DNA from: Halobaculum magnesiiphilum
GTDB lineage: Archaea; Halobacteriota; Halobacteria; Halobacteriales; Haloferacaceae
Assembly (NCBI RefSeq): GCF_019823105.1
Contig: NZ_CP081958.1
Coordinates: 1,984,001-2,048,000 of the forward strand
Length of the DNA stretch: 64,000 nt
Direction: 5' to 3'
Each line of letters opens with the position of its first letter. Positions within the stretch are counted from its first letter, which is position 1. Position numbers and translations under genes: made by a program. Positions 1-64,000 of the stretch are shown here, one piece after another. The notes beneath the pieces were generated by a model. The model made no database searches and was not told where the DNA came from. It saw nothing but the letters and a program-made list of their open reading frames with translations.

Positions 1-1120
1 GGCCGTGCTCGGCCTCCAGTCGGTCGACGCGGTCGTCGTACGACTCCTCGCTCTCGGCGGCGGCCGCGAGCAGCGCCATCAACACGCCGTCCTTCTCGCG
101 GACGTGTCCGCGCACGGAGAAGCCGCCGGACTCCTCGCCGCCGATCAACGCGTCGTGCTCGCCCATCGCCTGTGCGACCCACTTGAAGCCGACCGCGGTC
201 TCGAACACCTCCTCGCCGTGCGCCTCGGCGATCCGGTCGATGAGGAAGGTGGTCGAGACCGTCCGGATCGCGGGCCCGGAGTCGCCCTCCAGGAGGCGGT
301 CGTACGTCGCCGCGAAGAAGAGGTTCTCGTCGAGGTGGCCGCGCTCGGGCGTGACGATCGCCAGCCGGTCGGCGTCGCCGTCGTTGGCGATCCCCAGGTC
401 CGCGTCGCCCTCGACGACGCGCTCGGCGAGCGCCGTCAGGTTCTCGGCCGAGGGCTCCGGCGACCCGCCGCCGAACTCGGGGTCGCGCTCGCACCGGAGG
501 CGCTCGACCTGGGCGCCGGCGGACTCCAGCAGGGCGTCGGTAACGCCGCGGCCGCTGCCGTGCATCGCGTCGTACGCGACCGTCAGCCCCGACAGATCGA
601 GCGCCCCACCGTCGGCGACGAGGTCGTGGGCGTGTTCGGCGTGGGGGGTCCGGAGGTCGACGCGGCGGACCTCGCCCTCGTCGGCGGTGCCGGCGGCGTC
701 GAGGGTCGGCTCGCGGAGGTTCGCCTCGATGCGCTCGGTGACCTCCGGGAGGGCGGGGGCGCCGTCGTCGGGGATGAACTTCACGCCGTTGTACTCGGGC
801 GGGTTGTGCGAGGCCGTGACCATCATCGCGCCCGCGGCGTCGCGCTCGACGATACCGTACGCCACGAGCGGGGTGGGGCAGTCGCGCTCTGGGAGCAGCA
901 CGTCGAAGCCGTTGCCAGCGAGCACCGCCGCGAGCGACTCGGCGAAGCCCTCGGAGGTGGGCCGGGCGTCGTAGCCGACGATCACCGGGCGCTCGGAGCC
1001 GTCGGGCTCCGACTCGGCGAGGGTGTCGGCGACGGCCTGGCCGACGATCCGGACGCGGCGGTCGGTGAACGTGTCGAGGGTGGCGCGCCACCCGTCGGTT
1101 CCGAAGGAGATCCGGTCCAT
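1..1120 (-). CDS. Phosphoglucomutase/phosphomannomutase family protein, 3' end beyond window
   Basis: Alpha-D-phosphohexomutase family enzyme, which moves a phosphate between C1 and C6 of a hexose phosphate (glucose, mannose or glucosamine; the substrate cannot be told from sequence) and feeds cell-surface glycan synthesis. Translation from the ATG at 1120 begins MDRISFGTDGWRA, the usual N-terminal motif. The catalytic phosphoserine loop TASHNPP lies at about residues 102-108, with the active Ser at about 104. About 373 codons are open to the left edge, so only the C-terminal phosphate-binding domain is cut off. It is divergent from the flavin reductase that starts at 1248. Confidence 0.9.
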   Translation of the reverse strand, partial: MDRISFGTDGWRATLDTFTDRRVRIVGQAVADTLAESEPDGSERPVIVGYDARPTSEGFAESLAAVLAGNGFDVLLPERDCPTPLVAYGIVERDAAGAMMVTASHNPPEYNGVKFIPDDGAPALPEVTERIEANLREPTLDAAGTADEGEVRRVDLRTPHAEHAHDLVADGGALDLSGLTVAYDAMHGSGRGVTDALLESAGAQVERLRCERDPEFGGGSPEPSAENLTALAERVVEGDADLGIANDGDADRLAIVTPERGHLDENLFFAATYDRLLEGDSGPAIRTVSTTFLIDRIAEAHGEEVFETAVGFKWVAQAMGEHDALIGGEESGGFSVRGHVREKDGVLMALLAAAAESEESYDDRVDRLEAEHG

Positions 1121-1247
1121 GCCCGAGGCGTCGGCACGCGGCGGCAAAAACCCGGGTGCCCGCGGCCGGACCGGACGAGCGCCGCATCCGGCGCCGGCCG
1201 CCGTCAGATCCCGACGGGCTTTTGCGCGCCCCCGGGAACTCTCTGGC

Positions 1248-1868
1248 ATGTCGGAGACGCCGACCGTCGTCGCCGTGAACGGCTCGCGGCGCGACGGAAG
1301 CTACGGCCGGGCGACGCTGCGGTACGCCCTCGACGCCGCCGTCGAGGCCGGCGCCGAGCCGGACTTCATCGATCTGGGTGATCCCGAACTCGACGTGCCG
1401 CTGTATCACCCGGACATCGACGCCGCCGACGCCGGCGACGTGCCGGACCTGCTCGCGCGCATGCGCCGCGCCGACGGCGTGCTCCTGTGCACGCCGGTGT
1501 ACCACGACTCGTACTCGTCGGCGTTCCGGAGCTTCCACGACTGGTGCAGCTTCGACGAGTACGAGGACACCGTCGTCGGGCTGTTCGCCGTCGCCGGCGG
1601 CGGCTCCTACGGCGGGACGCTCGAACACATGCGCGCGACGATCCGCGGCGTCCACGGCTGGGTCGCCCCGCTTCAGGTCGGGATCCGCAACGCGCGCAAT
1701 CGCTTCGAGCCGTGGGACGAGGGCGACCGGCCGCCCGAGGGCGCGATCGGCGCGGACGCGCGCTACGAGTTCGTCGACGACGCGTTGCGCGAGCGCACGA
1801 TGAAACTCGGCCGTCGGATCGCCCACTACGCCGGCCACAAGGACGAGTTCCTTGACGTTCCGGAGTAA
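1248..1868 (+). CDS. NADPH-dependent FMN reductase family protein
   Basis: Flavodoxin-fold oxidoreductase of 206 aa, likely an FMN-dependent NAD(P)H reductase acting in the cytoplasm. The N-terminal beta strand runs into NGSRRDGSYGR (residues 11-21), the phosphate-binding loop of this family. A second flavin-contact segment, CTPVYHDSYSS, is near residue 84, and GGGSYGGT follows near residue 118. The ATG at 1248 was preferred over upstream in-frame codons because the fold starts directly after it and the upstream part is low-complexity Arg/Ala translation. The physiological electron acceptor is unknown. Confidence 0.85.
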   Translation: MSETPTVVAVNGSRRDGSYGRATLRYALDAAVEAGAEPDFIDLGDPELDVPLYHPDIDAADAGDVPDLLARMRRADGVLLCTPVYHDSYSSAFRSFHDWCSFDEYEDTVVGLFAVAGGGSYGGTLEHMRATIRGVHGWVAPLQVGIRNARNRFEPWDEGDRPPEGAIGADARYEFVDDALRERTMKLGRRIAHYAGHKDEFLDVPE

Positions 1869-1906
1869 CTGGTCGGACGGGCGACCCCTCAACCGATCGA
1901 CCGCTC

Positions 1907-2221
1907 CTACCCGATCAGCCGCTCCTTCTCCCGTCGCGACCGCTGTTTGATCGCGTACTCCCGGCTCATCGCCGCCGACTTCGAGTCGAACGCCTCGACG
2001 TGGACCAACTCGACGGGCGCCCGTCCGCGGGTGTACTTCGCGCCGTCGCCGGCGTCGTGCTCGGCGACGCGGCGGACCACGTCGGTCGTGTAGCCCGTGT
2101 ATAACGACCCGTCGGCACACTCCAGCACGTACACGTAGTGATCGGCCGCCGGGACGGCGACGCCGTCGACCCGTTCGGGCTCGTCGCCGCCGGCGGCGTC
2201 GGTCGAGTCGCTGTCGCTCAC
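1907..2221 (-). CDS. GIY-YIG nuclease superfamily protein (UPF0213/YhbQ-like)
   Basis: Small protein of 104 aa with a single GIY-YIG domain. The segment [17 protein letters not shown] (about residues 29-45) matches the family pattern with the variant YVY...YTG signature; a conserved Arg (VVRRVAEH) and the KYTRGR segment follow. Family members of this size are predicted structure-specific or repair-related endonucleases whose role is mostly unproven. The first about 25 residues are an acidic, poorly ordered extension. It converges on the flavin reductase gene. Confidence 0.85.
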
Positions 2222-2354
2222 GTGGGCGGTGTTCGACGCGCGGACGATAAACTGACGCGGTGCGGCACGGAGCCGCCGGCCCCGAGTCCCGCGGGGGAAC
2301 GGGGGACGGATGGGTGGTGGCCGTCGCGGCGCGGTGAGGTGGTCGCAGAGCGGT

Positions 2355-2507
2355 TCAGTCGTCTGCGCGGGTCCGATCCCGTGCCGCTTCGGCGATGCCC
2401 GCGTTCGCAGAGCAGGACGGGCACGCGTTCAGGTTCCCGCGTTCGTCGCTGAACACGCGGGCGAAGCGGTCGGATACGTGCGACCCGCAGTGGTCGCAGC
2501 GTGGCAT
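2355..2507 (-). CDS. Small haloarchaeal zinc-ribbon protein
   Basis: A 50-aa protein starting [12 protein letters not shown]. The CxxC pair at residues 4 and 7 and a second CPSC pair near residue 31 could bind one zinc ion; between them is a short [10 protein letters not shown] segment. This layout matches a small zinc-finger family that I remember as very common in Halobacteria (a DUF7563-like entry, from memory). An in-frame ATG at 2555 would add 16 residues, but the TATA-like element at 2560-2567 would place transcription start near 2535, downstream of that codon, so the start at 2507 is preferred. Function unknown; nucleic-acid or protein binding is plausible. Confidence 0.65.
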
Positions 2508-2559
2508 GTGGTCGACCGGCATCCACCGCTGCCGGTAACACGCGTAGGGGTGCATGACA

Positions 2560-2567
2560 CATATACT
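2560..2567 (-). promoter_or_regulatory. TATA box of the small zinc-ribbon gene
   Basis: On the minus strand this reads GTATATG in otherwise GC-rich DNA. A transcript starting about 25 nt downstream would begin near 2535 and carry a leader of about 30 nt to the ATG at 2507. This site decides against the longer start at 2555. Confidence 0.5.
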
Positions 2568-2620
2568 CTTTCACGGCGCACGGGCCGTGCAGCGGCGGAA
2601 AACGGCGTCGAACCGGTCGG

Positions 2621-3397
2621 TCAGTCGTCCCCTTCATCGCGGGAGCCGTCGACGCCGATCGCGATCAGTCCGGCCTGCGTCCCGGCGACGAAGCCGGCGT
2701 CGACGTTCACCACCGAGAGGACGGTACACGACTGGAGCAGGCCGAGCAGCGCCGCCTTCCCGTCGCCGCCGACGCCGTACCCAGTCGACGTGGGGAGGCC
2801 GATCACGGGCGCGCCGACCAGGCCGGCGACGACGGGCGGCAGGGCGGCCTCCCGCCCCGCGACCGCGACGACGACGTCCGCCCCGCGAAGGGCGTCCAGC
2901 TCGTCGAGCACGCGCGTGAGGTTGGCGACGCCCACGTCCTCGATCGTCTCGACGCGCGGGCCGGCCTCGCCGGCGACGACGGCCGCCTCCCGGGCCGCGG
3001 GCGCGTCAGCGGTGCCGCCGGAGACGACGACCACGTCGGCGTCGACGGCCGGCGGCTCGTAGTTGTCGGCGTGGACGACGACGGTTCTCGCGCGCGCGTC
3101 GCGCTCGACGGTCGCCTCGGGATGCTCCTGGTCCATGTAGGCCCGCACCTGCTCGGCCGTCTCGTCATCGGCGCGCGTGACGAGCGCCCGCCCGGTCGAG
3201 TCGACGGCGGCGTCGGCCATCGCCGCCACCTCCGCGGGCGTCTTCCCCTCCGCGAGGATCCCCTCGGGGATCCCGCGGCGATGCTCCCGGGCGGCGTCGA
3301 ACCGTCCGGCCTCCGTGGTCGCGTAGCCGCGCAACCGCGCCTCCGCCTGTGCGGGCGTCAGGTCGCCGGCGGCGACCGCCTCCAGCGTTTCGCGCAT
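2621..3397 (-). CDS. larB: Nickel pincer cofactor biosynthesis protein LarB (AIR carboxylase-like)
   Basis: LarB family protein of 258 aa. LarB carboxylates and hydrolyses nicotinic acid adenine dinucleotide in synthesis of the nickel-pincer cofactor of lactate racemase. The N-terminal helical region contains DLTPAQAEARLRGY. The C-terminal half is a PurE-like domain: VVVSGGTADAPAAREAA (about residue 123 on), then VVVAVAGREAALPPVVAGL and the PVIGLPTSTGYG segment typical of LarB. larC, larE and a lactate racemase gene are not in this window, so the pathway is inferred from the family. A TATA-like TTTATATA lies at about 3443-3454, roughly 50 bp upstream. Confidence 0.88.
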   Translation of the reverse strand: MRETLEAVAAGDLTPAQAEARLRGYATTEAGRFDAAREHRRGIPEGILAEGKTPAEVAAMADAAVDSTGRALVTRADDETAEQVRAYMDQEHPEATVERDARARTVVVHADNYEPPAVDADVVVVSGGTADAPAAREAAVVAGEAGPRVETIEDVGVANLTRVLDELDALRGADVVVAVAGREAALPPVVAGLVGAPVIGLPTSTGYGVGGDGKAALLGLLQSCTVLSVVNVDAGFVAGTQAGLIAIGVDGSRDEGDD

Positions 3398-3517
3398 GGA
3401 CGACCCTCGGGGGCGGACCGACTCGAAGCCTCCGACCGGGAACGGTATATAAACCCGAAGTCGGAAACACCCGTGAACGGCCGCGAGGGGCCCCGCCTCG
3501 CGGGATAACTTGGGAAA

Positions 3518-3526
3518 TCTTATAAG
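3518..3526 (+). promoter_or_regulatory. TATA box of the histone-fold-like gene
   Basis: The sequence TCTTATAAG is centred about 29 nt before the ATG at 3551, the spacing expected for a leaderless or nearly leaderless archaeal transcript. Confidence 0.6.
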
Positions 3527-3550
3527 GAGGCGTCGGGAAAACCAGATTGC

Positions 3551-3718
3551 ATGGCAGACCTCATCGTCAAGGCAGCCGTCAAGGAGTACCTCGAGGAGAA
3601 GAACGTCGCGTCCGATTTCTACGACGCACTCGACGGGGAAGTCGAGGAGCTGCTCGAGGACGCCGCCCGCCGCGCCGAGGAGAACGATCGGAAGACGGTC
3701 CAGCCGCGCGACCTGTAA
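3551..3718 (+). CDS. DUF1931-like / truncated histone-fold protein
   Basis: A 55-aa protein resembling the archaeal DUF1931 histone-like family. A first helix (VKAAVKEYLEEKNV) is followed by a long acidic second helix (residues about 20-46) and by RKTVQPRDL, which matches the second loop of archaeal histones (compare GRKTVKAEDI). The protein ends there, so the third helix of a normal histone fold is missing. It may pair with another protein or act as a dimer; DNA binding is not shown by the sequence. The TATA box at 3518-3526 supports this start. Confidence 0.75.
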   Translation: MADLIVKAAVKEYLEEKNVASDFYDALDGEVEELLEDAARRAEENDRKTVQPRDL

Positions 3719-3811
3719 ACTCGGCCACCTTCCTCCACTTCTTTCACCGACCGCGTAGCCGCGGCGCCGCCGATCGCCCGTGCTCGACGAGCTGGACGCC
3801 GGCGCTGAGGC

Positions 3812-4507
3812 CTACGGCTCCGTCCGCCGCACGTCGCCGTCGTCGTCGCCGACGAACACCGCGTCGGCCATCCCGACGAACAGGCCGTGCTCGACGACGC
3901 CAGCAACGCCCGACAGTTCCCGCGCCAGCGACGCCGGCTCCGAGACGGTGCCGAAGTCGCAATCGAGCACGAGGTTCCCGTTGTCGGTGATCACGGGCCC
4001 GTCCTTGCGCTCGGCGTCCCGAAGCGTCGGGTCGCCGCCGGCGTCGCGCACCGCACGCTCGACGCGGGCGAGCGCGTCGGGGAGCACCTCGACGGGGACC
4101 GGGTGTTCGAGCCGATCCGCGAGCTTCGAGTCGTCGGCGACGACGAGGAACTCGTCGGCCGCCGACGCGACCACCTTCTCGCGGGCGTGTGCGGCGCCGC
4201 CGCCCTTCACGAGCGCGTTCTCGTCGAGGGCGACCTGGTCGGCGCCGTCGATCGCGAGGTCGACGCGGGCCACGTCCGACAGCGACAACAGGGGGATCCC
4301 GACCTCCCTCGCGAGCGCCCGCGACTGGTAGGAGGTGGCGACGCCCTCGATGTCGAGCCCCTCGGCGACGCGCTCGCCGAGGTCGCGGATCGCGTGCGCC
4401 GCCGTCGAGCCGGTGCCGAGCCCGACCACGTCGCCGTCGGTCGCCTCGGCGGCGGCCGCCTCGCCGGCCGCCCGCTTCGCCGCCTCCGTCCCCGCGGTGT
4501 TCTTCAT
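3812..4507 (-). CDS. rpiA: Ribose-5-phosphate isomerase A
   Basis: RpiA, 231 aa, interconverts ribose 5-phosphate and ribulose 5-phosphate in the cytoplasm, supplying ribose for nucleotides (compare the PRPP synthetase gene near 60 kb). Motifs: VVGLGTGSTAAHAI (about residues 27-40) for phosphate binding, DLAIDGADQV near residue 83 with the catalytic acid, and LVKGGGAAHAREK, the usual K-GGG loop. Length is typical. The ATG at 4507 was chosen because MKNTAGTEAAKRAAGE is the normal family start; longer readings extend antisense into the neighbouring gene. Confidence 0.95.
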   Translation of the reverse strand: MKNTAGTEAAKRAAGEAAAAEATDGDVVGLGTGSTAAHAIRDLGERVAEGLDIEGVATSYQSRALAREVGIPLLSLSDVARVDLAIDGADQVALDENALVKGGGAAHAREKVVASAADEFLVVADDSKLADRLEHPVPVEVLPDALARVERAVRDAGGDPTLRDAERKDGPVITDNGNLVLDCDFGTVSEPASLARELSGVAGVVEHGLFVGMADAVFVGDDDGDVRRTEP

Positions 4508-4592
4508 GCTCGGGTGCTCCGTCGGGGGGCGCAAAACGCTTGCCCGTCGAGGCGGCCGAAGGTACTTACGCCAGAGCGACACAGACCCCGCC

Positions 4593-5297
4593 GTGTCCCT
4601 GGCTACCCTCTCTCCCCGTGTCCTCCGTCTCGTCGCCATCGCCCTCGTGGCGTCGGCGCTCGTCGCCGCAGCAGTCCCGGCCGACGGCGCCGCCCGTGCG
4701 CCGCCGGAGCCCGCCTGCGGCGTCTGCGTCGACGGCGCGCTCGCCGACGCCGCCGACCGCCACGGCGTCGCCGTCGCGGTCGAACGCGCCACCCTCGACG
4801 TGCGCGTGTCCGACGACGGATCGACCCGCTGGACCGCCCGCCTCGACCTGTCCGACGGGGCCGAGGCGCTCCGGAACGACTCGCTGCGGGCCGCGATCGT
4901 CGCCGACGCGACGGCCTCGGACGGCGGCGACCGGACGAGTCGGATGGACGGCGACACGCTGGTCGTCGAGCACAGCCGCGGCGACGCCGCCGAGCGCGAG
5001 GCCGGCGCGGTCCTGTTCACCGCCTTCGACGCCCGCGACCCCGTGCTGCCGTTCGTCATGGGCGGCGAGGGGACCGTCTATCCCGGCGCGGACGCGCTCG
5101 TCGTCCACGCGCCGGAGGGCCACGTCGTCGCCGGCGGCGTCGGCGACGGGACGGTCGAGGGACGGACCGTCGTCTGGCGCGGCGCAGAGGGCGGGGACGA
5201 CGGGATCGACCGCGACGCGGTGCCGACGTTCCTCCCCGAGGGCGCGGCGGCGCCGGGCGTCCGGGGCGTCCTCGCCAGGCTGCTCGCGGGGTACTGA
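4593..5297 (+). CDS. Predicted secreted protein of unknown function
   Basis: A 234-aa protein with a GTG start. The N-terminus has an Arg followed by a hydrophobic stretch (LVAIALVASALVAAAVP, about residues 13-29), which reads as a signal peptide or membrane anchor. The rest is acidic and soluble-looking, with a CGVC pair near residue 43 and beta-strand-like repeats; there is no second membrane segment. I do not recognise the family. It is divergent from rpiA, with 85 bp between the starts. An alternative start further inside would remove the hydrophobic segment and is less likely. Confidence 0.65.
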   Translation: MSLATLSPRVLRLVAIALVASALVAAAVPADGAARAPPEPACGVCVDGALADAADRHGVAVAVERATLDVRVSDDGSTRWTARLDLSDGAEALRNDSLRAAIVADATASDGGDRTSRMDGDTLVVEHSRGDAAEREAGAVLFTAFDARDPVLPFVMGGEGTVYPGADALVVHAPEGHVVAGGVGDGTVEGRTVVWRGAEGGDDGIDRDAVPTFLPEGAAAPGVRGVLARLLAGY

Positions 5298-5413
5298 GGC
5301 CGTCCCACCGTGGCGCCCTCGGGAGGTCTTCGGAACCGATCCGACGGCGCCGAACCGGCAGCGCCGGCGACCGGGACGAAGACGGTATTAGCCGCCGCGA
5401 CCACGGTCTGGGT

Positions 5414-5656
5414 ATGCACGTCGAGTTCGACCGTGACACCTGCGTCGGGATGTACCAGTGCGTGGCCGAGTGGGACGCCTTCGAGAAGGACATGGACGCC
5501 GGGAAGGCGACGCTCGTCGGCGGCGAGGAGACCGACGAGGACACCTTCTCGCTGGAGGTGCCCGACGGCGACGAGCTGGACGCGAAGTTCGCCGCCCGCA
5601 CCTGCCCGGTCGACGCCATCCGCCTGTACGACGACGACGGCGAACAGCTGATCTGA
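5414..5656 (+). CDS. Ferredoxin, probably single [3Fe-4S] cluster
   Basis: An 80-aa acidic ferredoxin. Cysteines at residues 10, 16 and 64 form C-x5-C...CP, the pattern of single-cluster ferredoxins. The position that would supply the fourth ligand of a [4Fe-4S] cluster is Met in CVGMYQC, so a [3Fe-4S] cluster is likely. It may carry electrons to a cytochrome P450 or an oxidoreductase, but no such partner is adjacent. The ATG at 5414 precedes the cluster motif by ten residues, as usual. An acidic loop (residues 36-58) separates the motifs. Confidence 0.85.
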   Translation: MHVEFDRDTCVGMYQCVAEWDAFEKDMDAGKATLVGGEETDEDTFSLEVPDGDELDAKFAARTCPVDAIRLYDDDGEQLI

Positions 5657-5805
5657 GCGGGCGGGCGCCCGACAGGCGCCCGAGAGGCGTCCGGCGAGCG
5701 TCGAACCGGGACCGTCGAGGAGGGTCACAATGAAGCGGTCGTCCGCGCCCGAGCGAGCGGGAACGCGAGAAACGGTTATCACGGATCCTCGTGTTGGGCC
5801 GACCG

Positions 5806-5922
5806 ATGCCAGCATCCGAGCGCTGTCACATCACGGAGTGGGCCGCGCTCCTCGACGAGTCCGTCCCAGAGACGGCCTGCGACGAACGCCGGTTCGAGTT
5901 CCGGCCGCGCGAGGAGCGCTGA
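5806..5922 (+). CDS. Possible 38-aa small protein
   Basis: An open frame starting MPASERCHITEWAALL with two cysteines. A TATA-like GGTTATC about 30 nt upstream (near 5774) has the right spacing for a leaderless mRNA, and the region otherwise contains no gene. The composition is acidic and haloarchaeal-like rather than Arg/Pro-rich shadow translation. I do not recognise the family; the call rests on promoter spacing and composition only. Confidence 0.35.
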   Translation: MPASERCHITEWAALLDESVPETACDERRFEFRPREER

Positions 5923-6008
5923 ACCGGTCGTTCGAGCCGTGAGGCGTCCGGATTCACTTTCGCCACGGTTCGCGAAGGTTTACCCCGTGTGAGGCGAAAG
6001 ATCCGACG

Positions 6009-8558
6009 ATGGCCGAGGCCGCCGCGGAGGACGAGTACGTCGAGCACCCGCTGCTCGTTCCGGAGTTCATCGAGAACCGTCGCTACCAGACGGACCTGGC
6101 GGTGACCGCCCGTGAGGGACACACGCTCGTGTGCCTCCCGACCGGCCTCGGGAAGACGACCGTCTCGCTGCTTGTGACCGCCCACCGGCTGTACGAGACC
6201 GGCGGGAAGGCGCTGTTTCTCGCGCCGACGAAGCCGCTGGTCCAGCAGCACGCCGACTTCTACCGCGAGGCGCTGGACATCGCCGACGAGGAGATCGTCG
6301 TGTTCACCGGGGAGGTGCGCCCCGACGACCGCGCCGAGCTGTGGGAGAGCGCGAGCATCGTCATCGCGACGCCGCAGGTCGTCGAGAACGACCTCGTCGG
6401 CAACCGGGTCTCGCTGGCGGACGTGACACACCTGACGTTCGACGAGTGCCACCGCGCCAGCGGCGACTACGCGTACGTCTACATCGCCGAGCGTTACCAC
6501 GCCGACGCCGAAAACCCGCTCGTCACCGGGATGTCGGCCTCGCCGGGGGGCGACCGCGAGGAGATCACGGCCGTCTGTGAGAACCTCGGCATCGACCAGG
6601 TGGAGGTGATGACCGAGGACGACGCCGACGTGGGCGAGTACACCCACGACACCGACGTGCAGTGGGAGCGGATCGACCTCCCCGAGCCGATCATCGAGAT
6701 CCGCGACGCGCTCAACGAGGTGATCACGGACCGGCTGGAGAGCCTGAAGCAACTGGGCGTCACGAACACGACTCAACCGGACGTCTCCCAGAAGGACCTC
6801 AACAAGATGCGCGGGGAGCTCCAGCGCATGATGGACGGGGGAGACTCGGACGCCTACACCGGGATGTCCGTGCACGCGGAGGTGATGAAGCTCCGACGCG
6901 CCGTCGAGCTCGTCGAGACGCAAAGCGTCGAGGCGCTGCGGCGGTACTTCGAGCGCCAGCGCAACGCGGCCCGCTCGTCGGGCGCCTCGAAGGCGAGCCA
7001 GCGGCTCGTCTCCGAGCCCAAGGTGCGCGAGGCGATCCGCAAGGCCGAGAACTTCGACGACCTCCACCCGAAGTTCCGGCGCACCAGAGTTCTGCTCGCG
7101 CAGACGCTCGGCATCGGCGGCGGCGAGCGCGTCATCGTGTTCACGGAGTCCCGGGACACCGCCGAGGCGCTGACAGAGTTCCTCTCGGCCTCCTTCGACA
7201 CCCGACGGTTCGTCGGCCAGGGCGACAAGGAGGGCTCCGACGGCATGACCCAGAAGCAACAGCAGGAGACGCTGGACGCCTTCCGCGCCGGCGAGTTCGA
7301 GGTACTCGTCTCCACCAGCGTCGCCGAGGAGGGGCTGGACGTGCCGGAGGTCGATCTGGTGCTGTTCTTCGAGCCGGTGCCGACCGCCATTCGCTCCATC
7401 CAGCGCAAGGGGCGGACCGGCCGGCAGGCCGAGGGGGAGGTGGTCGTCCTCCTCGCCAACGACACGCGCGACGAGGCGTTCTTCTGGATCTCGCGGCGGC
7501 GCGAGAAGGAGATGGAAAACGAGCTGCGCGAGCTGAAGGGGGTCGCCGACGAGTTGACCGACGAACTCGACGACGGCCAGACGGGACTGACCGAGTTCGA
7601 CGGCGAGGCCGACGACGAACGCGAGAACAGCGAGGGCGACGACGCGGCAGTCGCCGACGCCTCGGCCGAGTCCCCGCCCGACTCGACGGCGGCGTCGACC
7701 GCCGACGGGTCACAGCCCGGGCTGACCGACTTCGACCCCGAGTCGACGGGCGACGACGAGACGACGAAGGACGGCAGCGAAACGGCTGACGACGGCGGTG
7801 TGAGTGGCGACACGACCGTCGACGGCGGCGACGGCGACGCTGACGACGAGACCGACGCCGGCAGTGACGCGGACGACGGCGTCGTCGCCACCGCCGGGAG
7901 CGACGAGGGAACCGAGATCGTCATCGACCAGCGCGAGCTGGAGTCGACCATCGCGCGCGACCTCTCGACGCGCGAGGGGATCACCACCCGGCTGGAGACG
8001 CTGGCGGTCGGCGACTACGTCCTCTCGGACCGCGTCGCCGTCGAGCGCAAGTCGGTCGCGGACTTCCTCGACACGCTCGTGGGCGGCGACCGCTCGATGT
8101 TCGAGCAGGTGAAGGACACCGCCCGCGCGTACGCCCGGCCCGTCGTGATCATCGAGGGCGAGGACCTGTACGGCGAGCGCAACGTCCACCCGAACGCGGT
8201 CCGCGGGGCGCTGTCGTCGCTGGCGATCGACTTCGACGCGAGCGTCCTCCGCACCGAGGACGAGGCCGACACCGCCGACCTGCTGGAGACGATCGCCCGG
8301 CGCGAGCAGGAGACGAACGACCGCGAGGTGTCCGCACACGGCGAGAAGGGGGCGAAGACGCTCGCCGAGCAACAGGAGTACGTCGTCTCGTCGATCGCGG
8401 ACATCGGTCCAGTCACCTCGCGGGCGCTGCTGGAGCACTTCGGCACCGTCGAGGGGGTGATGACCGCCCGCGAGGAGGACCTGCTGGAGGTCTCGGGCGT
8501 CGGGCAGGTGACGGCCGAACGCATTCGCGAGGTCGTCGGAAGCGACTACCCGGAGTAG
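6009..8558 (+). CDS. hef: Hef-type ATP-dependent helicase/nuclease
   Basis: Archaeal Hef (FANCM/XPF-related), 849 aa, which processes stalled replication forks and branched DNA. The N-terminal SF2 helicase has Walker A PTGLGKT (residues 44-50) and DECH (145-148), with the helicase C-terminal motifs around 410-470 (STSVAEEGLDVP, RKGRTGRQ). A long acidic linker (about 515-635) leads to an ERCC4 nuclease domain with the active motif ERKSVADF (679-686). Tandem helix-hairpin-helix motifs follow near the C-terminus (IADIGP..., VSGVGQVTAERI). Domain order and length are normal for the haloarchaeal protein, and all catalytic residues are present. Confidence 0.95.
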   Translation: MAEAAAEDEYVEHPLLVPEFIENRRYQTDLAVTAREGHTLVCLPTGLGKTTVSLLVTAHRLYETGGKALFLAPTKPLVQQHADFYREALDIADEEIVVFTGEVRPDDRAELWESASIVIATPQVVENDLVGNRVSLADVTHLTFDECHRASGDYAYVYIAERYHADAENPLVTGMSASPGGDREEITAVCENLGIDQVEVMTEDDADVGEYTHDTDVQWERIDLPEPIIEIRDALNEVITDRLESLKQLGVTNTTQPDVSQKDLNKMRGELQRMMDGGDSDAYTGMSVHAEVMKLRRAVELVETQSVEALRRYFERQRNAARSSGASKASQRLVSEPKVREAIRKAENFDDLHPKFRRTRVLLAQTLGIGGGERVIVFTESRDTAEALTEFLSASFDTRRFVGQGDKEGSDGMTQKQQQETLDAFRAGEFEVLVSTSVAEEGLDVPEVDLVLFFEPVPTAIRSIQRKGRTGRQAEGEVVVLLANDTRDEAFFWISRRREKEMENELRELKGVADELTDELDDGQTGLTEFDGEADDERENSEGDDAAVADASAESPPDSTAASTADGSQPGLTDFDPESTGDDETTKDGSETADDGGVSGDTTVDGGDGDADDETDAGSDADDGVVATAGSDEGTEIVIDQRELESTIARDLSTREGITTRLETLAVGDYVLSDRVAVERKSVADFLDTLVGGDRSMFEQVKDTARAYARPVVIIEGEDLYGERNVHPNAVRGALSSLAIDFDASVLRTEDEADTADLLETIARREQETNDREVSAHGEKGAKTLAEQQEYVVSSIADIGPVTSRALLEHFGTVEGVMTAREEDLLEVSGVGQVTAERIREVVGSDYPE

Positions 8559-8597
8559 CCGCGAAACACCCGTTCTCCGCCGTGTACGGTTCGGTTC

Positions 8598-9353
8598 TCA
8601 GCGACGCAGCGCCGAGAGCGCCTCGGCAGCCTCCCGAGCCGCCGCGAGGTGGTCGGCGGCGACACGGGGGTCGGACGCCTCGGCTGCTGCCTCGGCGTGG
8701 CGCCGCAGCGTGCTCGCGAGTGCGTCGCGGCCGGCCGCGAGGTCGTCGCCGGCGGCTCCCGCGTTCGCGTCGCCGGCGGGCCGTGTCGATGCCGGGGAGG
8801 TATCACGTCCGGCCGCCACGTCGACGCTCGCGTCCACGTGGCCCGTTGTCTCCGGTGTTGCCGTCCCGGCCGCCTCCGCGGCGTCAACCCCGGCCCCGTC
8901 CACGTCCGCGGACGCGGACGCGCCCCCCGGTGAGGACGCCGCCGGCTCCGTCGGGCTCGGGGACGGGCTCTCGTTCGGCGTCGCGCCGGGCGCCGCGTCC
9001 TCGTTCGCCACAGCGGCGTTCGTCGAGTCCGGATTCGCCGCGTCCGGGTCCACCGCGTCCGGGTCCGCCGCGTCCGCGTTCGCCGGCTCGTCCGGCGCCG
9101 CCCCGTTCGAGCCCTCCACGTCGCACTCGGGGCAGAACTCCTGCCCGTTCTGTCGGAAGATCGGCGAGCCGCAGGCGTCGCAGTGGTCGTTCGTCATCGT
9201 CGCGCCCTTGAGCAGGAGTTCGCTCATCCGGCGCGTGGACTCGCGCTTCTCCTCGTCGCGGGCGAACTTCTCGCGGAGCTTCTCGCGTTCGGCCTCCTTG
9301 TCGAACTCCGGGTCGTCGCCGTCGGGCGCCTCGTCGGACGCGTGTTCGCTCAT
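8598..9353 (-). CDS. SSSCA1 (autoantigen p27-like) family zinc-ribbon protein
   Basis: A 251-aa protein. The N-terminal charged helix (EFDKEAEREKLREKFARDEEK) is followed by MSELLLKGATM and a zinc ribbon with paired cysteines, CDACGSPIFRQ and FCPECD (residues about 58-79). This arrangement is the Sjogren syndrome/scleroderma autoantigen 1 family found in many archaea. The middle is a low-complexity Asp/Ala/Pro region with short repeats (AADPDAVDPDAANPD), coded by an imperfect 15-bp tandem repeat near 9030-9085. The C-terminal about 70 residues are helical. Molecular role unknown. Confidence 0.8.
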   Translation of the reverse strand: MSEHASDEAPDGDDPEFDKEAEREKLREKFARDEEKRESTRRMSELLLKGATMTNDHCDACGSPIFRQNGQEFCPECDVEGSNGAAPDEPANADAADPDAVDPDAANPDSTNAAVANEDAAPGATPNESPSPSPTEPAASSPGGASASADVDGAGVDAAEAAGTATPETTGHVDASVDVAAGRDTSPASTRPAGDANAGAAGDDLAAGRDALASTLRRHAEAAAEASDPRVAADHLAAAREAAEALSALRR

Positions 9354-9404
9354 GCTCGGGGAATGGTCGTCGCGAGCGAAAAAGTCAGCGGCGTCGAGGG
9401 GAGC

Positions 9405-9878
9405 TCACAGCGAGCGAAGCGACGGAAGCGCAGCGCCGAGCACCGCCCCGTACAGCACGTGGGCCGCGAGACTGAGGGTGTCGAGGTTCGGGAGCGGCGG
9501 GGTCGCGGGCGAGCCGACCGCCGCGAGCCACGCCGGCATCACGAGGGCCGCGAGGACCGCCCAGAGCGCGACGCCGTAGCCGACCCCGAGCAGCGTCGAG
9601 CGTGTCGGGTCGACGACGCCGAGGGCGTTCGCGAGCGCGACGAACCCCACGCCGAGGACCGCGCCGTGGCTCACGTGGACGATCCAGCCGGCGAGCCCGC
9701 CGGAGAGTCCGTACAGCGAGGGGATCGCGACCTCCAGCGCCGCCGGCGCGAACAGCGAGAACGCCGCGCCCATCGCGATCCCGGCGAGCGCGCCCGCCGC
9801 GACGCCGCCGCGCCAGCCGGTCCCGACCGTCTCGATCTCCGGTTCCGCCGTCGTCGCCGTTCGTGTCTGTGTCGCCAT
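9405..9878 (-). CDS. Four-helix membrane protein, haloarchaeal, unknown function
   Basis: A 157-aa integral membrane protein. After a short polar N-terminus (MATQTRTATTAEPE) there are about four hydrophobic segments: near residues 24-45, 55-80, 92-115 and 135-155. Gly and Ala are frequent and no catalytic motif is visible. Similar haloarchaeal proteins are sometimes mislabelled histidine kinase, but no kinase motif is present. The ATG at 9878 gives a clean start; a longer in-frame reading to 10046 adds a polar segment with CPTC that does not look like part of the same protein. Confidence 0.6.
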   Translation of the reverse strand: MATQTRTATTAEPEIETVGTGWRGGVAAGALAGIAMGAAFSLFAPAALEVAIPSLYGLSGGLAGWIVHVSHGAVLGVGFVALANALGVVDPTRSTLLGVGYGVALWAVLAALVMPAWLAAVGSPATPPLPNLDTLSLAAHVLYGAVLGAALPSLRSL

Positions 9879-10063
9879 AGCGTCACGTATGGACGCGTGC
9901 TCCGGGGATAGCCGTACGTACACGATGCGGCCCCGACAGGTCGGGCACCCTCCCCGGCGACCCGGAGCACCGTCGTCGCCCGGTCCGTCGGCCGACTCGG
10001 CCGGCGTCCACGCGACCGCCACGGCACCCGTAACTTCAAAGCTCAAGAGGCGAAAGTACGATC

Positions 10064-12265
10064 GTGTCGACGACGGACGGTCACCTGCGCTTCTTCCCGT
10101 ACGACGAGCCGTACCCGAACCAGGAGGAGGCGATGGACCGGATCGCCAACTCGCTGGAGCGCGGGCAGGACGTGCTGTTCGAGGGCGCGCCGGGGACCGG
10201 CAAGACGCTCTCGGCGCTGGTGCCCGCGCTGGAGCACGCCCGCGAGCACGACCGCACCGTCGTCATCACGACGAACGTCCACCAGCAGATGCGCCAGTTC
10301 GTCGAGGACGCCCGCGCCATCCACGAGACCGAGCGTATCCGCGCGACCGTGTTCAAGGGGAAGTCGTCGATGTGCCACATCGACGTGGACTACCAGGAGT
10401 GTCAGACGCTGCGCGACACCACGCGCTCGCTCGTCGAGGACCGGTCCGACAAGGAGCAGCTGGAACAACGGCTCGATGACCTCACCGACGAGATGCGCGA
10501 GGGCGCCGACAGTGCGGGCGGCGGCTCCGGCGGCGACCCCGGGAGCGCCGCCGAAGCCAGACAGGCCGTACAGGAGGAGCTGGATCGTCTCGACGAGGAG
10601 ATCGACGACGAGGCCGCCAACACCTGCGACTACTACCTCCAGAACCTCACCGGCGACACCGGCGAGTTCTTCTCGTGGCTGTTCGACGACGTGCGCACCC
10701 CCGACGAGGTGTACGAGTACGCCGGCAGCCGGGGCTTCTGCGGCTACGAGCTGCTGAAGGAGGGGATGGAGGATGTCGAACTCGTCGTCTGCAACTACCA
10801 CCACCTGCTCGACCCGCAGATACGCGAGCAGTTCTTCCGGTGGCTCGATCGCGACCCGCAGGACGTGATCACCGTCTTCGACGAGGCGCACAACGTCGAG
10901 GACGCCGCCCGCGACCACGCCTCGAAGACGCTCACCGAGAACACCCTGGAGTCGGCGCTCAACGAGCTGGAGGAGACCGACGACTCCCGCGCCGAACCCG
11001 CCGAGAACGTCCTCCGGGCGTTCACCGAGGCGCTGCGGGACACATACGACGACAAGCTCGGCTTCGGCGCCCGCGAGCAGATCGGCGAGAACTGGGACGA
11101 CGTGAGCATCGCCAACGACGACCGCCGCGACGACCTGACGCTCGCGTTCCTCGACCGCTACGAGGGACAGGGGATCCGCGCGGAGTGCGACCTCGCGCTC
11201 CAGCTCGGCAAGCGCCTCGACGAGGAGTACGAGGAGGCGTACCGCGACGGCGAGACGACGACCCGGCGGGAGTGTCAGACCCTGCAAGCGGCCGCGTTCG
11301 TCTCGGCGTGGATGGACGACGGCGGCGAGCTCGGCCAGCACCCGGTCGTCTCCGTCCGGCGCGACGCCGGTACCGACGAGGTGTACGGCCGCGCGGAGCT
11401 GTACACCTGCATCCCGCGGGAGGTGACCGCGGAGCTGTTCGACGAGGTGTACGCGAGCGTCCTCATGTCCGCCACCCTCCGCCCGTTCGACGTGACAGAG
11501 GACGTGCTCGGGCTGTCGGACCCGGCGACGCTCGCGTACGGGATGGAGTACCCCGAGGAGAACCGCCGAACCTTCTCGGTCGCCACGCCGGCGCTGTTCG
11601 CCTCCGAGCGCGACGACCCCGCGACACAGGAGACGATCGCCGCGACGCTGTCGGATGTCGTGCGGTTCACGCCCGGCAACAGCCTCCTGTTTTTCCCGTC
11701 CTACGCGGAGGCCGAGCGCTACCACGAACTGCTCTCGGGCGACCCGAACCTGGGTACCCTCCTGCTCGACGGTTCCGAGCCCGACACGGAGCAACTCCGT
11801 CGCCGCCTCGTCGACAGCGGTGACGCGACGCTGTTCACGTCGCTGTGGGGCACCCTCGCCGAGGGCGTGAGCTTCGACGGCGACGACGCCCGGACGGTCG
11901 CGGTCGTGGGCGTGCCGTACCCGCACCTCTCCGAGCGAATGGAGGCGGTACAGGAGGCCTACGACCGCGCGTTCGCCGAGCGCTCGCGGGACGCCGGCTG
12001 GGAGTACGCCGTCGAGATCCCGACCGTCCGCAAGACCCGGCAGGCGCTCGGCCGCGTGATCCGCTCGCCCGAGGACTTCGCCGTTCGCGCGCTGCTGGAC
12101 AAGCGCTACACCTCCGCGGACATGGGCAAGTACTCCGTGCGGGGCGCGTTCCCCGTGGAGGAGCGCGAGGAGCTGATCGACATCGGCCCCGGGAAACTGA
12201 AGTTCGCGATGTTGAACTTCTTCACCGACCACGCGGCCTACGACGGGGAGCCGCCGGAGCCGTAG
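10064..12265 (+). CDS. XPD/DinG-type Fe-S DNA helicase
   Basis: SF2 5'-3' helicase of the XPD/Rad3 family, 733 aa, with a GTG start. Walker A GAPGTGKT is at residues 41-48 and DEAH at 273-276. Four cysteines between them (104, 113, 188, 226) match the XPD [4Fe-4S] cluster domain that separates DNA strands. C-terminal motifs include SLWGTLAEGVSF and QALGRVIRSPEDF. An acidic, Gly/Ser-rich stretch near 145-170 looks like a halophilic insertion within the arch or Fe-S region. Likely role in DNA repair. Divergent from the membrane-protein gene, with 185 bp between the starts. Confidence 0.92.
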   Translation: MSTTDGHLRFFPYDEPYPNQEEAMDRIANSLERGQDVLFEGAPGTGKTLSALVPALEHAREHDRTVVITTNVHQQMRQFVEDARAIHETERIRATVFKGKSSMCHIDVDYQECQTLRDTTRSLVEDRSDKEQLEQRLDDLTDEMREGADSAGGGSGGDPGSAAEARQAVQEELDRLDEEIDDEAANTCDYYLQNLTGDTGEFFSWLFDDVRTPDEVYEYAGSRGFCGYELLKEGMEDVELVVCNYHHLLDPQIREQFFRWLDRDPQDVITVFDEAHNVEDAARDHASKTLTENTLESALNELEETDDSRAEPAENVLRAFTEALRDTYDDKLGFGAREQIGENWDDVSIANDDRRDDLTLAFLDRYEGQGIRAECDLALQLGKRLDEEYEEAYRDGETTTRRECQTLQAAAFVSAWMDDGGELGQHPVVSVRRDAGTDEVYGRAELYTCIPREVTAELFDEVYASVLMSATLRPFDVTEDVLGLSDPATLAYGMEYPEENRRTFSVATPALFASERDDPATQETIAATLSDVVRFTPGNSLLFFPSYAEAERYHELLSGDPNLGTLLLDGSEPDTEQLRRRLVDSGDATLFTSLWGTLAEGVSFDGDDARTVAVVGVPYPHLSERMEAVQEAYDRAFAERSRDAGWEYAVEIPTVRKTRQALGRVIRSPEDFAVRALLDKRYTSADMGKYSVRGAFPVEEREELIDIGPGKLKFAMLNFFTDHAAYDGEPPEP

Positions 12266-12292
12266 CGAGGTGAGAGTGCAGTACGGAGGCGA

Positions 12293-12349
12293 CTACTCCA
12301 ACAGCTCCACGAGCAGTCCCTTCTGCGCGTGCATCCGGTTTTCCGCCTG
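12293..12349 (-). repeat. Duplicated 3' end of argF (outer copy)
   Basis: This 57-bp segment matches 12570-12626, the end of argF including its stop codon, at 55 of 57 positions. The two copies lie in the same orientation 277 bp apart. Beyond 12350 the similarity stops abruptly. It is a remnant, since it cannot be expressed as part of an intact argF. Confidence 0.9.
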
Positions 12350-12390
12350 AACCACGACCGCTTTTCACGGGGTCCTCCTCGCTCGTGGTT

Positions 12391-12537
12391 CGAGACGGCA
12401 AAGCCGTCTCGTCATCACGAAAGGCGCTTCGCGCCTTTAGAACGACTTCGCTTGCTCGTCGAACCCCGCCAAACCCCGTCGATGCTGTCAGAGCGCAACG
12501 CGCTCTGACTGCCAACCAGACGCCAAAGGCGTCTGGT
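12391..12537. repeat. Cluster of four perfect hairpins with 3-nt loops
   Basis: Four perfect inverted repeats: arms 12391-12399/12403-12411 (loop AAA), 12420-12427/12431-12438 (loop TTC), 12487-12496/12500-12509 (loop AAC) and 12515-12524/12528-12537 (loop AAA). Stems are 8-10 bp and most close with GC next to the loop. The arm sequences differ from one another, so these are not copies of one repeat. Confidence 0.85.
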
Positions 12538-12569
12538 GATGACAAAAACGCTCGCTTCGCTCGCGTCGG

Positions 12570-13505
12570 CTACTCCAGCAGCTCCACGAGCAGCCCCTTC
12601 TGCGCGTGCATCCGGTTTTCCGCCTGCTCCCACACGAGCGAGCGGTCCGACTCCAGCACGGCGTCGGTCACCTCCTCGCCGCGGTGGGCGGGCAGACAGT
12701 GCATGAACGCGGCGTCCGTGTCGGCGAGCAGGTCCTCGTTGACCTGGTAGCCGTCGAAGGCCGGGAGCTTCTCCTCGCGTTCCGCCTCCTCGCCCATGCT
12801 CACCCACACGTCGGTGTAGACGACGTCCGCGTCGGCGACCGCCTCCTCGGGGGAGTCGACGGCGGTCGGCTCGGTCCCGAGATCGGCGCAGCGGTCGTAC
12901 ACGTCGTCGCCGAGGCCGTAGCCGTCGGGCGTCGCGACCGCCAGATCGAGCCCCGCGAGCGCGGCGCCGACGGCGAACGAGCGGCCGACGTTGTTGCCGT
13001 CGCCGACCCACGCCGCCGACACCTCCGAGAGGTCGCCGACCTCCTCGCGGATCGTGAGGAGATCCGCGAGCGTCTGGCACGGGTGGGCGTCGTCGGTGAG
13101 GCCGTTGATCACCGGAACGCCGGCGTACTCCGCGAGGGTCTCGGCGTTCTCGTGGGCGAACGTCCGCACCATGATCGCGTCGGCGTAGCCGCCGAGCGCG
13201 CGGGCGGTGTCCTTCAGCGGCTCGCCGTGGCCCAACTGGATCGCGTCGGGCCCGAGGAACATCGCGTGACCGCCCAGCTGAGTCATCCCCGTCTCGAAGC
13301 TCGCGCGCGTCCGGGTCGAGGGCTTCTCGAACAGCATCGCCAGCGTCGTCCGCGGGAGCTGCGTGAGGTCCTTCCCGGCCTTCAGGTCGGAAGCGCGCGC
13401 GAGGACCTGCGCCAGTTGGTCGGTCGTCAGGTCGTCGATGTCGAGGAAGTCGCTCGGGAACTCGTCGGTCTCGTCCGGCATCGTCGATGTCGTGTGGGTG
13501 CTCAT
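12570..13505 (-). CDS. argF: Ornithine carbamoyltransferase
   Basis: ArgF, 311 aa, forms citrulline from ornithine and carbamoyl phosphate. Motifs: carbamoyl-phosphate loop STRTR (about residue 61), HPCQ near residue 141, and HCLPAHRGEE near 277 carrying the catalytic Cys. Two nearby starts are possible (13505 or the ATG eight codons later); the longer is given. It is the last gene of the arg cluster, 109 bp after argE. The final 57 bp are duplicated just downstream at 12293-12349. Confidence 0.95.
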   Translation of the reverse strand: MSTHTTSTMPDETDEFPSDFLDIDDLTTDQLAQVLARASDLKAGKDLTQLPRTTLAMLFEKPSTRTRASFETGMTQLGGHAMFLGPDAIQLGHGEPLKDTARALGGYADAIMVRTFAHENAETLAEYAGVPVINGLTDDAHPCQTLADLLTIREEVGDLSEVSAAWVGDGNNVGRSFAVGAALAGLDLAVATPDGYGLGDDVYDRCADLGTEPTAVDSPEEAVADADVVYTDVWVSMGEEAEREEKLPAFDGYQVNEDLLADTDAAFMHCLPAHRGEEVTDAVLESDRSLVWEQAENRMHAQKGLLVELLE

Positions 13506-13614
13506 CGTGATCGTGGGTCGTGGGATGTGTCGCGTGTGGTGTGGTGAGTCGGTGGTCGTGTGTAGTGCGCAGAACGGGGCGGGCGACGGTCGGAGCCGCC
13601 GGGGCCGCCGTAGA

Positions 13615-14712
13615 TCAGCCGTCGGTTCGGCCTCGCAATCGTCGCGAGGCGTCGGTCAACACGTCGACCGAGCGGTCGAACTCCCGCAGGGGGAGCCGTT
13701 CGTCGGGCGCGTGATCCAGCGCGGAGTCGCCGGGGCCGTACGTCGCCATCGGCACGTCCCAGGCGCCGGCGAACAGGTTCACGTCGGCGGTGCCGGTCTT
13801 GCGGAGCAGACGCGGGTCGCCCCCCGCCTTCCGGATCCCGCCCCGCAGCGCCGTCGCCACGGGGTCGCGCGGGCTCCCCATCACCGGCGGGATCGGCTCG
13901 TTCCAGTGGACCGTCCCGACGTCGAGTTCGGCGTCGGCGCGCTCGCGAACGTCCTCGGGGTCGAGCGACGGCGGCACGCGGAACTGCACGTCCATCGTCG
14001 CCTCCATCGAGAGGCCGTCCTCCGAGAGGCCGCCGTCGACGGCGACGGGTTTGGTCGTCACCTGCTCGAAGACGGCGCCGTAGTCGTAGTAGTCGAACGC
14101 GCCCTCGACGCGCTGCCACCAGTGGATCGCGTGCTCGACGGCGTTGGGGTCCGGCCGGGAGGTGTGTCCCGACTCGCTGGTCGCGACGTAGGTGCCGGAG
14201 ATCAGCCCGCGGTAGCCGAGCGTCACGGCGTCCCAGCCGGACGGCTCGCCGTTGATCACGGCCTCCGGCGCGTCGCGGGTCTCGACGAGGTGGCGCGCGC
14301 CCCGGGAGTCGGTCTCCTCGCCGGTGACGCCGACGAACGAGACGCCGGTCTCGACGGCCGCGACGGCCATCGCCGCCAGCGGCCCCGTGGCGTCGACGCT
14401 GCCGCGGCCCCACAGCACGGGGCCCTCGACGCCCAGTTCCTCGTCGCCGTCGGCGACGTCGACCGGCACCTCGCCGGGCACCGTGTCGACGTGGGAGGTG
14501 AGCAGCAGGGAGTCGTCGGCCGGCGCGCGGACGTTGCCCACCTCGTCGACGAACGCCTCGCGGCCGTGCGCCTCGAGGAACTCGACGAGCACCGCCGCCG
14601 CGTCGGCCTCCTCGCCGGAGACGGACGGCGTCGACACGAGGTCGTACAGCAACTGGCGACCCTCCGTGTCGAGCGCGTCGTCCGGGTCGACGGGGTTGGG
14701 AACGGCCAGCAT
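13615..14712 (-). CDS. argE: [LysW]-ornithine hydrolase (ArgE/LysK-like M20 peptidase)
   Basis: Zinc-dependent M20-family amidohydrolase, 365 aa, that releases ornithine (or lysine) from the C-terminal Glu of the ArgW/LysW carrier. Metal-binding segments: LTSHVDTVPG (about residues 70-79), the GSVDATG Asp near 106, the catalytic GEETD near 132, and DHAPDE near the C-terminus. Context next to argD and argF argues for the arginine branch; in other archaea the same enzyme can serve lysine synthesis as well. Its stop codon is well separated from argF, while it directly abuts argD upstream. Confidence 0.88.
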   Translation of the reverse strand: MLAVPNPVDPDDALDTEGRQLLYDLVSTPSVSGEEADAAAVLVEFLEAHGREAFVDEVGNVRAPADDSLLLTSHVDTVPGEVPVDVADGDEELGVEGPVLWGRGSVDATGPLAAMAVAAVETGVSFVGVTGEETDSRGARHLVETRDAPEAVINGEPSGWDAVTLGYRGLISGTYVATSESGHTSRPDPNAVEHAIHWWQRVEGAFDYYDYGAVFEQVTTKPVAVDGGLSEDGLSMEATMDVQFRVPPSLDPEDVRERADAELDVGTVHWNEPIPPVMGSPRDPVATALRGGIRKAGGDPRLLRKTGTADVNLFAGAWDVPMATYGPGDSALDHAPDERLPLREFDRSVDVLTDASRRLRGRTDG

Positions 14713-15876
14713 CTACAGCACCTCCGTCAGCGCGTCGACGACCTCGCGGGCGTGGCCCTCGTTGATCACGAGCGGCGGCAGCAGGCGCACGACCGAGCGA
14801 CCGGCCGGTAGCGCGAGGATCTGGTGTTCCATGGCGAGGTCGCGGAGGTAGCGGTTCGCCCCCCGCTTCACCTCGACGCCGATCATCAGCCCCTCGCCGC
14901 GCACGTCGCGGACGGGGAGGTCGTGTTCCTCGACGGCCTCCGCCAGTTGGGTCGTGAGGTACTCGCCCACTTTCGCCGCGTTGCCGGGCACGTCGTTGGC
15001 GACGAGCTCCTCCAGCGTCGCGTTGGCCGCGGCGGCGACGACCGGGTTGCCCGAGAACGTCGACCCGTGGCTGGCGGCGCCGTCGGCGATCCAGTCGGCA
15101 CACAGCGTCGCGCCCAGCGGGAGGCCGGAGGCGACGCCCTTCGCCGTCGTCAGGATATCGGGCTGGACGCCCGCGCCCTCGCAGGCCCACAGGTCGCCGG
15201 TGCGGCCCATCCCGGTCTGGATCTCGTCGAACACGAGCGCCGCGCCCGCGTCCGCCGTCAGATCGCGAGCCGACTGCAGGTACCCGTCGCCGGCGGGGTT
15301 GATCCCGCCCTCGCCCTGCACGGGTTCGAGGAAGACGGCTGCGGTCTCGTCGCCGACCGCCTCCGCGAGCGCCTCCTCGTCGCCGTAATCGACGAACTCG
15401 ACGCCGCCGGCGACGGGCTCGAAGGGGGCGCGGTACTTCTTCTTCCACGTCATCGCCAGCGCGCCCAGCGTGCGGCCGTGGAAGCCGCGCTTCGTGGCGA
15501 CGACCTTCTCGCGACCCGTCGCCGAGCGCGCGAACTTCATCGCCGCCTCGTTGGCCTCCGTGCCGGAGTTACAGAGCCACACCTTCGAGAGGTCGCCGGG
15601 GGCGACCGCGCCGAGGCGTTCGTACAGTTCCGTGCGAGCGCTGTTCGGGTACGACGCCTGCACGTACAGCAACTCGGCCGCCTGTTCTTGCACCGCGTCG
15701 ACCACGGCCGGCGGGCAGTGCCCGAGCGGGGTGCAGGCGTAGCTCGCGCCGAAATCGAGGTACTCGGTGCCGTCGCTGGCGGTGAGGTGGACGCCCTCTC
15801 CGGACTCCAGTTGGATCGGCTTCTCGGAGAAGACGAACCCCTCGCCCGCGTCGCTGGGGTCCTCGAAGGCGCTCAT
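14713..15876 (-). CDS. argD: [LysW]-glutamate-semialdehyde transaminase (ArgD/LysJ)
   Basis: PLP-dependent class III aminotransferase, 387 aa. It converts the carrier-bound glutamate semialdehyde to carrier-bound ornithine, with glutamate as amino donor. Motifs: NSGTEANEAA near residue 106 (cofactor phosphate contact), VFDEIQTGMGRTG near 218, and the PLP-lysine segment TTAKGVASGLPLG near 248. Typical family length. The start codon overlaps the end of argB by 4 bp (ATGA), so the two are translationally coupled; the argE start follows its stop directly. Confidence 0.93.
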   Translation of the reverse strand: MSAFEDPSDAGEGFVFSEKPIQLESGEGVHLTASDGTEYLDFGASYACTPLGHCPPAVVDAVQEQAAELLYVQASYPNSARTELYERLGAVAPGDLSKVWLCNSGTEANEAAMKFARSATGREKVVATKRGFHGRTLGALAMTWKKKYRAPFEPVAGGVEFVDYGDEEALAEAVGDETAAVFLEPVQGEGGINPAGDGYLQSARDLTADAGAALVFDEIQTGMGRTGDLWACEGAGVQPDILTTAKGVASGLPLGATLCADWIADGAASHGSTFSGNPVVAAAANATLEELVANDVPGNAAKVGEYLTTQLAEAVEEHDLPVRDVRGEGLMIGVEVKRGANRYLRDLAMEHQILALPAGRSVVRLLPPLVINEGHAREVVDALTEVL

Positions 15877-16823
15877 CCGTCCACCTCCGCGTCGGCGGCG
15901 TCGCCTCCGGCGTGGGCTTCGCCGCCGTCGATCAGGGCCGAGCGCTCGATACGCGTCCCGGCGCCGTCGAGCGCGGCGACGATGGGGTCGCGGACGTTCG
16001 CGTCGGCGACGGTCACCGCCGTCGCGCCGGATTCGAGCGCCTCGGTCGCCGCCATCACCTTCCGGGTCATGAACCCCTCGGCGGCGTCGGTGAGCGCGTC
16101 GTACTCGTCGCCCGTGGCGACCGACTCGATGAGCGTGTCGGGGTCGTCCGGGTCGGCGTACACGCCGGCCACGTCCGTGAGGACCACCAGCTCCGCGCCG
16201 AGCGCGCCCGCGACGGCCGCGGCCGCGCGGTCGGCGTCGGTGTTCACCGGGGTGCCCTCGCTCTCGGACTCCATGCCGAACATCGGCGGCGACACGACGG
16301 GCGTGTAGCCGTCAGCGAGCAGGGTCGACAGGAGACCCTCGTTGACCTGCTTGGGCGTGCCGGAGTGGTCGCCGCGCTTGATCTTCTTCTTGCCGTCCTC
16401 GACGACGCGGACGGCCGATTTCCGGGGGCCGGTCAGGAGGCCGCCGTCGACGCCCGAGAGGCCGACGGCGTCGACGCCGGCGTTCTTCATCGCGGTGACG
16501 AGGTCGGTGTTCACCTGCCCCGCCATCGCCATCGTGAACGCCTCCATCGTCTCGGCGTCGGTGAAGCGGCCGGTGACACCCGAGGGCGTCTCGACGTACT
16601 CCGACTCGATGCCGAGGCGGTCCAGCAGGTCGTCGACGGCGGTCGAGCCGCCGTGGACGACGACCACGTCGCGGCCGTTCGCGACGAGGTGAGCCACGTC
16701 GCCGACGGCGCCCGCGGGGTCGACGGCGCGCGCGCCGCCGAGCTTCACGACGACGGGCGGGCCGTCGCCGCCGTCGGGCAGGACCTCGCCGTCCGCGACC
16801 GCGGCGGCGCCGGGCCAGCTCAC
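15873..16823 (-). CDS. argB: [LysW]-glutamate kinase (ArgB/LysZ)
   Basis: Amino-acid kinase family protein, 316 aa, that phosphorylates the carrier-attached glutamate. Motifs: VVVKLGGARAVD near residue 21 (phosphate-binding Lys), VVVHGGSTAVDDLL near 51, GLSGVDGGLLTG near 120, and PVNTDADRAAAAVAGAL near 200. A segment rich in Lys (DGKKKIKRGDHSG) is unusual for a halophile and may contact the acidic carrier protein. GTG is chosen as start because it overlaps the argC stop as GTGA, the coupling seen elsewhere in this operon. Confidence 0.92.
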   Translation of the reverse strand: MSWPGAAAVADGEVLPDGGDGPPVVVKLGGARAVDPAGAVGDVAHLVANGRDVVVVHGGSTAVDDLLDRLGIESEYVETPSGVTGRFTDAETMEAFTMAMAGQVNTDLVTAMKNAGVDAVGLSGVDGGLLTGPRKSAVRVVEDGKKKIKRGDHSGTPKQVNEGLLSTLLADGYTPVVSPPMFGMESESEGTPVNTDADRAAAAVAGALGAELVVLTDVAGVYADPDDPDTLIESVATGDEYDALTDAAEGFMTRKVMAATEALESGATAVTVADANVRDPIVAALDGAGTRIERSALIDGGEAHAGGDAADAEVDG

Positions 16824-17941
16824 GGCGATCCCACGGGGTGGAGCCCCTGGAAGTCGAGGCCGGCCGTCTCCTCCAGCCCGAGCGCGACGTTGGCGGCGTG
16901 GACCGCCTGCCCCGCCGCGCCCTTCATCACGTTGTCGATGGCCGAGAAGGCGACCACGCGGCCGTTCTCGGGGTCGAGCTCGAAGCCGACCTCGGCGTAG
17001 TTCGTCCCGGCCACGGCCTTCGGCTCGGGGTAGCGGTACACGCCGCCGCCGCCGGCGACGAGGCGGACGAACGGCTCGTCGTCGTACGCCTCGCGGTAGG
17101 CGCCCCACAGGTCGCCCGTGGTGACGCGCTCGCTCGGGAAGGCGTGGCACGTCGCCGCCGCCCCGCGGGTCATGTCGACCGCGTGGACGGTGAACGACAG
17201 CGAGAGGCCGAGTTCCTGCTGGATCTCCGCCTCGTGGCGGTGGCCCGTCGGCGCGTACGGGCGCACGACGCCCGAGCGCTCCGGGTGGCTGGAGGCGGCG
17301 CCGCCGCCGGCGCCGCCCTCCGAGGAGCCGACCTTCAGGTCCGCGACGACGCGGTCGTCGGGCGTGATTACACCGGAATCGACCAGCGGCTTCAGCGCCA
17401 GCATCGTCGCCGTCGCGTTGCAGCCGCCGGAGGCGATGAGGTCCGCGCCCTCCAGCTTCTCGCGGCCCAACTCGGGGAGCGCGTACGTGGCGTCCGCGAG
17501 GTGTTCGGGCGCGACGTGGCCGTCGTACCACTCGTCGTAGTCGGCCGCCTCGTTCAGCCGGAAGTCCGCCGAGAGGTCAACCACGGTGCCCGCGGCGTCG
17601 CGGAAGGCGTCGATGTGCTCCATCGAGACGCCGTGCGGGGTGGAGGCGAACAGCACGTCCACCGACTCCAGATCCTCCGGCGAGGAGAAGCGCAGGTCGA
17701 CCCCGCGCAGGTTCGGGTGGGCGTAGCCGAGCGTCTTGTTCTCGTACTCGCGGCTCGTCGCCTGCGCGAGTTCGAAGTCGGGATGGCCCGTCAGCAGGCG
17801 ACACAGTTCCCCGCCCGCGAAGCCGGAGGCGCCGACGACGGAGGCGGTGAGTTGCTCGGTACCGCCGTCGGCGACGGCGACTCGCGGGTCGCTCCGCTCC
17901 CCGCTCGTTGTCGAGGACTCGCTGCGCTCGTCCTCGCTCAT
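16820..17941 (-). CDS. argC: [LysW]-glutamyl-phosphate reductase (ArgC/LysY)
   Basis: NADPH-dependent reductase, 373 aa, making the carrier-bound glutamate semialdehyde. It has a Rossmann start, VVGASGFAGGELCRLLTG (about residues 35-52), the catalytic Cys in IASGGCNATAT near residue 176, and an HAVDMTRG segment typical of the family. The first about 30 residues are an acidic Ser-rich extension. ATGA overlap with argX upstream and GTGA overlap with argB downstream indicate tight translational coupling. Confidence 0.93.
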   Translation of the reverse strand: MSEDERSESSTTSGERSDPRVAVADGGTEQLTASVVGASGFAGGELCRLLTGHPDFELAQATSREYENKTLGYAHPNLRGVDLRFSSPEDLESVDVLFASTPHGVSMEHIDAFRDAAGTVVDLSADFRLNEAADYDEWYDGHVAPEHLADATYALPELGREKLEGADLIASGGCNATATMLALKPLVDSGVITPDDRVVADLKVGSSEGGAGGGAASSHPERSGVVRPYAPTGHRHEAEIQQELGLSLSFTVHAVDMTRGAAATCHAFPSERVTTGDLWGAYREAYDDEPFVRLVAGGGGVYRYPEPKAVAGTNYAEVGFELDPENGRVVAFSAIDNVMKGAAGQAVHAANVALGLEETAGLDFQGLHPVGSP

Positions 17942-18813
17942 GCCGTCGCCACCGCCTCCTCGGCCACTTCCGCCTTCAGTTCGAGCCAGTCGACGACCGC
18001 CGCGGGCACGTCGACCGCGCTCGCCTCGTTCAGCGCCTTGAACTCGACGGTGTGGTTCACCTCGTGAACCGTGTACTCGCCGTCCTTCGTCTCCATCAGG
18101 TCGACGCCGAGCAGGCCGCCGCCGACCGCGTCGCTCGCGGTCGCAACGAGTTCTTTCGCCTCGTCGTCGAGGTCGAAGGTGGCCGTCTCGCCGCCCTTCG
18201 CGGCGTTGGTGAGCCAGTGGTCGGAGGAGCGCGTCATGGCGGCGACGGGTTCTCCGTCGCAGGCCAGCACGCGGATGTCGCGGCCGGGCTTGTCGACGTA
18301 CTCCTGCACGTAGAACACCTTGTGCTCGTAGTGCCCGAGGGTCGCCTTGTGCTCCAGGATCGCCTCGGCGGCGGTCTCGGAGTCGATCTTCGCCATCAGC
18401 CTGCCCCACGAGCCGACGACCGGCTTGACCACGCAGGGGTAGCCGAAGTCCTCGATGGCCTCCATCGCGGCCTCCTTCGTGAACGCGACCTCCGTCGCCG
18501 GCGTCGGCACGCCCGCCGCCTCCAGCGCGAGGCTGTTCTTCACCTTGTCCGCACAGACCGCGGCGGTCTCGGGACTGTTGATCACCGGCACGCCGTACGC
18601 CGACAGGAACCGCGTCGCGTACAGCGACCGGGAGGTGGCGAGACAGCGGTCGATCACCAGATCGCAGTCGGTCACGTCGGCGCTCGTCGAAGCGAGGCCG
18701 AACCGCTGCTTGCGCACGTCGATCTTCGCGACCTCGTGGCCGCGCTCGCGAAGCTCCGACAGGAGGAGCTTCTCGTCCTTTCGGATCCGGGAGTAGAGCA
18801 GGCCGATCTTCAT
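17938..18813 (-). CDS. argX: Glutamate--[LysW/ArgW] ligase (ArgX/LysX)
   Basis: ATP-grasp ligase, 291 aa, that attaches glutamate to the C-terminal Glu of ArgW, the committed step. Motifs: MKIGLLYSRIRKDEK at the start, the ATP-binding core (PCVVKPVVGSWGR near residue 130), QEYVDKPGRDIRV near 174, and the metal-binding EVNHTVEFK near 254. In LysX-type enzymes this region influences specificity; the exact substrate (glutamate only, or aminoadipate as well) cannot be settled by eye. Its start follows the argW stop by one base pair. Confidence 0.92.
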   Translation of the reverse strand: MKIGLLYSRIRKDEKLLLSELRERGHEVAKIDVRKQRFGLASTSADVTDCDLVIDRCLATSRSLYATRFLSAYGVPVINSPETAAVCADKVKNSLALEAAGVPTPATEVAFTKEAAMEAIEDFGYPCVVKPVVGSWGRLMAKIDSETAAEAILEHKATLGHYEHKVFYVQEYVDKPGRDIRVLACDGEPVAAMTRSSDHWLTNAAKGGETATFDLDDEAKELVATASDAVGGGLLGVDLMETKDGEYTVHEVNHTVEFKALNEASAVDVPAAVVDWLELKAEVAEEAVATA

Positions 18814-18814
18814 C

Positions 18815-18985
18815 TTACTCCCCCCAGTCCTCTTCGAGCTCCGGGGCTCGATCGAGGACCGGCGGGGAGACGTCGACGACCTCCAGTTCGGCGCCGCACG
18901 TTTCACAGTCGACGATCTCTCCGATCTCCAGGTCGTCGTGCAGGGCCACCGTGCCCCCGCACTCGACGCATTCGGCTTCGGTCAT
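18815..18985 (-). CDS. argW: Amino-group carrier protein (ArgW/LysW)
   Basis: A 56-aa acidic carrier protein to which intermediates are linked during arginine synthesis. It has two zinc-binding pairs (Cys6/Cys9 and Cys27/Cys30) and ends in EDWGE, the hallmark C-terminus whose last Glu gamma-carboxyl receives the substrate. It begins the transcription unit argW-X-C-B-D-E-F. A TATA box lies at 19015-19021 and a possible operator at 19039-19048. Confidence 0.95.
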   Translation of the reverse strand: MTEAECVECGGTVALHDDLEIGEIVDCETCGAELEVVDVSPPVLDRAPELEEDWGE

Positions 18986-19014
18986 GGTGTACTCACCAGT
19001 ACCTCGCTATCGGA

Positions 19015-19021
19015 CTTTAAT
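19015..19021 (-). promoter_or_regulatory. TATA box of the argW operon
   Basis: Minus-strand ATTAAAG, about 33 nt before the argW start codon. It lies exactly 17 nt downstream of the shared AT-rich motif. Confidence 0.6.
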
Positions 19022-19038
19022 CCGTCGATTCTGTCAGC

Positions 19039-19048
19039 GAAAATTAAT
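19039..19048 (-). promoter_or_regulatory. Candidate arginine-gene operator (argW copy)
   Basis: Minus-strand ATTAATTTTC. The identical 10-mer, at the same 17-nt distance from the TATA box, occurs upstream of argG (22166-22175). The position upstream of the core promoter suggests an activator or Lrp-type regulator site; the protein is unknown. Confidence 0.55.
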
Positions 19049-19061
19049 GGCGGAGTCGTCG

Positions 19062-19325
19062 CTACGCGGCGTGAGCGGACGGGTCGGCGCGGATCTCGAA
19101 TCCGGTGTTCGAAATCTGAGTAGTGTAGGCCCCGAGGGGGGCCGGCGGGGCCACCGCCGCCGGCGGGCGCGGGACGGCGGCCGGGACCGGACGCGGCGAC
19201 GGTCGCGGTCGGACGCCCCCTCGCGGTCGTCGTCGCGGCCGTCGCGGAAGTCGCGGACGGCGGCCGCCCGATGGGGCCGTCGCTCGCGGTCGAGCGAGCG
19301 GTCGGGGACGTCGCAGGCGGGTCAT
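19062..19325 (-). other. Arg/Pro-rich open frame upstream of argW (possible leader or chance ORF)
   Basis: An 87-codon ATG-initiated frame in the argH-argW gap on the same strand. About 20 codons are for Arg, concentrated in the first half, with many Pro codons. The last third (TTQISNTGFEIRADPS) has ordinary composition. It ends just before the argW promoter. GC-rich DNA readily produces such frames by chance and I see no promoter placed to start translation at 19325, so this is a candidate only. Confidence 0.25.
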
Positions 19326-19359
19326 GGTCGTGGTGTCGGTGTGGGTCGCGGTGTCGCGC

Positions 19360-20868
19360 TCAGGCGTACTCGTCGACGGCCTCGGACAAGTCCGTTTCGG
19401 CGGCCGCCAGCGCGTCGCGGCGGACCGCGAGTTCGGCCTCGTGGTCGTCGACCGTCTCGGTCATGCGCGCGAGGGAGTCGGCGACGGCGTCGGGCGCCGG
19501 GCCGCCGCGGGAGTCGCGTGCGGCGACGCTCCCGGCGGGGTCGAGCGCGGTCGACAGGTCCTCGCGGCTCACGTACGCGTAGAGGGACTCCCCAAGTACC
19601 TCTTGTGCGGCCGTGTCAAGATTTGCGGCGAGGGTCTCCGGATCCGCGTCGTCGGGGGCGGTCGCGGCGGCCTCGGCCACGACCTCGTGGGCCGTGCGGA
19701 ACGGGATCCCCGCCGACGCCAGCGCGTCGGCGACGCCCGTGGCCGTCGAGAAGCCCGCGCCCGCGTCCGCGGCGCACGCCTCCGGGTCCCAGTCGCCGGT
19801 CGCGACCGCGCCGGCGACGACCTCGGTCGCCTCGGTCGCGTCGTCGACGGCGTCCCAGGCGTGGGGCGTCGCGCGCTGGAGGTCGCGGTTGTACGCGCGC
19901 GGCAGTCCCTTCAGCGTGGTGAGCAGCCCGGTCAGGTCGCCCGACACGTCGCCCGCGACCGCGCGGGCAAGTTCGAGCGTGTCGGGGTTCACCTTCTGGG
20001 GCATGATCGACGAGGTGGACGCGTAGTCGTCCGAGGGCACGAAGTAGCCGTCCTTCGCGTGCTCGATGAGGTCCGCGGCGAGCCCCGACAGCGTCGCCGT
20101 CAGGTTCGCGAGCGCGGCGGTCCCCTCGACGAGGAAGTCGCGCGCGGAGGCGGCGTCCGTCGAGTTCTCGACGACGCCGTCGAAGCCGAGCAGGTCGGCC
20201 GTGCGCTCGCGGTCGATGTCGAAGGTGGTGCCGCCGAAGGCCGCCCCGCCCAGCGGCGACTCGTTCGTCCGGTCGAACGCCGCGAGCAGCCGGGCGGTGT
20301 CGCGCGCGACCGCGCCCGCGTACGACGACAGGAAGTGCCCGACTGTGACGGGCTGGGCGTACTGCCGGTGGGTGAACCCCGGCATGACGGTGTCGGCGTA
20401 GTCGGCCGCGGTATCGAGGAGGGCCTCCCGGAGCGCGAGCGTCGCCTCGGCGGCGTCGAGCAGGTCCGCGCGGTAGCGGTAGCGGATGCAGGCGGCGACC
20501 TCGTCGTTGCGCGAGCGGGCGGTGTGCATCTTCCCGCCCACGTCGCCGACGCGGTCGACGACGGCCGACTCGATCGCCTCGTGGACATCCTCGCCGTCCG
20601 GGAGCGCGCCGTGTCCGGCCGACTCGACGGCGTCGAGCCCCGAGAGGATCTCGGCGGCCTCGTCGTCGGCAACGATCCCCTGCTCGGCGAGCATCACCGT
20701 GTGGGCGCGGTCGACGGCGAGGTCGGCGGCGAAGATGCGCTCGTCGGCCGCGAGGCTCGACATGAAGCCGCGGGCCGGGCCGCCCGCGAAGCGGTCGCGG
20801 CGGACGACCGTCTCGGTGTCCGCGTCCGTATCATCCACGTCGCCGCCGGCGCCACCGTCGTCGGTCAT
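19360..20868 (-). CDS. argH: Argininosuccinate lyase
   Basis: ArgH, 502 aa, splits argininosuccinate into arginine and fumarate. The family signature SSIMPQKVNPD is near residue 296, with GKMHTARSRNDEVA near 111 and GFTHRQYAQPV near 164. The N-terminal about 22 residues are an acidic extension. Its start codon directly follows the argG stop, so the two form one unit. A 374-bp gap separates it from argW. Confidence 0.95.
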   Translation of the reverse strand: MTDDGGAGGDVDDTDADTETVVRRDRFAGGPARGFMSSLAADERIFAADLAVDRAHTVMLAEQGIVADDEAAEILSGLDAVESAGHGALPDGEDVHEAIESAVVDRVGDVGGKMHTARSRNDEVAACIRYRYRADLLDAAEATLALREALLDTAADYADTVMPGFTHRQYAQPVTVGHFLSSYAGAVARDTARLLAAFDRTNESPLGGAAFGGTTFDIDRERTADLLGFDGVVENSTDAASARDFLVEGTAALANLTATLSGLAADLIEHAKDGYFVPSDDYASTSSIMPQKVNPDTLELARAVAGDVSGDLTGLLTTLKGLPRAYNRDLQRATPHAWDAVDDATEATEVVAGAVATGDWDPEACAADAGAGFSTATGVADALASAGIPFRTAHEVVAEAAATAPDDADPETLAANLDTAAQEVLGESLYAYVSREDLSTALDPAGSVAARDSRGGPAPDAVADSLARMTETVDDHEAELAVRRDALAAAETDLSEAVDEYA

Positions 20869-22116
20869 CTACTCGTCGTCCTCGTTTCCACCGTCGGCCG
20901 CCAGCGTCTCGCCGTCCTCGCCGGCCTTCACGTCCTTCAGCACGCGGTTCGCGAGGCGCTCCTGGAAGCCGTGGTACTTGGCGACGCCCGTGGCGTCGGC
21001 CTGCTCGATGCCGTCGACGGTCTCGGTGTTGAACGAGGCGGCCGACTCGGAGTAGACGCCGTACTCGGAGTCGCGGGCGACGGGGCGGCACTGCCCGCCC
21101 TGCAGCTTGACCGTGACCGTGCCGGTGACCTTCTCCTGACCGGCGTCGAGGTACCCCTCGAGGGAGTTGACGAGCGGGGAGTTCACGAGGCCCTTGTACC
21201 CCTGCTGGGCCCACTGCTCGTCGACCTGCCCCTTGAAGTCGCGCTCGCTCTTCGTGAACACGAGCTGTTCGAGCGCCTCGTGGGCGGTGAGGAGGACGGT
21301 CGCCGCGGGGTGCTCGTAGTTCTCGCGCACCTTCAGCCCGAGCATGCGGTCCTCCATCATATCGGTGCGGCCGACACCGTACTGGCCCGCGATCTCGTTC
21401 AGGTCCTCGATGAGCGCGACCGGGTCCAGCGCCTCGCCGTCGAGGGTGACGGGGTAGCCCATCTCGAAGCCGATCTCGACGAGCTCCTCGCCGTCGACCT
21501 CGCCGGGCGTCGTCGTCCAGTCGTAGATGTCCTCCGGCGGGACGTAGGTGGGGTCCTCGAGGTCGTCGCCCTCGACCGAGCGCGACCAGAGGTTCGTGTC
21601 GATCGACCACGCGCCCTCGTTGCCGCCCTCGACGGGCAGGTCCTTCTCGTCGGCGTACTCGATCTCCCACTCGCGCGTGAGGCCGAGTTCGCGCACCGGC
21701 GCGATGACCTCCTTGTCGGAGGCGCGCCAGACGGTCTCGAAGCGGAGCTGGTCGTTGCCCTTCCCCGTGCAGCCGTGGGCGAGGGCGTCGCAGTCGTGCT
21801 CCTCGGCGACCCCCAGGATCGCCTCCGCGATCACGGGGCGCGCGAGCGCCGTCCCGAGCGGGTACCCCTGATACGTCGCGTTCGCGCGCACGGAGTCGAA
21901 ACACAGCTCCGCGAACTCCGCCTTCGCGTCGACGACGTAGTGCTCCAGGTCGAGCGCCTCGGCGGTCTCCTCGGCCTCGTCGAACTCCTCTGCGGGCTGG
22001 CCCACGTCGACGGTGACGCCGACGACCTCGTCGTAGCCGTACTCCTCCTCGAGGAGCGGGACGCACACCGTGGTGTCGAGTCCGCCGCTGAATGCGAGTG
22101 CAACGCGTTTTGTCAT
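20869..22116 (-). CDS. argG: Argininosuccinate synthase
   Basis: ArgG, 415 aa, joins citrulline and aspartate using ATP. Start MTKRVALAFSGGLDTTV carries the N-type ATP pyrophosphatase P-loop SGGLDT. HGCTGKGNDQLRFE near residue 120 and the WSIDTNLW segment are also typical. The ATG at 22116 is preferred over a codon nine residues earlier because the TATA box at 22142-22148 would start transcription close to it. The C-terminus ends in an acidic tail. Confidence 0.95.
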   Translation of the reverse strand: MTKRVALAFSGGLDTTVCVPLLEEEYGYDEVVGVTVDVGQPAEEFDEAEETAEALDLEHYVVDAKAEFAELCFDSVRANATYQGYPLGTALARPVIAEAILGVAEEHDCDALAHGCTGKGNDQLRFETVWRASDKEVIAPVRELGLTREWEIEYADEKDLPVEGGNEGAWSIDTNLWSRSVEGDDLEDPTYVPPEDIYDWTTTPGEVDGEELVEIGFEMGYPVTLDGEALDPVALIEDLNEIAGQYGVGRTDMMEDRMLGLKVRENYEHPAATVLLTAHEALEQLVFTKSERDFKGQVDEQWAQQGYKGLVNSPLVNSLEGYLDAGQEKVTGTVTVKLQGGQCRPVARDSEYGVYSESAASFNTETVDGIEQADATGVAKYHGFQERLANRVLKDVKAGEDGETLAADGGNEDDE

Positions 22117-22141
22117 ACTCAACGCTCGAACGTCGACACCC

Positions 22142-22148
22142 ATAAATT
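22142..22148 (-). promoter_or_regulatory. TATA box of argGH
   Basis: Minus-strand AATTTAT centred about 29 nt before the argG ATG at 22116, as for a leaderless transcript. Confidence 0.6.
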
Positions 22149-22165
22149 CGGCGTTTGCAAGTTAT

Positions 22166-22175
22166 GAAAATTAAT
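22166..22175 (-). promoter_or_regulatory. Candidate arginine-gene operator (argG copy)
   Basis: Minus-strand ATTAATTTTC, followed by ATAA, giving a partial inverted repeat (TTA...TAA). It is identical in sequence and in its 17-nt spacing to the TATA box to the site upstream of argW. Confidence 0.55.
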
Positions 22176-22242
22176 CGCGGACTGCACGCTACCCGGAGGA
22201 AGGCGAGCGGATCGGGACGAGGGGTGAGGGGTGAGGTGGGGC

Positions 22243-22347
22243 CTACCGGCCCGGTCGTCGCGGCGCGGAGACTCGGCTCCGGGCCGCGGCACCGCGGACG
22301 CGTCGCTCGAAGGAGGCGCGAACGTGAGCGACGGCGTCCGCTGTCAT
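22243..22347 (-). CDS. Possible 34-aa Arg-rich small protein upstream of argG
   Basis: Open frame beginning MTADAVAHVRASFERRVRG, with 9 Arg among 34 residues; the first part would form an amphipathic helix. A TATA-like element (22371-22378) lies about 27 nt before the ATG, correct for a leaderless mRNA. It is on the same strand as argG and ends 127 bp before its start. It could be an independent small protein or a regulatory leader; the family is not recognised. Confidence 0.45.
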   Translation of the reverse strand: MTADAVAHVRASFERRVRGAAARSRVSAPRRPGR

Positions 22348-22370
22348 GGTCGATGGTTGTCCCTCGATCG

Positions 22371-22378
22371 ATAAAAAC
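22371..22378 (-). promoter_or_regulatory. TATA-like element for the 34-aa ORF
   Basis: Minus-strand GTTTTTAT, centred about 27 nt before the ATG at 22347. Confidence 0.45.
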
Positions 22379-22497
22379 GGTACCGGTCCGGCGAAGGTTG
22401 CGACGCGGCCGACGGCGGAGCGACCGTGGGACGGTGCACCGTCCCGCCGTGTTGGCGAAGCGAACCCGTTTTCCCCGGTCGCGCCGGAGTTTCGGGT

Positions 22498-23631
22498 ATG
22501 ACAACCGGGACGCTGCGGCTCGCAACCCGCGGCTCCGACCTCGCGCACCGACAGGCGGCGGGCGTCCGAGACGAGATCTCGACGCGCCGCCGCGACGTGG
22601 AGCTGGTGGAGGTGGAGACCCGCGGCGACCGACTCGACGAGGACCTCATCACCGAACTCGGCCGCACCGGCGCGTTCGTGCGCGCGCTCGACGAGCGCGT
22701 GATCGCGGGCGAGGTCGACGCCGCGGTCCACTCGCTGAAGGACATGCCCACCGACATGCCCGACGACCTCGTCGTCGCGGCCGTCGGCGAGCGCGCCCCC
22801 GCCGGCGACGCGCTCGTCACCCGCGACGGCGGCGACCTCGCGGACCTCCCGCGCGGCTCGGTCGTCGGCACCTCCTCGCTGCGACGCAAGGCGCAGGTGC
22901 TCGCCGAGCGCCCGGACCTGGAGGTCCGTCCCCTCCGCGGCAACGTCGACACGCGGATCCGGAAGCTCATCGCGCCCGAGTTGCAGGCCGAACACGAGCG
23001 CCGCGTCGAGGCCGACGCCGACCACAAGGGCGATCCCGAGGCTCGCGAGGACGACCGCGAGTACGAGCGAACAGTCGAGGAGTGGTTCGACGACCTCACC
23101 GAGTTCCAGCGCGGCGCGCTCGAACACGAACTCGACCACGAGTACGACGCGATCGTCCTCGCGGAGGCGGGCCTCCGGCGCTCGGACCTGTTCTACCGCG
23201 ACGAGTACGAGGTCGAGCGCCTCGACCGCGCCGACCACGTCCCCGCCCCCGGCCAGGGCGCCGTCGCAGTCACCGCGAGCGACCCGGACGTGATCGAGAC
23301 GATCCGGTCGGCGATGGACCACGAGCCGACCCGCGTCGCCACCGGCGTCGAGCGCACCGTGCTCGCCGAGCTGGGCGGCGGCTGTATCGCGCCGATCGGC
23401 GTCAACGCGCTCGTGCAGGGCGAACACGTCAGCGCCCGCGTCCGGGTGCTGTCGGCCGACGGCGACACCGAGGTGAAGGCGAACCGCGACCTCCCGCTGC
23501 GCTCGTATCGCGAGGCCGCCGCCGACTTCGCCGACTCGCTGCGTGAGCAGGGCGCCGCCGACCTCATCGAGGCCGCGAAGCGCGCTGCCGATACCGATAC
23601 CGCCAAACGCGCCGAGGAGGGTGACGAGTAG
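22498..23631 (+). CDS. hemC: Hydroxymethylbilane synthase (porphobilinogen deaminase)
   Basis: HemC, 377 aa, builds the linear tetrapyrrole from four porphobilinogens. Motifs: LRLATRGSDLAHRQA at the start, VHSLKDMPTDMP near residue 80, GTSSLRRKAQ near 123, and the dipyrromethane-cofactor Cys in ELGGGCIAPIG near residue 299. There is a charged insertion of about 40 residues (around 160-205) relative to bacterial enzymes, common in haloarchaea. The ATG at 22498 is the normal family start. First gene of hemC-cobA-hemD; its stop abuts the cobA ATG. Confidence 0.95.
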   Translation: MTTGTLRLATRGSDLAHRQAAGVRDEISTRRRDVELVEVETRGDRLDEDLITELGRTGAFVRALDERVIAGEVDAAVHSLKDMPTDMPDDLVVAAVGERAPAGDALVTRDGGDLADLPRGSVVGTSSLRRKAQVLAERPDLEVRPLRGNVDTRIRKLIAPELQAEHERRVEADADHKGDPEAREDDREYERTVEEWFDDLTEFQRGALEHELDHEYDAIVLAEAGLRRSDLFYRDEYEVERLDRADHVPAPGQGAVAVTASDPDVIETIRSAMDHEPTRVATGVERTVLAELGGGCIAPIGVNALVQGEHVSARVRVLSADGDTEVKANRDLPLRSYREAAADFADSLREQGAADLIEAAKRAADTDTAKRAEEGDE

Positions 23632-24534
23632 ATGAGCGACGAGCGCGACGCGGCCGGCGAACGCGGCGGCGACGGGATCGACCGCGACGGCGGCTTCGTC
23701 TCGTTGGTCGGCTCCGGCCCCGGCGATCCCGAACTCCTCACCGTGAAGGCCCGCAGACTCCTGGACGAGGCCGACGTGGTGCTGCACGACAAGCTGCCCG
23801 GCCCCGAGATCCTCGGCTCGATCCCCGAGGAGAAACGCGAGGACGTGGGCAAGCGCGCCGGCGGCGAGCGCACCAGCCAGGAGTACACGAACGACCGGCT
23901 GGTCGAACTCGCCGAGGCGGGCGAGCACGTCGTGCGCCTGAAGGGCGGCGACCCGTTCGTCTTCGGCCGCGGCGGCGAGGAGGCCGAACACCTCGCCGAG
24001 CACGGCGTCCCCTTCGAGGTCGTCCCCGGCGTCACCTCGCCCATCGCCGCCCCGGGCGTCGCCGGCATCCCGGTGACCCACCGCGATCACGCCTCCTCCG
24101 TCTCGTTCGTCACGGGCCACGAGGACCCGACGAAGGACGAATCGGCCGTGGACTGGGACGCGCTGGCGGCGACCGGCGGCACCATCGTCGTGCTGATGGG
24201 CGTCGGGAAGCTCCCGCTGTATACCGGCGAACTGCTCGACGCCGGGATGGACCCCGGGACGCCCGTCGCGCTCGTCGAGCGCGGCACCTGGCCGGACATG
24301 CGCGTCGCCACGGGCACGCTCGCGGACATCGTCGACGTGCGCGACGACGCCGGGATCGAGCCGCCCGCGATCACCGTGATCGGCGAGGTCGCCGGCGCGC
24401 GCGATCGGGTGGTCGAGTTCCTGCGCGGCCGCGGCGACGCGGGTGCGGCCGCGACCGCGGGCGTCGACAGTGGCGACGAACGCGCCGGCGGCGCGGACGG
24501 AGCCGCCGCCGACACCGGGGGTGAGGACGCATGA
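23632..24534 (+). CDS. cobA: Uroporphyrinogen-III C-methyltransferase
   Basis: SAM-dependent methyltransferase of the CobA/SUMT type, 300 aa, making precorrin-2 for siroheme, cobalamin or related tetrapyrroles. Motifs: LVGSGPGDPELLTVKA (about residues 24-39), LKGGDPFVFGRGGEEAE near 103, and PGVTSPIAAPGVAGIPVTHR near 131. A Gly/Ala-rich acidic tail follows. The last bases overlap the hemD start (ATGA), showing translational coupling. Here SUMT and HemD are separate proteins, not fused. Confidence 0.92.
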   Translation: MSDERDAAGERGGDGIDRDGGFVSLVGSGPGDPELLTVKARRLLDEADVVLHDKLPGPEILGSIPEEKREDVGKRAGGERTSQEYTNDRLVELAEAGEHVVRLKGGDPFVFGRGGEEAEHLAEHGVPFEVVPGVTSPIAAPGVAGIPVTHRDHASSVSFVTGHEDPTKDESAVDWDALAATGGTIVVLMGVGKLPLYTGELLDAGMDPGTPVALVERGTWPDMRVATGTLADIVDVRDDAGIEPPAITVIGEVAGARDRVVEFLRGRGDAGAAATAGVDSGDERAGGADGAAADTGGEDA

Positions 24535-25418
24535 GCGACGGAACCGACGGAGACGACGGAGGCGACACCGACAACGGCGCCGACGAGGGCGCCGACCGTC
24601 CGCGCGTCGCGGTGTTCCGCCCCGACGACGAACGCACGACCGAGGCGGTCGAGACGCTCGACGCGCTCGGCGTCGACGCGCTCGCGGACCCGATGCTGGC
24701 GGTCCGACCGACCGGCGCGGTGCCGGAGGGCCCCGACTGGATCGTGTTCACCTCGAAGACGGGCGTCGAGTTGGTCGACGAGGCGGGGTGGTCGCCCGCC
24801 GTCGCCGCCGGCGACGACACCGATCGCGGCGGCGACGCCGGCAGCGACGGCTCGGACGATGATCCCCTGCGCCGTGGAGACGGTCCCGCGATCGCGTGCA
24901 TCGGCCCGGCGACGGCCGACGCCGCACGCGAGGCCGGGTGGCCGATCGAGCTGATCCCCGAGGAGTACTCCTCGACCGGCATCGTCGCGGCGTTCGACGC
25001 CCTCGGCGTCGAGGGCGTCCGCATCGAGGTCGCCCGGTCGGACCACGGGAGCCAGGTGCTGCTCGACGGGCTCCGCGACGCCGGCGCGACCGTCCGCGAG
25101 ACGGTCCTGTACGAGCTCGTCCGACCGGAGGGCAGCGGCGAGTCCGCGGCGGCGGCGGCCGCCGGCGACCTCGACGGGGCGTGTTTCACCTCCTCGCTCA
25201 CGGTCGAGCACTTCCTCGACGCCGCCGACGAGCGCGGCGTCCGCGAGGAGGCGCTTGTGGGCCTGGAGGACGCCGTCGTGGGCTGCATCGGCCATCCGAC
25301 GCGCGAGACTGCCGAGTCACACGGCGTCGCCGTCGACGTGGTGCCCGCGGAGGCGACGTTCGAGGCGCTCGCCGAATCCGTCGCCGCCGAGTTGGACGAG
25401 TTCGGGTTGGACGACTGA
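24531..25418 (+). CDS. hemD: Uroporphyrinogen-III synthase
   Basis: HemD, 295 aa, closes and flips the tetrapyrrole ring. This family is weakly conserved; the call rests on gene order and on typical segments WIVFTSKTGVELV near residue 67, the IACIGPATADAAREAG block near 122, FTSSLTVEHFLDAA near 223 and CIGHPTRETAESHG near 250. The N-terminal 25 residues and a loop near 90-115 are acidic insertions. Last gene of the operon. Confidence 0.88.
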   Translation: MSDGTDGDDGGDTDNGADEGADRPRVAVFRPDDERTTEAVETLDALGVDALADPMLAVRPTGAVPEGPDWIVFTSKTGVELVDEAGWSPAVAAGDDTDRGGDAGSDGSDDDPLRRGDGPAIACIGPATADAAREAGWPIELIPEEYSSTGIVAAFDALGVEGVRIEVARSDHGSQVLLDGLRDAGATVRETVLYELVRPEGSGESAAAAAAGDLDGACFTSSLTVEHFLDAADERGVREEALVGLEDAVVGCIGHPTRETAESHGVAVDVVPAEATFEALAESVAAELDEFGLDD

Positions 25419-25719
25419 TCGGCGCTCGTCGCCGACCTGATCGGATCGATCCGACGAACCGCCGTTTTTCACACCGATCCGGGGAGCGCGCGCGAGTGAT
25501 ATCGCCCGTGTCCGGGGGATCCTCGCCTCATATCTCTATGAGTTGTCACTATATCCGTCAACTCCGAGTGCAACAATTGCCACACATGCGACGATGTTAC
25601 ATCCTTATATGACCTATATTCACCTGAAGATCAGACGCCCGTGTGAATACGACACTCAAAATCTGTGTTTTTCAACTCCAACCTTTATGTGTATCCGGAT
25701 CAGGCTGTCTGACGTCGAG
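25419..25719. other. AT-richer regulatory gap before the ammonium transporter
   Basis: No gene is seen here apart from the short ORF that begins at 25720. From about 25540 the base composition shifts sharply to A/T, with two TATA-like elements (CTTATAT near 25604 and CTTTATG at 25683-25689). This is the likely promoter region of amt; the upper TATA could serve a second transcript. Confidence 0.5.
25683..25689 (+). promoter_or_regulatory. TATA box upstream of amt
   Basis: CTTTATG about 33 nt before the ATG of the 22-codon ORF at 25720 and about 100 nt before the amt GTG. Confidence 0.5.
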
Positions 25720-25788
25720 ATGTACCAGAACGACACGGAATTCACGGCACTGCTGAACAGTTGTGGACCAAATGAGGTGGCACAGTGA
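25720..25788 (+). CDS. Possible 22-aa leader ORF overlapping the amt start
   Basis: A short frame starting [12 protein letters not shown] whose TGA overlaps the amt GTG start as GTGA, the same coupling seen between real genes here. Its ATG sits about 30 nt after a TATA box. Composition is ordinary (no Arg/Pro bias). It may be a leader peptide that couples translation to amt, or a mere 5' UTR. Confidence 0.4.
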
Positions 25789-27467
25789 CGCTCTTGCAGG
25801 TCGACCCCGCGGTCCTGGCGGAGGGGGTCAACATGATGTGGGTGCTGGTGGTCACCTTCCTCATCTTCTTCATGCACGCCGGCTTCGCGATGCTGGAGGC
25901 CGGGCAGGTACGGTCGAAGAACGTCGCCAACCAGCTGACGAAGAACCTCCTGACGTGGAGCGTCGGCGTCGTCGCGTTCTTCCTCGTCGGCGCCGGGGTC
26001 TCCGCGCTCGTCGGCGGGATCACCGCCGGCGGGAGCTACTCCATCGCCGAGGCGTTCGGCGTATTGACGACCAGCAACCCCGCCGACTGGGTCAGCTGGC
26101 TCTTCGGCGCCGTCTTCGCGATGACGGCGGCGACCATCGTCTCCGGCGCCGTCGCCGGCCGCATGAAGCTGCGCGCGTACGTCAGCTACACCGTCCTGCT
26201 GGCGGCGGTCATCTACCCCGTCGTCACGGGGCTGACGTGGGGCGGCGGCCTGCTCGCCTCGCTCGGCTTCGCTGACTTCGCGGGCGGAATGATCGTCCAC
26301 GGCATGGGCGGCATCGCCGGCCTGACGGCGGCGTACGTCGTCGGCCCGCGCCTGGGTCGCTACAACGAGGACGGCTCGGTGAACGTCATTCCCGGCCACT
26401 CGATGACGTTCGCGGTGCTCGGAACGCTCGTGCTCGCGTTCGGCTGGTACGGGTTCAACGTCGGCACGGCAGCCTCGGTGTTCGCCGTCGAGAACGGCGA
26501 ACTCACGCTCGGGGCGTTCTCCTACGTGGGTCGCGTCGCGCTGACGACGACGCTCGGCATGGCCGCCGGCGCCATCGGCGCGAGCGCGCTCTCGCTGTTC
26601 AAGACCGGAAAGGTCGACACGCTGTACGTCGCGAACGGGCTTCTGGCGGGGCTCGTCGGCGTCACCTCGAACACCAACGCGATCACGTGGGTCGGCGGGA
26701 TCGTCATCGGCCTGCTCGCGGGCGCCCAGCTGCCCATCGTCTTCGAGTTCGTCGAGAAGCGCCTGAAGATCGACGACGTGTGTGCGGTGTTCCCCGTCCA
26801 CGGGAGCGCCGGCGTGCTCGGCGCGGTGCTGCTGCCGTTCTTCGCGGTCGACGGCTTCACCGTCGGCGCGCTCGTCTCGCAGGTCGTCGGCGTCGTCGTC
26901 ATCGCCGCCTGGACCATCGCGGCGACGGCCATCGTCTTCGGCGTCATCAAGGCGCTGGGCGAGATCCGCGTCACCCGCGACCACGAGCTCGAGGGGCTCG
27001 ACTCCTCCGAGCACGGCGTCGACACGTACCCCGAGTTCGGCCGTCCCGACACGGCCGCCGACGGCGGCTTCGTGGAGGACGAGAGCGGTATCATTCGCGC
27101 GGACGGCGGCGAGGCGAACGACGGCGGCATCAAGATGGTGACCGCCTTCATCCGCCCGGACAAGCTCTCGGCGGTCAAGACCGGTCTCGCGGAGATCGGC
27201 GCGCCGTCGCTGACGGTGACGAACGTCTCCGGTCGCGGCAGCCAGCCCGCGAAGAAGGGCCAGTGGCGCGGCGAGGAGTACACGGTCGACCTCCACCAGA
27301 AGGTGAAGATCGAGTGCGTCGTCGCCGACATCCCGGCCGAGGACGTGGCCGAGGCGATCAGCGAGGCCGCACAGACCGGCGAGAAGGGCGACGGGAAGGT
27401 GTTCGTCCTGCCCGTCGAGAACGCCTACCAGATCCGGACGGGCGAGGTGGGCCGCGAGGCGGTGTAA
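25785..27467 (+). CDS. amt: Ammonium transporter Amt fused to a GlnK/PII regulatory domain
   Basis: A 560-aa fusion. Residues about 1-400 are an Amt/Mep/Rh ammonium channel with eleven or so membrane segments; [18 protein letters not shown] (about 29-46) and the two pore histidine regions ([12 protein letters not shown] near 172 and [12 protein letters not shown] near 335) are present. After an acidic linker (about 405-448) a complete PII domain follows (449-560), with B-loop [13 protein letters not shown] and C-terminal IRTGE. The T-loop reads QWRGEEY, so the Tyr that enteric PII uses for uridylylation is Trp494. The fused PII would gate the channel according to 2-oxoglutarate/ATP. GTG start; no other in-frame start follows the upstream stop. 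Confidence 0.93.
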
Positions 27468-27847
27468 GCGCGGCCGACCCGGTCGGCCACGAGCCGACCG
27501 ATCCTCTTCGACTCGACTGAACGGTCCGCTGCCGACGCCCGTCGGCAGCCGAACCGCCGGACGCCCGCTTCGCATGCGGCGCGGACGCGGCCGCCGGGGG
27601 CACGCGACGGAGGACCCCACTGGTACTGGTGCTCACCTCCTCGCGCCCGCCACCGTGCCACGTTCCGTGTCACCGCCCCCGCGGCCGCCGCAGCTGTCTG
27701 CCGGGTGATGCGTCCGGCTACGCCCGCGACGGGCCGCCACCCCGTCGCGGGTCGTCACCCGACTTCTGTCCCGAACACGACGCCGATAGCGGCGGCGACG
27801 ACCGCGACCCAGTAACTACTTTCGGGGTCACACTCCAAGGGCGGCGT
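27468..27847. other. 380-bp gap with hairpins between amt and hemL
   Basis: No gene is supported. It contains perfect inverted repeats: 27481-27487/27493-27499 (7 bp), 27528-27537/27540-27549 (10 bp, 2-nt loop) and 27723-27733/27741-27751 (11 bp, 7-nt loop). The first two lie just after amt and may act in termination or mRNA stability; the third is about 97 bp before hemL. Confidence 0.6.
27528..27549. repeat. Perfect 10-bp inverted repeat after amt
   Basis: Arms GCTGCCGACG and CGTCGGCAGC separated by two bases. No T-run follows, so termination by an intrinsic archaeal mechanism is uncertain. Confidence 0.7.
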
Positions 27848-29191
<1,344 letters not shown>

Positions 29192-29197
29192 ATAGTT

Positions 29198-29926
29198 CTA
29201 TCCGAGGAGCTTCTCGCGGAGCGTGCCGACGAGCCGGGTGACGTACCCACGCTGGGAGCGGCGATCGGGCAGTTCGTCCCACAGCGCGAACGCCGACACC
29301 ACGTCGGCCTCCTGGCTCGCGACCGCGGCCTCGCGCTCGGGCGCGACAACGCCGAGGTTGATCTCGTAGTGGCCGAAGTAGCCGTACTTCAGGAGCTCCC
29401 GCTCGCGGAAGTCGACGACGAACTCCCGGACGTCCTCGGGGATCTCCGGGACGACGAGGACGAACGAGAGGTCGGTCCCGTAGTGCTCCTCGTCGCCCTC
29501 GACGCGCTCGTCGGCGAGCGCGTGGCCCAGATCGACGATCCGCTCCAACTCCCCGACGGTCACCGACGACTGCCGGCGCGCGAACAGGTACTCGTCGCTG
29601 TGGTGGTCGCCGTACCCCAGCGCCGGGTGGAATAACTGCTTCTGTGACTCGATGCGCATCAGCCCGTAGAGGTCGAAGCGCTCCCCGCGAACGCGGTAGT
29701 CGCGTTCGAGGTCGTAGTTGAACATGAGCCGGTCGCTCACGCGGTCGAGGTACTCGTCGTCCCAGACGGGCACGTCCTCGTAGGCGGCGCCGTCGAGGAT
29801 CCGTCCGTGCTCGTCGGTCCGCGGCTCCTCTCCGTCGACGAGGACGTCGTCGTCGGCCGTCCCCGGGTCGACGCCGCCGCCGGAGCCGTCGGCCTCGACT
29901 CGCGTCTCCGGGTCGTCCTCGGCCAT
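29198..29926 (-). CDS. Conserved haloarchaeal protein, unknown function
   Basis: A 242-aa acidic soluble protein. The first about 55 residues are low-complexity and acidic. The remainder is a mixed alpha/beta domain with DRLMFNYDLERDYRVRG (near 70), HPALGYGDHHSDEYLFARR near 100 and LSFVLVVPEIPEDVREFVVDF near 155. No catalytic motif is recognised. Two bases separate its ATG from the stop of the upstream cupin gene, so they are probably co-transcribed. It converges on hemL with 6 bp between the stops. Confidence 0.75.
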   Translation of the reverse strand: MAEDDPETRVEADGSGGGVDPGTADDDVLVDGEEPRTDEHGRILDGAAYEDVPVWDDEYLDRVSDRLMFNYDLERDYRVRGERFDLYGLMRIESQKQLFHPALGYGDHHSDEYLFARRQSSVTVGELERIVDLGHALADERVEGDEEHYGTDLSFVLVVPEIPEDVREFVVDFRERELLKYGYFGHYEINLGVVAPEREAAVASQEADVVSAFALWDELPDRRSQRGYVTRLVGTLREKLLG

Positions 29927-29928
29927 GG

Positions 29929-30303
29929 TTACGCCTCCGGCTCGTACGGGTGAACGTCGTCGACGGCGGGCGCGCCCACCGCCAGCAGCGTCACCGAGTC
30001 GTCGGCGCCCTCGGGGTTGTGTGCGCGCTGGGGGCTGTCCGGCTCGACGGCGAACAGCGAGCCCTCGGGCACCTCGTAGGTCGTCTCCGGGGTTTCGACG
30101 TGGAGCGTCCCCTCGATCACGTAGAACAGCTCCTCCTGATCGTCGTGGTAGTGGTACGCGAGCGGGACGTCCTCGCCGGGGGCCGCGCGAAACCAGTTGG
30201 CGGCCATTCGCTCGAACCCCGCCGCCTCGCTCACGCGACGAAGCTCGCAGGGGCGGTCCGGAACGGCCGTCAGTTCGTCCGGATCGATGACGTGGTAACC
30301 CAT
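29929..30303 (-). CDS. Cupin-domain protein
   Basis: A 124-aa single-domain cupin. Cupin motif 1 is HYHDDQEELFYVIEGTLHVE (about residues 53-72) and motif 2 is near LFAVEPDSPQRAHN. The His/Glu ligands suggest a bound metal; substrate unknown. The ATG at 30303 is preferred over a GTG at 30321 because a TATA-like CTTTTCAT lies about 27 nt before it. It probably forms a two-gene unit with the following conserved protein. Confidence 0.8.
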   Translation of the reverse strand: MGYHVIDPDELTAVPDRPCELRRVSEAAGFERMAANWFRAAPGEDVPLAYHYHDDQEELFYVIEGTLHVETPETTYEVPEGSLFAVEPDSPQRAHNPEGADDSVTLLAVGAPAVDDVHPYEPEA

Positions 30304-30416
30304 ACCTCGCGGGAGGCTCACGGGGATGAAAAGCCCGTCGTCCGACGGCGACGCCGCCGGAGACCCTCGGGGCCGAGGATTTATGACCGCCGTCCCCCAT
30401 ATTGATATCCAATACC

Positions 30417-30638
30417 ATGGGATTCGGCGATCGCGAAACGTGCGGCCGGTGTTCGATGACGACCGTCGTGGACGCGACCGAGGACGGCGAGGGCGCCGCC
30501 GACCGCGACCCGTTCGGCGACGACCGGATCGAACTCGACGACGCGGAGCTTCGGCGGACCTCGCCGACCGCGTGGCTCAGCGGCGTCGTCTCGGCGCTCG
30601 ACGACATCGGGAACCGTCTCACGTACGGCCGGCGCTGA
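30417..30638 (+). CDS. Small haloarchaeal protein with CxxC motif
   Basis: A 73-aa acidic protein starting MGFGDRETCGRCSMTT. The CGRC pair could bind metal or be redox-active but has no partner pair. The C-terminal region (TAWLSGVVSALDDIGNRLTYG) is a likely amphipathic helix. A TATA-like ATTTATG about 35 nt upstream supports the start. Family not recognised. Confidence 0.55.
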   Translation: MGFGDRETCGRCSMTTVVDATEDGEGAADRDPFGDDRIELDDAELRRTSPTAWLSGVVSALDDIGNRLTYGRR

Positions 30639-30725
30639 GCCGACCCGATCGCCCGCGAGCCCGGGGCGGGCGTGCCGCAGGAGGGACCCTTATACCGCTC
30701 CGGGGCGTACGCGGCTGCTAATCGC

Positions 30726-31439
30726 ATGGAAGAGAGCATCTCCGGCTTCAAGCTGCGCGGGGAATGGGGGGACGCCGTCGAGCACGGCGAACGCATCACC
30801 CGCGCGCTTCAGGACGCCGGTGCTTCCGAGGAGTATCCCGAGGCGTTCGAGGCGTGGGACGAGTGGCGACCGAAAGCCCACGAGCGCCTCGGCGAGGACG
30901 TGAACGAGAAGACCGCCGAACAGGCGAGCGTCGCCGAGGGGAAAGGCGAGCAGGAGGGGAAAAGTCCCGAGGACGACCTCCAGACCGCCGGCGAGAAGCT
31001 CTCGGAGTCGTACGAGCACGTCGAGAACGGCGACAACGACGGCGCGCTCGACTCGTGGAGGGACTCCATCGACCACGTCGCGCGCGCGGCCGACTCGGCC
31101 GGGCGCAAGGCGGTTCGGAAGCTGGAGAACACGGTGTACCAGCGCGTGATGACACAGATCGCGCCGTACTACTTCGACAACGAGCTCGTCTCCGCGAACA
31201 TCCAGAAGTCCACCCGCGGCGAGGGTGGCCCGGAGTTCGTCTTCGAGGTGAACGTCAACGACGACCGGCTGAAGTCCGCGGTGTCCGAGCGCCTCTCGTC
31301 GTACGAGGACGAGGTCGACCGCTGGCACGTCGACACCCCGAAGACCGTCGAGGCGTCCGAGGCAGCCGAGGGCGCGGAGGCGCCCGTCGAGACGGTCGAG
31401 GACGGAAACGACGGGGAGTCGAACCCGACGACGAACTGA
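30726..31439 (+). CDS. DUF5828-like haloarchaeal protein
   Basis: A 237-aa protein beginning MEESISGFKLRGEWGD, which I associate with the haloarchaeal family DUF5828 (from memory). It is largely helical: an N-terminal helical domain, a charged central region (about 55-95), then DSWRDSIDHVARAADSAGRKAV and a terminal domain with FVFEVNVNDDRLKSAVSERL. The last about 35 residues are acidic and low-complexity. No enzyme motif is seen. The ATG at 30726 is the first plausible start after an upstream TATA-like CTTATACC near 30691. Confidence 0.75.
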   Translation: MEESISGFKLRGEWGDAVEHGERITRALQDAGASEEYPEAFEAWDEWRPKAHERLGEDVNEKTAEQASVAEGKGEQEGKSPEDDLQTAGEKLSESYEHVENGDNDGALDSWRDSIDHVARAADSAGRKAVRKLENTVYQRVMTQIAPYYFDNELVSANIQKSTRGEGGPEFVFEVNVNDDRLKSAVSERLSSYEDEVDRWHVDTPKTVEASEAAEGAEAPVETVEDGNDGESNPTTN

Positions 31440-31504
31440 GGCCGCTCCGTCGGCCGCTCCCTTCGTCGTCGGTCCGATCCGCCGGTGTCGACGCAGCGAC
31501 GCGC

Positions 31505-31903
31505 CTACTCCACCGGCTCCTTCAGCTCCACCCGATAGCCGAACGGGTCGCGGACGTACACCGCGCCCGCCTCGCCCGTCGCCCCCAGCGGACTGTCGAG
31601 TTCCCGTTCGACCGCCACCCCCGCGTCCGCGAGGGTTTCCGTCACCGACTCGATGTCCTCGTCGACGACGAGCGCGACGTGGTCGTAGTTCGTCGCCCCG
31701 GGGGCGTCGAATTCGTCGGTCGGCCACAGGTGGATCACGTGTTCGGGCGCGAGTCGCACGTCGAAGAAGGGCTTCTCGCCGGCCTCGAAGCGATCGACGC
31801 CCTCCAGTTCGAAGCCGAGCGCGTCGGCGTAGAAGGCGCGGGCGTCGGCCAGGCCGTCGGCGGGGATCCGGAGGGTGACGTGATCGATGGTGCGGACGTG
31901 CAC
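31505..31903 (-). CDS. VOC-family (glyoxalase/bleomycin-resistance-like) protein
   Basis: A 132-aa protein with two beta-alpha-beta-beta-beta modules: IDHVTLRIPADGLADARAFYADALGFE (start and first helix) and YDHVALVVDEDIESVTETLADAG, ending YVRDPFGYRVELKEPVE. These are hallmark segments of the vicinal oxygen chelate superfamily; likely metal ligands are His8, Glu/His in the middle and the C-terminal Glu. The reaction cannot be inferred. A GTG at 31903 is used as start because the first strand begins right after it. Confidence 0.8.
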   Translation of the reverse strand: MHVRTIDHVTLRIPADGLADARAFYADALGFELEGVDRFEAGEKPFFDVRLAPEHVIHLWPTDEFDAPGATNYDHVALVVDEDIESVTETLADAGVAVERELDSPLGATGEAGAVYVRDPFGYRVELKEPVE

Positions 31904-31961
31904 GTCCGGGCGTCGCGGCCGGGAGACAAGAAACATTACGCCGCATCGCGCATCCCTGCCC

Positions 31962-32207
31962 ATGACACCGCTCGAAGTCGACGCCGGCGAGCTCACCGCC
32001 GAGGAGATCCTCGACGCGCTCCGGGAGGGCCGGCCGGTCGTCGTCACCGCCGATCTGTTCGGGAGCGAGCAGACGCTCACCCTCCGGCACGACGGCGAGA
32101 CGTTCTACTGCGACACGCCGACGCGGCTGCACAAACACGACGACGAGGCGGGCATGCTCACCTGTATCGAGAAGATGGGCTACGCGAAACAGGACGACGA
32201 GGCCTGA
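31962..32207 (+). CDS. Small conserved haloarchaeal protein
   Basis: An 81-aa protein, MTPLEVDAGELTAEEILDAL..., with a predicted helix followed by strands and a segment FYCDTPTRLHKHDDEAGMLTCIEKMGYA. Two cysteines and two histidines are present but not in a standard finger spacing. Divergent from the VOC gene with 58 bp between the starts. Unknown function. Confidence 0.65.
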   Translation: MTPLEVDAGELTAEEILDALREGRPVVVTADLFGSEQTLTLRHDGETFYCDTPTRLHKHDDEAGMLTCIEKMGYAKQDDEA

Positions 32208-32345
32208 GCCGGACGACAGCCGGCGGCCGGCGGCCGCGGGGGCGACTGCCGGGCGCCGCGGGACCGCGACGGGCTCCGCGGAACCGTCGCGCCGCCGCCG
32301 CGACCGCCGGGGTTTATTCGCGACGCGGCCGTCGGATCACTCGAC

Positions 32346-32735
32346 ATGAGCGACGCGCCGGACATGGAGGACCTCATCGACACGAACGATCCTAGCTTCG
32401 GACACGTGATGGCGTGCGTGTTCGGGATCCAGGAGCACGAGAGCCGGACGTACCTCCGCCTGCTCGACAACCCCGGGAGCACCGTCGAGGAGCTCGCCGG
32501 CGTGCTGGAGCGCGACCGCTCGAACGTGAACCGCTCGCTCACGACGCTGCTGGAGAAGGGCCTCGCCGAGCGCGAGCGACGCCTGCTCGACCCCGGCGGC
32601 TACGTGTACCAGTACACCGCGACGCCGCTGCCGGAGGCGAAGGAGCTGCTCCACGAGGCGCTCGACGAGTGGGCCGAGACCGTCCACGAGGTCATCGAGA
32701 CGTTCGACGAACAGCGCGGCGTCGACGACGAGTAG
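32346..32735 (+). CDS. TrmB-like winged-helix transcriptional regulator
   Basis: A 129-aa protein with a winged helix-turn-helix: ESRTYLRLLDNPGSTVEELAG, then the recognition helix RDRSNVNRSLTTLLEKGL (about residues 57-74) and a wing (AERERR...). A C-terminal helix (EAKELLHEALDEWAETVHEVIETF) should mediate dimerisation. This is the TrmB N-terminal domain without a ligand-binding part. Target genes unknown. Confidence 0.8.
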   Translation: MSDAPDMEDLIDTNDPSFGHVMACVFGIQEHESRTYLRLLDNPGSTVEELAGVLERDRSNVNRSLTTLLEKGLAERERRLLDPGGYVYQYTATPLPEAKELLHEALDEWAETVHEVIETFDEQRGVDDE

Positions 32736-33066
32736 GCGGCCGGGTTCGGCCGAGGCGACGCCACGGAACCGAGGCGGGCGTGTCGCACGCGCGGTCTCGT
32801 TGCGCTCACGGGTCGCTGCGTTCCCCGATCGCATCGAGGGCTCACTTCTGTTCGCCCTCGTTTCCCTCACGTAATGGGCGGCTCGGCACGGAGACCTCGC
32901 CGCTCACGAGACTGGCGGTCTCGTGAGCGCACAAATCGCTCCGCGATTTGTGAACGCCGTTTGCATCGAGGTCTCGCTTCGGTCGACCTCGCCCCGCTCA
33001 CGGCTCCCTTCAGTCGCCGTTCGCGTTTTTCGAGGCGTTCGCTCGCGCCGCTCGCTCACGCCTCGC
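32736..33066. other. 331-bp gap with hairpins
   Basis: No gene is seen. Two perfect inverted repeats stand side by side: arms 32901-32912/32918-32929 (12 bp, 5-nt loop) and 32930-32939/32943-32952 (10 bp, 3-nt loop). The flanks are rich in CGCTCAC/CGCTCGC motifs like those in the argF gap. Confidence 0.6.
32901..32952. repeat. Two adjacent perfect hairpins
   Basis: The first has 12-bp arms with a 5-nt loop; the second begins at the next base with 10-bp arms and a 3-nt loop (CACAAATCGC...GCGATTTGTG). They resemble the hairpins at 12391-12537 in shape, not in sequence. Confidence 0.85.
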
Positions 33067-33366
33067 TTACCACGTCTGTACACGCCCCTCCCGCACGTCC
33101 TCGGCACACCCATCACAGTCCGGGTGACCGGCCTCGAAACACGCCGGCTCGCCGTCGGCGTTCACCGCGACCCGACGCTTCTCGGCGTACCGGCGACAGA
33201 CGATCCGCGCGCGGTCCTCGTCGTCGGTCGGGAGGTCGAACTCGTCGGCGTGGTTCTCCCCCCACTCGCGCCCCTCGTGGTAGGCACGCTTGCTGCGCGC
33301 GTACTCGCGGCCGGCCTTGCGCGCCTGCTGGCGCAGCACCCGCCGGAGCCTGTCGCCCAGTCCCAT
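33067..33366 (-). CDS. Small basic haloarchaeal protein with C-terminal cysteines
   Basis: A 99-aa protein beginning MGLGDRLRRVLRQQARKAG, basic and helical, followed by ARIVCRRYAEKRRVAVNADG and a Cys-rich end (CFEAGHPDCDGCAEDVREG). Four cysteines and a histidine there could form a zinc site. I recall this as a common haloarchaeal family (DUF7091-like, from memory). The basic N-terminus is unusual in this acidic proteome and suggests nucleic-acid contact. Function unknown. Confidence 0.7.
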   Translation of the reverse strand: MGLGDRLRRVLRQQARKAGREYARSKRAYHEGREWGENHADEFDLPTDDEDRARIVCRRYAEKRRVAVNADGEPACFEAGHPDCDGCAEDVREGRVQTW

Positions 33367-33530
33367 GGATCATCCTCCGGCCGCCCAGACTATCAGTCCG
33401 TTGCCGGCGAGCGCGCCGATCGTGACCTGAACGACATCGACACGCCGCGCGCGGTCGCGGACCGCCGCGCAGCCGCTCGTCCGACGGTCGCCCGCAGTCG
33501 AGCGCTTTCACTTTCACCGCGGCGACGGAA

Positions 33531-33589
33531 TACTAAATAGGATCCCGAACCAACCGTCGTACGCCTCCCACCGAACACATACCCGGAGG
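33531..33589 (+). promoter_or_regulatory. TATA box and Shine-Dalgarno site of rpa3
   Basis: A TATA-like ACTAAATAG near 33532-33540 lies about 60 nt before the ATG, leaving a leader of roughly 35 nt. GGAGG at 33585-33589 sits 10 nt before the ATG. A clear Shine-Dalgarno is uncommon among the genes here. Confidence 0.5.
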
Positions 33590-33599
33590 CAGGAGAACC

Positions 33600-34538
33600 A
33601 TGGCAGACCTGCAAACCCACGCGGAAGAGATACACGAGCAGTTTTCAGACCACTTGGACCTCACTACCGAGGAGATCGAGGAGCGCCTCGCCTCGCTGGT
33701 GAACGAGTACAGCGTCCCCGTCGACGAGGCGCGCCGCAGCGTCGTCAACTCCTACCTCGACGAGGCGGGGCTGGAGCGCGACGAGATCGGCTCCGGCGGC
33801 GCCGAACAGGCGCTCGTCGGCGACATCGACGAGGACGAGCAGTGGGTCGACCTTCGCGTGACGGTGGCCGACCTGTGGGACCCCAACCACGATTCCATCG
33901 CGCAGGTGGGCCTGCTCGGCGACGAGTCGGGCACGATCAAGTTCGTCTCGTTCTCGACGAGCGAACTGGAGGAACTGGAGGAGGGCAAGAGCTACGCCCT
34001 CTCGAACGTCGTCACCGACGAGTACCAGGGCAACTACTCGGTGAAGCTCAACCGGACGACGACGATCACCGAACTCGACGAGGAGATCGAGGTCGGCGAC
34101 GACAGCGACGAGGTCGAGGGCGCCCTCGTCGACATCCAGTCCGGCTCCGGGCTCATCAAGCGCTGTCCCGAGGACGACTGCACGCGCGTGCTCCAGAACG
34201 GCCGCTGCAGCGAGCACGGCCAGGTCGACGGCGAGTTCGACCTCCGGATCAAGGCCGTCCTCGACGACGGCGACGCCGTCCAGGAGGTCATCTTCAACGA
34301 GGAGGCCACCGCCGAGCTGACCGGCATCGGCCTCGAGGAGGCCAAGGAGATGGCCCAGGACGCCCTCGACACGACCGTCGTGGGCGAGGAGATGGCCGAC
34401 CGCATCGTCGGGCGATACTACCGCGTTCGCGGCCCCACGCTGGGCCGGTACGTGCTCGCCGACGACTTCGAGGAACTGTCCGGCGCCGACGAGACGGTCG
34501 ACGCCGAATCGCTGCTGATCCGCGCGAGGTCCCTGTAA
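33600..34538 (+). CDS. rpa3: Single-stranded DNA-binding protein, RPA (Rpa3-like)
   Basis: Replication protein A homologue, 312 aa. It has an N-terminal helical part (about 1-65), an OB fold (DLRVTVADLWDP... through LSNVVTDEYQGNYSVKLN, about 80-155), and a zinc-finger region CPEDDCTRVLQNGRCSEHG (about 189-207), then a C-terminal domain. Length and pairing with the downstream gene match Haloferax Rpa3 rather than the longer Rpa1. It binds ssDNA in repair and replication. The stop overlaps the next ATG as TAATG. Confidence 0.88.
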   Translation: MADLQTHAEEIHEQFSDHLDLTTEEIEERLASLVNEYSVPVDEARRSVVNSYLDEAGLERDEIGSGGAEQALVGDIDEDEQWVDLRVTVADLWDPNHDSIAQVGLLGDESGTIKFVSFSTSELEELEEGKSYALSNVVTDEYQGNYSVKLNRTTTITELDEEIEVGDDSDEVEGALVDIQSGSGLIKRCPEDDCTRVLQNGRCSEHGQVDGEFDLRIKAVLDDGDAVQEVIFNEEATAELTGIGLEEAKEMAQDALDTTVVGEEMADRIVGRYYRVRGPTLGRYVLADDFEELSGADETVDAESLLIRARSL

Positions 34539-35137
34539 TGAGCCAGTCCGTTCCCACCCGAGAGGTCGCACGCCGCGTGTTCGCGAGCGAGTACAACGAC
34601 GCCAGCTACACCTTCAAGGAGTCCGACGACGAGCGGGCGCCGCTGTACCTCCTGCTCCCGACGGGCGAGCGCGCCAACCGCGTGTTCATCGTCGGCACCC
34701 TCACCGAGAAGGAGGACGTCGGCGAGGACAGCGAGTACTGGCGCGGGCGCATCGTCGACCCGACGGGGACGTTCTTCACCTACGCCGGGCAGTACCAGCC
34801 CGAGGCCGCGAGCGCGCTCCGCGAGCTGGAGCCGCCCGCGTACGTCGCCGTCGTCGGCAAGCCGCGCACCTACGAGACCGACGACGGCAGCGTGAACGTC
34901 TCCGTGCGCCCCGAGTCCATCACGACCGTCGACGCCGCCACGCGCGACCGCTGGGTCGCCGAGACCGCGGCGCGCACGCTGGACCGCATCGAGGCGTTCG
35001 ACGACGAGGGCAACGAGTACGCGCGGATGGCCCGCGAGCAGTACGACCTCCCCGTCGAGGAGTACCGCGACGCCGCCGTCGCCGCGCTGCAGTCGCTCGA
35101 CGACGCCGACGAGCTCGAAGGCGAAGCCCCCGCGTAA
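34538..35137 (+). CDS. rpap3: RPA-associated protein (Rpap3-like)
   Basis: A 199-aa OB-fold partner (COG3390 type) encoded with its RPA. Visible segments: NRVFIVGTLTEKEDVGEDSEYWRGRIVDP (strands of the OB fold, about 49-77), TFFTYAGQYQPEAASALREL and YVAVVGKPRTYETDDG. In Haloferax, RPA proteins bind specifically to the associated protein from the same operon. The 1-bp overlap with rpa3 shows coupling. Confidence 0.85.
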   Translation: MSQSVPTREVARRVFASEYNDASYTFKESDDERAPLYLLLPTGERANRVFIVGTLTEKEDVGEDSEYWRGRIVDPTGTFFTYAGQYQPEAASALRELEPPAYVAVVGKPRTYETDDGSVNVSVRPESITTVDAATRDRWVAETAARTLDRIEAFDDEGNEYARMAREQYDLPVEEYRDAAVAALQSLDDADELEGEAPA

Positions 35138-35233
35138 GTCGGCCGTCGACACCGATTTTGCCGTTCAATCGCCCCGCTCGCCGTGCGAACGTCTGACGAA
35201 CGGTTAAGTGACAGCGCGAGCGAGTACCCGGCA

Positions 35234-35653
35234 ATGGGGAGCAAGAACAAGACGGTCTCGTTCCGCGTCAACGAGGACGCGTTCGAGGCGCTGCGCGAGA
35301 TCGCCGACGAGCGCGACCTGTCGCTGTCGGCGGTGTTCCGCGACTACGTGGACACCCTCGTCGCCCATGACGGGCAGGTGGAGGTCGTCCCCGAGAACCG
35401 CGTCGAGGAGGCAGACGCCGACGGGGAGTCGTTCCCGCCGACGGTGGAGGTGCCCAAGAGCTTCGTGCGCGAACACGAGCGGTTGGAGCTGGAGGCCGAA
35501 CACCTCCGCGAACAGCTGGACGAGTACAAGGCGTTCGTCACGTACCTGCAGGACAAGTTGGCTGAGGCCGACGACGGCGAGGAGGTGGTGTTCCTGGAGG
35601 AACTCGACGGGGACCGCGAACGCGACGACGACGAGCCGTACCAGCTCGGGTGA
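35234..35653 (+). CDS. Ribbon-helix-helix protein with coiled coil
   Basis: A 139-aa protein. MGSKNKTVSFRVNEDAFEAL starts an RHH (CopG-like) DNA-binding fold: strand KTVSFRV, helix EDAFEALREIADER and helix SLSAVFRDYVDTL. The second half is a coiled coil (VREHERLELEAEHLREQLDEYKAF, about 82-105) and an acidic tail. Likely a dimeric transcription factor or DNA-organising protein. The ATG at 35234 is chosen because the RHH strand begins six residues later. Confidence 0.78.
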   Translation: MGSKNKTVSFRVNEDAFEALREIADERDLSLSAVFRDYVDTLVAHDGQVEVVPENRVEEADADGESFPPTVEVPKSFVREHERLELEAEHLREQLDEYKAFVTYLQDKLAEADDGEEVVFLEELDGDRERDDDEPYQLG

Positions 35654-35719
35654 GTCGCGCCGGCCGCTCTCGGCGGCCCCTCCGCGCGCGAGCGTCGCAG
35701 CGGCCACAGTCTGCGCCGG

Positions 35720-35995
35720 CTACCCGTCCCCGTCCGACACCGTCACCGTGCCGTCGCCGCCGACGGTCACGCGGTAGCCGTTGAAGCGGAACGCCACGGT
35801 CAGGTCCGGCGAGCCGTGATCGACGATCCGATCGATCGCCTCGGGGTCGACGACGTCGTAGAGCCGTGCGTCGATATCGGCCGGGTCCGTCCCCTCCGCG
35901 GCGGCGATCGACTCGACGACGCGACCGCTCGCCCCCCGATCGCACCGCGACGGCCCGTCGCCGCGCCCGCTCCCCCCGGTGTCGCTGTCGCCCAT
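35720..35995 (-). CDS. HalOD1 output-domain protein
   Basis: A 91-aa protein matching the haloarchaeal HalOD1 domain: GRVVESIAAAEGTDPADI, LYDVVDPEAIDRIV and FRFNGYRVTVGGDGTVTV. The domain is often an output module of two-component proteins or, as here, stands alone; function not established. The N-terminal 20 residues are a Gly/Asp-rich linker. Confidence 0.85.
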   Translation of the reverse strand: MGDSDTGGSGRGDGPSRCDRGASGRVVESIAAAEGTDPADIDARLYDVVDPEAIDRIVDHGSPDLTVAFRFNGYRVTVGGDGTVTVSDGDG

Positions 35996-36091
35996 GGCAT
36001 CGAGTACGCATTCCTCCGAAATAAAATGCAGCTATAGGCCCAATAAATCAATCAGACGATCGACACGGATGGAAGCCGCTGTCGGGTGGTT

Positions 36092-36547
36092 CTACCGGGC
36101 CAGCGCGTCCCGTGCCTTCCGCGCCCGTTCTCTCGCCTCCTCGTCGCCCTCGACGGCCGCGAGCGACTCCGTCGCCTCCAGCGTGCGCACGGCGTCGTCG
36201 AGGAAGGAGAGCACGTCGCCGGGGTAGGCGTACAGCATGTAGTCGTCGCCCATCACGTCGACGATGGCGTCGGGGCCGAGCCCCTGTGCGCGCAGCTCCA
36301 GGAGATAGCGGACGAACTTCCGCTCGGGGTGTCCACAGTACGGGGCGTCGTCGCAGCCGCAGTCGAGGAAGTCCTCGGCGAACTCCAGCACCCGGTCGCG
36401 GGTCGTCTCGTCGAGTTCGGAGAGCCCCTCTCCCGAGAACACCAGATCCAGCGTCGCCCCGGCGAACGCGCTCTTGGGGATGTTGGCGTCGAGCTGGGAG
36501 GCGATCTGCCGGTGGTTCTTCAGGTAGATCTTGTCCGTGATAGCCAC
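36092..36547 (-). CDS. Conserved haloarchaeal protein with CxC...C motif (DUF5814-like?)
   Basis: A 151-aa helical protein starting MAITDKIYLKNHRQIASQL. A CGCDDAPYCGHPE segment (about residues 63-75) supplies three Cys and a His and probably binds zinc. The following helices (FVRYLLELRAQGLGPDAIVDVM) and YPGDVLSFLDDAVRTLEATES look like a compact all-alpha fold. I recall it as the family called DUF5814, but cannot verify. Function unknown. Confidence 0.7.
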   Translation of the reverse strand: MAITDKIYLKNHRQIASQLDANIPKSAFAGATLDLVFSGEGLSELDETTRDRVLEFAEDFLDCGCDDAPYCGHPERKFVRYLLELRAQGLGPDAIVDVMGDDYMLYAYPGDVLSFLDDAVRTLEATESLAAVEGDEEARERARKARDALAR

Positions 36548-36760
36548 TGCTACCCGAACGTAGTCGAGCGGGCGAGAAAAGCGCGACGGTCACTCGCCGC
36601 GGGAGCGGTCGCGTTTCCCGCATTCCCCCCTGCTCCGTGTCGCCGCGGGCGTCGGGCGCGGTCCCCCCGTGTACGGCGACCCCGTGCGTGTGCATCGCAT
36701 GCAGGCGCACCCGCGGAGTCGTAACGTATTTGAGTCATACCCGGCTACCTACGGGTGCGT

Positions 36761-36834
36761 GTCCGGGTTGGGGTAGTGGACTATCCTTCAGCCTTGTGGA
36801 GGCTGAGACGCGGGTTCAATTCTCGCACCTGGAC
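36761..36834 (+). tRNA. tRNA-His (GTG)
   Basis: Cloverleaf: an encoded extra 5' G opposite discriminator C73 (the tRNA-His identity pair), acceptor arms TCCGGGT/ACCTGGA with one G-U pair, D-arm GGGT...ATCC, anticodon stem CAGCC/GGCTG with loop TTGTGGA (anticodon GTG), and T-arm GCGGG-TTCAATT-CTCGC. No intron and no encoded CCA. TATA-like CGTATTTGAG is about 30 nt upstream. Confidence 0.93.
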
Positions 36835-36884
36835 TCCTCTGGCTGCGAACGAACGTGAGCAGCCGATGGTCCGCGAACGGCCGA

Positions 36885-36907
36885 GGGTCAATTCTCGCAC
36901 CCGGTCC
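36885..36907 (+). repeat. Partial repeat of the tRNA-His 3' end
   Basis: This segment shares TCAATTCTCGCACC exactly with the T-arm/acceptor part of tRNA-His (36816-36829), 72 nt downstream of it. The rest of a tRNA is absent, so it is a fragment, possibly an attachment-site remnant or a decayed tandem copy. Confidence 0.6.
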
Positions 36908-36981
36908 GGTTTCGACACTCGACAGCGGCCGCGACGTGTCGGATCGGTATTCTTTGGTGAACTCGGCTCGTGGTGCGCGTG

Positions 36982-37758
36982 ATGACCTCCCCCGGTGCGA
37001 CGGAGCCGCTGCGGGTCCTCCACGCCGAGGACGACGACGCCCTCGCCGACGTCGTCGCGCTCGCGCTCGAACGCGAGGCGTGGGTCGATTCGGTCGTCCG
37101 GGTCCCCGACGCGGAGGCGGCGCTGGCGGCGCTCGATCGCGAGCCGTACGACTGTCTGCTCAGCGACCTGGAGATGCCGGGGCTGTCCGGACTGGAGCTG
37201 TACGAACGGGTCCGCGAGACGCACCCGTCGCTTCCGTTCGTCCTGTTCACGGGGCGCCCGCGGGCCGTGCGGCGGGGCGACGCGCCGCCGACGTACGAGA
37301 AGGGCGGCGCGGACGCGCTCGGGTCGCTTTCGCGCGGGCTGTACCGGCTGTGCGTCGCCCGCGGTGCCGCGCTCGCGGCGCCGACGCCCGGGGATCCCTC
37401 CGCGCCCGCCCGCCCGGACGCGATGTTCTATCGGTGCCGGCGGGCCCCGGGATGGCCCGCCGAGGTCGTCGGTCCGGGCGTGACCGTGTTGCTGGGCTAC
37501 GAGCCCGAGGCCTTCGAGCGGGGGGAGCTGACGTACGCCGAGGACGTGGTTCACCCCGAGGACCGCCAGTGGACCCACGACGCGATGGAGGCGTCGCTGT
37601 CGGCAGGCGACCCGTTCGAGTTCACCTACCGCGCTCGCCGGGCCGACGGCGACGTCATCCGGGTGTGGGAGCGCGGCCGGGGCGTTCCCGGCGGCGACGC
37701 GGCCGACGGGGACGCGTTCGTCGAGGGGTTCGTGCTGCCGCTCGGCGGCGACGAGTGA
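36982..37758 (+). CDS. Response-regulator receiver plus PAS-like protein
   Basis: A 258-aa protein. The N-terminal receiver domain has RVLHAEDDDALADVV (acidic pocket), the phospho-acceptor Asp in CLLSDLEMPGLSG (about residue 57) and FVLFTGRP with the conserved Thr; the later Lys is in YEKGG. The C-terminal half (about 150-255) resembles a PAS/PAC fold (YEPEAFERGELTYAEDVVHPEDRQ... FEFTYRARRADGDVIRVWERG). There is no kinase or DNA-binding domain, so it probably relays a signal to a separate partner. The ATG at 36982 is preferred over the GTG at 36970. Confidence 0.8.
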   Translation: MTSPGATEPLRVLHAEDDDALADVVALALEREAWVDSVVRVPDAEAALAALDREPYDCLLSDLEMPGLSGLELYERVRETHPSLPFVLFTGRPRAVRRGDAPPTYEKGGADALGSLSRGLYRLCVARGAALAAPTPGDPSAPARPDAMFYRCRRAPGWPAEVVGPGVTVLLGYEPEAFERGELTYAEDVVHPEDRQWTHDAMEASLSAGDPFEFTYRARRADGDVIRVWERGRGVPGGDAADGDAFVEGFVLPLGGDE

Positions 37759-37836
37759 CCACTCGGCAGACGGCGGACGCGGTCGGCGTCGGTGCGACGG
37801 TGTCGGCGGGTCGGTGCCTGTGTCCCGATGCCGCCG

Positions 37837-39024
37837 TCAGAGCCCCTGTCCTCCGACATCCGGAAGCGGTCCCGTCTCTCGGCCGATGCCGAGCGACTCC
37901 CGGCCCCCCCGCTGGATGATGTTGAACGCGGTCATGAGGTCGGTCCGCGAGATGAGCCCCACGAGCTCGCCGTCGGCGTCGACGACCGCGAGGCGGCCGA
38001 CGCCGCGCTGTTGCATGGTCTCCAGTGCGGTCAGGGCGTCGGCCCCAGGGGTGACGCTGGCGATGTCGGTCTCCATCACGTCCTCGACGGTGTAGGCGTC
38101 GCGCTCCACCTCGCGAACACCCTGGGCGTCCTCCAGGGTGACCATCCCGACGAGGTTCGCGTCCTTCAGAACCGGGTAGCCGGTGTGGCGCTCGCGGAAC
38201 ATGCGCTCCATCAGTTCGGCGACGCTCGTCCGGGGCTCGACGGTGTGGAGCTCCTCGCGCGGCGTCATGATGTCGTCGACGGCGACGCCCTCGAAGGCGG
38301 CGCGCATCGTCGTCTGCTGGGCCTCGCTGGAGGCGGCGATGTAGATGAAGAAGGCGAGCCCGACGGTGAGCCAGTTGCCGCCGAACAGCCCGACCAGCCC
38401 CAGCAGGAACGCGAACACCTTCCCGACCTCTGCGGCGATCTGGGTCGCCCGCGCGTGCGGACGGTTCCGAGCGAGGAGGGCGCGCAGCACGCGACCGCCG
38501 TCCATCGGGAAGCCGGGGAGCATGTTGAACGCGGCGAGCACGAGGTTCATCAGCGCGAGGTAGCCGACGACGAACGCGACCGTCGGGGGGAGCGCGACGC
38601 CGACGAGCGCGGCGTAGGCGGCGAGTCCCAGCACGACCGACACCACCGGACCCATGATCGAGATGGTGAACTCCTGTTTCCAGTCCTCGGGCATCTCCTC
38701 GAACTGGGCGACGCCGCCGAACAGCCACAGCGTGATGGCCTTGATCTCGTAGCCGTAGTGCATCGCGGTCAACGAGTGGCCGAACTCGTGGAGGAGAACG
38801 GAGACGAACAGCCCGACGGCGGCGGCGGTGCCGAGCACCCACGGGAGCGCGCCGGCGGTGAGCGCCTCCGCCGGGATGGCGACGCCGAACGTGTCGGCGA
38901 CGATGCCGGAGAACTCCCCCACCTGACTCCCGATGAGATACGCGAACAGCGGGAGGATCAGGAGGAACGTCCAGTTCAGCTGGATCGGGATACCGGCGAC
39001 CCGCCCGACACGGATTCCTCGCAT
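37837..39024 (-). CDS. Site-2-protease family zinc metalloprotease with CBS domains
   Basis: A 395-aa membrane protein of the M50 S2P family (archaeal type with C-terminal CBS pair). The zinc motif HEFGH is at residues 79-83 and the third ligand is in NMLPGFPMDGG (Asp175). About six membrane segments occupy residues 15-235. Two CBS domains (about 248-375) follow: VDDIMTPREELHTV... and VEDVMETDIASVTPG..., which probably sense nucleotides and control proteolysis of membrane substrates. All catalytic residues are present. Confidence 0.92.
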   Translation of the reverse strand: MRGIRVGRVAGIPIQLNWTFLLILPLFAYLIGSQVGEFSGIVADTFGVAIPAEALTAGALPWVLGTAAAVGLFVSVLLHEFGHSLTAMHYGYEIKAITLWLFGGVAQFEEMPEDWKQEFTISIMGPVVSVVLGLAAYAALVGVALPPTVAFVVGYLALMNLVLAAFNMLPGFPMDGGRVLRALLARNRPHARATQIAAEVGKVFAFLLGLVGLFGGNWLTVGLAFFIYIAASSEAQQTTMRAAFEGVAVDDIMTPREELHTVEPRTSVAELMERMFRERHTGYPVLKDANLVGMVTLEDAQGVREVERDAYTVEDVMETDIASVTPGADALTALETMQQRGVGRLAVVDADGELVGLISRTDLMTAFNIIQRGGRESLGIGRETGPLPDVGGQGL

Positions 39025-39098
39025 GTCTCGGAGTTGTCCCTCATCGCGTATAAACCCGGTCGCCGAGATTTATCTCCTATCGCGCGAAAGCGACGGTC

Positions 39099-39518
39099 AT
39101 GGCCGAGACCGACGCGACGACGGACGGGCCGGCGACCGACGGATCGACGACGGAGCCGGTGGTACAGCGGGGCGGCGAGCTCGCGATGAGCGAGGTCGAC
39201 GCCGGCGGGGGGATGTCGAAGGGCGTGCTCATCGACGACGCCGACGGTGCGCCCCACTTCGCGATGCGACGGTTCGAACTCGCGGCCGGCGCTCACGTCC
39301 CGAACCACACCAACGAGGTCGAACACGAGCAGTACGTGCTCGCGGGCGAATACACGGTGGGGCTCGACGGCGAGGAGCACACCGTGAGCGCGGGCGACGC
39401 GCTGCTCATCCCCGCGGGCGTGCCACACTGGTACCGCAACGACGGCGACGAGGCGGCGGCGTTCATCTGCGTGGTCCCCCACGGCGACGACACGATACGT
39501 GTACTGGACGAGGAGTAG
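39099..39518 (+). CDS. Cupin-domain protein
   Basis: A 139-aa cupin. The first about 35 residues are an acidic Thr-rich extension. Cupin motif 1 reads HVPNHTNEVEHEQYVLAGEY (His/His/Glu ligands) and motif 2 is near DALLIPAGVPHWYRN. Likely a metal-binding beta barrel of unknown substrate. Divergent from the S2P protease, with 74 bp between the starts. Confidence 0.82.
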   Translation: MAETDATTDGPATDGSTTEPVVQRGGELAMSEVDAGGGMSKGVLIDDADGAPHFAMRRFELAAGAHVPNHTNEVEHEQYVLAGEYTVGLDGEEHTVSAGDALLIPAGVPHWYRNDGDEAAAFICVVPHGDDTIRVLDEE

Positions 39519-39961
39519 CGTTTCCTGGGTGCCGGCGGCGTCTGCGGTGGCGCGCGCCGCCGCGGCTCCGTCCGCGGCGGACGCGCGCGAGGGATGAGGG
39601 AGTCCGTGAGCGAAGCGAACGGACGACCGAATCGGCTGGGGTGGACGTGGTGGCGGTGCGGTGCTGTCGGGTGGGACTGAAAGGGGCTCCCAGTCTCGTG
39701 AGCCGAGACACCGCAAGCACCGCAGGCGAGCGGAACGAAGTGACGCGAGCCGAGGAGCGCGGCGTGTGTCGCAGGCCACGAGACTGGGAGGGGCTTTCGC
39801 GGTCGTCCAGTTCCTCGCAACAATAACGACGAGAACAGCAACGACCACAACGACGACAGCACCAGCCGAACCGATCCCGATGCAGATCACGTCACACACT
39901 CACACACTGAAGCCGAATCCCTGAAATACCGCATCCGCCTACCACGACCCAAGCGATCACC
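39519..39961. other. 443-bp gap with an inserted MITE-like element
   Basis: No gene is supported. It holds the 100-bp element described separately and a CAA/CGA-rich simple-sequence stretch (about 39820-39875). The sequence flanking the element (GTGGGACTGAAAGGGGC... TTTCGCGGTCGTCC) resembles, from memory, a motif scattered through haloarchaeal intergenic DNA. Confidence 0.55.
39682..39795. mobile_element. MITE-like element with 12-bp TIRs and 7-bp flanking repeats
   Basis: The element body is 39689-39788 (100 bp). Its ends are perfect 12-bp inverted repeats, CCCAGTCTCGTG at 39689-39700 and its complement at 39777-39788. It is flanked by direct repeats AGGGGCT (39682-39688 and 39789-39795), as expected for a target-site duplication. 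There is no coding capacity. Excision of the body and one flank restores a continuous ACTGAAAGGGGCTTTCGCGG sequence. Confidence 0.65.
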
Positions 39962-42004
39962 GTGTCCGAGCAACTCCCGCAGGTCGAGACCCTGTTCCTC
40001 CATGAACGCAGCGACGACGACGAGTTCACCGTCGTCGTCGAGCGCGACGGCTCCCGGGTCCTCCACGGCGTCCTCGAACTCAAGGAGGCCGACGCCGGCC
40101 CGCGGCCGCGTCGCTTCCGCGTCAAGCGCAAGGGCGGCGAGGAGCCGCGCCAGCCCGACCAGTTCGTCGAGCTCGCGCGCAACGCACGACGCATCCGCAT
40201 CTCCGAGCAGACCGAAGCACGCGCCCGCGACCGGCTCGTCGAGATGCTCGACGCCTACCAGCTCGACGCCAAGCAGGTGCGAACCTGTCGCTACTGCGCC
40301 AACGCGGGGCGCTACTCGCCGGTCACCGCCGACACCGCGGTGAAGGCCGACCGCGACTGGATCTGCCCTGACTGCGCGAAGCGCGAGCTCGAACGCGAGC
40401 TCTCCTACAAGGGGCAGTTCACCGGCAACGCCCAGGAGCGTCTGGAGGACCTCCTGTTCGAGGTGCAGGATCTGGAACGCATCACGAACCTCCTGCAGGG
40501 GAACCTCGACCCCGACCTCACGAAGTTCGACACCATCTCCGCGACGACCGACGAGATCGACCCCGTCACCACCGACTCCCTCTCGTTGCACCCCGCGCTG
40601 CAGGAGCGCGTCGAGGGCCGGTTCGACGAGCTGCTGCCGGTGCAGAGCCTCTCGGTCGAGAACGGGCTGTTCGACGGCGACGACCAGCTCGTCGTGAGCG
40701 CGACGGCGACGGGGAAGACGCTCATCGGGGAGCTGGCGGGCGTGAACAACGCGCTCAACGGGAAGGGGAAGATGCTGTTTCTCGTCCCGCTGGTCGCGCT
40801 CGCCAACCAGAAACACGAGGACTTCGAGGACCGCTACGGCGACGTGCTCGACGTGACGATCCGCGTCGGCGCCTCCCGGATCAACGACGACGGCAACCGT
40901 TTCGACCCGAACGCGGACGTGATCGTCGGCACCTACGAGGGGATCGACCACGCGCTCCGGACGGGCAAGGACATGGGCGACATCGGTACGGTCGTCATCG
41001 ACGAGGTCCACACCCTGAAGGAGGAGGGACGCGGCCACCGCCTCGACGGGATGATCTCCCGGCTCAAGCACTACTCCGAGCACCGCGGCTCCTCGGCGCA
41101 GTGGGTGTACCTCTCGGCGACCGTCGGCAACCCCGAGTTCCTCGGAAAGCGCCTCGGCGCGAGGCTCATCGAGTTCGAGGAACGTCCGGTTCCCATCGAG
41201 CGCCACGTCACCTTCGCGAGCGAACGCGAGAAGGTCGACATCGAGAAGAAGCTCGTCAAACGCGAGTTCGACACGAAGTCCTCGAAGGGGTACCGCGGCC
41301 AGACGATCATCTTCACCAACTCCCGCAGACGCTGTCACGAGATCTCCCGGAAGCTGGAGTACGACTCCGCGCCGTATCACGCCGGGCTCGACTACAAGCG
41401 CCGCAAGACCGTCGAGCGCAAGTTCGGCGATCAGGAGCTTGCGGCCGTCGTCACCACCGCCGCGCTCGCGGCCGGCGTCGACTTCCCCGCCTCGCAGGTG
41501 ATCTTCGACACCCTCGCGATGGGGATCGAGTGGCTCTCCGTCCAGGAGTTCGAGCAGATGCTCGGCCGCGCGGGCCGGCCCGATTACCACGACGAGGGGA
41601 AGGTGTACGTGCTCGTCGAACCCGACGCGAGCTACCACTCCTCGATGGAGGGCACGGAGGACGAGACCGCGTTCAAGCTCCTGAAGGGTGAGATGGAGGA
41701 CGTGACGACGGTGTACGACACCGGCTCCGCCGCCGAGGAGACGCTCGCGAACGTCGTCGTCGCGGGCAAGCGCGCCAAGCGGCTCAACGACCGCATGATC
41801 GGCGAGGTGCCGACGACCCACGCGATCGGCAAGCTGCTGGAGTGGGAGTTCATCGACGGCTTCGACCCGACGCCGCTGGGTCGCGCCGTCGCCGAGCACT
41901 TCCTCGCGCCCGACGACGCGTTCCGAATCCTCGACGGGATCCGGAAGGACCACCACCCGTACGGGATCATCGCGGACATGGAGCTGGCGGAGGAGGAACT
42001 GTAG
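39962..42004 (+). CDS. SF2 DEAD/DEAH-box helicase with zinc-ribbon N-terminal domain
   Basis: A 680-aa archaeal helicase. The N-terminal domain (about 1-200) has two cysteine pairs, CRYCAN and CPDCAK (near 103 and 140), a likely zinc site. The helicase core has SATATGKT (near 246), DEVHTL (near 344), then C-terminal motifs TTAALAAGVDFPAS and QMLGRAGRPDYHD. A small helical domain ends the protein. It resembles Hel308/Ski2-type helicases; substrate unknown. GTG start; the upstream gap has a TATA-like GAAATACC about 38 nt before it. Confidence 0.88.
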   Translation: MSEQLPQVETLFLHERSDDDEFTVVVERDGSRVLHGVLELKEADAGPRPRRFRVKRKGGEEPRQPDQFVELARNARRIRISEQTEARARDRLVEMLDAYQLDAKQVRTCRYCANAGRYSPVTADTAVKADRDWICPDCAKRELERELSYKGQFTGNAQERLEDLLFEVQDLERITNLLQGNLDPDLTKFDTISATTDEIDPVTTDSLSLHPALQERVEGRFDELLPVQSLSVENGLFDGDDQLVVSATATGKTLIGELAGVNNALNGKGKMLFLVPLVALANQKHEDFEDRYGDVLDVTIRVGASRINDDGNRFDPNADVIVGTYEGIDHALRTGKDMGDIGTVVIDEVHTLKEEGRGHRLDGMISRLKHYSEHRGSSAQWVYLSATVGNPEFLGKRLGARLIEFEERPVPIERHVTFASEREKVDIEKKLVKREFDTKSSKGYRGQTIIFTNSRRRCHEISRKLEYDSAPYHAGLDYKRRKTVERKFGDQELAAVVTTAALAAGVDFPASQVIFDTLAMGIEWLSVQEFEQMLGRAGRPDYHDEGKVYVLVEPDASYHSSMEGTEDETAFKLLKGEMEDVTTVYDTGSAAEETLANVVVAGKRAKRLNDRMIGEVPTTHAIGKLLEWEFIDGFDPTPLGRAVAEHFLAPDDAFRILDGIRKDHHPYGIIADMELAEEEL

Positions 42005-42075
42005 CGAGCGCGGCCGCGTTCGGACGCGCCGGAGACCGTACCAAGGTTGATTGCCGTCGCGTCCGTCCTCCCAGC

Positions 42076-42498
42076 ATGGACGACACATCCGCTCGCCGAC
42101 AACTCGTTAGCGAGGTCCGATCCCAGCTCGACGGGTGGACGGACCGCGCCCGCGTCGAGGCGTACGCCGAGCTGTTCGAGGGCGACGACCCGATCCTCTC
42201 CGAGGAGGAGCTCCGACTGCTCCACGCGGTCGACTCGCGTCTGGAACTGCACGGCGGCGACGGCGTCTGGGGGACCGACCAGTACGGCATCCACGCGGCC
42301 GACGGCGGGCGGTCGACCGACGCGCTCAGCGTCGTCTGCGTGTATCACCCGCAGGTGACGAGCGACTCGGTCCTCCGCGGGCTCGACGACCTCGACGACG
42401 AGACCGAAGAACGGATCAACGCGGCGCTGTGGACGTACGCCGAGCGCGTCACGGAGCACATCGAGGACGCGCTCGACGAGTATCTCGACCGGGACTGA
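42076..42498 (+). CDS. Conserved haloarchaeal protein, unknown function
   Basis: A 140-aa acidic protein beginning MDDTSARRQLVSEVRSQLD. Helix-rich with RVEAYAELFEGDDPILSEEE and a central strand region (VWGTDQYGIHAADGG, LSVVCVYHPQ), then a helical end. I do not recognise a named family. It follows the SF2 helicase by about 70 bp and may be co-transcribed with it. Confidence 0.7.
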   Translation: MDDTSARRQLVSEVRSQLDGWTDRARVEAYAELFEGDDPILSEEELRLLHAVDSRLELHGGDGVWGTDQYGIHAADGGRSTDALSVVCVYHPQVTSDSVLRGLDDLDDETEERINAALWTYAERVTEHIEDALDEYLDRD

Positions 42499-42564
42499 CC
42501 CTCGATCGCGGAGGCGGACACGGGCGCGGCGTCGGACTTCGTCACACGGGACGAGACGCCCCCA

Positions 42565-43164
42565 TCAGACGCCGAGCCACTCGTCGTTTCGAACCTCGTA
42601 CCCGTTCGCCCGGCAGTACTCGGCCGCTCGTCGCCTGACCGACCGGGAGCCGGGAAGCTCGCCGTTCTCGCGGATCCGTTCGACCATCCAGTCGGCGACG
42701 ACCGGGATCCCCTCGTTCTCGTCGATCGGGTCGATGTTCACGAGCTCCCGAAACGTTCGTTCGTAGCCGTCGCGCTGTGTGTCGGTGAGCTCGGCGTCCG
42801 CAAGCCCCTCAGTGGCCTCGACGATCCGCTTCATCGCCGCGGCGACCGTCGGCCGCTGTATCCGGACTCGGACGGCCGCGGGGGAGTCGAACGTCTCCTC
42901 GTCGGTGTCGGGGAGGAGCGCCTCGACGGCGTACGTCCCGGCGTCGGTCGGGACCTCGCGCTCGCCGATCGCGTCGACGACCGCGGCGCCGGTCGCGGGG
43001 AACGCCACCGACGCGAGATCCCGTTCGATATCCGCGAGGACGTCCGCGTCGACCGGCGGCTCCGCCTCGTCGTACCGCTCCCGCTCCGTGGCGATGTCGC
43101 GCTCCTGCCGGCGCTTCGCGGCGTCGTGTGCCTGCTTGTCGCGTCCGCGTTTGTCGTCTGCCAT
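42565..43164 (-). CDS. Conserved haloarchaeal protein, possibly DUF2795/DUF5789-like
   Basis: A 199-aa acidic protein. The start (MADDKRGRDKQAHDAAKRRQ) is basic and helical. A region near residues 46-85 (VAFPATGAAVVDAIGEREV, then YAVEALLPDTDEETFDS) resembles the small DUF2795/DUF5789-type domain. The rest is helical, ending VRRRAAEYCRANGYEVRNDEWLGV, which is HTH-like. The function is unknown. Confidence 0.65.
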   Translation of the reverse strand: MADDKRGRDKQAHDAAKRRQERDIATERERYDEAEPPVDADVLADIERDLASVAFPATGAAVVDAIGEREVPTDAGTYAVEALLPDTDEETFDSPAAVRVRIQRPTVAAAMKRIVEATEGLADAELTDTQRDGYERTFRELVNIDPIDENEGIPVVADWMVERIRENGELPGSRSVRRRAAEYCRANGYEVRNDEWLGV

Positions 43165-43344
43165 CCCTCCGTGTTGGCTCTCGTTCCGGATAACCCCGAG
43201 TCAGATTGTCGGACCGTGCGAAATTCGTTCGGGGGCGGTACGACGCGGACCGCCGACGCGGACGGTGCCCCTCGCCCCGTCGCCCTGTCGCCCGGTCGCT
43301 CCGGTCCCGCACCCTTTTTGCCCGCAGCCGGTGTCGAATCCGTC

Positions 43345-45201
43345 GTGCTCGCGCCCGAGATCCTGTTCGTCTTCGCGGTGATCCTCGCGGCGCTCGTGCT
43401 GTTCGTCACCGAACCCGTGCCGGTCGACATCACCGCGATCGGCATTCTCGTCGCGCTGTTGCTCTCGGGTCCGGCATCGCTCGCGCTCGCGAACGTCGGG
43501 CTGCTCGCCGAGCCGTTCGAACTCGTCTCCGTCGAGGAGGGCCTGTCGGGCTTCGCGAACCCGGCGACGCTGACGGTGCTCGCGATGTTCGTCCTCTCGG
43601 AGGGGGTGCGGATGACCGGCATCGTCCAGCGGCTCGGCGCGTTCATCGCCCGACTCACCAAAGGCGACGAGACGAAGCAGTTGGGCGCGACGATCGGCGT
43701 CGTCGGCCCGATCTCCGGGCTGATCAACAACACCGCCGCCGTCGCGATCCTCCTCCCGATGGTGATCGACCTGGCCGAGCGCGGGAAGACCTCGCCGTCG
43801 AAGCTGCTGCTCCCGTTGAGCTACGCGTCGATGTTCGGCGGGACCCTGACGCTCATCGGCACCTCCACGAACATCCTCGCGTCGGACCTGTACGCGACGC
43901 TCGCGCCGGCCGACGTGGCACGGCAGTTCCGGATGTTCGAGTTCCTCCCGCTGGGCGCGGTGCTGCTGGTCGTCGGCTCGATCTACCTGCTCACCGTCGG
44001 TCGGTGGCTCACGCCCGCCCGGATCGCGCCGCGCGCGGACCTCACCGAGGAGTTCCAGATGGCCGACTACCTCACCGAGGTCGTCGTCCGCGAGGACTCC
44101 CCGCTGGTGGGCCAGCGCGTCGAGACGGCGCTCTCGGAGACGGAGTTCGACGTCGACCTCGTCCAGCTCGTCCGCGGCAACCGGACGTTCCTCGAACCGT
44201 TCGGGCAAAAGGAGATCCGCGCGGGCGACGTGTTCGCCGTGCGAACCGACCGGGCGACGCTGGTCGACCTGCTCGACGTGGAGGGCCTCGATCTCATCCC
44301 CGAGGTGGTCGACGAGGCGGAGCTGGAGGCCGCCGAGGAGGCACAGAACCTCGTCGAGGTCGTCGTCGCGCCCGGGTCGTCGCTGGTGGGCGAGTCGCTC
44401 GCCTCCGCCAGCTTCCGGCAACGCTACGACGCGACCGTGCTGGCGCTGCGGCGCGGCGGCGAGCTGGTTCGACAGCGCATGGATCACATTCCCCTGCGCG
44501 TCGGCGACACACTCCTCGTGCAGGCGAGCGAGCCCTCGATCGAACGGCTCGACGCCAACCGGAACTTTATCCTCGCGCGCGAGATCGAGACGCACGACTA
44601 CCGCCGGTCGAGGACGGTCGTCGCCGCCGGGATCGTCGCGCTCGTGATCGGGCTCGCGGCCGCGAACGTGCTGCCGATCGTCGTCTCGGCGCTCGCGGGG
44701 GCGCTCGCGATGGTCCTCACGGGCTGTCTGAAGCCCGGCGAGGTGTACGAGGCCGTCGAGTGGGACGTGGTCTTCCTGCTCGCGGGCGTCATCCCGCTGG
44801 GGATCGCGATGCAGACCTCCGGGACCGCGGGGCTGCTGGCGGACGCGATCGTCGCGAGCGCGGACGTGCTCCCGCCGCTGGTGCTGTTGGGTTCGTTCTA
44901 CGTGGTGACGGCGCTGCTCACGAACGTCATCTCGAACAACGCCAGCGTCGTGCTCATGATCCCCGTCGCCCTGCAGGTCGCGGCGACCCTCGGCGCGAAC
45001 CCGCTCGCGTTCGCCATGGCGGTGACGTTCGCCGCGTCGACGGCGTTCATGACGCCCGTCGGCTACCAGACGAACCTGTTCGTGTACGGTCCCGGCGGGT
45101 ACCGCTTCACCGACTACGTGCGCGTTGGCGCGCCGTTGCAGGCGCTGTTCGCGGTGGTGACGACGCTGGGGATCCCGGTCGTGTTCGGACTGGGGCTGTG
45201 A
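43345..45201 (+). CDS. SLC13-family (DASS/ArsB-like) permease with two TrkA-C domains
   Basis: A 618-aa membrane transporter. The N-terminal half (about 1-235) and C-terminal part (about 425-618) each have membrane segments with repeated anion-transporter signatures: GLINNTAAVAILLPM near 134 and NVISNNASVVLMIPV near 531, the paired SNN/INN motifs typical of this family. Between them are two TrkA-C (RCK_C) domains (about 245-325 and 335-405), which sense ligands. Likely a sodium-driven carboxylate or sulfate carrier; substrate unknown. The GTG at 43345 follows a TATA-like CCTTTTTG by about 28 nt. Confidence 0.88.
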   Translation: MLAPEILFVFAVILAALVLFVTEPVPVDITAIGILVALLLSGPASLALANVGLLAEPFELVSVEEGLSGFANPATLTVLAMFVLSEGVRMTGIVQRLGAFIARLTKGDETKQLGATIGVVGPISGLINNTAAVAILLPMVIDLAERGKTSPSKLLLPLSYASMFGGTLTLIGTSTNILASDLYATLAPADVARQFRMFEFLPLGAVLLVVGSIYLLTVGRWLTPARIAPRADLTEEFQMADYLTEVVVREDSPLVGQRVETALSETEFDVDLVQLVRGNRTFLEPFGQKEIRAGDVFAVRTDRATLVDLLDVEGLDLIPEVVDEAELEAAEEAQNLVEVVVAPGSSLVGESLASASFRQRYDATVLALRRGGELVRQRMDHIPLRVGDTLLVQASEPSIERLDANRNFILAREIETHDYRRSRTVVAAGIVALVIGLAAANVLPIVVSALAGALAMVLTGCLKPGEVYEAVEWDVVFLLAGVIPLGIAMQTSGTAGLLADAIVASADVLPPLVLLGSFYVVTALLTNVISNNASVVLMIPVALQVAATLGANPLAFAMAVTFAASTAFMTPVGYQTNLFVYGPGGYRFTDYVRVGAPLQALFAVVTTLGIPVVFGLGL

Positions 45202-45263
45202 GTCCGTCTCGGCGACGAAGCGAACGGAACGGTTTAGTTCGGCCGGGGGCGATGGCGAGGTAC

Positions 45264-45334
45264 GGGACCGTGGGGTAGTGGTATCCTCTGGCGTTTGGGA
45301 CGCTTGGACCCGAGTTCGACTCTCGGCGGTCCCA
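45264..45334 (+). tRNA. tRNA-Pro (TGG)
   Basis: Acceptor arms GGGACCG/CGGTCCC with discriminator A, D-arm GGGT...ATCC, anticodon loop TTTGGGA (anticodon TGG) on the stem TGGCG/CGCTT, which has one mismatch at its base, and T-arm CCGAG-TTCGACT-CTCGG. No intron and no encoded CCA. A TATA-like GGTTTAGTT lies about 30 nt upstream. Confidence 0.88.
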
Positions 45335-45387
45335 TCCGAGTTCTTCTCGCGGCGAGCGTTCAAACACGATAGCGGACCAACGAGCGT

Positions 45388-45828
45388 ATGCGTTCGCTAG
45401 ACGAGATGCCGAGCCATCGGAAGGGGAACTACACGGAGTCCGTCGTCATCGCGGAGCTACAGCGACGTGGCATCGCCGTATCGAGACCGATCGGTGACAA
45501 CGAACGATACGACATCGTGATCGAATCCGCGGAGGGGTTCCGATCCGTACAGATCAAAACCGGTCCGGTGTTGAACGGCTGCGTGTACGTTCGTGGGAAG
45601 TCACAGCACACGAACTCCACCGGACACGTGTACAAGAGCTACGGCGGTGAGGTCGATTTGTTCATCGTGTACTGCCACGATCTGGAGACGATGTATCTCG
45701 TTCCGGGCGACCGTGTCGGGACCGCGATGCACCTCCGAGTTGAGGAGCCAAAGCAGCGTGACTCGTCGATAAACTGGGCCGAGGAGTACGAGTTCGACGA
45801 GCGCTGGCCCGACGACATCGCGAACTGA
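45388..45828 (+). CDS. PD-(D/E)XK endonuclease, group-I-intron-associated type
   Basis: A 146-aa protein of the PD-(D/E)XK homing-type family (PDDEXK_5, from memory). Catalytic residues read as Glu in NYTESVVIAEL, Asp in NERYDIVIES and the Gln-x-Lys pair in FRSVQIKTG. Family-typical GKSQHTNSTGHVYKSYGGEVDLFIVYC follows in pieces. Two starts are possible (45388, or 45406 giving MPSHRKGNYTES). It sits between tRNA-Pro and MCM, and its base composition is less GC-rich than its neighbours, consistent with transfer. Confidence 0.85.
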   Translation: MRSLDEMPSHRKGNYTESVVIAELQRRGIAVSRPIGDNERYDIVIESAEGFRSVQIKTGPVLNGCVYVRGKSQHTNSTGHVYKSYGGEVDLFIVYCHDLETMYLVPGDRVGTAMHLRVEEPKQRDSSINWAEEYEFDERWPDDIAN

Positions 45829-45897
45829 CCGCTCCTGCCGGACCACTTCCACCGAGAGGCGACAGTTCTTACCCGATGAGGTGGCTACCTCTGTGCA

Positions 45898-48800
45898 ATG
45901 AGTCAGGTCTCCGAGGGGCAGGACGTCGACGCGTTCCTCAGTTTCTACCGGACCTATTACAGCGACGACATCGCCCGCCTCGCCCAGAACTACCCGAAGG
46001 AACAGCGGTCGCTGTACGTCGAGTACGACGACCTGTACACGTTCGACCCCGACCTCGCCGAGCGCTACCTCAACCGCCCGGGAGAGATGCAGGAGATCGC
46101 CGAGGAGGCGCTGCGCACGTACGACCTCCCGGTCGACATCTCGTTGGGACAAGCCCACGTCCGCATGCGCGGGCTCCCGCGCGAGAACACGATCGACATC
46201 CGCGCCATCCGGGTCAGCAACGACCACATCGGATCGATGGTCGCGGTGCAGGGGATCGTCCGCAAGGCGACGGACGTGCGCCCAAAGATCACCGAGGCGG
46301 CCTTCGAGTGCCAGCGCTGCGGGACGATGACGTACATCCCGCAGAACGACTCCGGCTTCCAGGAGCCCCACGAGTGCCAGGGCTGCGAGCGCCAGGGCCC
46401 CTTCCGCGTCAACAACAACGAGTCGAAGTTCATCGACTCCCAGCAGCTCCGCGTTCAGGAGTCGCCCGAGGGCCTCCGCGGCGGCGAGACGCCCCAGAGC
46501 ATCGACGTGAACCTCGAGGACGACGTGTGCGGGCAGGTGACCCCCGGCGACCACGTCACCGTGGTCGGCCGCCTGGAGATGGAGCAGGTGACCTCCGGCC
46601 AGGAGAAGACGACCGTCTTCGACCCGTACATGGAGGGGGTCTCGCTCGTCATCGAGGACGAGGAGTTCGAGGACATGGATATCACCGACGAGGACAAACA
46701 GGAGATCCTCGAACTCTCGAACCACGACGACATCTACGAGGAGATGGTCGCCTCGGTCGCGCCGTCGATCTACGGCTACGACCAGGAGAAGCTCTCGATG
46801 ATCCTCCAGCTGTTCTCGGGGGTCACGAAGCACCTTCCGGACGGGTCGCGGATCCGTGGCGACCTGCATATGCTTCTGATAGGAGACCCGGGTACGGGGA
46901 AGTGCGTCGACGGGGATACCCGAGTGACGCTCGCGGACGGTCGTGACATTCCGATCCGGGAGCTCGTCGAGTCGAACCTCGACGAACCGAAGCCGGTCGA
47001 CGACGGTGTGTGGGACGAGGCGGGATTCGAGGTCCCGTCGCTTGGGTCGAACGGGGAGATCGAGTCGCGGCGGGCGACGAAGGTGTGGAAGCGGGAGGCG
47101 CCCGACGAGATGCTCCGGATCCTGACGAGCAGCGGTCGGGAGCTGGAGGTGACGCCGTCGCACCCGCTGTTCGTTCGCGCGGGTGAGGGACACCACGCAG
47201 TTCGTGCGGACGAACTCTCCGAAGGGGCGACGATCGCTGCCGTATCGGAACCGCGAACCGACGGCGGAACGGCTACTGTCCGCCCGTCGGAGCCTGAATT
47301 CCGTCAGACATCGATGACCCGTACGTGGGAACGGATCGTGACCATCGAACACGTTCAACCCGATGACGACTGGGTGTACGACCTCGAAGTAGCGGGGACT
47401 CACAGCTACATCTCGAACGGGATCGTCTCGCACAACTCCCAGATGCTGTCGTACGTTCAGAATATCGCTCCGCGGTCGGTCTACACGTCAGGGAAGGGCA
47501 GCTCAGCGGCAGGGCTTACTGCCGCAGCTGTTCGCGACGACTTCGGCGACGGCCAGCAGTGGACGCTGGAGGCCGGAGCACTCGTACTCGCCGACAAGGG
47601 GATCGCCGCCGTCGACGAGCTGGATAAGATGGATTCGAACGACAGGTCGGCAATGCACGAAGCGCTCGAACAGCAGTCGTATCACCCGGAATCCGAGGTG
47701 TTCCTCGCGGATGGCCGACGCGTTCGGATCGGCGAGTTCGTGGACGAGCGAATGGCTGCACGCTCGGACGACGTGGTAGAGGGTGTCGACTGTGAGATCC
47801 TCCCGATCGAGGACGCCGGCGTTCACTCCGTCGACTTCGAGACGAACGAGACGACGAAGCTCCCGATCGATCGGGTGAGCAGACACGAGGCGCCCGAGGA
47901 GTTCGTTCGTGTGACGTTCTCGAACGGCCGCGACGTGCTCGTGACCCCGGAGCATCCGATGTTCGTCGATGACGGCGGTGTGACCGGAACGATCGAAGCG
48001 GAGAACATCGACGAGGGGGCGTTCGTGCCGGCACCCCGGAAACTCCCCAACTCCGCGAGCCCGGTCAGTCTGACGGACGAACCCCACGTCGGGAAAGAAC
48101 GCGATGTTACCCTCCCGGACGAACTGAGCGGTGACCTCGCCGAGATCCTCGGCTTCCTCACGGCCGAGGGCCACTCGTACGCGGGATCGGCACACGAGAT
48201 CGGGTTCTCGAACCAGGACGAACGGCTTCTCGCGCGGATGGACGAGTTGATGTCCCGCGTGTTCGGGTTTATGAGTACCGACACGACGAACGCTGCGGGA
48301 ACAGTAACTCAGCGATGGGTGTCGACCAAGCTCTACCGTTGGTTCGAGGAGAACTTCCCCGAATTCATGCACACCGCTCGCGAGAAACGGGTTCCCGCCC
48401 GGGTCCTCGGTGCGTCCGAGGAACAGATCAGACGGTTCCTCGTCGGAGCGTTCGCGGGCGACGGCGGCGTCGAGAGCGAGGCGATGTCCTTTTCTACGGC
48501 CTCGGAGGGATTGGCGCGCGACTACGCCGACGCGCTCGCGAAGCTCGGGATCGCCTCCCGGATCCACCACGACACCGCGGAGGACGCCTGGAAGACGTAC
48601 GTGATGGGTGATTCGACCGACCGATTCGTCGACGCTGTCGTCGACCCGGCAGACGAGCGTCACGAACAGGCGGAGGAGTTCGTCGACCGAAGCGAACGGA
48701 CTCCGCGTCATCACGACGTACTGCCGACGAGCGCTGCCCGAGAGATCCGGGAACTGCGAACGCTTACCGGACTCGGGAAGACGGGGCGGTTCCGCGAGAA

Positions 48801-50115
48801 CCTGGACGAAGGGTACGGGGTTCGCGTCGAAACCGTCACCGGGGAGGTTGAGACGCTTCACGAACGGATCGGGACCGTCCGCGACGCGATCGACCGTGCG
48901 GACGATCTGGGATCGATCCGGTCGGCGGTCGGTTGGTCGGGACGGCAACTCGCGGAACAGCTGAACGGCGTCACAACGAGCCGAATCCACTACGCCGAGA
49001 AAGGCGGATACGACTCCGAGACGCGTGAGAACCTGACCGAACGCGCAACGACGGCGGTTCGCGAGGCCATGGACGAGGCAGAACGCCGGACTGAGGCGCT
49101 TGCCGACCGATGTGACCTACGGTACTACCGTGTAACCGACGTCGAGACCGTCGCGAACGACGGCGAATACGAAACCGACTGGGTGTACGACATCACCGTC
49201 GAGCCGACGAACACGTTCGTCAGTTCGGGGGTAGCGCTCCACAACTCGATCTCGATCTCCAAGGCCGGGATCAACGCGACGCTGAAGTCCCGTTGTTCGC
49301 TCCTCGGCGCGGCCAACCCGAAGTACGGCCGCTTCGACCAGTACGAGCCCATCGGCGAGCAGATCGACCTCGAACCGGCGCTCATCTCGCGGTTCGACCT
49401 CATCTTCACCGTCACGGACAGCCCCGACCCGGACCACGACGCGAAGCTCGCGGACCACATCCTGACGACGAACTACGCGGGCGAGTTGAACACCCAGCGC
49501 ACGGAGATGGCGGCCTCGAACTTCACCCAGGAGGAGGTCGACGAGGTGACCCAGGAGGTGGCGCCGGTCATCGACGCCGAGCTCCTGCGCAAGTACATCG
49601 CGTACGCCAAGCGCAACTGCTACCCCACGATGACCGACGAGGCGAAGGCGGCGATCCGCGAGTTCTACGTCGACCTCCGGGCGAAGGGGGCCGACGAGGA
49701 CGCCCCCGTGCCCGTCACCGCCCGGAAGCTGGAGGCGCTCGTCCGGCTCTCGGAGGCCAGTGCGCGGGTCCGCCTGTCGGACACCGTCGAGGAGGAGGAC
49801 GCGACGCGGGTGATCGAGATCGTCCGCTCGTGTCTCCAGGACATCGGCGTCGACCCCGAGACCGGACAGTTCGACGCCGACGTGGTCGAGACCGGGACCA
49901 GCAAGAGCCAGCGCGACCGGATCAAGAACATCAAGGAGCTGATCGGCACCATCGCCGAGGAGTACGAGGACGAGCCCGGCGCGCCCGTCGACACGATCCT
50001 GGAGCGGGCCGACGAGGTCGGGATGGACGCCGGCAAGGCCGAGAAGGAACTGGAGAAGCTCCGGACGCGCGGGGAAATTTACGAGCCGCAGTCCGGCTAC
50101 GTGCGGACGACGTAA
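45898..50115 (+). CDS. mcm: MCM replicative helicase precursor with two inteins
   Basis: A 1405-aa precursor; removal of the inteins (residues 336-513 and 594-1116) leaves a 704-aa MCM, the normal haloarchaeal size. The N-terminal domain has a zinc site with Cys138/Cys141 and Cys160/Cys163. The AAA+ core: Walker A GDPGTGK ending at residue 335, then C-extein SQMLSYV, Walker B VDELDKM near 575, and the MHEALEQQ/SISISKAG segment split by intein 2; after it LISRFDLIFTV and the winged-helix C-terminus. It is the replication-fork helicase and is inactive until spliced. Confidence 0.95.
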   Translation: MSQVSEGQDVDAFLSFYRTYYSDDIARLAQNYPKEQRSLYVEYDDLYTFDPDLAERYLNRPGEMQEIAEEALRTYDLPVDISLGQAHVRMRGLPRENTIDIRAIRVSNDHIGSMVAVQGIVRKATDVRPKITEAAFECQRCGTMTYIPQNDSGFQEPHECQGCERQGPFRVNNNESKFIDSQQLRVQESPEGLRGGETPQSIDVNLEDDVCGQVTPGDHVTVVGRLEMEQVTSGQEKTTVFDPYMEGVSLVIEDEEFEDMDITDEDKQEILELSNHDDIYEEMVASVAPSIYGYDQEKLSMILQLFSGVTKHLPDGSRIRGDLHMLLIGDPGTGKCVDGDTRVTLADGRDIPIRELVESNLDEPKPVDDGVWDEAGFEVPSLGSNGEIESRRATKVWKREAPDEMLRILTSSGRELEVTPSHPLFVRAGEGHHAVRADELSEGATIAAVSEPRTDGGTATVRPSEPEFRQTSMTRTWERIVTIEHVQPDDDWVYDLEVAGTHSYISNGIVSHNSQMLSYVQNIAPRSVYTSGKGSSAAGLTAAAVRDDFGDGQQWTLEAGALVLADKGIAAVDELDKMDSNDRSAMHEALEQQSYHPESEVFLADGRRVRIGEFVDERMAARSDDVVEGVDCEILPIEDAGVHSVDFETNETTKLPIDRVSRHEAPEEFVRVTFSNGRDVLVTPEHPMFVDDGGVTGTIEAENIDEGAFVPAPRKLPNSASPVSLTDEPHVGKERDVTLPDELSGDLAEILGFLTAEGHSYAGSAHEIGFSNQDERLLARMDELMSRVFGFMSTDTTNAAGTVTQRWVSTKLYRWFEENFPEFMHTAREKRVPARVLGASEEQIRRFLVGAFAGDGGVESEAMSFSTASEGLARDYADALAKLGIASRIHHDTAEDAWKTYVMGDSTDRFVDAVVDPADERHEQAEEFVDRSERTPRHHDVLPTSAAREIRELRTLTGLGKTGRFRENLDEGYGVRVETVTGEVETLHERIGTVRDAIDRADDLGSIRSAVGWSGRQLAEQLNGVTTSRIHYAEKGGYDSETRENLTERATTAVREAMDEAERRTEALADRCDLRYYRVTDVETVANDGEYETDWVYDITVEPTNTFVSSGVALHNSISISKAGINATLKSRCSLLGAANPKYGRFDQYEPIGEQIDLEPALISRFDLIFTVTDSPDPDHDAKLADHILTTNYAGELNTQRTEMAASNFTQEEVDEVTQEVAPVIDAELLRKYIAYAKRNCYPTMTDEAKAAIREFYVDLRAKGADEDAPVPVTARKLEALVRLSEASARVRLSDTVEEEDATRVIEIVRSCLQDIGVDPETGQFDADVVETGTSKSQRDRIKNIKELIGTIAEEYEDEPGAPVDTILERADEVGMDAGKAEKELEKLRTRGEIYEPQSGYVRTT
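46903..47436 (+). mobile_element. MCM intein 1, mini-intein in Walker A
   Basis: A 178-aa intein inserted between the Walker A Lys and Ser of MCM. It begins CVDGDTRVTLADG (Cys1, block A), has block B TPSHPLFV, block F DWVYDLEVAGTHSYISNG and ends VSHN before a Ser. There are no LAGLIDADG motifs between the splicing blocks, so it lacks a homing endonuclease. Confidence 0.92.
47677..49245 (+). mobile_element. MCM intein 2, full intein with LAGLIDADG endonuclease
   Basis: A 523-aa intein between EALEQQ and SISISK of MCM. It begins with Ser1 (SYHPESEVFLADG), has block B GRDVLVTPEHPMFV, the endonuclease motifs ILGFLTAEG (near residue 747) and LVGAFAGDGG (near 848), a helix-turn-helix-like segment (SVGWSGRQLAEQL-like, near 1020), then block F DWVYDITVEPTNTFVSSG and the end ALHN before Ser. 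Endonuclease acidic residues (Glu in AEG, Asp in GDG) are intact, so it may still be mobile. Confidence 0.92.
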
Positions 50116-50121
50116 CCGCCG

Positions 50122-50406
50122 ATGGATAGAATCTCCGCGCTCCGGAACGTCGAGGACGCCATCCGCGCGTTCGAGGACGGCGAGGCCGACCTCGCCGACA
50201 CCGAGCGTCGCGTCGCCACCGTGCTGCGGACGTACGCCACCGAGTTCGAAGTGGATGACCGCCGGGCGTATCGCGCCGTCGACGGCCCCGGCGAGGGGCG
50301 CGTCGTCGTCGCCGGCGACCCCGCGGAGGCCCGCGAGCGGATCGCCTCGCTCGCCGCCGTCGACGACGGGATGGATCCCGAGGACGTGACGGTCGAACCG
50401 CTGTAG
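50122..50406 (+). CDS. Small conserved haloarchaeal protein downstream of MCM
   Basis: A 94-aa acidic protein. It has an N-terminal helix (MDRISALRNVEDAIRAFEDG) and a C-terminal part with AYRAVDGPGEGRVVVAGDPAEARERIA. No known motif. It begins 6 bp after the MCM stop, so it is probably translated from the same mRNA. Family not recognised. Confidence 0.7.
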   Translation: MDRISALRNVEDAIRAFEDGEADLADTERRVATVLRTYATEFEVDDRRAYRAVDGPGEGRVVVAGDPAEARERIASLAAVDDGMDPEDVTVEPL

Positions 50407-50443
50407 GGCACGGCGGTCTCGACTTCGATACGCGATTCAGTAC

Positions 50444-50451
50444 GTTTATAT
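50444..50451 (+). promoter_or_regulatory. TATA box of the MinD-like gene cluster
   Basis: GTTTATAT centred about 27 nt before the ATG at 50474. It separates this cluster from the MCM transcription unit. Confidence 0.6.
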
Positions 50452-50473
50452 TGGAAACCGAACCTGTGAGCGT

Positions 50474-50812
50474 ATGCTACTCGTCGTGACGTACTCGCGC
50501 GGGGCGCGGACGACGCTTCGCAACGTCTGTCGCAGCCACGACGACACCGTCGTCCGTCGGTTCGGTCGGGCGGCGCTGTTCGCCGAGACGGAGTTGGGCG
50601 CCTTCCTCGCGTGTCGCCTCCGTGCGAAACACGGGACCGACGTGCAAGTCGAGCAGACGGAGCCGTTCAACGAGTTCGCGGCGGTGCGACCGGCGGTCCG
50701 GGAAGCGGCCGTCGCCTACGAGGACCGAGACGCGCCGAGCACGCCGTACACGAAGTTCGCCGTCGGCGCCGACCACCCCGATCCGGCGGCGATGCGCGAC
50801 GCCGAGCTGTGA
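50474..50812 (+). CDS. Conserved haloarchaeal protein, first gene of a MinD-like cluster
   Basis: A 112-aa protein beginning MLLVVTYSRGARTTLRNVCR. It looks like a small alpha/beta domain (strand LLVVTYS, then helices, with VVRRFGRAALFAETELGAFLACRL). It overlaps the next gene by GTGA, so both are translationally coupled. Family not recognised; the coupling suggests a role with the coiled-coil protein and the MinD-like ATPase. Confidence 0.7.
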   Translation: MLLVVTYSRGARTTLRNVCRSHDDTVVRRFGRAALFAETELGAFLACRLRAKHGTDVQVEQTEPFNEFAAVRPAVREAAVAYEDRDAPSTPYTKFAVGADHPDPAAMRDAEL

Positions 50813-51732
50813 CCCGGCGGTTCGCCGATCGTGTCGCTCCGGCGGAGTCGGGGGAGCTCCGACGCGCCGCGGCCGCGGGAACCGTCGACGGCGCGTGCGC
50901 CGCGCTCGAACTCGATCCGGATGACCCGCTGGCGACGCTGACGGATCGGCCGCCGTCGCTGTGGCGCGCGCTCGCCGCCGCCGCCCGCGAGCGCGGTCTT
51001 GAGCACCCCGCCGACGACGAGCGTCGTCGGCTCCGAACCGCCCTCGACGAATCGGCCGAGGAGATAGGGGCCGCCGACGGCGACGACGCCGCGGACGCCG
51101 CGAGCGACGCGTTGGCCGCCGCACGGCGTCGAGCGGCGGCCGCCGGCACCGACGTGGATCGGCTTCGTGAGCGGGCGGCCACGCTCCGCGGGCGGCTCGC
51201 GGAGGCGCGCGAACGGACGACCCACGACGCGAGCGACGATGCGGACACGAGCGCCACCGCGGACGCGGACGCGACGACGGTCGACTCGCTGCGGGCGGAG
51301 TTCGAGGCGGCGACGCGGGCGCTGAGCGAGGCCGAGACCGAGCGCGTCGCCGCCGACCAGGCGCTTGCCCGCGCCGCCGAGCGTTCGCGGTCGGTTCGCG
51401 ACGCCCGCGAGCGACGCCTCCGGTTGCGCGACGCGCTCGCCAACCGCCGGCGGGAGGCGCGACGCGACCTCGCCCGCGAGGTGTATCCGGCCTTCGCGAA
51501 CGCGGTCGCGGCGTTTCACTCCGAAGTCGATCCAGTCGACGGCAGGGCCGCGGACGCCGAGGTCGGCGACGACCCCGGCGACTTCGACGGCGACGCGGTC
51601 GTCGCCCACGCGGCCGCGATCCGCATCGCCGAGCGTTCCGACCCGGTCGTCGTGGGAGTCGACCGCTTCGTCGACGCGACCGCGGCACGCGACTGGCTGT
51701 GCACGCCGGTCGTCCTCGTCGGAGCCGAGTGA
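50809..51732 (+). CDS. Coiled-coil protein in the MinD-like cluster
   Basis: A 307-aa acidic protein with a GTG start overlapping the previous stop. A globular N-terminus (about 1-70) is followed by a long heptad-like helical region (about 100-220; many RAATLRGRLAEARER and LSEAETERVAADQ repeats) and a C-terminal domain (FHSEVDPVDG, then PVVVGVDRFVDATAARDWLCTPVVLV). The coiled coil should form dimers. Unknown family; no enzyme motif. Confidence 0.7.
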   Translation: MTRRFADRVAPAESGELRRAAAAGTVDGACAALELDPDDPLATLTDRPPSLWRALAAAARERGLEHPADDERRRLRTALDESAEEIGAADGDDAADAASDALAAARRRAAAAGTDVDRLRERAATLRGRLAEARERTTHDASDDADTSATADADATTVDSLRAEFEAATRALSEAETERVAADQALARAAERSRSVRDARERRLRLRDALANRRREARRDLAREVYPAFANAVAAFHSEVDPVDGRAADAEVGDDPGDFDGDAVVAHAAAIRIAERSDPVVVGVDRFVDATAARDWLCTPVVLVGAE

Positions 51733-51785
51733 GAGCCACGACCCACGCCCACGGTGTCCGCGGTGACGCCGGGTCGCGTGCGGAC

Positions 51786-51792
51786 GTTTATC
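51786..51792 (+). promoter_or_regulatory. TATA-like site inside the MinD-like cluster
   Basis: GTTTATC about 28 nt before the ATG at 51817, indicating an internal promoter and supporting that ATG over an upstream GTG at 51754. Confidence 0.5.
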
Positions 51793-51816
51793 GCCGATAC
51801 CGGGACCAGCACGCCC

Positions 51817-52596
51817 ATGCCGGTCACGCTCGACTCGACGGTCACGACCGCCGGCGGCGTCGCGCTCGTCGCCGTCCGTGTCCGCAACACGGAGCCGGTC
51901 GCCTGCCGCGTTCGCATCGAGAACCGCCTTCACGGCCCGGTGCTCCCGCCGCGGCGACACGGCACGCCCGAACCGGGCTGGTCGGACGACGGATACGACG
52001 GGGTCGTCGCCGCCGACTCCGAGCTCGCGCTCGGGTACGCCTGTCGGGTCGCCGTCGACGAACGCGGTCGGTCCGACGAACACCCATCGAGCGACGACGC
52101 GCCCGTCGAGCTCGTCGCCGTCGGGGACCCGTCGGCCGCGGAGGCCGACCCGATGGACACCGTTATCGGCGACTTGGGGGACCACAGACCGCCACCAGAC
52201 GCGGTTTCGGTCGCCGCCGGCGACGAGGCTTCCGCCGCCCCCGCCGCGACCCCTGACCGCCCGAGCGACCCATCCGGAACGGCGGCCACTCCCGACCGAT
52301 GCGGGGAGTCGAAGTCGCCGCCGGAGGCGACGGCGGCGCCGACGGACGTTCCCCCGGCGGTCGCGCGATATCTCGACACCGTCGAGGGTCGGATCTCGCG
52401 GGCGGAAACGTTCGCGGACGGGTCGGTCGCGGACGCGACGGAACTGCTCGAGGCGGACATCGATCCCGACGGTCTGGCCGAACTCGTCGCGCTGGACGCG
52501 ACCGCGTTGGAGGGGCTCGCCGCCCGCGCCGACTCGCTGGCGACCCGGGCGGTGACCGTCGACGTGCCGACCGACGCGCTGGAGCGCCTCGCGTGA
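51817..52596 (+). CDS. Conserved haloarchaeal protein before the MinD-like ATPase
   Basis: A 259-aa protein. The N-terminal about 110 residues form a beta-rich domain (MPVTLDSTVTTAGGVALVAVRVRN..., VRIENRLHGPVLPP). A low-complexity acidic/Pro linker (about 115-195) follows, then a C-terminal helical domain (AVARYLDTVEGRISRAETFAD... LEGLAARADSLATRA). Its stop overlaps the ATPase start by GTGA. Unknown function; probably a partner or regulator of that ATPase. Confidence 0.7.
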   Translation: MPVTLDSTVTTAGGVALVAVRVRNTEPVACRVRIENRLHGPVLPPRRHGTPEPGWSDDGYDGVVAADSELALGYACRVAVDERGRSDEHPSSDDAPVELVAVGDPSAAEADPMDTVIGDLGDHRPPPDAVSVAAGDEASAAPAATPDRPSDPSGTAATPDRCGESKSPPEATAAPTDVPPAVARYLDTVEGRISRAETFADGSVADATELLEADIDPDGLAELVALDATALEGLAARADSLATRAVTVDVPTDALERLA

Positions 52597-53255
52597 TCGT
52601 CGCCGTCGCCGGCGGGAAGGGCGGTGTCGGAAAGTCGACGCTGGCGTACAACCTGGCGGGCGCGCTTGACGGGCTCGTCGTCGACGCCGACCTCACGATG
52701 GCGGACCTGCCGGGCGGTCGCGAGCGCGGGCCGGATCTCCACGACGTGCTCGCGGACCGGGCGACGCCCGCGGAGGCCGTTCGGCCGGGGGCGGTGGACG
52801 TGCTCCCGTGCGGTCGGACGCTCGCGGGGGCGCGACTGGCGGACGTGCGCCGACTCCGGGAGGCGGTCGCCGTCGGCGGCTACGAGTACGTCGTGGTGGA
52901 CTCGCCGGCCGGCCTGCGGGTCGACGCGGGCGCGCCGTTGGCCGTCGCCGACGCCTGTCTCCTCGTCGCGTCGCCGACGCGGTGGGCGCTGGCGGACGCG
53001 ATCGCGGCCCGCGAGCTTGCCCGCGAACTCGACTGCGGGCTCGCGGCCGTCGCGCTCAACCGCACCGTCGAGGACCCGCCCACGGAGGCGGTCGGACGCG
53101 CGCTCGGGGCGCCCGCCACCGCGGTGCCTGCGGACCCGCGGCTCGCGCGTTCGCTCGCGACCGAGACGCCGGTGGTGGAAACGGACGCCGAGTCGGCGGC
53201 CGCGCGGGCGGTCGATGAACTCGCCGCGGCCGTTCGGCGGTGTGCGGTCGCGTAA
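52593..53255 (+). CDS. MinD/ParA-like P-loop ATPase
   Basis: A 220-aa SIMIBI-class ATPase. The deviant Walker A KGGVGKST is at residues 9-16 with the signature Lys9; the switch I Asp in VVDADLTMADL near 30; Walker B YVVVDSPAGL near 105. It is short for MinD and has no obvious membrane-targeting tail, though a C-terminal amphipathic helix (RAVDELAAAVRR) exists. Members form dimers that switch between DNA or membrane and cytosol. In this context it is the last gene of an uncharacterised cluster. Confidence 0.88.
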   Translation: MIVAVAGGKGGVGKSTLAYNLAGALDGLVVDADLTMADLPGGRERGPDLHDVLADRATPAEAVRPGAVDVLPCGRTLAGARLADVRRLREAVAVGGYEYVVVDSPAGLRVDAGAPLAVADACLLVASPTRWALADAIAARELARELDCGLAAVALNRTVEDPPTEAVGRALGAPATAVPADPRLARSLATETPVVETDAESAAARAVDELAAAVRRCAVA

Positions 53256-53316
53256 GGAGAGAATCGGCTCAAGTCGTCTCCGGCGGTTTTATTCCATCTC
53301 CGTCACCCGGTCCCCG

Positions 53317-54177
53317 TCACTCCTCACGTAGCTCGATGTACGACGAGCGGAGCGTAACGGGAGTCACGTCCGCAACGTCGGCCGCGGCCGCCTGCGTGCA
53401 GTCGGCGTCCGCGTCGCGCGCGGCGGCGTACAGACACGCCGCGGCGACGCCGCAGGGGTTCCGTCCGTTCGTGAGCCCCTCGTCGCGGGCGACATCGAGG
53501 TACTCGCGGGCGGCGCGTTCGACCGCGGCATCGAGCCCGAGTTCCGTGGCGAACCGGGGAAGATACTCGACGGGATCGATGGGTCCGACGGGGAGGCCGA
53601 GCTCGCGGTTCATCGCGTCGAAGGCGGCGCGGAGCTCGTCGGCGTCGGCCTTCGCCTCGGCGACGAGCTCGCCGCGGGTGCGCGAGACGCCGGCGACCCG
53701 GCAGGCGACGTACACCGCCGCGGCGGCGAACCCCTCCAGCGAGCGTCCGCGAAGCAGGTCGGCGTCCTGGGCCGACTCGAACAGCGAACACGCCTGATCG
53801 CGCAGCGACTCGGGAAGCCCGGCCGCCGAAACGATCCGCCGGATCTCGGTGAACCCGTACACCTTGTTTCGGTCTCGCTTCGAGGAGATCCGCGCCCGCG
53901 TGTGCTGTCTGCGCATCCGGGCCCACTGCCGGCGCTTGCGCCCCTTCACGCGCGTGTGTCCGATCTCCGTCGAGAGGCCGCGGTCGTGGCGCGAGCGCGT
54001 GAGCGGTGCCCCGGTCCGCCTCGGATCGCAGTCGTCGTCCGCGAAGCTGCGCCACTCGGGGCCGCGGTCGATGCGGTCCGCCGAGACGACGAGCCCGCAC
54101 TCGCTACACACCGCCTCGTCGCCGTCCGCGTGCACTCGACCCTCGCATTCCGGACACGCCGTCGTGCTCGTTGCCAT
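53317..54177 (-). CDS. tfb: Transcription initiation factor IIB (TFB)
   Basis: A 286-aa TFB. The N-terminal zinc ribbon has Cys8/Cys11 and Cys24/Cys27; the B-finger/linker region follows (EWRSFADDDC, GAPLTRSRHDRGLSTEIG). Two cyclin folds occupy about 100-190 and 195-286, the second carrying the BRE-recognition helix. The linker has KGRKRRQWARMRRQ, strongly basic as in haloarchaeal TFBs. Haloarchaea have several TFBs; which promoters this one serves is unknown. It converges on the MinD-like gene. Confidence 0.93.
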   Translation of the reverse strand: MATSTTACPECEGRVHADGDEAVCSECGLVVSADRIDRGPEWRSFADDDCDPRRTGAPLTRSRHDRGLSTEIGHTRVKGRKRRQWARMRRQHTRARISSKRDRNKVYGFTEIRRIVSAAGLPESLRDQACSLFESAQDADLLRGRSLEGFAAAAVYVACRVAGVSRTRGELVAEAKADADELRAAFDAMNRELGLPVGPIDPVEYLPRFATELGLDAAVERAAREYLDVARDEGLTNGRNPCGVAAACLYAAARDADADCTQAAAADVADVTPVTLRSSYIELREE

Positions 54178-54316
54178 ACTCGAACGTCGGTCCCGAACCC
54201 ATACTTATGTGTGGGGGGATCCGCCGCTCCCGACCCGCTCGAGCGCGCTCGAACGTACCGATAACCGGTACGTTACTCACAACAGTCACGTTATCGTATC
54301 GACTCTGACGATCGAA

Positions 54317-54323
54317 TTTATAT
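54317..54323 (+). promoter_or_regulatory. TATA box of the HTH-like gene
   Basis: TTTATAT centred about 26 nt before the ATG at 54346, which supports that start. Confidence 0.6.
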
Positions 54324-54345
54324 CGGATGGCGACCGAGCGTGACC

Positions 54346-54861
54346 ATGGCGCTCCCCGACATCGCCGCCGGGATCGAGGTGACCGCACGTCAGGAGACGC
54401 GCGGCGTCGCCTCGGTCGACGACACCGGCGGCGACCTCGCCTCCCGGCTCGCCCCCCACGCCGACGCGCTGGCGTGTACGCCCGAGGCGGCCGCGGTGGT
54501 GCTCGATCACCACGCCCGCGGCCACAGCGTGGGCGCGAGCGCACGCGAGGCCGGCGTCGCCGCCGTGACGGCCGCGAAGGTCCTCCACCGCTGCGGCGTG
54601 CAGGGCGTCTCCCCGCTGGCGCCGACCGCCCGACGCGTGGTTCGCGACTGGCTCGCCGGCGAGATCCCGCGTGCGGACGCGCTCGAACTCAGCGGCGGCG
54701 AAGAGGCGGCGTTCGCGCTCGCGAGCTACGTCGAGTCACACGAGCCGGTGCCGGAGCTGGCCGACGTCGCCCGCGGCGCGTTGGCCGACGGCGGGAACGC
54801 GAGCGTGGAGAAGCGCGACGCCCTCGGGGAGACGATGAGTTCCGTCTCGGACCTGCGCTGA
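54346..54861 (+). CDS. Possible helix-turn-helix protein, haloarchaeal
   Basis: A 171-aa protein. A central stretch, LDHHARGHSVGASAREAG then VTAAKVLHRCGV (about residues 55-85), reads as a helix-turn-helix. The C-terminal half is helical with REWLAGEIPR-like and ALASYVESHEPVPELADVARG segments. Family not recognised; a DNA-binding regulator is plausible. The leaderless-type TATA at 54317 fits. It is divergent from tfb and ends in a duplicated hairpin. Confidence 0.65.
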   Translation: MALPDIAAGIEVTARQETRGVASVDDTGGDLASRLAPHADALACTPEAAAVVLDHHARGHSVGASAREAGVAAVTAAKVLHRCGVQGVSPLAPTARRVVRDWLAGEIPRADALELSGGEEAAFALASYVESHEPVPELADVARGALADGGNASVEKRDALGETMSSVSDLR

Positions 54862-54948
54862 CTCCGTTCAGCGCATCGGTTCGGGACGGAACTCACGGAC
54901 TGCCGCCGTCGACCTGCGCTGACTCCGTTCAGCGCGTCGGTTCGGGAC
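54850..54948. repeat. Tandem 38-bp repeat containing a hairpin, at the end of the HTH-like gene
   Basis: Copies at 54850-54887 and 54911-54948 differ at one of 38 positions. The first covers the last codons and stop of the gene. Each contains the hairpin GCGCTGA-CTCCGT-TCAGCGC. Confidence 0.88.
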
Positions 54949-54994
54949 TGTGTCGACTACGGCGTCGATCTCGCCCGGCGCCGCCCGTTTCTCA

Positions 54995-55786
54995 CTATTC
55001 GCTGCGCACGCGGTCGACACCCGCGCCGAGCCGCCCGATCACCCCGCGGTCCTCGAACTCGACCCCCAGTTCCGTCTCGAACAGCGTTTCCGTCGCGGCG
55101 ACGACGCCGGCGGCGAACGCGTCCGTGCCGAGACACGCCGGCGCGGCGGCGAACTCGCTCGGCCCGCGAGGGATCGTCGCGTCCGCGTCGGCCTCGGCGC
55201 TTCCGGACTCGTCGCTTGACCCGGCGGACCCGGGAGCGGCGACGGCGACGCTCGCGGGGTCGCCGTCGGGCGCGTCGATGTCGCGGAGCAGGTCCCGCTG
55301 TCGTCGCCGGCCGTCGGCGCCGTGGTCGGTGTCGGGGGCGACGATCGCGACGCGGTCGACGGCGTGGACCGCGGCGATCGCCGGGTTGGCGGCGACCGGC
55401 GGAACGTCGACGATCACGTGGTCGGCGCGGGCGACGGCCTCCGCTGCTCGGTCGGCGAGTACCTGCGCGGCGTCGTCGTCGGTCGCGCGGGCGAGGCGCT
55501 CGAAGGGCGCGTGTGCCGGCGCGAGTTCGATGCGGCCGTCAACGGCCGCATCGAGGTCGTACAGCCCGTCGGCGAGCGGTCGGTCGGGATCGAGACACAG
55601 CGCCGTCACGTCGGGATCGATGCGGCCCGAAACGAACTCGCCGAGCCCCTGCGTCGCGTAGGCGGCGTCGAGAACGACGACCTCGCGGCCGTCACGCGCG
55701 AGCGCGGCGGCACACTCGACGGCCGTTCGGGTCGTGCCCGCGCCGCCGACGGCGCCGACGAACGCGAGCGATCGGATGCTGGCCAT
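54995..55786 (-). CDS. ParA/MinD-like protein with degenerate P-loop
   Basis: A 263-aa protein of the MinD/ParA fold. The P-loop reads AVGGAGTTRT (residues 12-21) in place of KGGxGKST, so both lysines needed for ATP hydrolysis are missing. Strand and Walker B-like segments remain (VVVLDAAYATQGLGEF near 37, DHVIVDVPPVAANP near 122). Gly/Asp-rich loops near 165-195. It may bind nucleotide without hydrolysis or act as a structural partner. Divergent from the HIT side; 133 bp separate it from the HTH-like gene. Confidence 0.8.
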   Translation of the reverse strand: MASIRSLAFVGAVGGAGTTRTAVECAAALARDGREVVVLDAAYATQGLGEFVSGRIDPDVTALCLDPDRPLADGLYDLDAAVDGRIELAPAHAPFERLARATDDDAAQVLADRAAEAVARADHVIVDVPPVAANPAIAAVHAVDRVAIVAPDTDHGADGRRRQRDLLRDIDAPDGDPASVAVAAPGSAGSSDESGSAEADADATIPRGPSEFAAAPACLGTDAFAAGVVAATETLFETELGVEFEDRGVIGRLGAGVDRVRSE

Positions 55787-55886
55787 GCGGCTCCTGTGCC
55801 CGCATCCGCTATATAGTTACGTGTCTCTGGTCGCGGAACAAGATCGGGAACGGGACGGCGCTCGGCGACCGCGAGGGGGACGGTGA

Positions 55887-56306
55887 CTACGCTCCGATCG
55901 CGTCGGCGATCTCGTCCAACTCGTCGTCGTCCAGGTCCGGCCGCTCGCCGGCGGCGACGTGGATGGGTCCGCCGCCGTCGCCGTCGAAGCGCGGGATGAC
56001 GTGGACATGCGCGTGGGGGACCTCCTGGCCGGCGTCGGGGCCGTCGTTGACGCCGATCGTGTGGGCGTCGGCGTCGATCGCGTCCTCGATCCTGGGTGCG
56101 AGGTCGTGTACGAGGTCGAAGACGGCGCGCGACTCCTCACGAGAGAGGTCGGCGACGCGCCGGTGGTGCGCCTTGGGGATCACGAGGGTGTGGCCGCGGG
56201 CCATCGGGTTCGCGTCGAGGAACGCGAGCGCGTCGTCGGTCTCGGCGACCACGCGGGCGGGGATGTCGCCCGCGACGATCGAACAGAAGATGCAGTCGTC
56301 GCTCAT
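55887..56306 (-). CDS. HIT-family hydrolase
   Basis: A 139-aa histidine-triad protein, probably a nucleoside phosphoramidase or dinucleotide hydrolase. MSDDCIFCSIVAGDIPA carries the paired Cys of the zinc site, ANPMARGHTLVIPKAHHRR follows, and the active motif EVPHAHVHVIPRF is near residue 100. The ATG at 56306 is preferred over one eight codons earlier because the HIT fold starts there. Acidic C-terminal tail. Confidence 0.92.
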   Translation of the reverse strand: MSDDCIFCSIVAGDIPARVVAETDDALAFLDANPMARGHTLVIPKAHHRRVADLSREESRAVFDLVHDLAPRIEDAIDADAHTIGVNDGPDAGQEVPHAHVHVIPRFDGDGGGPIHVAAGERPDLDDDELDEIADAIGA

Positions 56307-56444
56307 GGACGATCGGTGTGTCGGCATCACGCTTCAAGATAGGGGCCGCTTGCCCCGACGACCGCGCCCGACACCCGGGAGACGAGAGCGCCGTCGGACA
56401 CGGCGTTCGTCGACGGACGCCGGCGCACGGGGCAGATCGTGCCC

Positions 56445-56954
56445 CTACGTCGAGATGAACTCGGCGATGGACTCGGCCACGGCCACGATGTCGGGCCTGT
56501 TGGGTTCCAACTCGAACTCGGTCGAGTTGATCTCGACCACCGTCCCGCCGACGACGAGGGACAGACTGTACCGGAACCGGTCCTCGGTCTTCGTCCGAAT
56601 GATCCCGTACGTCGTGGTGTTCCAGACGCCGTTGTGCCCGACGGCGTCGATCGAACCGAACGGAACCGACCACGAGTACCCCTCCTCGGAGACGATGTCG
56701 ATACGGGACCCCGAGATCACGCACATCCCGTTTTGCGAGTATCGGTGCGTCACCACGTCCGTCTTGAACGACGTCCGGGTTCCGTCGTGTGCTTCGTACG
56801 GGATCCCCGCGCCGGCTCCGCCGACCACGAACTCGACCTCGGAGACGGCGAACAGCTCCTCGACCTCGTCGGTGTCGTAGCGGTCGGAGACGTCGAAGAA
56901 TCCCTCGGTGTTCCCGTTGAGTCGGTTGACGATGTAGGGGTCGGCGGCGGGCAT
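56445..56954 (-). CDS. Conserved protein with PH-like beta domain, unknown function
   Basis: A 169-aa protein. The first about 40 residues (YIVNRLNGNTEGFFDVSDRYDTDEV...) resemble a short acidic region. The rest is a run of beta strands with RIDIVSEEGYSWSVPFGSIDAVGHNG and RFRYSLSLVVGGTVVEINS, ending in a helix (IVAVAESIAEF). This layout suggests a pleckstrin-homology-like fold, as in bacterial PH proteins. No membrane segment. Less GC-rich than neighbours in parts. Confidence 0.65.
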   Translation of the reverse strand: MPAADPYIVNRLNGNTEGFFDVSDRYDTDEVEELFAVSEVEFVVGGAGAGIPYEAHDGTRTSFKTDVVTHRYSQNGMCVISGSRIDIVSEEGYSWSVPFGSIDAVGHNGVWNTTTYGIIRTKTEDRFRYSLSLVVGGTVVEINSTEFELEPNRPDIVAVAESIAEFIST

Positions 56955-57046
56955 GAGCGAAGTGCTCTGAAGCCCTAGTTATCTGTTGCTATCCCATTCG
57001 TTCGTGATCGAGGGGGCGACCATCGTTGACCTCCCCGACCCGCCCG

Positions 57047-57670
57047 TTACGGCAGGTGCACCGCGATCCGCTCCCGGTACTCCTCGGCGCTCAGCCCCAA
57101 GCGCGAGAGCCACACCTCCCGGTAGCTCGGATGGAGGATCGGCAGACACGTCACGCCGAGCGTCGGGCACTCGATCGGCTCGCACACCGAGTCGAGGAAG
57201 CCGTCCAGCTCGATCCCCTCGAACGCGAGCAGCGTCGCCGTCGCGTGTTTCCCCGTCGTGACGACGACTGCCGGGTCGACGATCCCCAACTCGGTTTCGA
57301 GGTGGCCGCGGCAGTTCGACAGCTCCGCGTCGGTCGGGTCGCGGTTGTCCTCGGGGTGGCACTTCGCCGCGTTCGTGAAGAAGCAGTCGTCGCCGTAGCC
57401 GAGTTCGCGCATGAGCCGACGCACGCGACGGCCGGAGTGGCGGGACGTGTACGCGCAACCGGTGTGGTTGCCGCCCTTCCACGTGTCCGCGTCGGGGTCG
57501 CCGGCTCCGGGTGCCTCGCCGACGACGAGAACGCTCGCGTCCCGGGGACCGGTGCCCCACGAGATGCGGGTTCGCGACTCGACCAGCGCCGGACACCGCG
57601 AGCAGTCCGGCTCGATCACGAGCCGATCGTCGGGATCCGGGTGCCGGATCGGGTCCTCGGTGTCGGTCAC
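57047..57670 (-). CDS. Uracil-DNA glycosylase, family 4-like
   Basis: A 207-aa base-excision repair enzyme removing uracil from DNA. The [4Fe-4S] ligands fit Cys23/Cys26 plus the Cys in TNAAKCHPEDNR and in ELSNCRGHLE. Motif A is GEAPGAGDPD (near 52) and motif B HPSYRE near the C-terminus. The loop with an insertion WKGGNHTGCAYTSRHSG is a variant of the usual TGRPF region, so this may be a divergent subfamily. It follows the zinc-ribbon membrane protein gene, 49 bp apart. Confidence 0.85.
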   Translation of the reverse strand: MTDTEDPIRHPDPDDRLVIEPDCSRCPALVESRTRISWGTGPRDASVLVVGEAPGAGDPDADTWKGGNHTGCAYTSRHSGRRVRRLMRELGYGDDCFFTNAAKCHPEDNRDPTDAELSNCRGHLETELGIVDPAVVVTTGKHATATLLAFEGIELDGFLDSVCEPIECPTLGVTCLPILHPSYREVWLSRLGLSAEEYRERIAVHLP

Positions 57671-57719
57671 GGTGTCGAGTTCGGGGCCGCGGCGATTGGC
57701 GGTTTCGCTCCGACCGCGA

Positions 57720-58181
57720 TCAGGGCTCCCCGAGCACCTGATGGCGCCGATAGAGGTAGGCCGCGCCAGCGGCGATGTTGAGGAACCAGATCGCCGAGAG
57801 GATCACCCAGACCGCGACGTTCGGGTCCCATTCGGAGTTCGCGCGGACGTACTGGCTGTCGAAGTACACCGACAGCGGCAGCCCCGCCCACCCGATCAGG
57901 ACGAGTATCCCGCCGCCGGCGCCCAGATCGCCACCCAGGGCCGACGCGAGCACGAGCAGCACCCAGATGCCGGTTCCCGCGGCGACGCCGTACCACCAGG
58001 TGTCGGACACCGAGGTTTCGTACTGCGCGGGGTCGTGGACGCCGCCCCGACCGCCGCCGCTACTGGCGGGGCTGTAGTTGTCGTTTCGGACCCCGCAGTT
58101 GGGGCACAGCTCCGACGCCTGCTTGATCGCCGCCCCACAGGAGCGACAGAACACCTCGTCGGCCGCCTTCCGTTTGGTCAT
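57720..58181 (-). CDS. Zinc-ribbon membrane protein
   Basis: A 153-aa protein. An N-terminal zinc ribbon (CRSCG...CPNCG, residues about 12-30) and a Gly/Ser linker lead to three membrane segments (about 65-85, 88-108 and 120-140). Related by design to the TM2 protein encoded just upstream. No enzyme motif. Possibly a small membrane-stress or transport accessory protein; unknown. Confidence 0.7.
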   Translation of the reverse strand: MTKRKAADEVFCRSCGAAIKQASELCPNCGVRNDNYSPASSGGGRGGVHDPAQYETSVSDTWWYGVAAGTGIWVLLVLASALGGDLGAGGGILVLIGWAGLPLSVYFDSQYVRANSEWDPNVAVWVILSAIWFLNIAAGAAYLYRRHQVLGEP

Positions 58182-58255
58182 GGCTGTGATCCGCGATCGG
58201 CGGTCCCGGGGCTTGGATGGATGGCGTGCATCGAAAAATGGCGGGTATCGCTACG

Positions 58256-58579
58256 TCAGGCGTACTGCTGCTGGAACTCGTCCTCGGACTTCGTGAGGTA
58301 GATGATCCCCTCGATGAGCCCGACGAGGAGCGGGATGAACGTCCACGAGAAGACGAGGTAGATGATCCCGCGACCGGTGTTCCCGAGGTAGAAGTGGTGG
58401 GCGCCGAGCCCGCCCAGGAAAATGGCGAGGAGGGCGGCGCTCGTCTTGTCCTTCGAGCCCGAGGAGGACCCGCCCGACTGGCGCACGCCACATTCGGTGC
58501 AGATCTCCGCTTCCTTCTTGATCACTTCGCCGCAACTGCTGCAGAACTGCTCGTCGGCGCCGGGAGTTGCATTGCTCAT
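58256..58579 (-). CDS. TM2-domain protein with zinc ribbon
   Basis: A 107-aa protein. A zinc ribbon (CSSCG...CTECG, about residues 13-30) precedes a TM2 domain: ALLAIFLGGLGAHHFYLGNTGRGIIY (about 49-75) and a second membrane helix WTFIPLLVGLIEGIIYL. The His/Phe/Tyr-Leu-Gly signature is the hallmark. It lies 74 bp upstream of the other zinc-ribbon membrane protein and may share a transcript. Function unknown. Confidence 0.88.
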   Translation of the reverse strand: MSNATPGADEQFCSSCGEVIKKEAEICTECGVRQSGGSSSGSKDKTSAALLAIFLGGLGAHHFYLGNTGRGIIYLVFSWTFIPLLVGLIEGIIYLTKSEDEFQQQYA

Positions 58580-58773
58580 CTTCGTGTCAAACCTTTCATC
58601 AACTACAATAAGTATACTGGTTGAATATCGATCACGATAGACGAAATATACTGCACGTACCCGATCGCCGGACGGACCCGACTTTCCACCGAGTCAGCGG
58701 GCGCTGTCGACCGGTGCGACAGTTGCGGTGAACCGGCCGTCGGGATCCGTATCAGCGTCCGGACAGGACTGCG

Positions 58774-59004
58774 CTACTCCGTCAGCGGCAGCGCGACGCC
58801 GAACACGAACACCGAGAGGAACGCGCCGACGACGGCGAACAGTTCGAGGTCGACCAGCAGCGCGTGCTCCCACGGCGGGAGGGCCGTCCCCGTGACCGCG
58901 GCGCCGACCTCGACGGCGACCGCGAGCAGGAACACGGCGACACAGCCGAGCAGCGCGCGCCTGGTGAGCGTCGGGTAATCGAGGTTCCCGTACCTGCCTG
59001 ACAT
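58774..59004 (-). CDS. Small two-helix membrane protein
   Basis: A 76-aa protein, MSGRYGNLDYPTLTRRALL..., with two hydrophobic segments (about 17-38 and 50-72) linked by a short polar loop. The N-terminus is polar. Similar tiny haloarchaeal proteins are common and uncharacterised. Divergent from the gene at 59086. Confidence 0.65.
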   Translation of the reverse strand: MSGRYGNLDYPTLTRRALLGCVAVFLLAVAVEVGAAVTGTALPPWEHALLVDLELFAVVGAFLSVFVFGVALPLTE

Positions 59005-59085
59005 ACGAGCGACTTTCCGATCCGGTCGATTAGCGCTTTCGGTCCGACCGAAAGGGTTTCCCTCGCCGACGGCGGCCCTGGGGGT

Positions 59086-59328
59086 ATGTCGGGACTGTTC
59101 GACGCCGCGTGGGTCGCGGCGGAGTATCTCTTCGTACTGCTCGCGTCGGTCGTGCTCACCGGGATCGGGATCCACTTCGAGCGGGCGGCGGCCGCGACGA
59201 TGGCGACCGCGCCCGAGGTCGCGGCGGTCGACGCCGTGATCGGGGCGCTCGCGCTGTTCTGGGGCGTCTACCTCGTCGGCTACAGGCAGGCGCTCCCCCG
59301 GATGCGGCACGTCCTCGCCTCCCGGTGA
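59086..59328 (+). CDS. Small two-helix membrane protein
   Basis: An 80-aa protein with two hydrophobic segments (about 8-28 and 46-66) and a basic C-terminus (YRQALPRMRHVLASR), which should face the cytoplasm. Family not recognised. It converges on prs and is divergent from the small membrane protein gene to its left, with 81 bp between the starts. Confidence 0.65.
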   Translation: MSGLFDAAWVAAEYLFVLLASVVLTGIGIHFERAAAATMATAPEVAAVDAVIGALALFWGVYLVGYRQALPRMRHVLASR

Positions 59329-59358
59329 GCGGGCGGCGACGGCGCGTCTGTCGAGCGG

Positions 59359-60210
59359 TTACAGCGCGTCGGCCACGAGCGGCGCCACCGACACGTCGCT
59401 TTCGGCGCGTTCGAGGGTGTCGCTCGCGATCACCCGCGTCACGCCGGCGGCGGCGAGCTTCGTGCGGGCGTTGCTCGCGAGCATCCCGTGGACGCACGCC
59501 GTGTACACGTCGCCGCAGTCGCGGTCGCGAAGGGCGGCGACCGCCTCGCTCATCGTCGACCCGGTCGCGATGATGTCGTCGACGACGACCACGTCGCGGT
59601 CGGCCACGTCCGCGTCGCTGGGGCTGACGGTCACCTCGCCGGTGTCGTAGTCGCGAACCTTCTCGAAGAAGTCGGTCTCGCCGCCGCCGTAGGCGTCGCA
59701 CACGGCGACCGCGAGCCCCTCGGCGGAGGCGTCGGGGCCGAGAAACAGTGGCTCCGAGAGGTCGGCGGGCAGCGGCTCCGCGAGCAGCGGCGCCGCCTCC
59801 AGCACCTCGACGGGCACGTCGAAGTAGTCGGCCACGTCGGCCTCGTGGGGCGTCACGAGGAGCACGCGGTCGGTGCCGGTCGAGACGGCGCGGGCGACCG
59901 CCCGCGCGGAGACGGGCTCGCCGTGCTCGAACGCCCGGTCCTGGCGGGCGTAGCCCATGTACGGGATGACGGTCGTGACGGTTTCGGCGCCGGCCTCGCG
60001 GACCGCGTCCTGGAGCTGGAGCAGCTCGACGAGCGCGTCGTTGGAGTCGGTCGCGGCGACGACGACGGCCTCCTCGCCCGCGAACTCGGGCACGGCGGCG
60101 CACTCCTCGCCGTCCGGGAACCAGCGGTACTCCGGCGTGGCGAGCGGGCGGCCGGTGTGCTCGGCGAGGGCGGCCGCGAGCGCCTGCGACGCGGACCCGG
60201 GTACGATCAT
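59359..60210 (-). CDS. prs: Ribose-phosphate pyrophosphokinase (PRPP synthetase)
   Basis: PRPP synthetase, 283 aa, joins ribose 5-phosphate with ATP to give PRPP for nucleotide, His and Trp synthesis. Motifs: YRWFPDGEECAAVPEF near residue 29, PYMGYARQDRAFEHGEPVSA near 81 and the PRPP loop VVVVDDIIATGST near 196. Family length typical of archaeal class enzymes. The ATG at 60210 (MIVPGSASQ) is the normal start. Upstream lies the beta-propeller gene on the same strand. Confidence 0.95.
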   Translation of the reverse strand: MIVPGSASQALAAALAEHTGRPLATPEYRWFPDGEECAAVPEFAGEEAVVVAATDSNDALVELLQLQDAVREAGAETVTTVIPYMGYARQDRAFEHGEPVSARAVARAVSTGTDRVLLVTPHEADVADYFDVPVEVLEAAPLLAEPLPADLSEPLFLGPDASAEGLAVAVCDAYGGGETDFFEKVRDYDTGEVTVSPSDADVADRDVVVVDDIIATGSTMSEAVAALRDRDCGDVYTACVHGMLASNARTKLAAAGVTRVIASDTLERAESDVSVAPLVADAL

Positions 60211-60355
60211 ACACGTCGTTCCCGCCGCCGGATACAAACGCGTTCCTACTCGGGCGACGCGTGCGGCGGCATCACAGCCCGCGGCGACCCGATCGAGGAC
60301 GGGACGGCGGCGCCACTACTCGGCCGTCGTCGTCACTACTCGCCCTGCGGCGCCG

Positions 60356-61216
60356 CTACTCGCCCGGCACCGCGACCGCCCGCACGTCGGGCAGCCCGAG
60401 CGTCCGGCCGCGCCATCCCCCGTCGGCGTACACCCGGGCCTCGCCGCCGTCGGTGACCGCGACGAGGTGTCGGCCCGCGAACGCGGCGTCGACGACGCCC
60501 GACTCGTCGTGGCGGACCCACTCGGTCGCGGTCGCGTCGGGGCGCTCGAACACCGCCGCGTCGGTGGCGGCGACCGCGCGTTCGCCGTCCGCGTCGGCGA
60601 CGACACAGCGGAACGCTCCGCCCTCCGTGAGGGTTCCGGGGTCACCGCCGTCGCCGCCGGCGTCGAGGTCGCGCATCCAGCCGTTGCCGAGGGTGTACAG
60701 CGCGTCGCCGGTCACCGCCAGCGGGACCCCGCGGTCGCTCACGTCCCTGGCGTCGTCGAGGCCGGCGTACTCCAGTTCGCCGTCGGTCAGGCGGTGGACG
60801 CCGTCGCCGGCGGCGACGAGTCGGCCGTCCAGCCGGCGGGGGTCGTCGACGGCGCCGACGGCGGTCCACGCGCTGTCGTGCTCGTCGTTGTCGCCGTCGG
60901 CAGCGTCGCCGCCGAGCAGCGAGACGGTGCCGTCGGGCGCCGCCGCGAGCACGCCGTCGCCGGCGACGCTCACCGCGACCGCGGGGCCGTGTCCCGTCGG
61001 CTCGAAGTCGCCGACGAGCACGTCCTCCGCGGTGGCGACGGCGACGGCGTCGCCGCGGGCGGCCACGTCCCGGGCGTCACAGCGGTGTTCGAACCCGAAC
61101 TCGCCCACGAGGTCGCCCGACAGCGAGACGCCCACGACGCCCATCGAGGAGGCCGCGAGCGCCCGCACCACGTCGTCGCGCTTCGTGAACACGCGCTTCT
61201 CGGCGATGGTCGGCAT
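60356..61216 (-). CDS. Beta-propeller protein of the HVO_0234 type
   Basis: A 286-aa protein made of repeated short strands (VVGVSLSGDLVG..., AVAVATAEDVLVGDF, GVLAAAPDGTVSLL, PLAVTGDALYTLGNG, LVAVTDGGEARVYADGG), consistent with a beta propeller. The start MPTIAEKRVFTKRDD resembles the haloarchaeal HVO_0234 family as I remember it. No catalytic residues. Located upstream of prs on the same strand with a 145-bp gap. Confidence 0.75.
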   Translation of the reverse strand: MPTIAEKRVFTKRDDVVRALAASSMGVVGVSLSGDLVGEFGFEHRCDARDVAARGDAVAVATAEDVLVGDFEPTGHGPAVAVSVAGDGVLAAAPDGTVSLLGGDAADGDNDEHDSAWTAVGAVDDPRRLDGRLVAAGDGVHRLTDGELEYAGLDDARDVSDRGVPLAVTGDALYTLGNGWMRDLDAGGDGGDPGTLTEGGAFRCVVADADGERAVAATDAAVFERPDATATEWVRHDESGVVDAAFAGRHLVAVTDGGEARVYADGGWRGRTLGLPDVRAVAVPGE

Positions 61217-61350
61217 ACGCGGGGGTGCGGCGGCCGGGCGAATAAGCCCCGCGGAGCGCTCGTCGAGGGCGTCCCGTCCGCGACGAGGCCGTTCGCGTCG
61301 CTCGGGAAGGGAGATAGGGATAAGGCTGTAGAGAAAAGATACCGCTAGCC

Positions 61351-62685
61351 ATGGTAGCAGATGACACTGAACCGAACCGGCGCGACGTACTGAGGCTGTC
61401 CGGGGCCGCGGGGCTCGCGGGACTGGCCGGGCTCGCCGGCTGTAGCACGACCGACGACCCGGCGACCGACACCGCGACCGAGGAACCGAACGGCGGCGGT
61501 GGCGGCGACGGCGACGACGAGGAGACCACCGCCGACGACGGCGGGGACGGAGACGACGGCGGGGACACCGGGCCGTACACCATCGGCATGGTCGACTCGC
61601 TCACCGGATCGCTGTCGGCGTTCGGCCAGCGCAACCAGCGCGGGAAGGACCTCGCGCTCGCCGACGTGAACGAGGTCGGCATCGGCGGACGCGACCTGGA
61701 GATCATCGTCGAGGACTCCGAGAGCCAGTCGCAGGCCGGCGTCTCGGCGGCCCAGAAGCTCGTCAACCAGGACGGCGTCCCGTTCGTCATCGGCGCCGTC
61801 GGCTCGGGCGTCTCGCTGGCGATCTACGAGTCGGTGATCCAGGGGACCGACGTGGTGCAGTTGAGCCAGAACTCCACCAGCCCGGACCTGACGGACTTCC
61901 CCGGACTGCTCCGGATGTCGCCGACGGGGAGCACCCAGTCGACGGCGCTGGCGAACATCATCGGCGAGGACGGCTACGACTCGGTCGCGCTCGCGTGGGT
62001 GAACAACGACTACGGGCAGGGGCTCGCCGAGACGTTCCGCGAGGAGTGGGACGGCGAGATCGCCTACGACCAGCCCCACGACCAGGGGCAGTCGTCGTAC
62101 TCCTCGACGGTGTCCGGGATGGCGAACTCCGGCGCGGATGCGTGGCTGTTCATCACCTACCAGCCGGAGTTCACCTCGATGGCCCAGGAGGCGTACTCCA
62201 ACGGCTACGAGGCACAGTTCTACGGCGCCGACTCCGTCCAGGGGTCGGACGTGCTCGACAACACGCCCGAGGGGAGCCTCGACGGCATGACGATCGTCGT
62301 CCCCTCCGCGGCGGTCGATCAGGACAACTACCAGGCGTTCGCCTCGGAGTTCGAGTCCGAGTACGGCGAGTCGCCGACCTCGTGGTCGGCGTTCGCCTAC
62401 GACTGCGTGGTCACGGCGGCGCTGTCGATCGCGACCGCCGACGAGTTCACCGGCGCGGCCCTCCAGGAGACCGTCCGCGACGTGACCCGGCCGGAGGGCG
62501 AGGAGGTGTTCACGTTCGCGGAGGCGATGGAGGTGCTCGGCGAGGACGGCTCGCCCGACGACATCGACTACCAGGGCGTCTCCGGCCCGATCGACTTCGA
62601 CGAGAACGGCGATCCGGTCGGGTTCCTGCAGATCCTCACCGTGGAGGACCACGAGTACGTCTCCTCGGGCACGATCGAGGGCTAA
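61351..62685 (+). CDS. Branched-chain amino acid ABC transporter substrate-binding lipoprotein (LivK type)
   Basis: A 444-aa periplasmic-binding-type protein. A Tat signal with Arg10-Arg11 (RRDVLRLSG) and a lipobox ending at Cys31 (LAGLAGC) imply export as a folded lipoprotein. A Gly/Asp/Thr-rich linker (about 32-75) leads to the two-lobed domain: YTIGMVDSLTGSLSAFGQRNQRGKD, then IIVEDSESQSQAGVSAAQKL and VFVIGAVGSGVS-like segments. Substrate might be branched-chain amino acids, amides or urea. First gene of a Liv-type operon continuing to the right edge. Confidence 0.92.
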   Translation: MVADDTEPNRRDVLRLSGAAGLAGLAGLAGCSTTDDPATDTATEEPNGGGGGDGDDEETTADDGGDGDDGGDTGPYTIGMVDSLTGSLSAFGQRNQRGKDLALADVNEVGIGGRDLEIIVEDSESQSQAGVSAAQKLVNQDGVPFVIGAVGSGVSLAIYESVIQGTDVVQLSQNSTSPDLTDFPGLLRMSPTGSTQSTALANIIGEDGYDSVALAWVNNDYGQGLAETFREEWDGEIAYDQPHDQGQSSYSSTVSGMANSGADAWLFITYQPEFTSMAQEAYSNGYEAQFYGADSVQGSDVLDNTPEGSLDGMTIVVPSAAVDQDNYQAFASEFESEYGESPTSWSAFAYDCVVTAALSIATADEFTGAALQETVRDVTRPEGEEVFTFAEAMEVLGEDGSPDDIDYQGVSGPIDFDENGDPVGFLQILTVEDHEYVSSGTIEG

Positions 62686-62691
62686 CCCTCG

Positions 62692-63639
62692 ATGTCGGTT
62701 CTCGAATATCTGGCGAACGGGCTCGTGTTCAGCAGCATCATCGTGTTGTCCAGCATCGGGCTCTCGCTGGTGTACTCGATCGCGAACTTCGCCAACTTCG
62801 CCCACGGCGACACGATGACCGTCGGCGCCTACACCGCGCTGGTGACGTTCGGCTTCGTGGGCTCGCTCGGGGCGGAGGTGCTCGGGCTGCCGCTGGGCTT
62901 CTTCCTCGCGCTGGTCGTCGGCGTCGCGGTCGCCGCGGCGGTCGCGGTGCTCACCCACAAGATCGTCTACGAACCGCTCGATGTCGGCTCGATCGGCCTG
63001 CTCATCACGTCTATCGGGGTCGCGTTCGTGTATCGCGCGATCGTCCAGCTCGGGTTCGGCACCGGGTTCCTCGAGTTCCAGATCCCGCTGTTGCGACCGA
63101 TCGACGCGCTGCTCCCGTTCGGGATCCGCATGACGCTGCACGACGTGGCGATCGTCGCCAGCGCCGTCGTGCTGGTGGCCGGCCTGCACGCCCTGCTCCA
63201 GTACACTGACCTCGGCCGGAAGATGCGCGCGACGGCGGACAACCCCTCGCTCGCGCGGGTCTCGGGGATCCGGACCGACCGGATCGAGATCTGGACGTGG
63301 GTCATCGGCGCGGGCCTCGCGGGCGCCGGCGGCGTCTTCCTCGGCCTCTACAGCAACATCTCGCCGCGGATGGGGTTCAACATCCTCCTGGTCGTGTTCG
63401 CGGCCGTCATCCTCGGCGGGATCGGATCCGTGTACGGGGCGATGGCCGGCGGCTTCCTCATCGGGATGATCAACCAGCTGACGCCGATCCTCCCGCGACT
63501 CGGGCAGGAGATCCCGTTCCTTCCCGAGCGCTTCGGCATCCCCATCGGCATCGAGTACGCGAACGCCATCGCGTTCCTGATCATGGTCGCCGTGCTGCTC
63601 GTGCGACCGTCCGGCATCGCCGGGGAGGAGGCGGTGTGA
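62692..63639 (+). CDS. Branched-chain amino acid ABC permease (LivH type)
   Basis: A 315-aa integral membrane permease with about eight segments. Family features: SIGLSLVYSIANFANFAHGD near the start, GSIGLLITSIGVAFVYRA near 98, and the cytoplasmic coupling loop DLGRKMRATADNPSLARVSGI near residue 172. It starts 6 bp after the substrate-binding gene, and its stop overlaps the start of the next permease. Confidence 0.93.
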   Translation: MSVLEYLANGLVFSSIIVLSSIGLSLVYSIANFANFAHGDTMTVGAYTALVTFGFVGSLGAEVLGLPLGFFLALVVGVAVAAAVAVLTHKIVYEPLDVGSIGLLITSIGVAFVYRAIVQLGFGTGFLEFQIPLLRPIDALLPFGIRMTLHDVAIVASAVVLVAGLHALLQYTDLGRKMRATADNPSLARVSGIRTDRIEIWTWVIGAGLAGAGGVFLGLYSNISPRMGFNILLVVFAAVILGGIGSVYGAMAGGFLIGMINQLTPILPRLGQEIPFLPERFGIPIGIEYANAIAFLIMVAVLLVRPSGIAGEEAV

Positions 63640-64000
63640 ACGTCGTCGACGGGGTCCGCGGGTGGTTCGGGGAGCTCACCCGCGCGGAACGGGGCGTGAC
63701 CGGCTTCGTGGTCGTGCTGGCGGCGCTGCTACTGGTCGGCCTCGTCACTGGCGGGCTGGCGCCGACGTACTTCCTGTACCTCGTCGGCCTCGTCGGGATG
63801 TACGTCCTGCTGTCGTTCGGGCTGAACGTGCAGTGGGGCTACACCGGGCTGATCAACTTCTCGGTCGCGGCGTTCTTCGGGATCGGCGCCTACGGGACGG
63901 CGCTGCTCACCGCCGGCAACTCGCCGGTCGGGGCCGACGGATGGCGACTCAGCCTCGCCGGCGTGGAGCTGGTGTGGGTCTCGGGAGCGCGGCTCTACGG
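63636..64000 (+). CDS. Branched-chain amino acid ABC permease (LivM type), 3' end beyond window
   Basis: GTG-initiated frame overlapping the LivH stop by 4 bp. The visible 121 codons begin MNVVDGVRGWFGELTRAE and contain two or three membrane segments and the LivM signature LSFGLNVQWGYTGLINFSVAAFFG (in shorter pieces: LNVQWGYTGLINFS). The ATPase genes would be expected further right. Confidence 0.9.
   Translation, partial: MNVVDGVRGWFGELTRAERGVTGFVVVLAALLLVGLVTGGLAPTYFLYLVGLVGMYVLLSFGLNVQWGYTGLINFSVAAFFGIGAYGTALLTAGNSPVGADGWRLSLAGVELVWVSGARLY

Follow-up and report, generated by a model that had tools for sequence, protein, structure and literature searches.

ParA/MinD ATPases of the FlhG/FleN and TadZ/CpaE types place surface machines. 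Among haloarchaea, MinD2 and MinD4 have been described as acting on motility machines. No clear counterpart of bacterial MinE is described as a partner of archaeal MinD proteins (PMC11621097), and HVO_0225 of Haloferax volcanii has been named MinD1 (PMC11588486, PMC11621097). Deletion of all four minD genes of H. volcanii caused no growth or division defect (PMC11588486) and impaired motility no further than did deletion of minD2 and minD4 alone (PMC11621097), so that MinD1 has no known positioning phenotype. The operon partner of MinD2, HVO_0596, has a predicted interface, yet its deletion reportedly gave no phenotype, and gene neighborhood is thus a weak guide.

We analyzed a window of 64,000 nucleotides from Halobaculum magnesiiphilum in which a MinD-like ATPase gene closes a cluster of five genes behind mcm (Table 1), itself a reading frame that we take, from its sequence and motifs, to carry two in-frame inteins. 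The ATPase corresponds by position to H. volcanii MinD1: HVO_0225 has the same flanks, mcm (HVO_0220) and TFB (HVO_0226), and five Haloferax relatives (loci L055, L066, L067, L072, and L077) share the gene order of the window. The Haloferax loci have a gap of more than 1 kb between mcm and DUF7854, which may contain a further gene, and H. volcanii, used as the search control, was positive for all four accessory families. The five genes of the preliminary description are real and lie where it had placed them; each accessory gene scored far over the cut-off of its own Pfam family (27 to 32 bits for the four), so none is a chance open reading frame. That description had recognized none of the accessory families. 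They are in fact listed in Pfam as DUF7854 to DUF7857, and the ATPase already bears the name MinD1 in Haloferax; the neighbors of MinD1 in the cluster match DUF families only, and the description holds to the extent that these families are unnamed. We found no mention of their likely locus tags or DUF names in the open-licence PMC literature and, in the accessible parts of the literature on Haloferax MinD/ParA gene neighborhoods, no description of the MinD1 neighborhood.

TABLE 1 Features of the mcm-MinD1 region, with positions counted from the first nucleotide of the window
Feature	Positions	Strand	Unit	Product and start	Basis or remark
mcm, replicative helicase	45898..50115	+	1	1405 aa	Open reading frame; neighbor, outside the MinD1 pair
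DUF7854 protein	50122..50406	+	1 (mcm-DUF7854)	94 aa	PF25252, 116 bits
Probable leaderless promoter of DUF7855: TATA-like box (TTTATA) ~30 nt upstream	50430..50473	+			Position of AT-richest hexamer
DUF7855 protein	50474..50812	+	2	112 aa	PF25253, 197 bits; structure model with pLDDT of 95; charge
DUF7856 coiled-coil protein	50809..51732	+	2	307 aa, GTG	PF25254, 178 bits; overlap; periodicity
Probable leaderless promoter of DUF7857: TATA-like box (GTTTATCG) ~30 nt upstream	51780..51816	+			Position of AT-richest hexamer
DUF7857 protein, probable MinD1 partner	51817..52596	+	3	259 aa, ATG	PF25256, 123 bits; structure model; adjacency
MinD1, ParA/MinD superfamily ATPase	52593..53255	+	3	220 aa, GTG	Pfam ParA, CbiA, and AAA_31 over cut-off; 1hyq

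A division into three units (mcm-DUF7854, DUF7855-DUF7856, and DUF7857-MinD1) describes the cluster better than one five-protein complex does. As had been noted earlier, the first protein is attached to mcm, beginning 6 nt after its stop codon, and GTGA overlaps join DUF7855 to DUF7856 (50809-50812) and DUF7857 to MinD1 (52593-52596); both overlaps proved to be conserved across loci. Gaps of 67 and 84 nt precede DUF7855 and DUF7857, respectively, and because each carries a TATA-like box, the locus probably comprises three transcription units rather than one. For DUF7855, 66 of 81 loci had their AT-richest hexamer within −35 to −26, and for DUF7857, 27 of the 41 loci with a resolved start did; the figure for DUF7854 was 4/73.

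Across 145 genomes of Halobacteria, DUF7857 and MinD1 form a near-obligate neighbor pair with an exact 4-base overlap. DUF7857 was present in 105 genomes and MinD1 in 102, the former without the latter in four and the reverse in one, and the two were adjacent (within 5 kb) in all 101 genomes with both. The overlap was exact in 64 of the 66 named loci that hold both genes and in 11 of 12 other loci. DUF7855 and DUF7856 were adjacent in 88 of 89 genomes and overlapped by 4 bases in 62 of 78 named loci, and the remaining junctions, serving as internal controls, had such an overlap in 0/74 (DUF7854-DUF7855) and 2/72 (DUF7856-DUF7857) loci. In four genomes of one genus, DUF7854 to DUF7857 were retained and no MinD1 was found anywhere at an E value of 1e-45, and two named Natronomonas loci (L117 and L119) kept the same four genes with MinD1 not found locally; DUF7857 can thus persist without the ATPase.

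In Pfam, MinD1 scored above the cut-offs of ParA/MinD superfamily models (PF10609, 41.6 versus 27.1 bits; PF01656, 32.3 versus 25.4; PF13614, 30.3 versus 27). Its deviant Walker A motif reads GGKGGVGKST, and GKGGVGK, T16, D31, D33, and D103, spanning this motif with its signature lysine and the Walker B aspartate, were invariant in all 37 MinD1 sequences compared. An apparent loss of Walker A in some members, whose matches began at profile positions 19 to 26, was dismissed for the three loci read (L131 to L133), where the motif is intact, with an insertion after it. No conserved C-terminal amphipathic membrane-targeting sequence was found among the 37: 23 stop within 10 residues of the end of the fold, and the longer tails are unconserved and often arginine rich. 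The window's genome encodes a further MinD-like protein whose C terminus is FLGRLFRSS. A CpaE-like NCBIfam model was weakly reached by 16 of the 37 members.

The structure model of DUF7857 is confident in both of its domains, an Ig-like beta sandwich (residues 1 to 108) and a C-terminal helical domain (residues 180 to 258) separated by a low-confidence linker, which bears out the earlier impression of a beta-rich and helical protein. The Ig-like domain is kept in every lineage; the helical tail is variable and is missing in the second, relocated setting. Fold matches were to beta domains of adaptors and sugar enzymes (Z of ≤7.8) over residues 1 to 108, with the helical C terminus barely covered. 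DUF7855 has a ferredoxin-like core with conserved arginines and a near-neutral charge, as low in only 5 of the 53 other genes of the window; its fold matches, over residues 1 to 66, were UreE, NikR, PII-like, and Cas2 chains (Z of ≤7.3). Since these Z values lie in the tool's common range of generic matches, we read no function from either fold, and sequence profiles of DUF7855, DUF7856, and DUF7857 gave no significant match to solved structures. DUF7856 is indeed the long coiled-coil protein first described, with a 3.5-residue periodicity over residues 96 to 225 that none of 300 shuffles equaled. The PADLOC defense models yielded one weak coiled-coil match only (LmuB, 14 bits).

The preliminary description had suggested a dynamic positioning or DNA-organization complex, perhaps linked to replication. 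Taken as one five-protein complex in which MinD1 would position the replisome or the chromosome via the coiled-coil protein, it is a proposal that we now consider very unlikely. All five genes do occur in 81 of the 145 genomes, and 72 of these have them all no farther than 6 kb from DUF7855, a conservation across Halobacteria that the description had suggested examining; DUF7854 lies ≤30 nt from mcm in 58 of the 74 loci measured, and the coiled coil is present. The modules nevertheless separate in presence and in place. MinD1 occurred without DUF7855 in 19 genomes and DUF7855 without MinD1 in 10, relocations split DUF7856 from DUF7857 in five genomes and DUF7854 from DUF7855 in four, and breaks in the cluster fall at these module boundaries. 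The separate promoter-like boxes, the persistence of the other four genes without MinD1 in one genus, and the lack of a published growth defect also argue against a single complex, as does the retention of mcm in all seven loci read where the block is missing (L182 to L188). In L183, matches to DUF7858 and the second ParA-like gene remain and in L187 a fragment of DUF7854, with none of the sought genes seen in the other five. DUF7854 travels with mcm. What points to replication is the nearness of mcm, and one MinD1 clade holds the pair elsewhere. It is unlikely that the neighborhood is conserved with no shared function, its small operons held by chromosomal inertia and MinD1 acting alone or with proteins of distant genes. 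Downstream, the genes for TFB, DUF7858, and a second ParA-like protein, although unrelated, are conserved neighbors as well (41 of 80 named loci have these three along with mcm and the five genes), and the boxes between modules fit this account, but it leaves unexplained both the conserved exact overlap of DUF7857 and MinD1 and their unbroken adjacency after the pair had moved.

That move bears on a further alternative, namely, that MinD1-DUF7857 works for a type IV pilus-like machine of the membrane or surface, comparable to the roles of TadZ/CpaE, FlhG, or MinD4, its address beside mcm being historical. Twenty-five loci were fetched as relocated or second copies. In the MinD1 tree, the relocated sequences form one clade (17 rows and one other; support of 99/94). 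There the pair has a second MinD-like gene as its neighbor, joined in some members of the clade by genes for TrkA_C membrane proteins and by a pilin/T2SSE block; the pair is thus separable from mcm. Among the 25 loci, 15 had a DUF7125-bearing MinD-like gene nearby, 9 had TrkA_C membrane proteins, and 12 had at least one gene of the pilin/HerA/DUF7310/DUF7311/T2SSE block, with a TrkA_C gene directly upstream of DUF7857 in 5. These settings, like the motility functions attributed to MinD2 and MinD4, favor a surface role. However, because all those MinD1 sequences share one clade, they point to one relocation and not to repeated convergence, and the tree does not support convergent recruitment to the pilus block. 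Moreover, the second MinD-like gene stood alone in the stretch read in 6 of the 17 clade rows, the DUF7125 gene of the window's own genome has none of the block nearby, and MinD1 has no membrane tail. We regard a surface role as unlikely. Unlikely, too, is the idea that DUF7857-MinD1 is a portable cassette of adaptor and ATPase without a membrane tail, linked by haloarchaea to different cargo systems (a nucleic acid-binding coiled-coil module, DUF7855-DUF7856, beside mcm in most lineages and the pilus-TrkA_C membrane cluster in another), with the cargo set by DUF7857.

The reading that we prefer, put forward tentatively as one falling just short of probable, takes the DUF7857-MinD1 pair as a functional core that would place or load a cargo, with DUF7855-DUF7856 as a second module and DUF7854 belonging with mcm. 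MinD1 is most likely a ParA/MinD switch that has no membrane-targeting tail and works with DUF7857 to place or load cargo. MinD1 would form an ATP sandwich dimer, as other ParA/MinD proteins do, and DUF7857 would be made in step with it and act as its partner, binding MinD1 through the Ig-like domain and a cargo or an anchor through the variable helical tail. Lacking a membrane tail of its own, MinD1 may use as its surface the nucleoid, some tails being arginine rich, or one provided by DUF7857; the pair would then position or load its cargo. The near-neutral, arginine-rich, ferredoxin-like DUF7855 and the coupled coiled-coil DUF7856 would constitute a separable module and, in mcm-linked lineages, may be the cargo of MinD1 or a nucleic acid scaffold. 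In H. volcanii, growth and division do not depend on this role. The conserved overlap and adjacency single out DUF7857, apart from the other neighbors, as the candidate specific partner of MinD1. On this model, MinD1 is predicted not to bind the membrane unaided; lineages with contrasting arrangements offer settings for testing it.

The solved archaeal MinD entries 1hyq, 1g3q, and 1ion were the best relatives of the MinD1 profile (E values from 3e-41, for 1hyq, to 5e-35), followed by FleN/FlhG entries, but MinD1 falls short of the archaeal MinD family model TIGR01969 of NCBIfam (125 bits, under the cut-off of 201.75). Unlike the classical MinD of the MinC/MinE system, it has no membrane-targeting amphipathic tail, and unlike FlhG/FleN and TadZ/CpaE, it has no fused domain, its length accommodating the ATPase only. 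In H. volcanii, the haloarchaeal MinD2 likewise has a small, conserved partner encoded in its operon, HVO_0596; this gene sits downstream of its minD, whereas DUF7857 lies upstream of MinD1 and overlaps it.

The genes, order, and two GTGA overlaps (gene 2/gene 3 and gene 4/gene 5) seen in the preliminary description of the cluster behind mcm were all found in the window, with products of 94, 112, 307, 259, and 220 aa in gene order. Its reading of the five proteins as a single positioning or DNA-organization complex was too broad; adjacency, junctions, and breaks split the cluster into three modules, mcm-DUF7854, DUF7855-DUF7856, and DUF7857-MinD1, of which the last is the part worth testing. 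The four accessory proteins matched the Pfam families DUF7854, DUF7855, DUF7856, and DUF7857 in that order, each over cut-off. The ATPase passed the ParA, CbiA, and AAA_31 models, and archaeal MinD proteins were nearest to its profile among solved structures (1hyq, E 3e-41); it missed the curated archaeal MinD cut-off (125 versus 202 bits). Its start is secure because the overlapping GTG is exactly where its first strand and Walker A motif set in. The DUF7857 start was placed at 51817, an ATG some 30 nt after a TATA-like box, with an alternative GTG at 51754 set aside. In Haloferax volcanii, mcm is HVO_0220, TFB is HVO_0226, and MinD1 is HVO_0225 (for MinD1, excerpts of PMC11588486 and PMC11621097). 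Gene order in the flanks is identical in the window and Haloferax relatives, and the cluster ATPase is therefore MinD1 by position.

Features at and beside mcm in the window
Feature	Position	Strand	Remarks
mcm	45898-50115		two inteins in frame, one of them within the ATP-binding loop
Five-gene cluster behind mcm	50122-53255	plus	
Convergent TFB and DUF7858 gene	53317-54861		likewise long-conserved neighbors
Second ParA-like protein	54995-55786	minus	beside TFB and DUF7858

The pairing of DUF7857 with MinD1 is near-obligate. The two genes lay at most 5 kb apart in 101/101 genomes holding both and overlapped by exactly 4 bases in 64 of the 66 named loci with both; of the exceptions, L062 has a gap between them, and L090 has a split DUF7857 match whose second piece still overlaps MinD1 by 4. 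DUF7855 and DUF7856 were likewise within 5 kb in 88 of 89 genomes (in G121 they are on two contigs), with a 4-base overlap in 62 of 78 named loci and a 1-base overlap in 4 more. The other junctions are gapped, 4-base overlaps occurring in 0/74 loci at DUF7854-DUF7855 and 2/72 at DUF7856-DUF7857. The 80 named loci, found via DUF7855 and thus biased toward it, were used for order and junctions only. Where genes were separated in a 145-genome sample of the class, the break fell at DUF7856|DUF7857 in 5 genomes and at DUF7854|DUF7855 in 4 (including G131, whose genes are split between two contigs). Apart from the contig case G121, no coupled pair was seen to be broken. The AT-richest hexamer lay 26 to 35 nt upstream, as expected for leaderless haloarchaeal transcripts, of DUF7855 in 66/81 loci and of DUF7857 in 27 of the 41 loci with a resolved start (others were dropped), and of DUF7854 in only 4/73. 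The distance from mcm to the DUF7854 start was at most 30 nt in 58/74 loci and exceeded 300 nt in 11.

Across the same 145 genomes, DUF7854 occurred in 90 (counting two partial or below-cut-off matches, G012 and G067), DUF7855 in 93, DUF7856 in 89, DUF7857 in 105, and MinD1, at E 1e-45, in 102; 81 genomes held all five and 31 held none. DUF7857 exceeded cut-off in 33 of 246 genomes drawn from the wider phylum, all 33 listed as belonging to the same order or a closer group; a single genome beyond that order had a match below cut-off. DUF7854 to DUF7857 were kept without MinD1 in four genomes of one genus, as also appears to be so at L117 and L119, two of the named loci, both from Natronomonas. 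In G129 the only DUF7857 match accompanying MinD1 is weak. DUF7855 alone persists in G029 and G047, and DUF7855-DUF7856 without the pair in G018 and G054. Eight mcm loci (L182 to L189) were read in genomes lacking the full set: five have none of the genes sought, L183 has just DUF7858 and second ParA-like hits, L187 is left with a fragment of DUF7854 plus a weak hit to the second ParA-like gene, and L189 retains DUF7854 to DUF7856 with DUF7856 cut short. The block, wholly or partly missing at these loci, is therefore dispensable.

In the predicted model of DUF7857, a low-confidence linker connects an Ig-like sandwich to a helical domain modeled with confidence, and that of DUF7855 has a beta-alpha-beta-beta-alpha-beta core with C-terminal helices; fold comparison of both gave generic matches only. 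The window DUF7856 protein is a coiled coil whose 3.5-residue periodicity was reached by 0/300 shuffles. Among the 90 of 117 family members with a long stretch lacking Gly and Pro, which were those scored, 50 had a best period of 3.4 to 3.7, and some members weakly matched unrelated coiled-coil families. Acidic excess is nearly nil in DUF7855, as low in just 5 of 53 other window genes, with TFB close to it, a charge hinting that DUF7855 may bind nucleic acid. Proximity to mcm is all that links the cluster to replication, a connection suggested earlier. In 41/80 named loci the whole five-gene cluster is accompanied by mcm, TFB, DUF7858, and the second ParA-like gene. The second ParA-like protein, with both Walker A lysines substituted in 51/51 relatives (AxGG[AV]G[TAV]TR), looks like a conserved ParA-like pseudo-ATPase. 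Haloarchaeal MCM inteins are already published (PMC10643990, in excerpt).

The pair also has a second setting. Of 25 loci fetched because they appeared to hold a second copy of the pair or one placed apart from mcm, L143 and L146 turned out to be at mcm. A DUF7125-domain MinD-like gene was nearby in 15 (family assigned directly for L041, by similarity for the remainder), TrkA_C membrane proteins in 9, and one or more genes of a pilin/HerA/DUF7310/DUF7311/T2SSE block in 12; L036, L039, L153, L155, and L156 had none of these. In L041, L144, L157, and relatives, a conserved block comprises TrkA_C membrane proteins, a pilin-like protein, a GLUG/CARDB surface protein, a HerA-like ATPase, DUF7310, DUF7311, and a T2SSE ATPase, often accompanied by the DUF7125 gene. 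In the window genome that gene is elsewhere, with no pilin/T2SSE block beside it. In a tree of 96 MinD1 sequences, the 17 rows with the second setting plus L153 form one clade (99/94), so that the setting would most simply have arisen once and then spread. Both G058 and G141 hold one copy of the pair in each setting. In the clade loci read, DUF7857 genes are for the most part short, at about 120 aa, and lack the helical domain.

ATPase motifs are intact in MinD1. The C-terminus ends within 10 residues of the fold in 23 of 37 sequences, among which a conserved membrane tail was not found and several of the longer tails are arginine-rich. In contrast, L160 (G000:C1:2599186), another MinD-like protein of the window genome, carries a long, acidic extension at its C-terminus, which ends in GGGFLGRLFRSS and is likely a membrane-targeting tail. 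MinD1 would cycle between dimer and monomer, with DUF7857 as a putative regulatory or adaptor partner, and the pair may place or load a cargo. In the published excerpts, a quadruple minD deletion leaves growth and division unaffected (PMC11588486) and swims no worse than a minD2/minD4 double deletion (PMC11621097). The ATPase is not itself new; the new elements are the assignment of DUF7857 as its putative partner and the modular split of the cluster.
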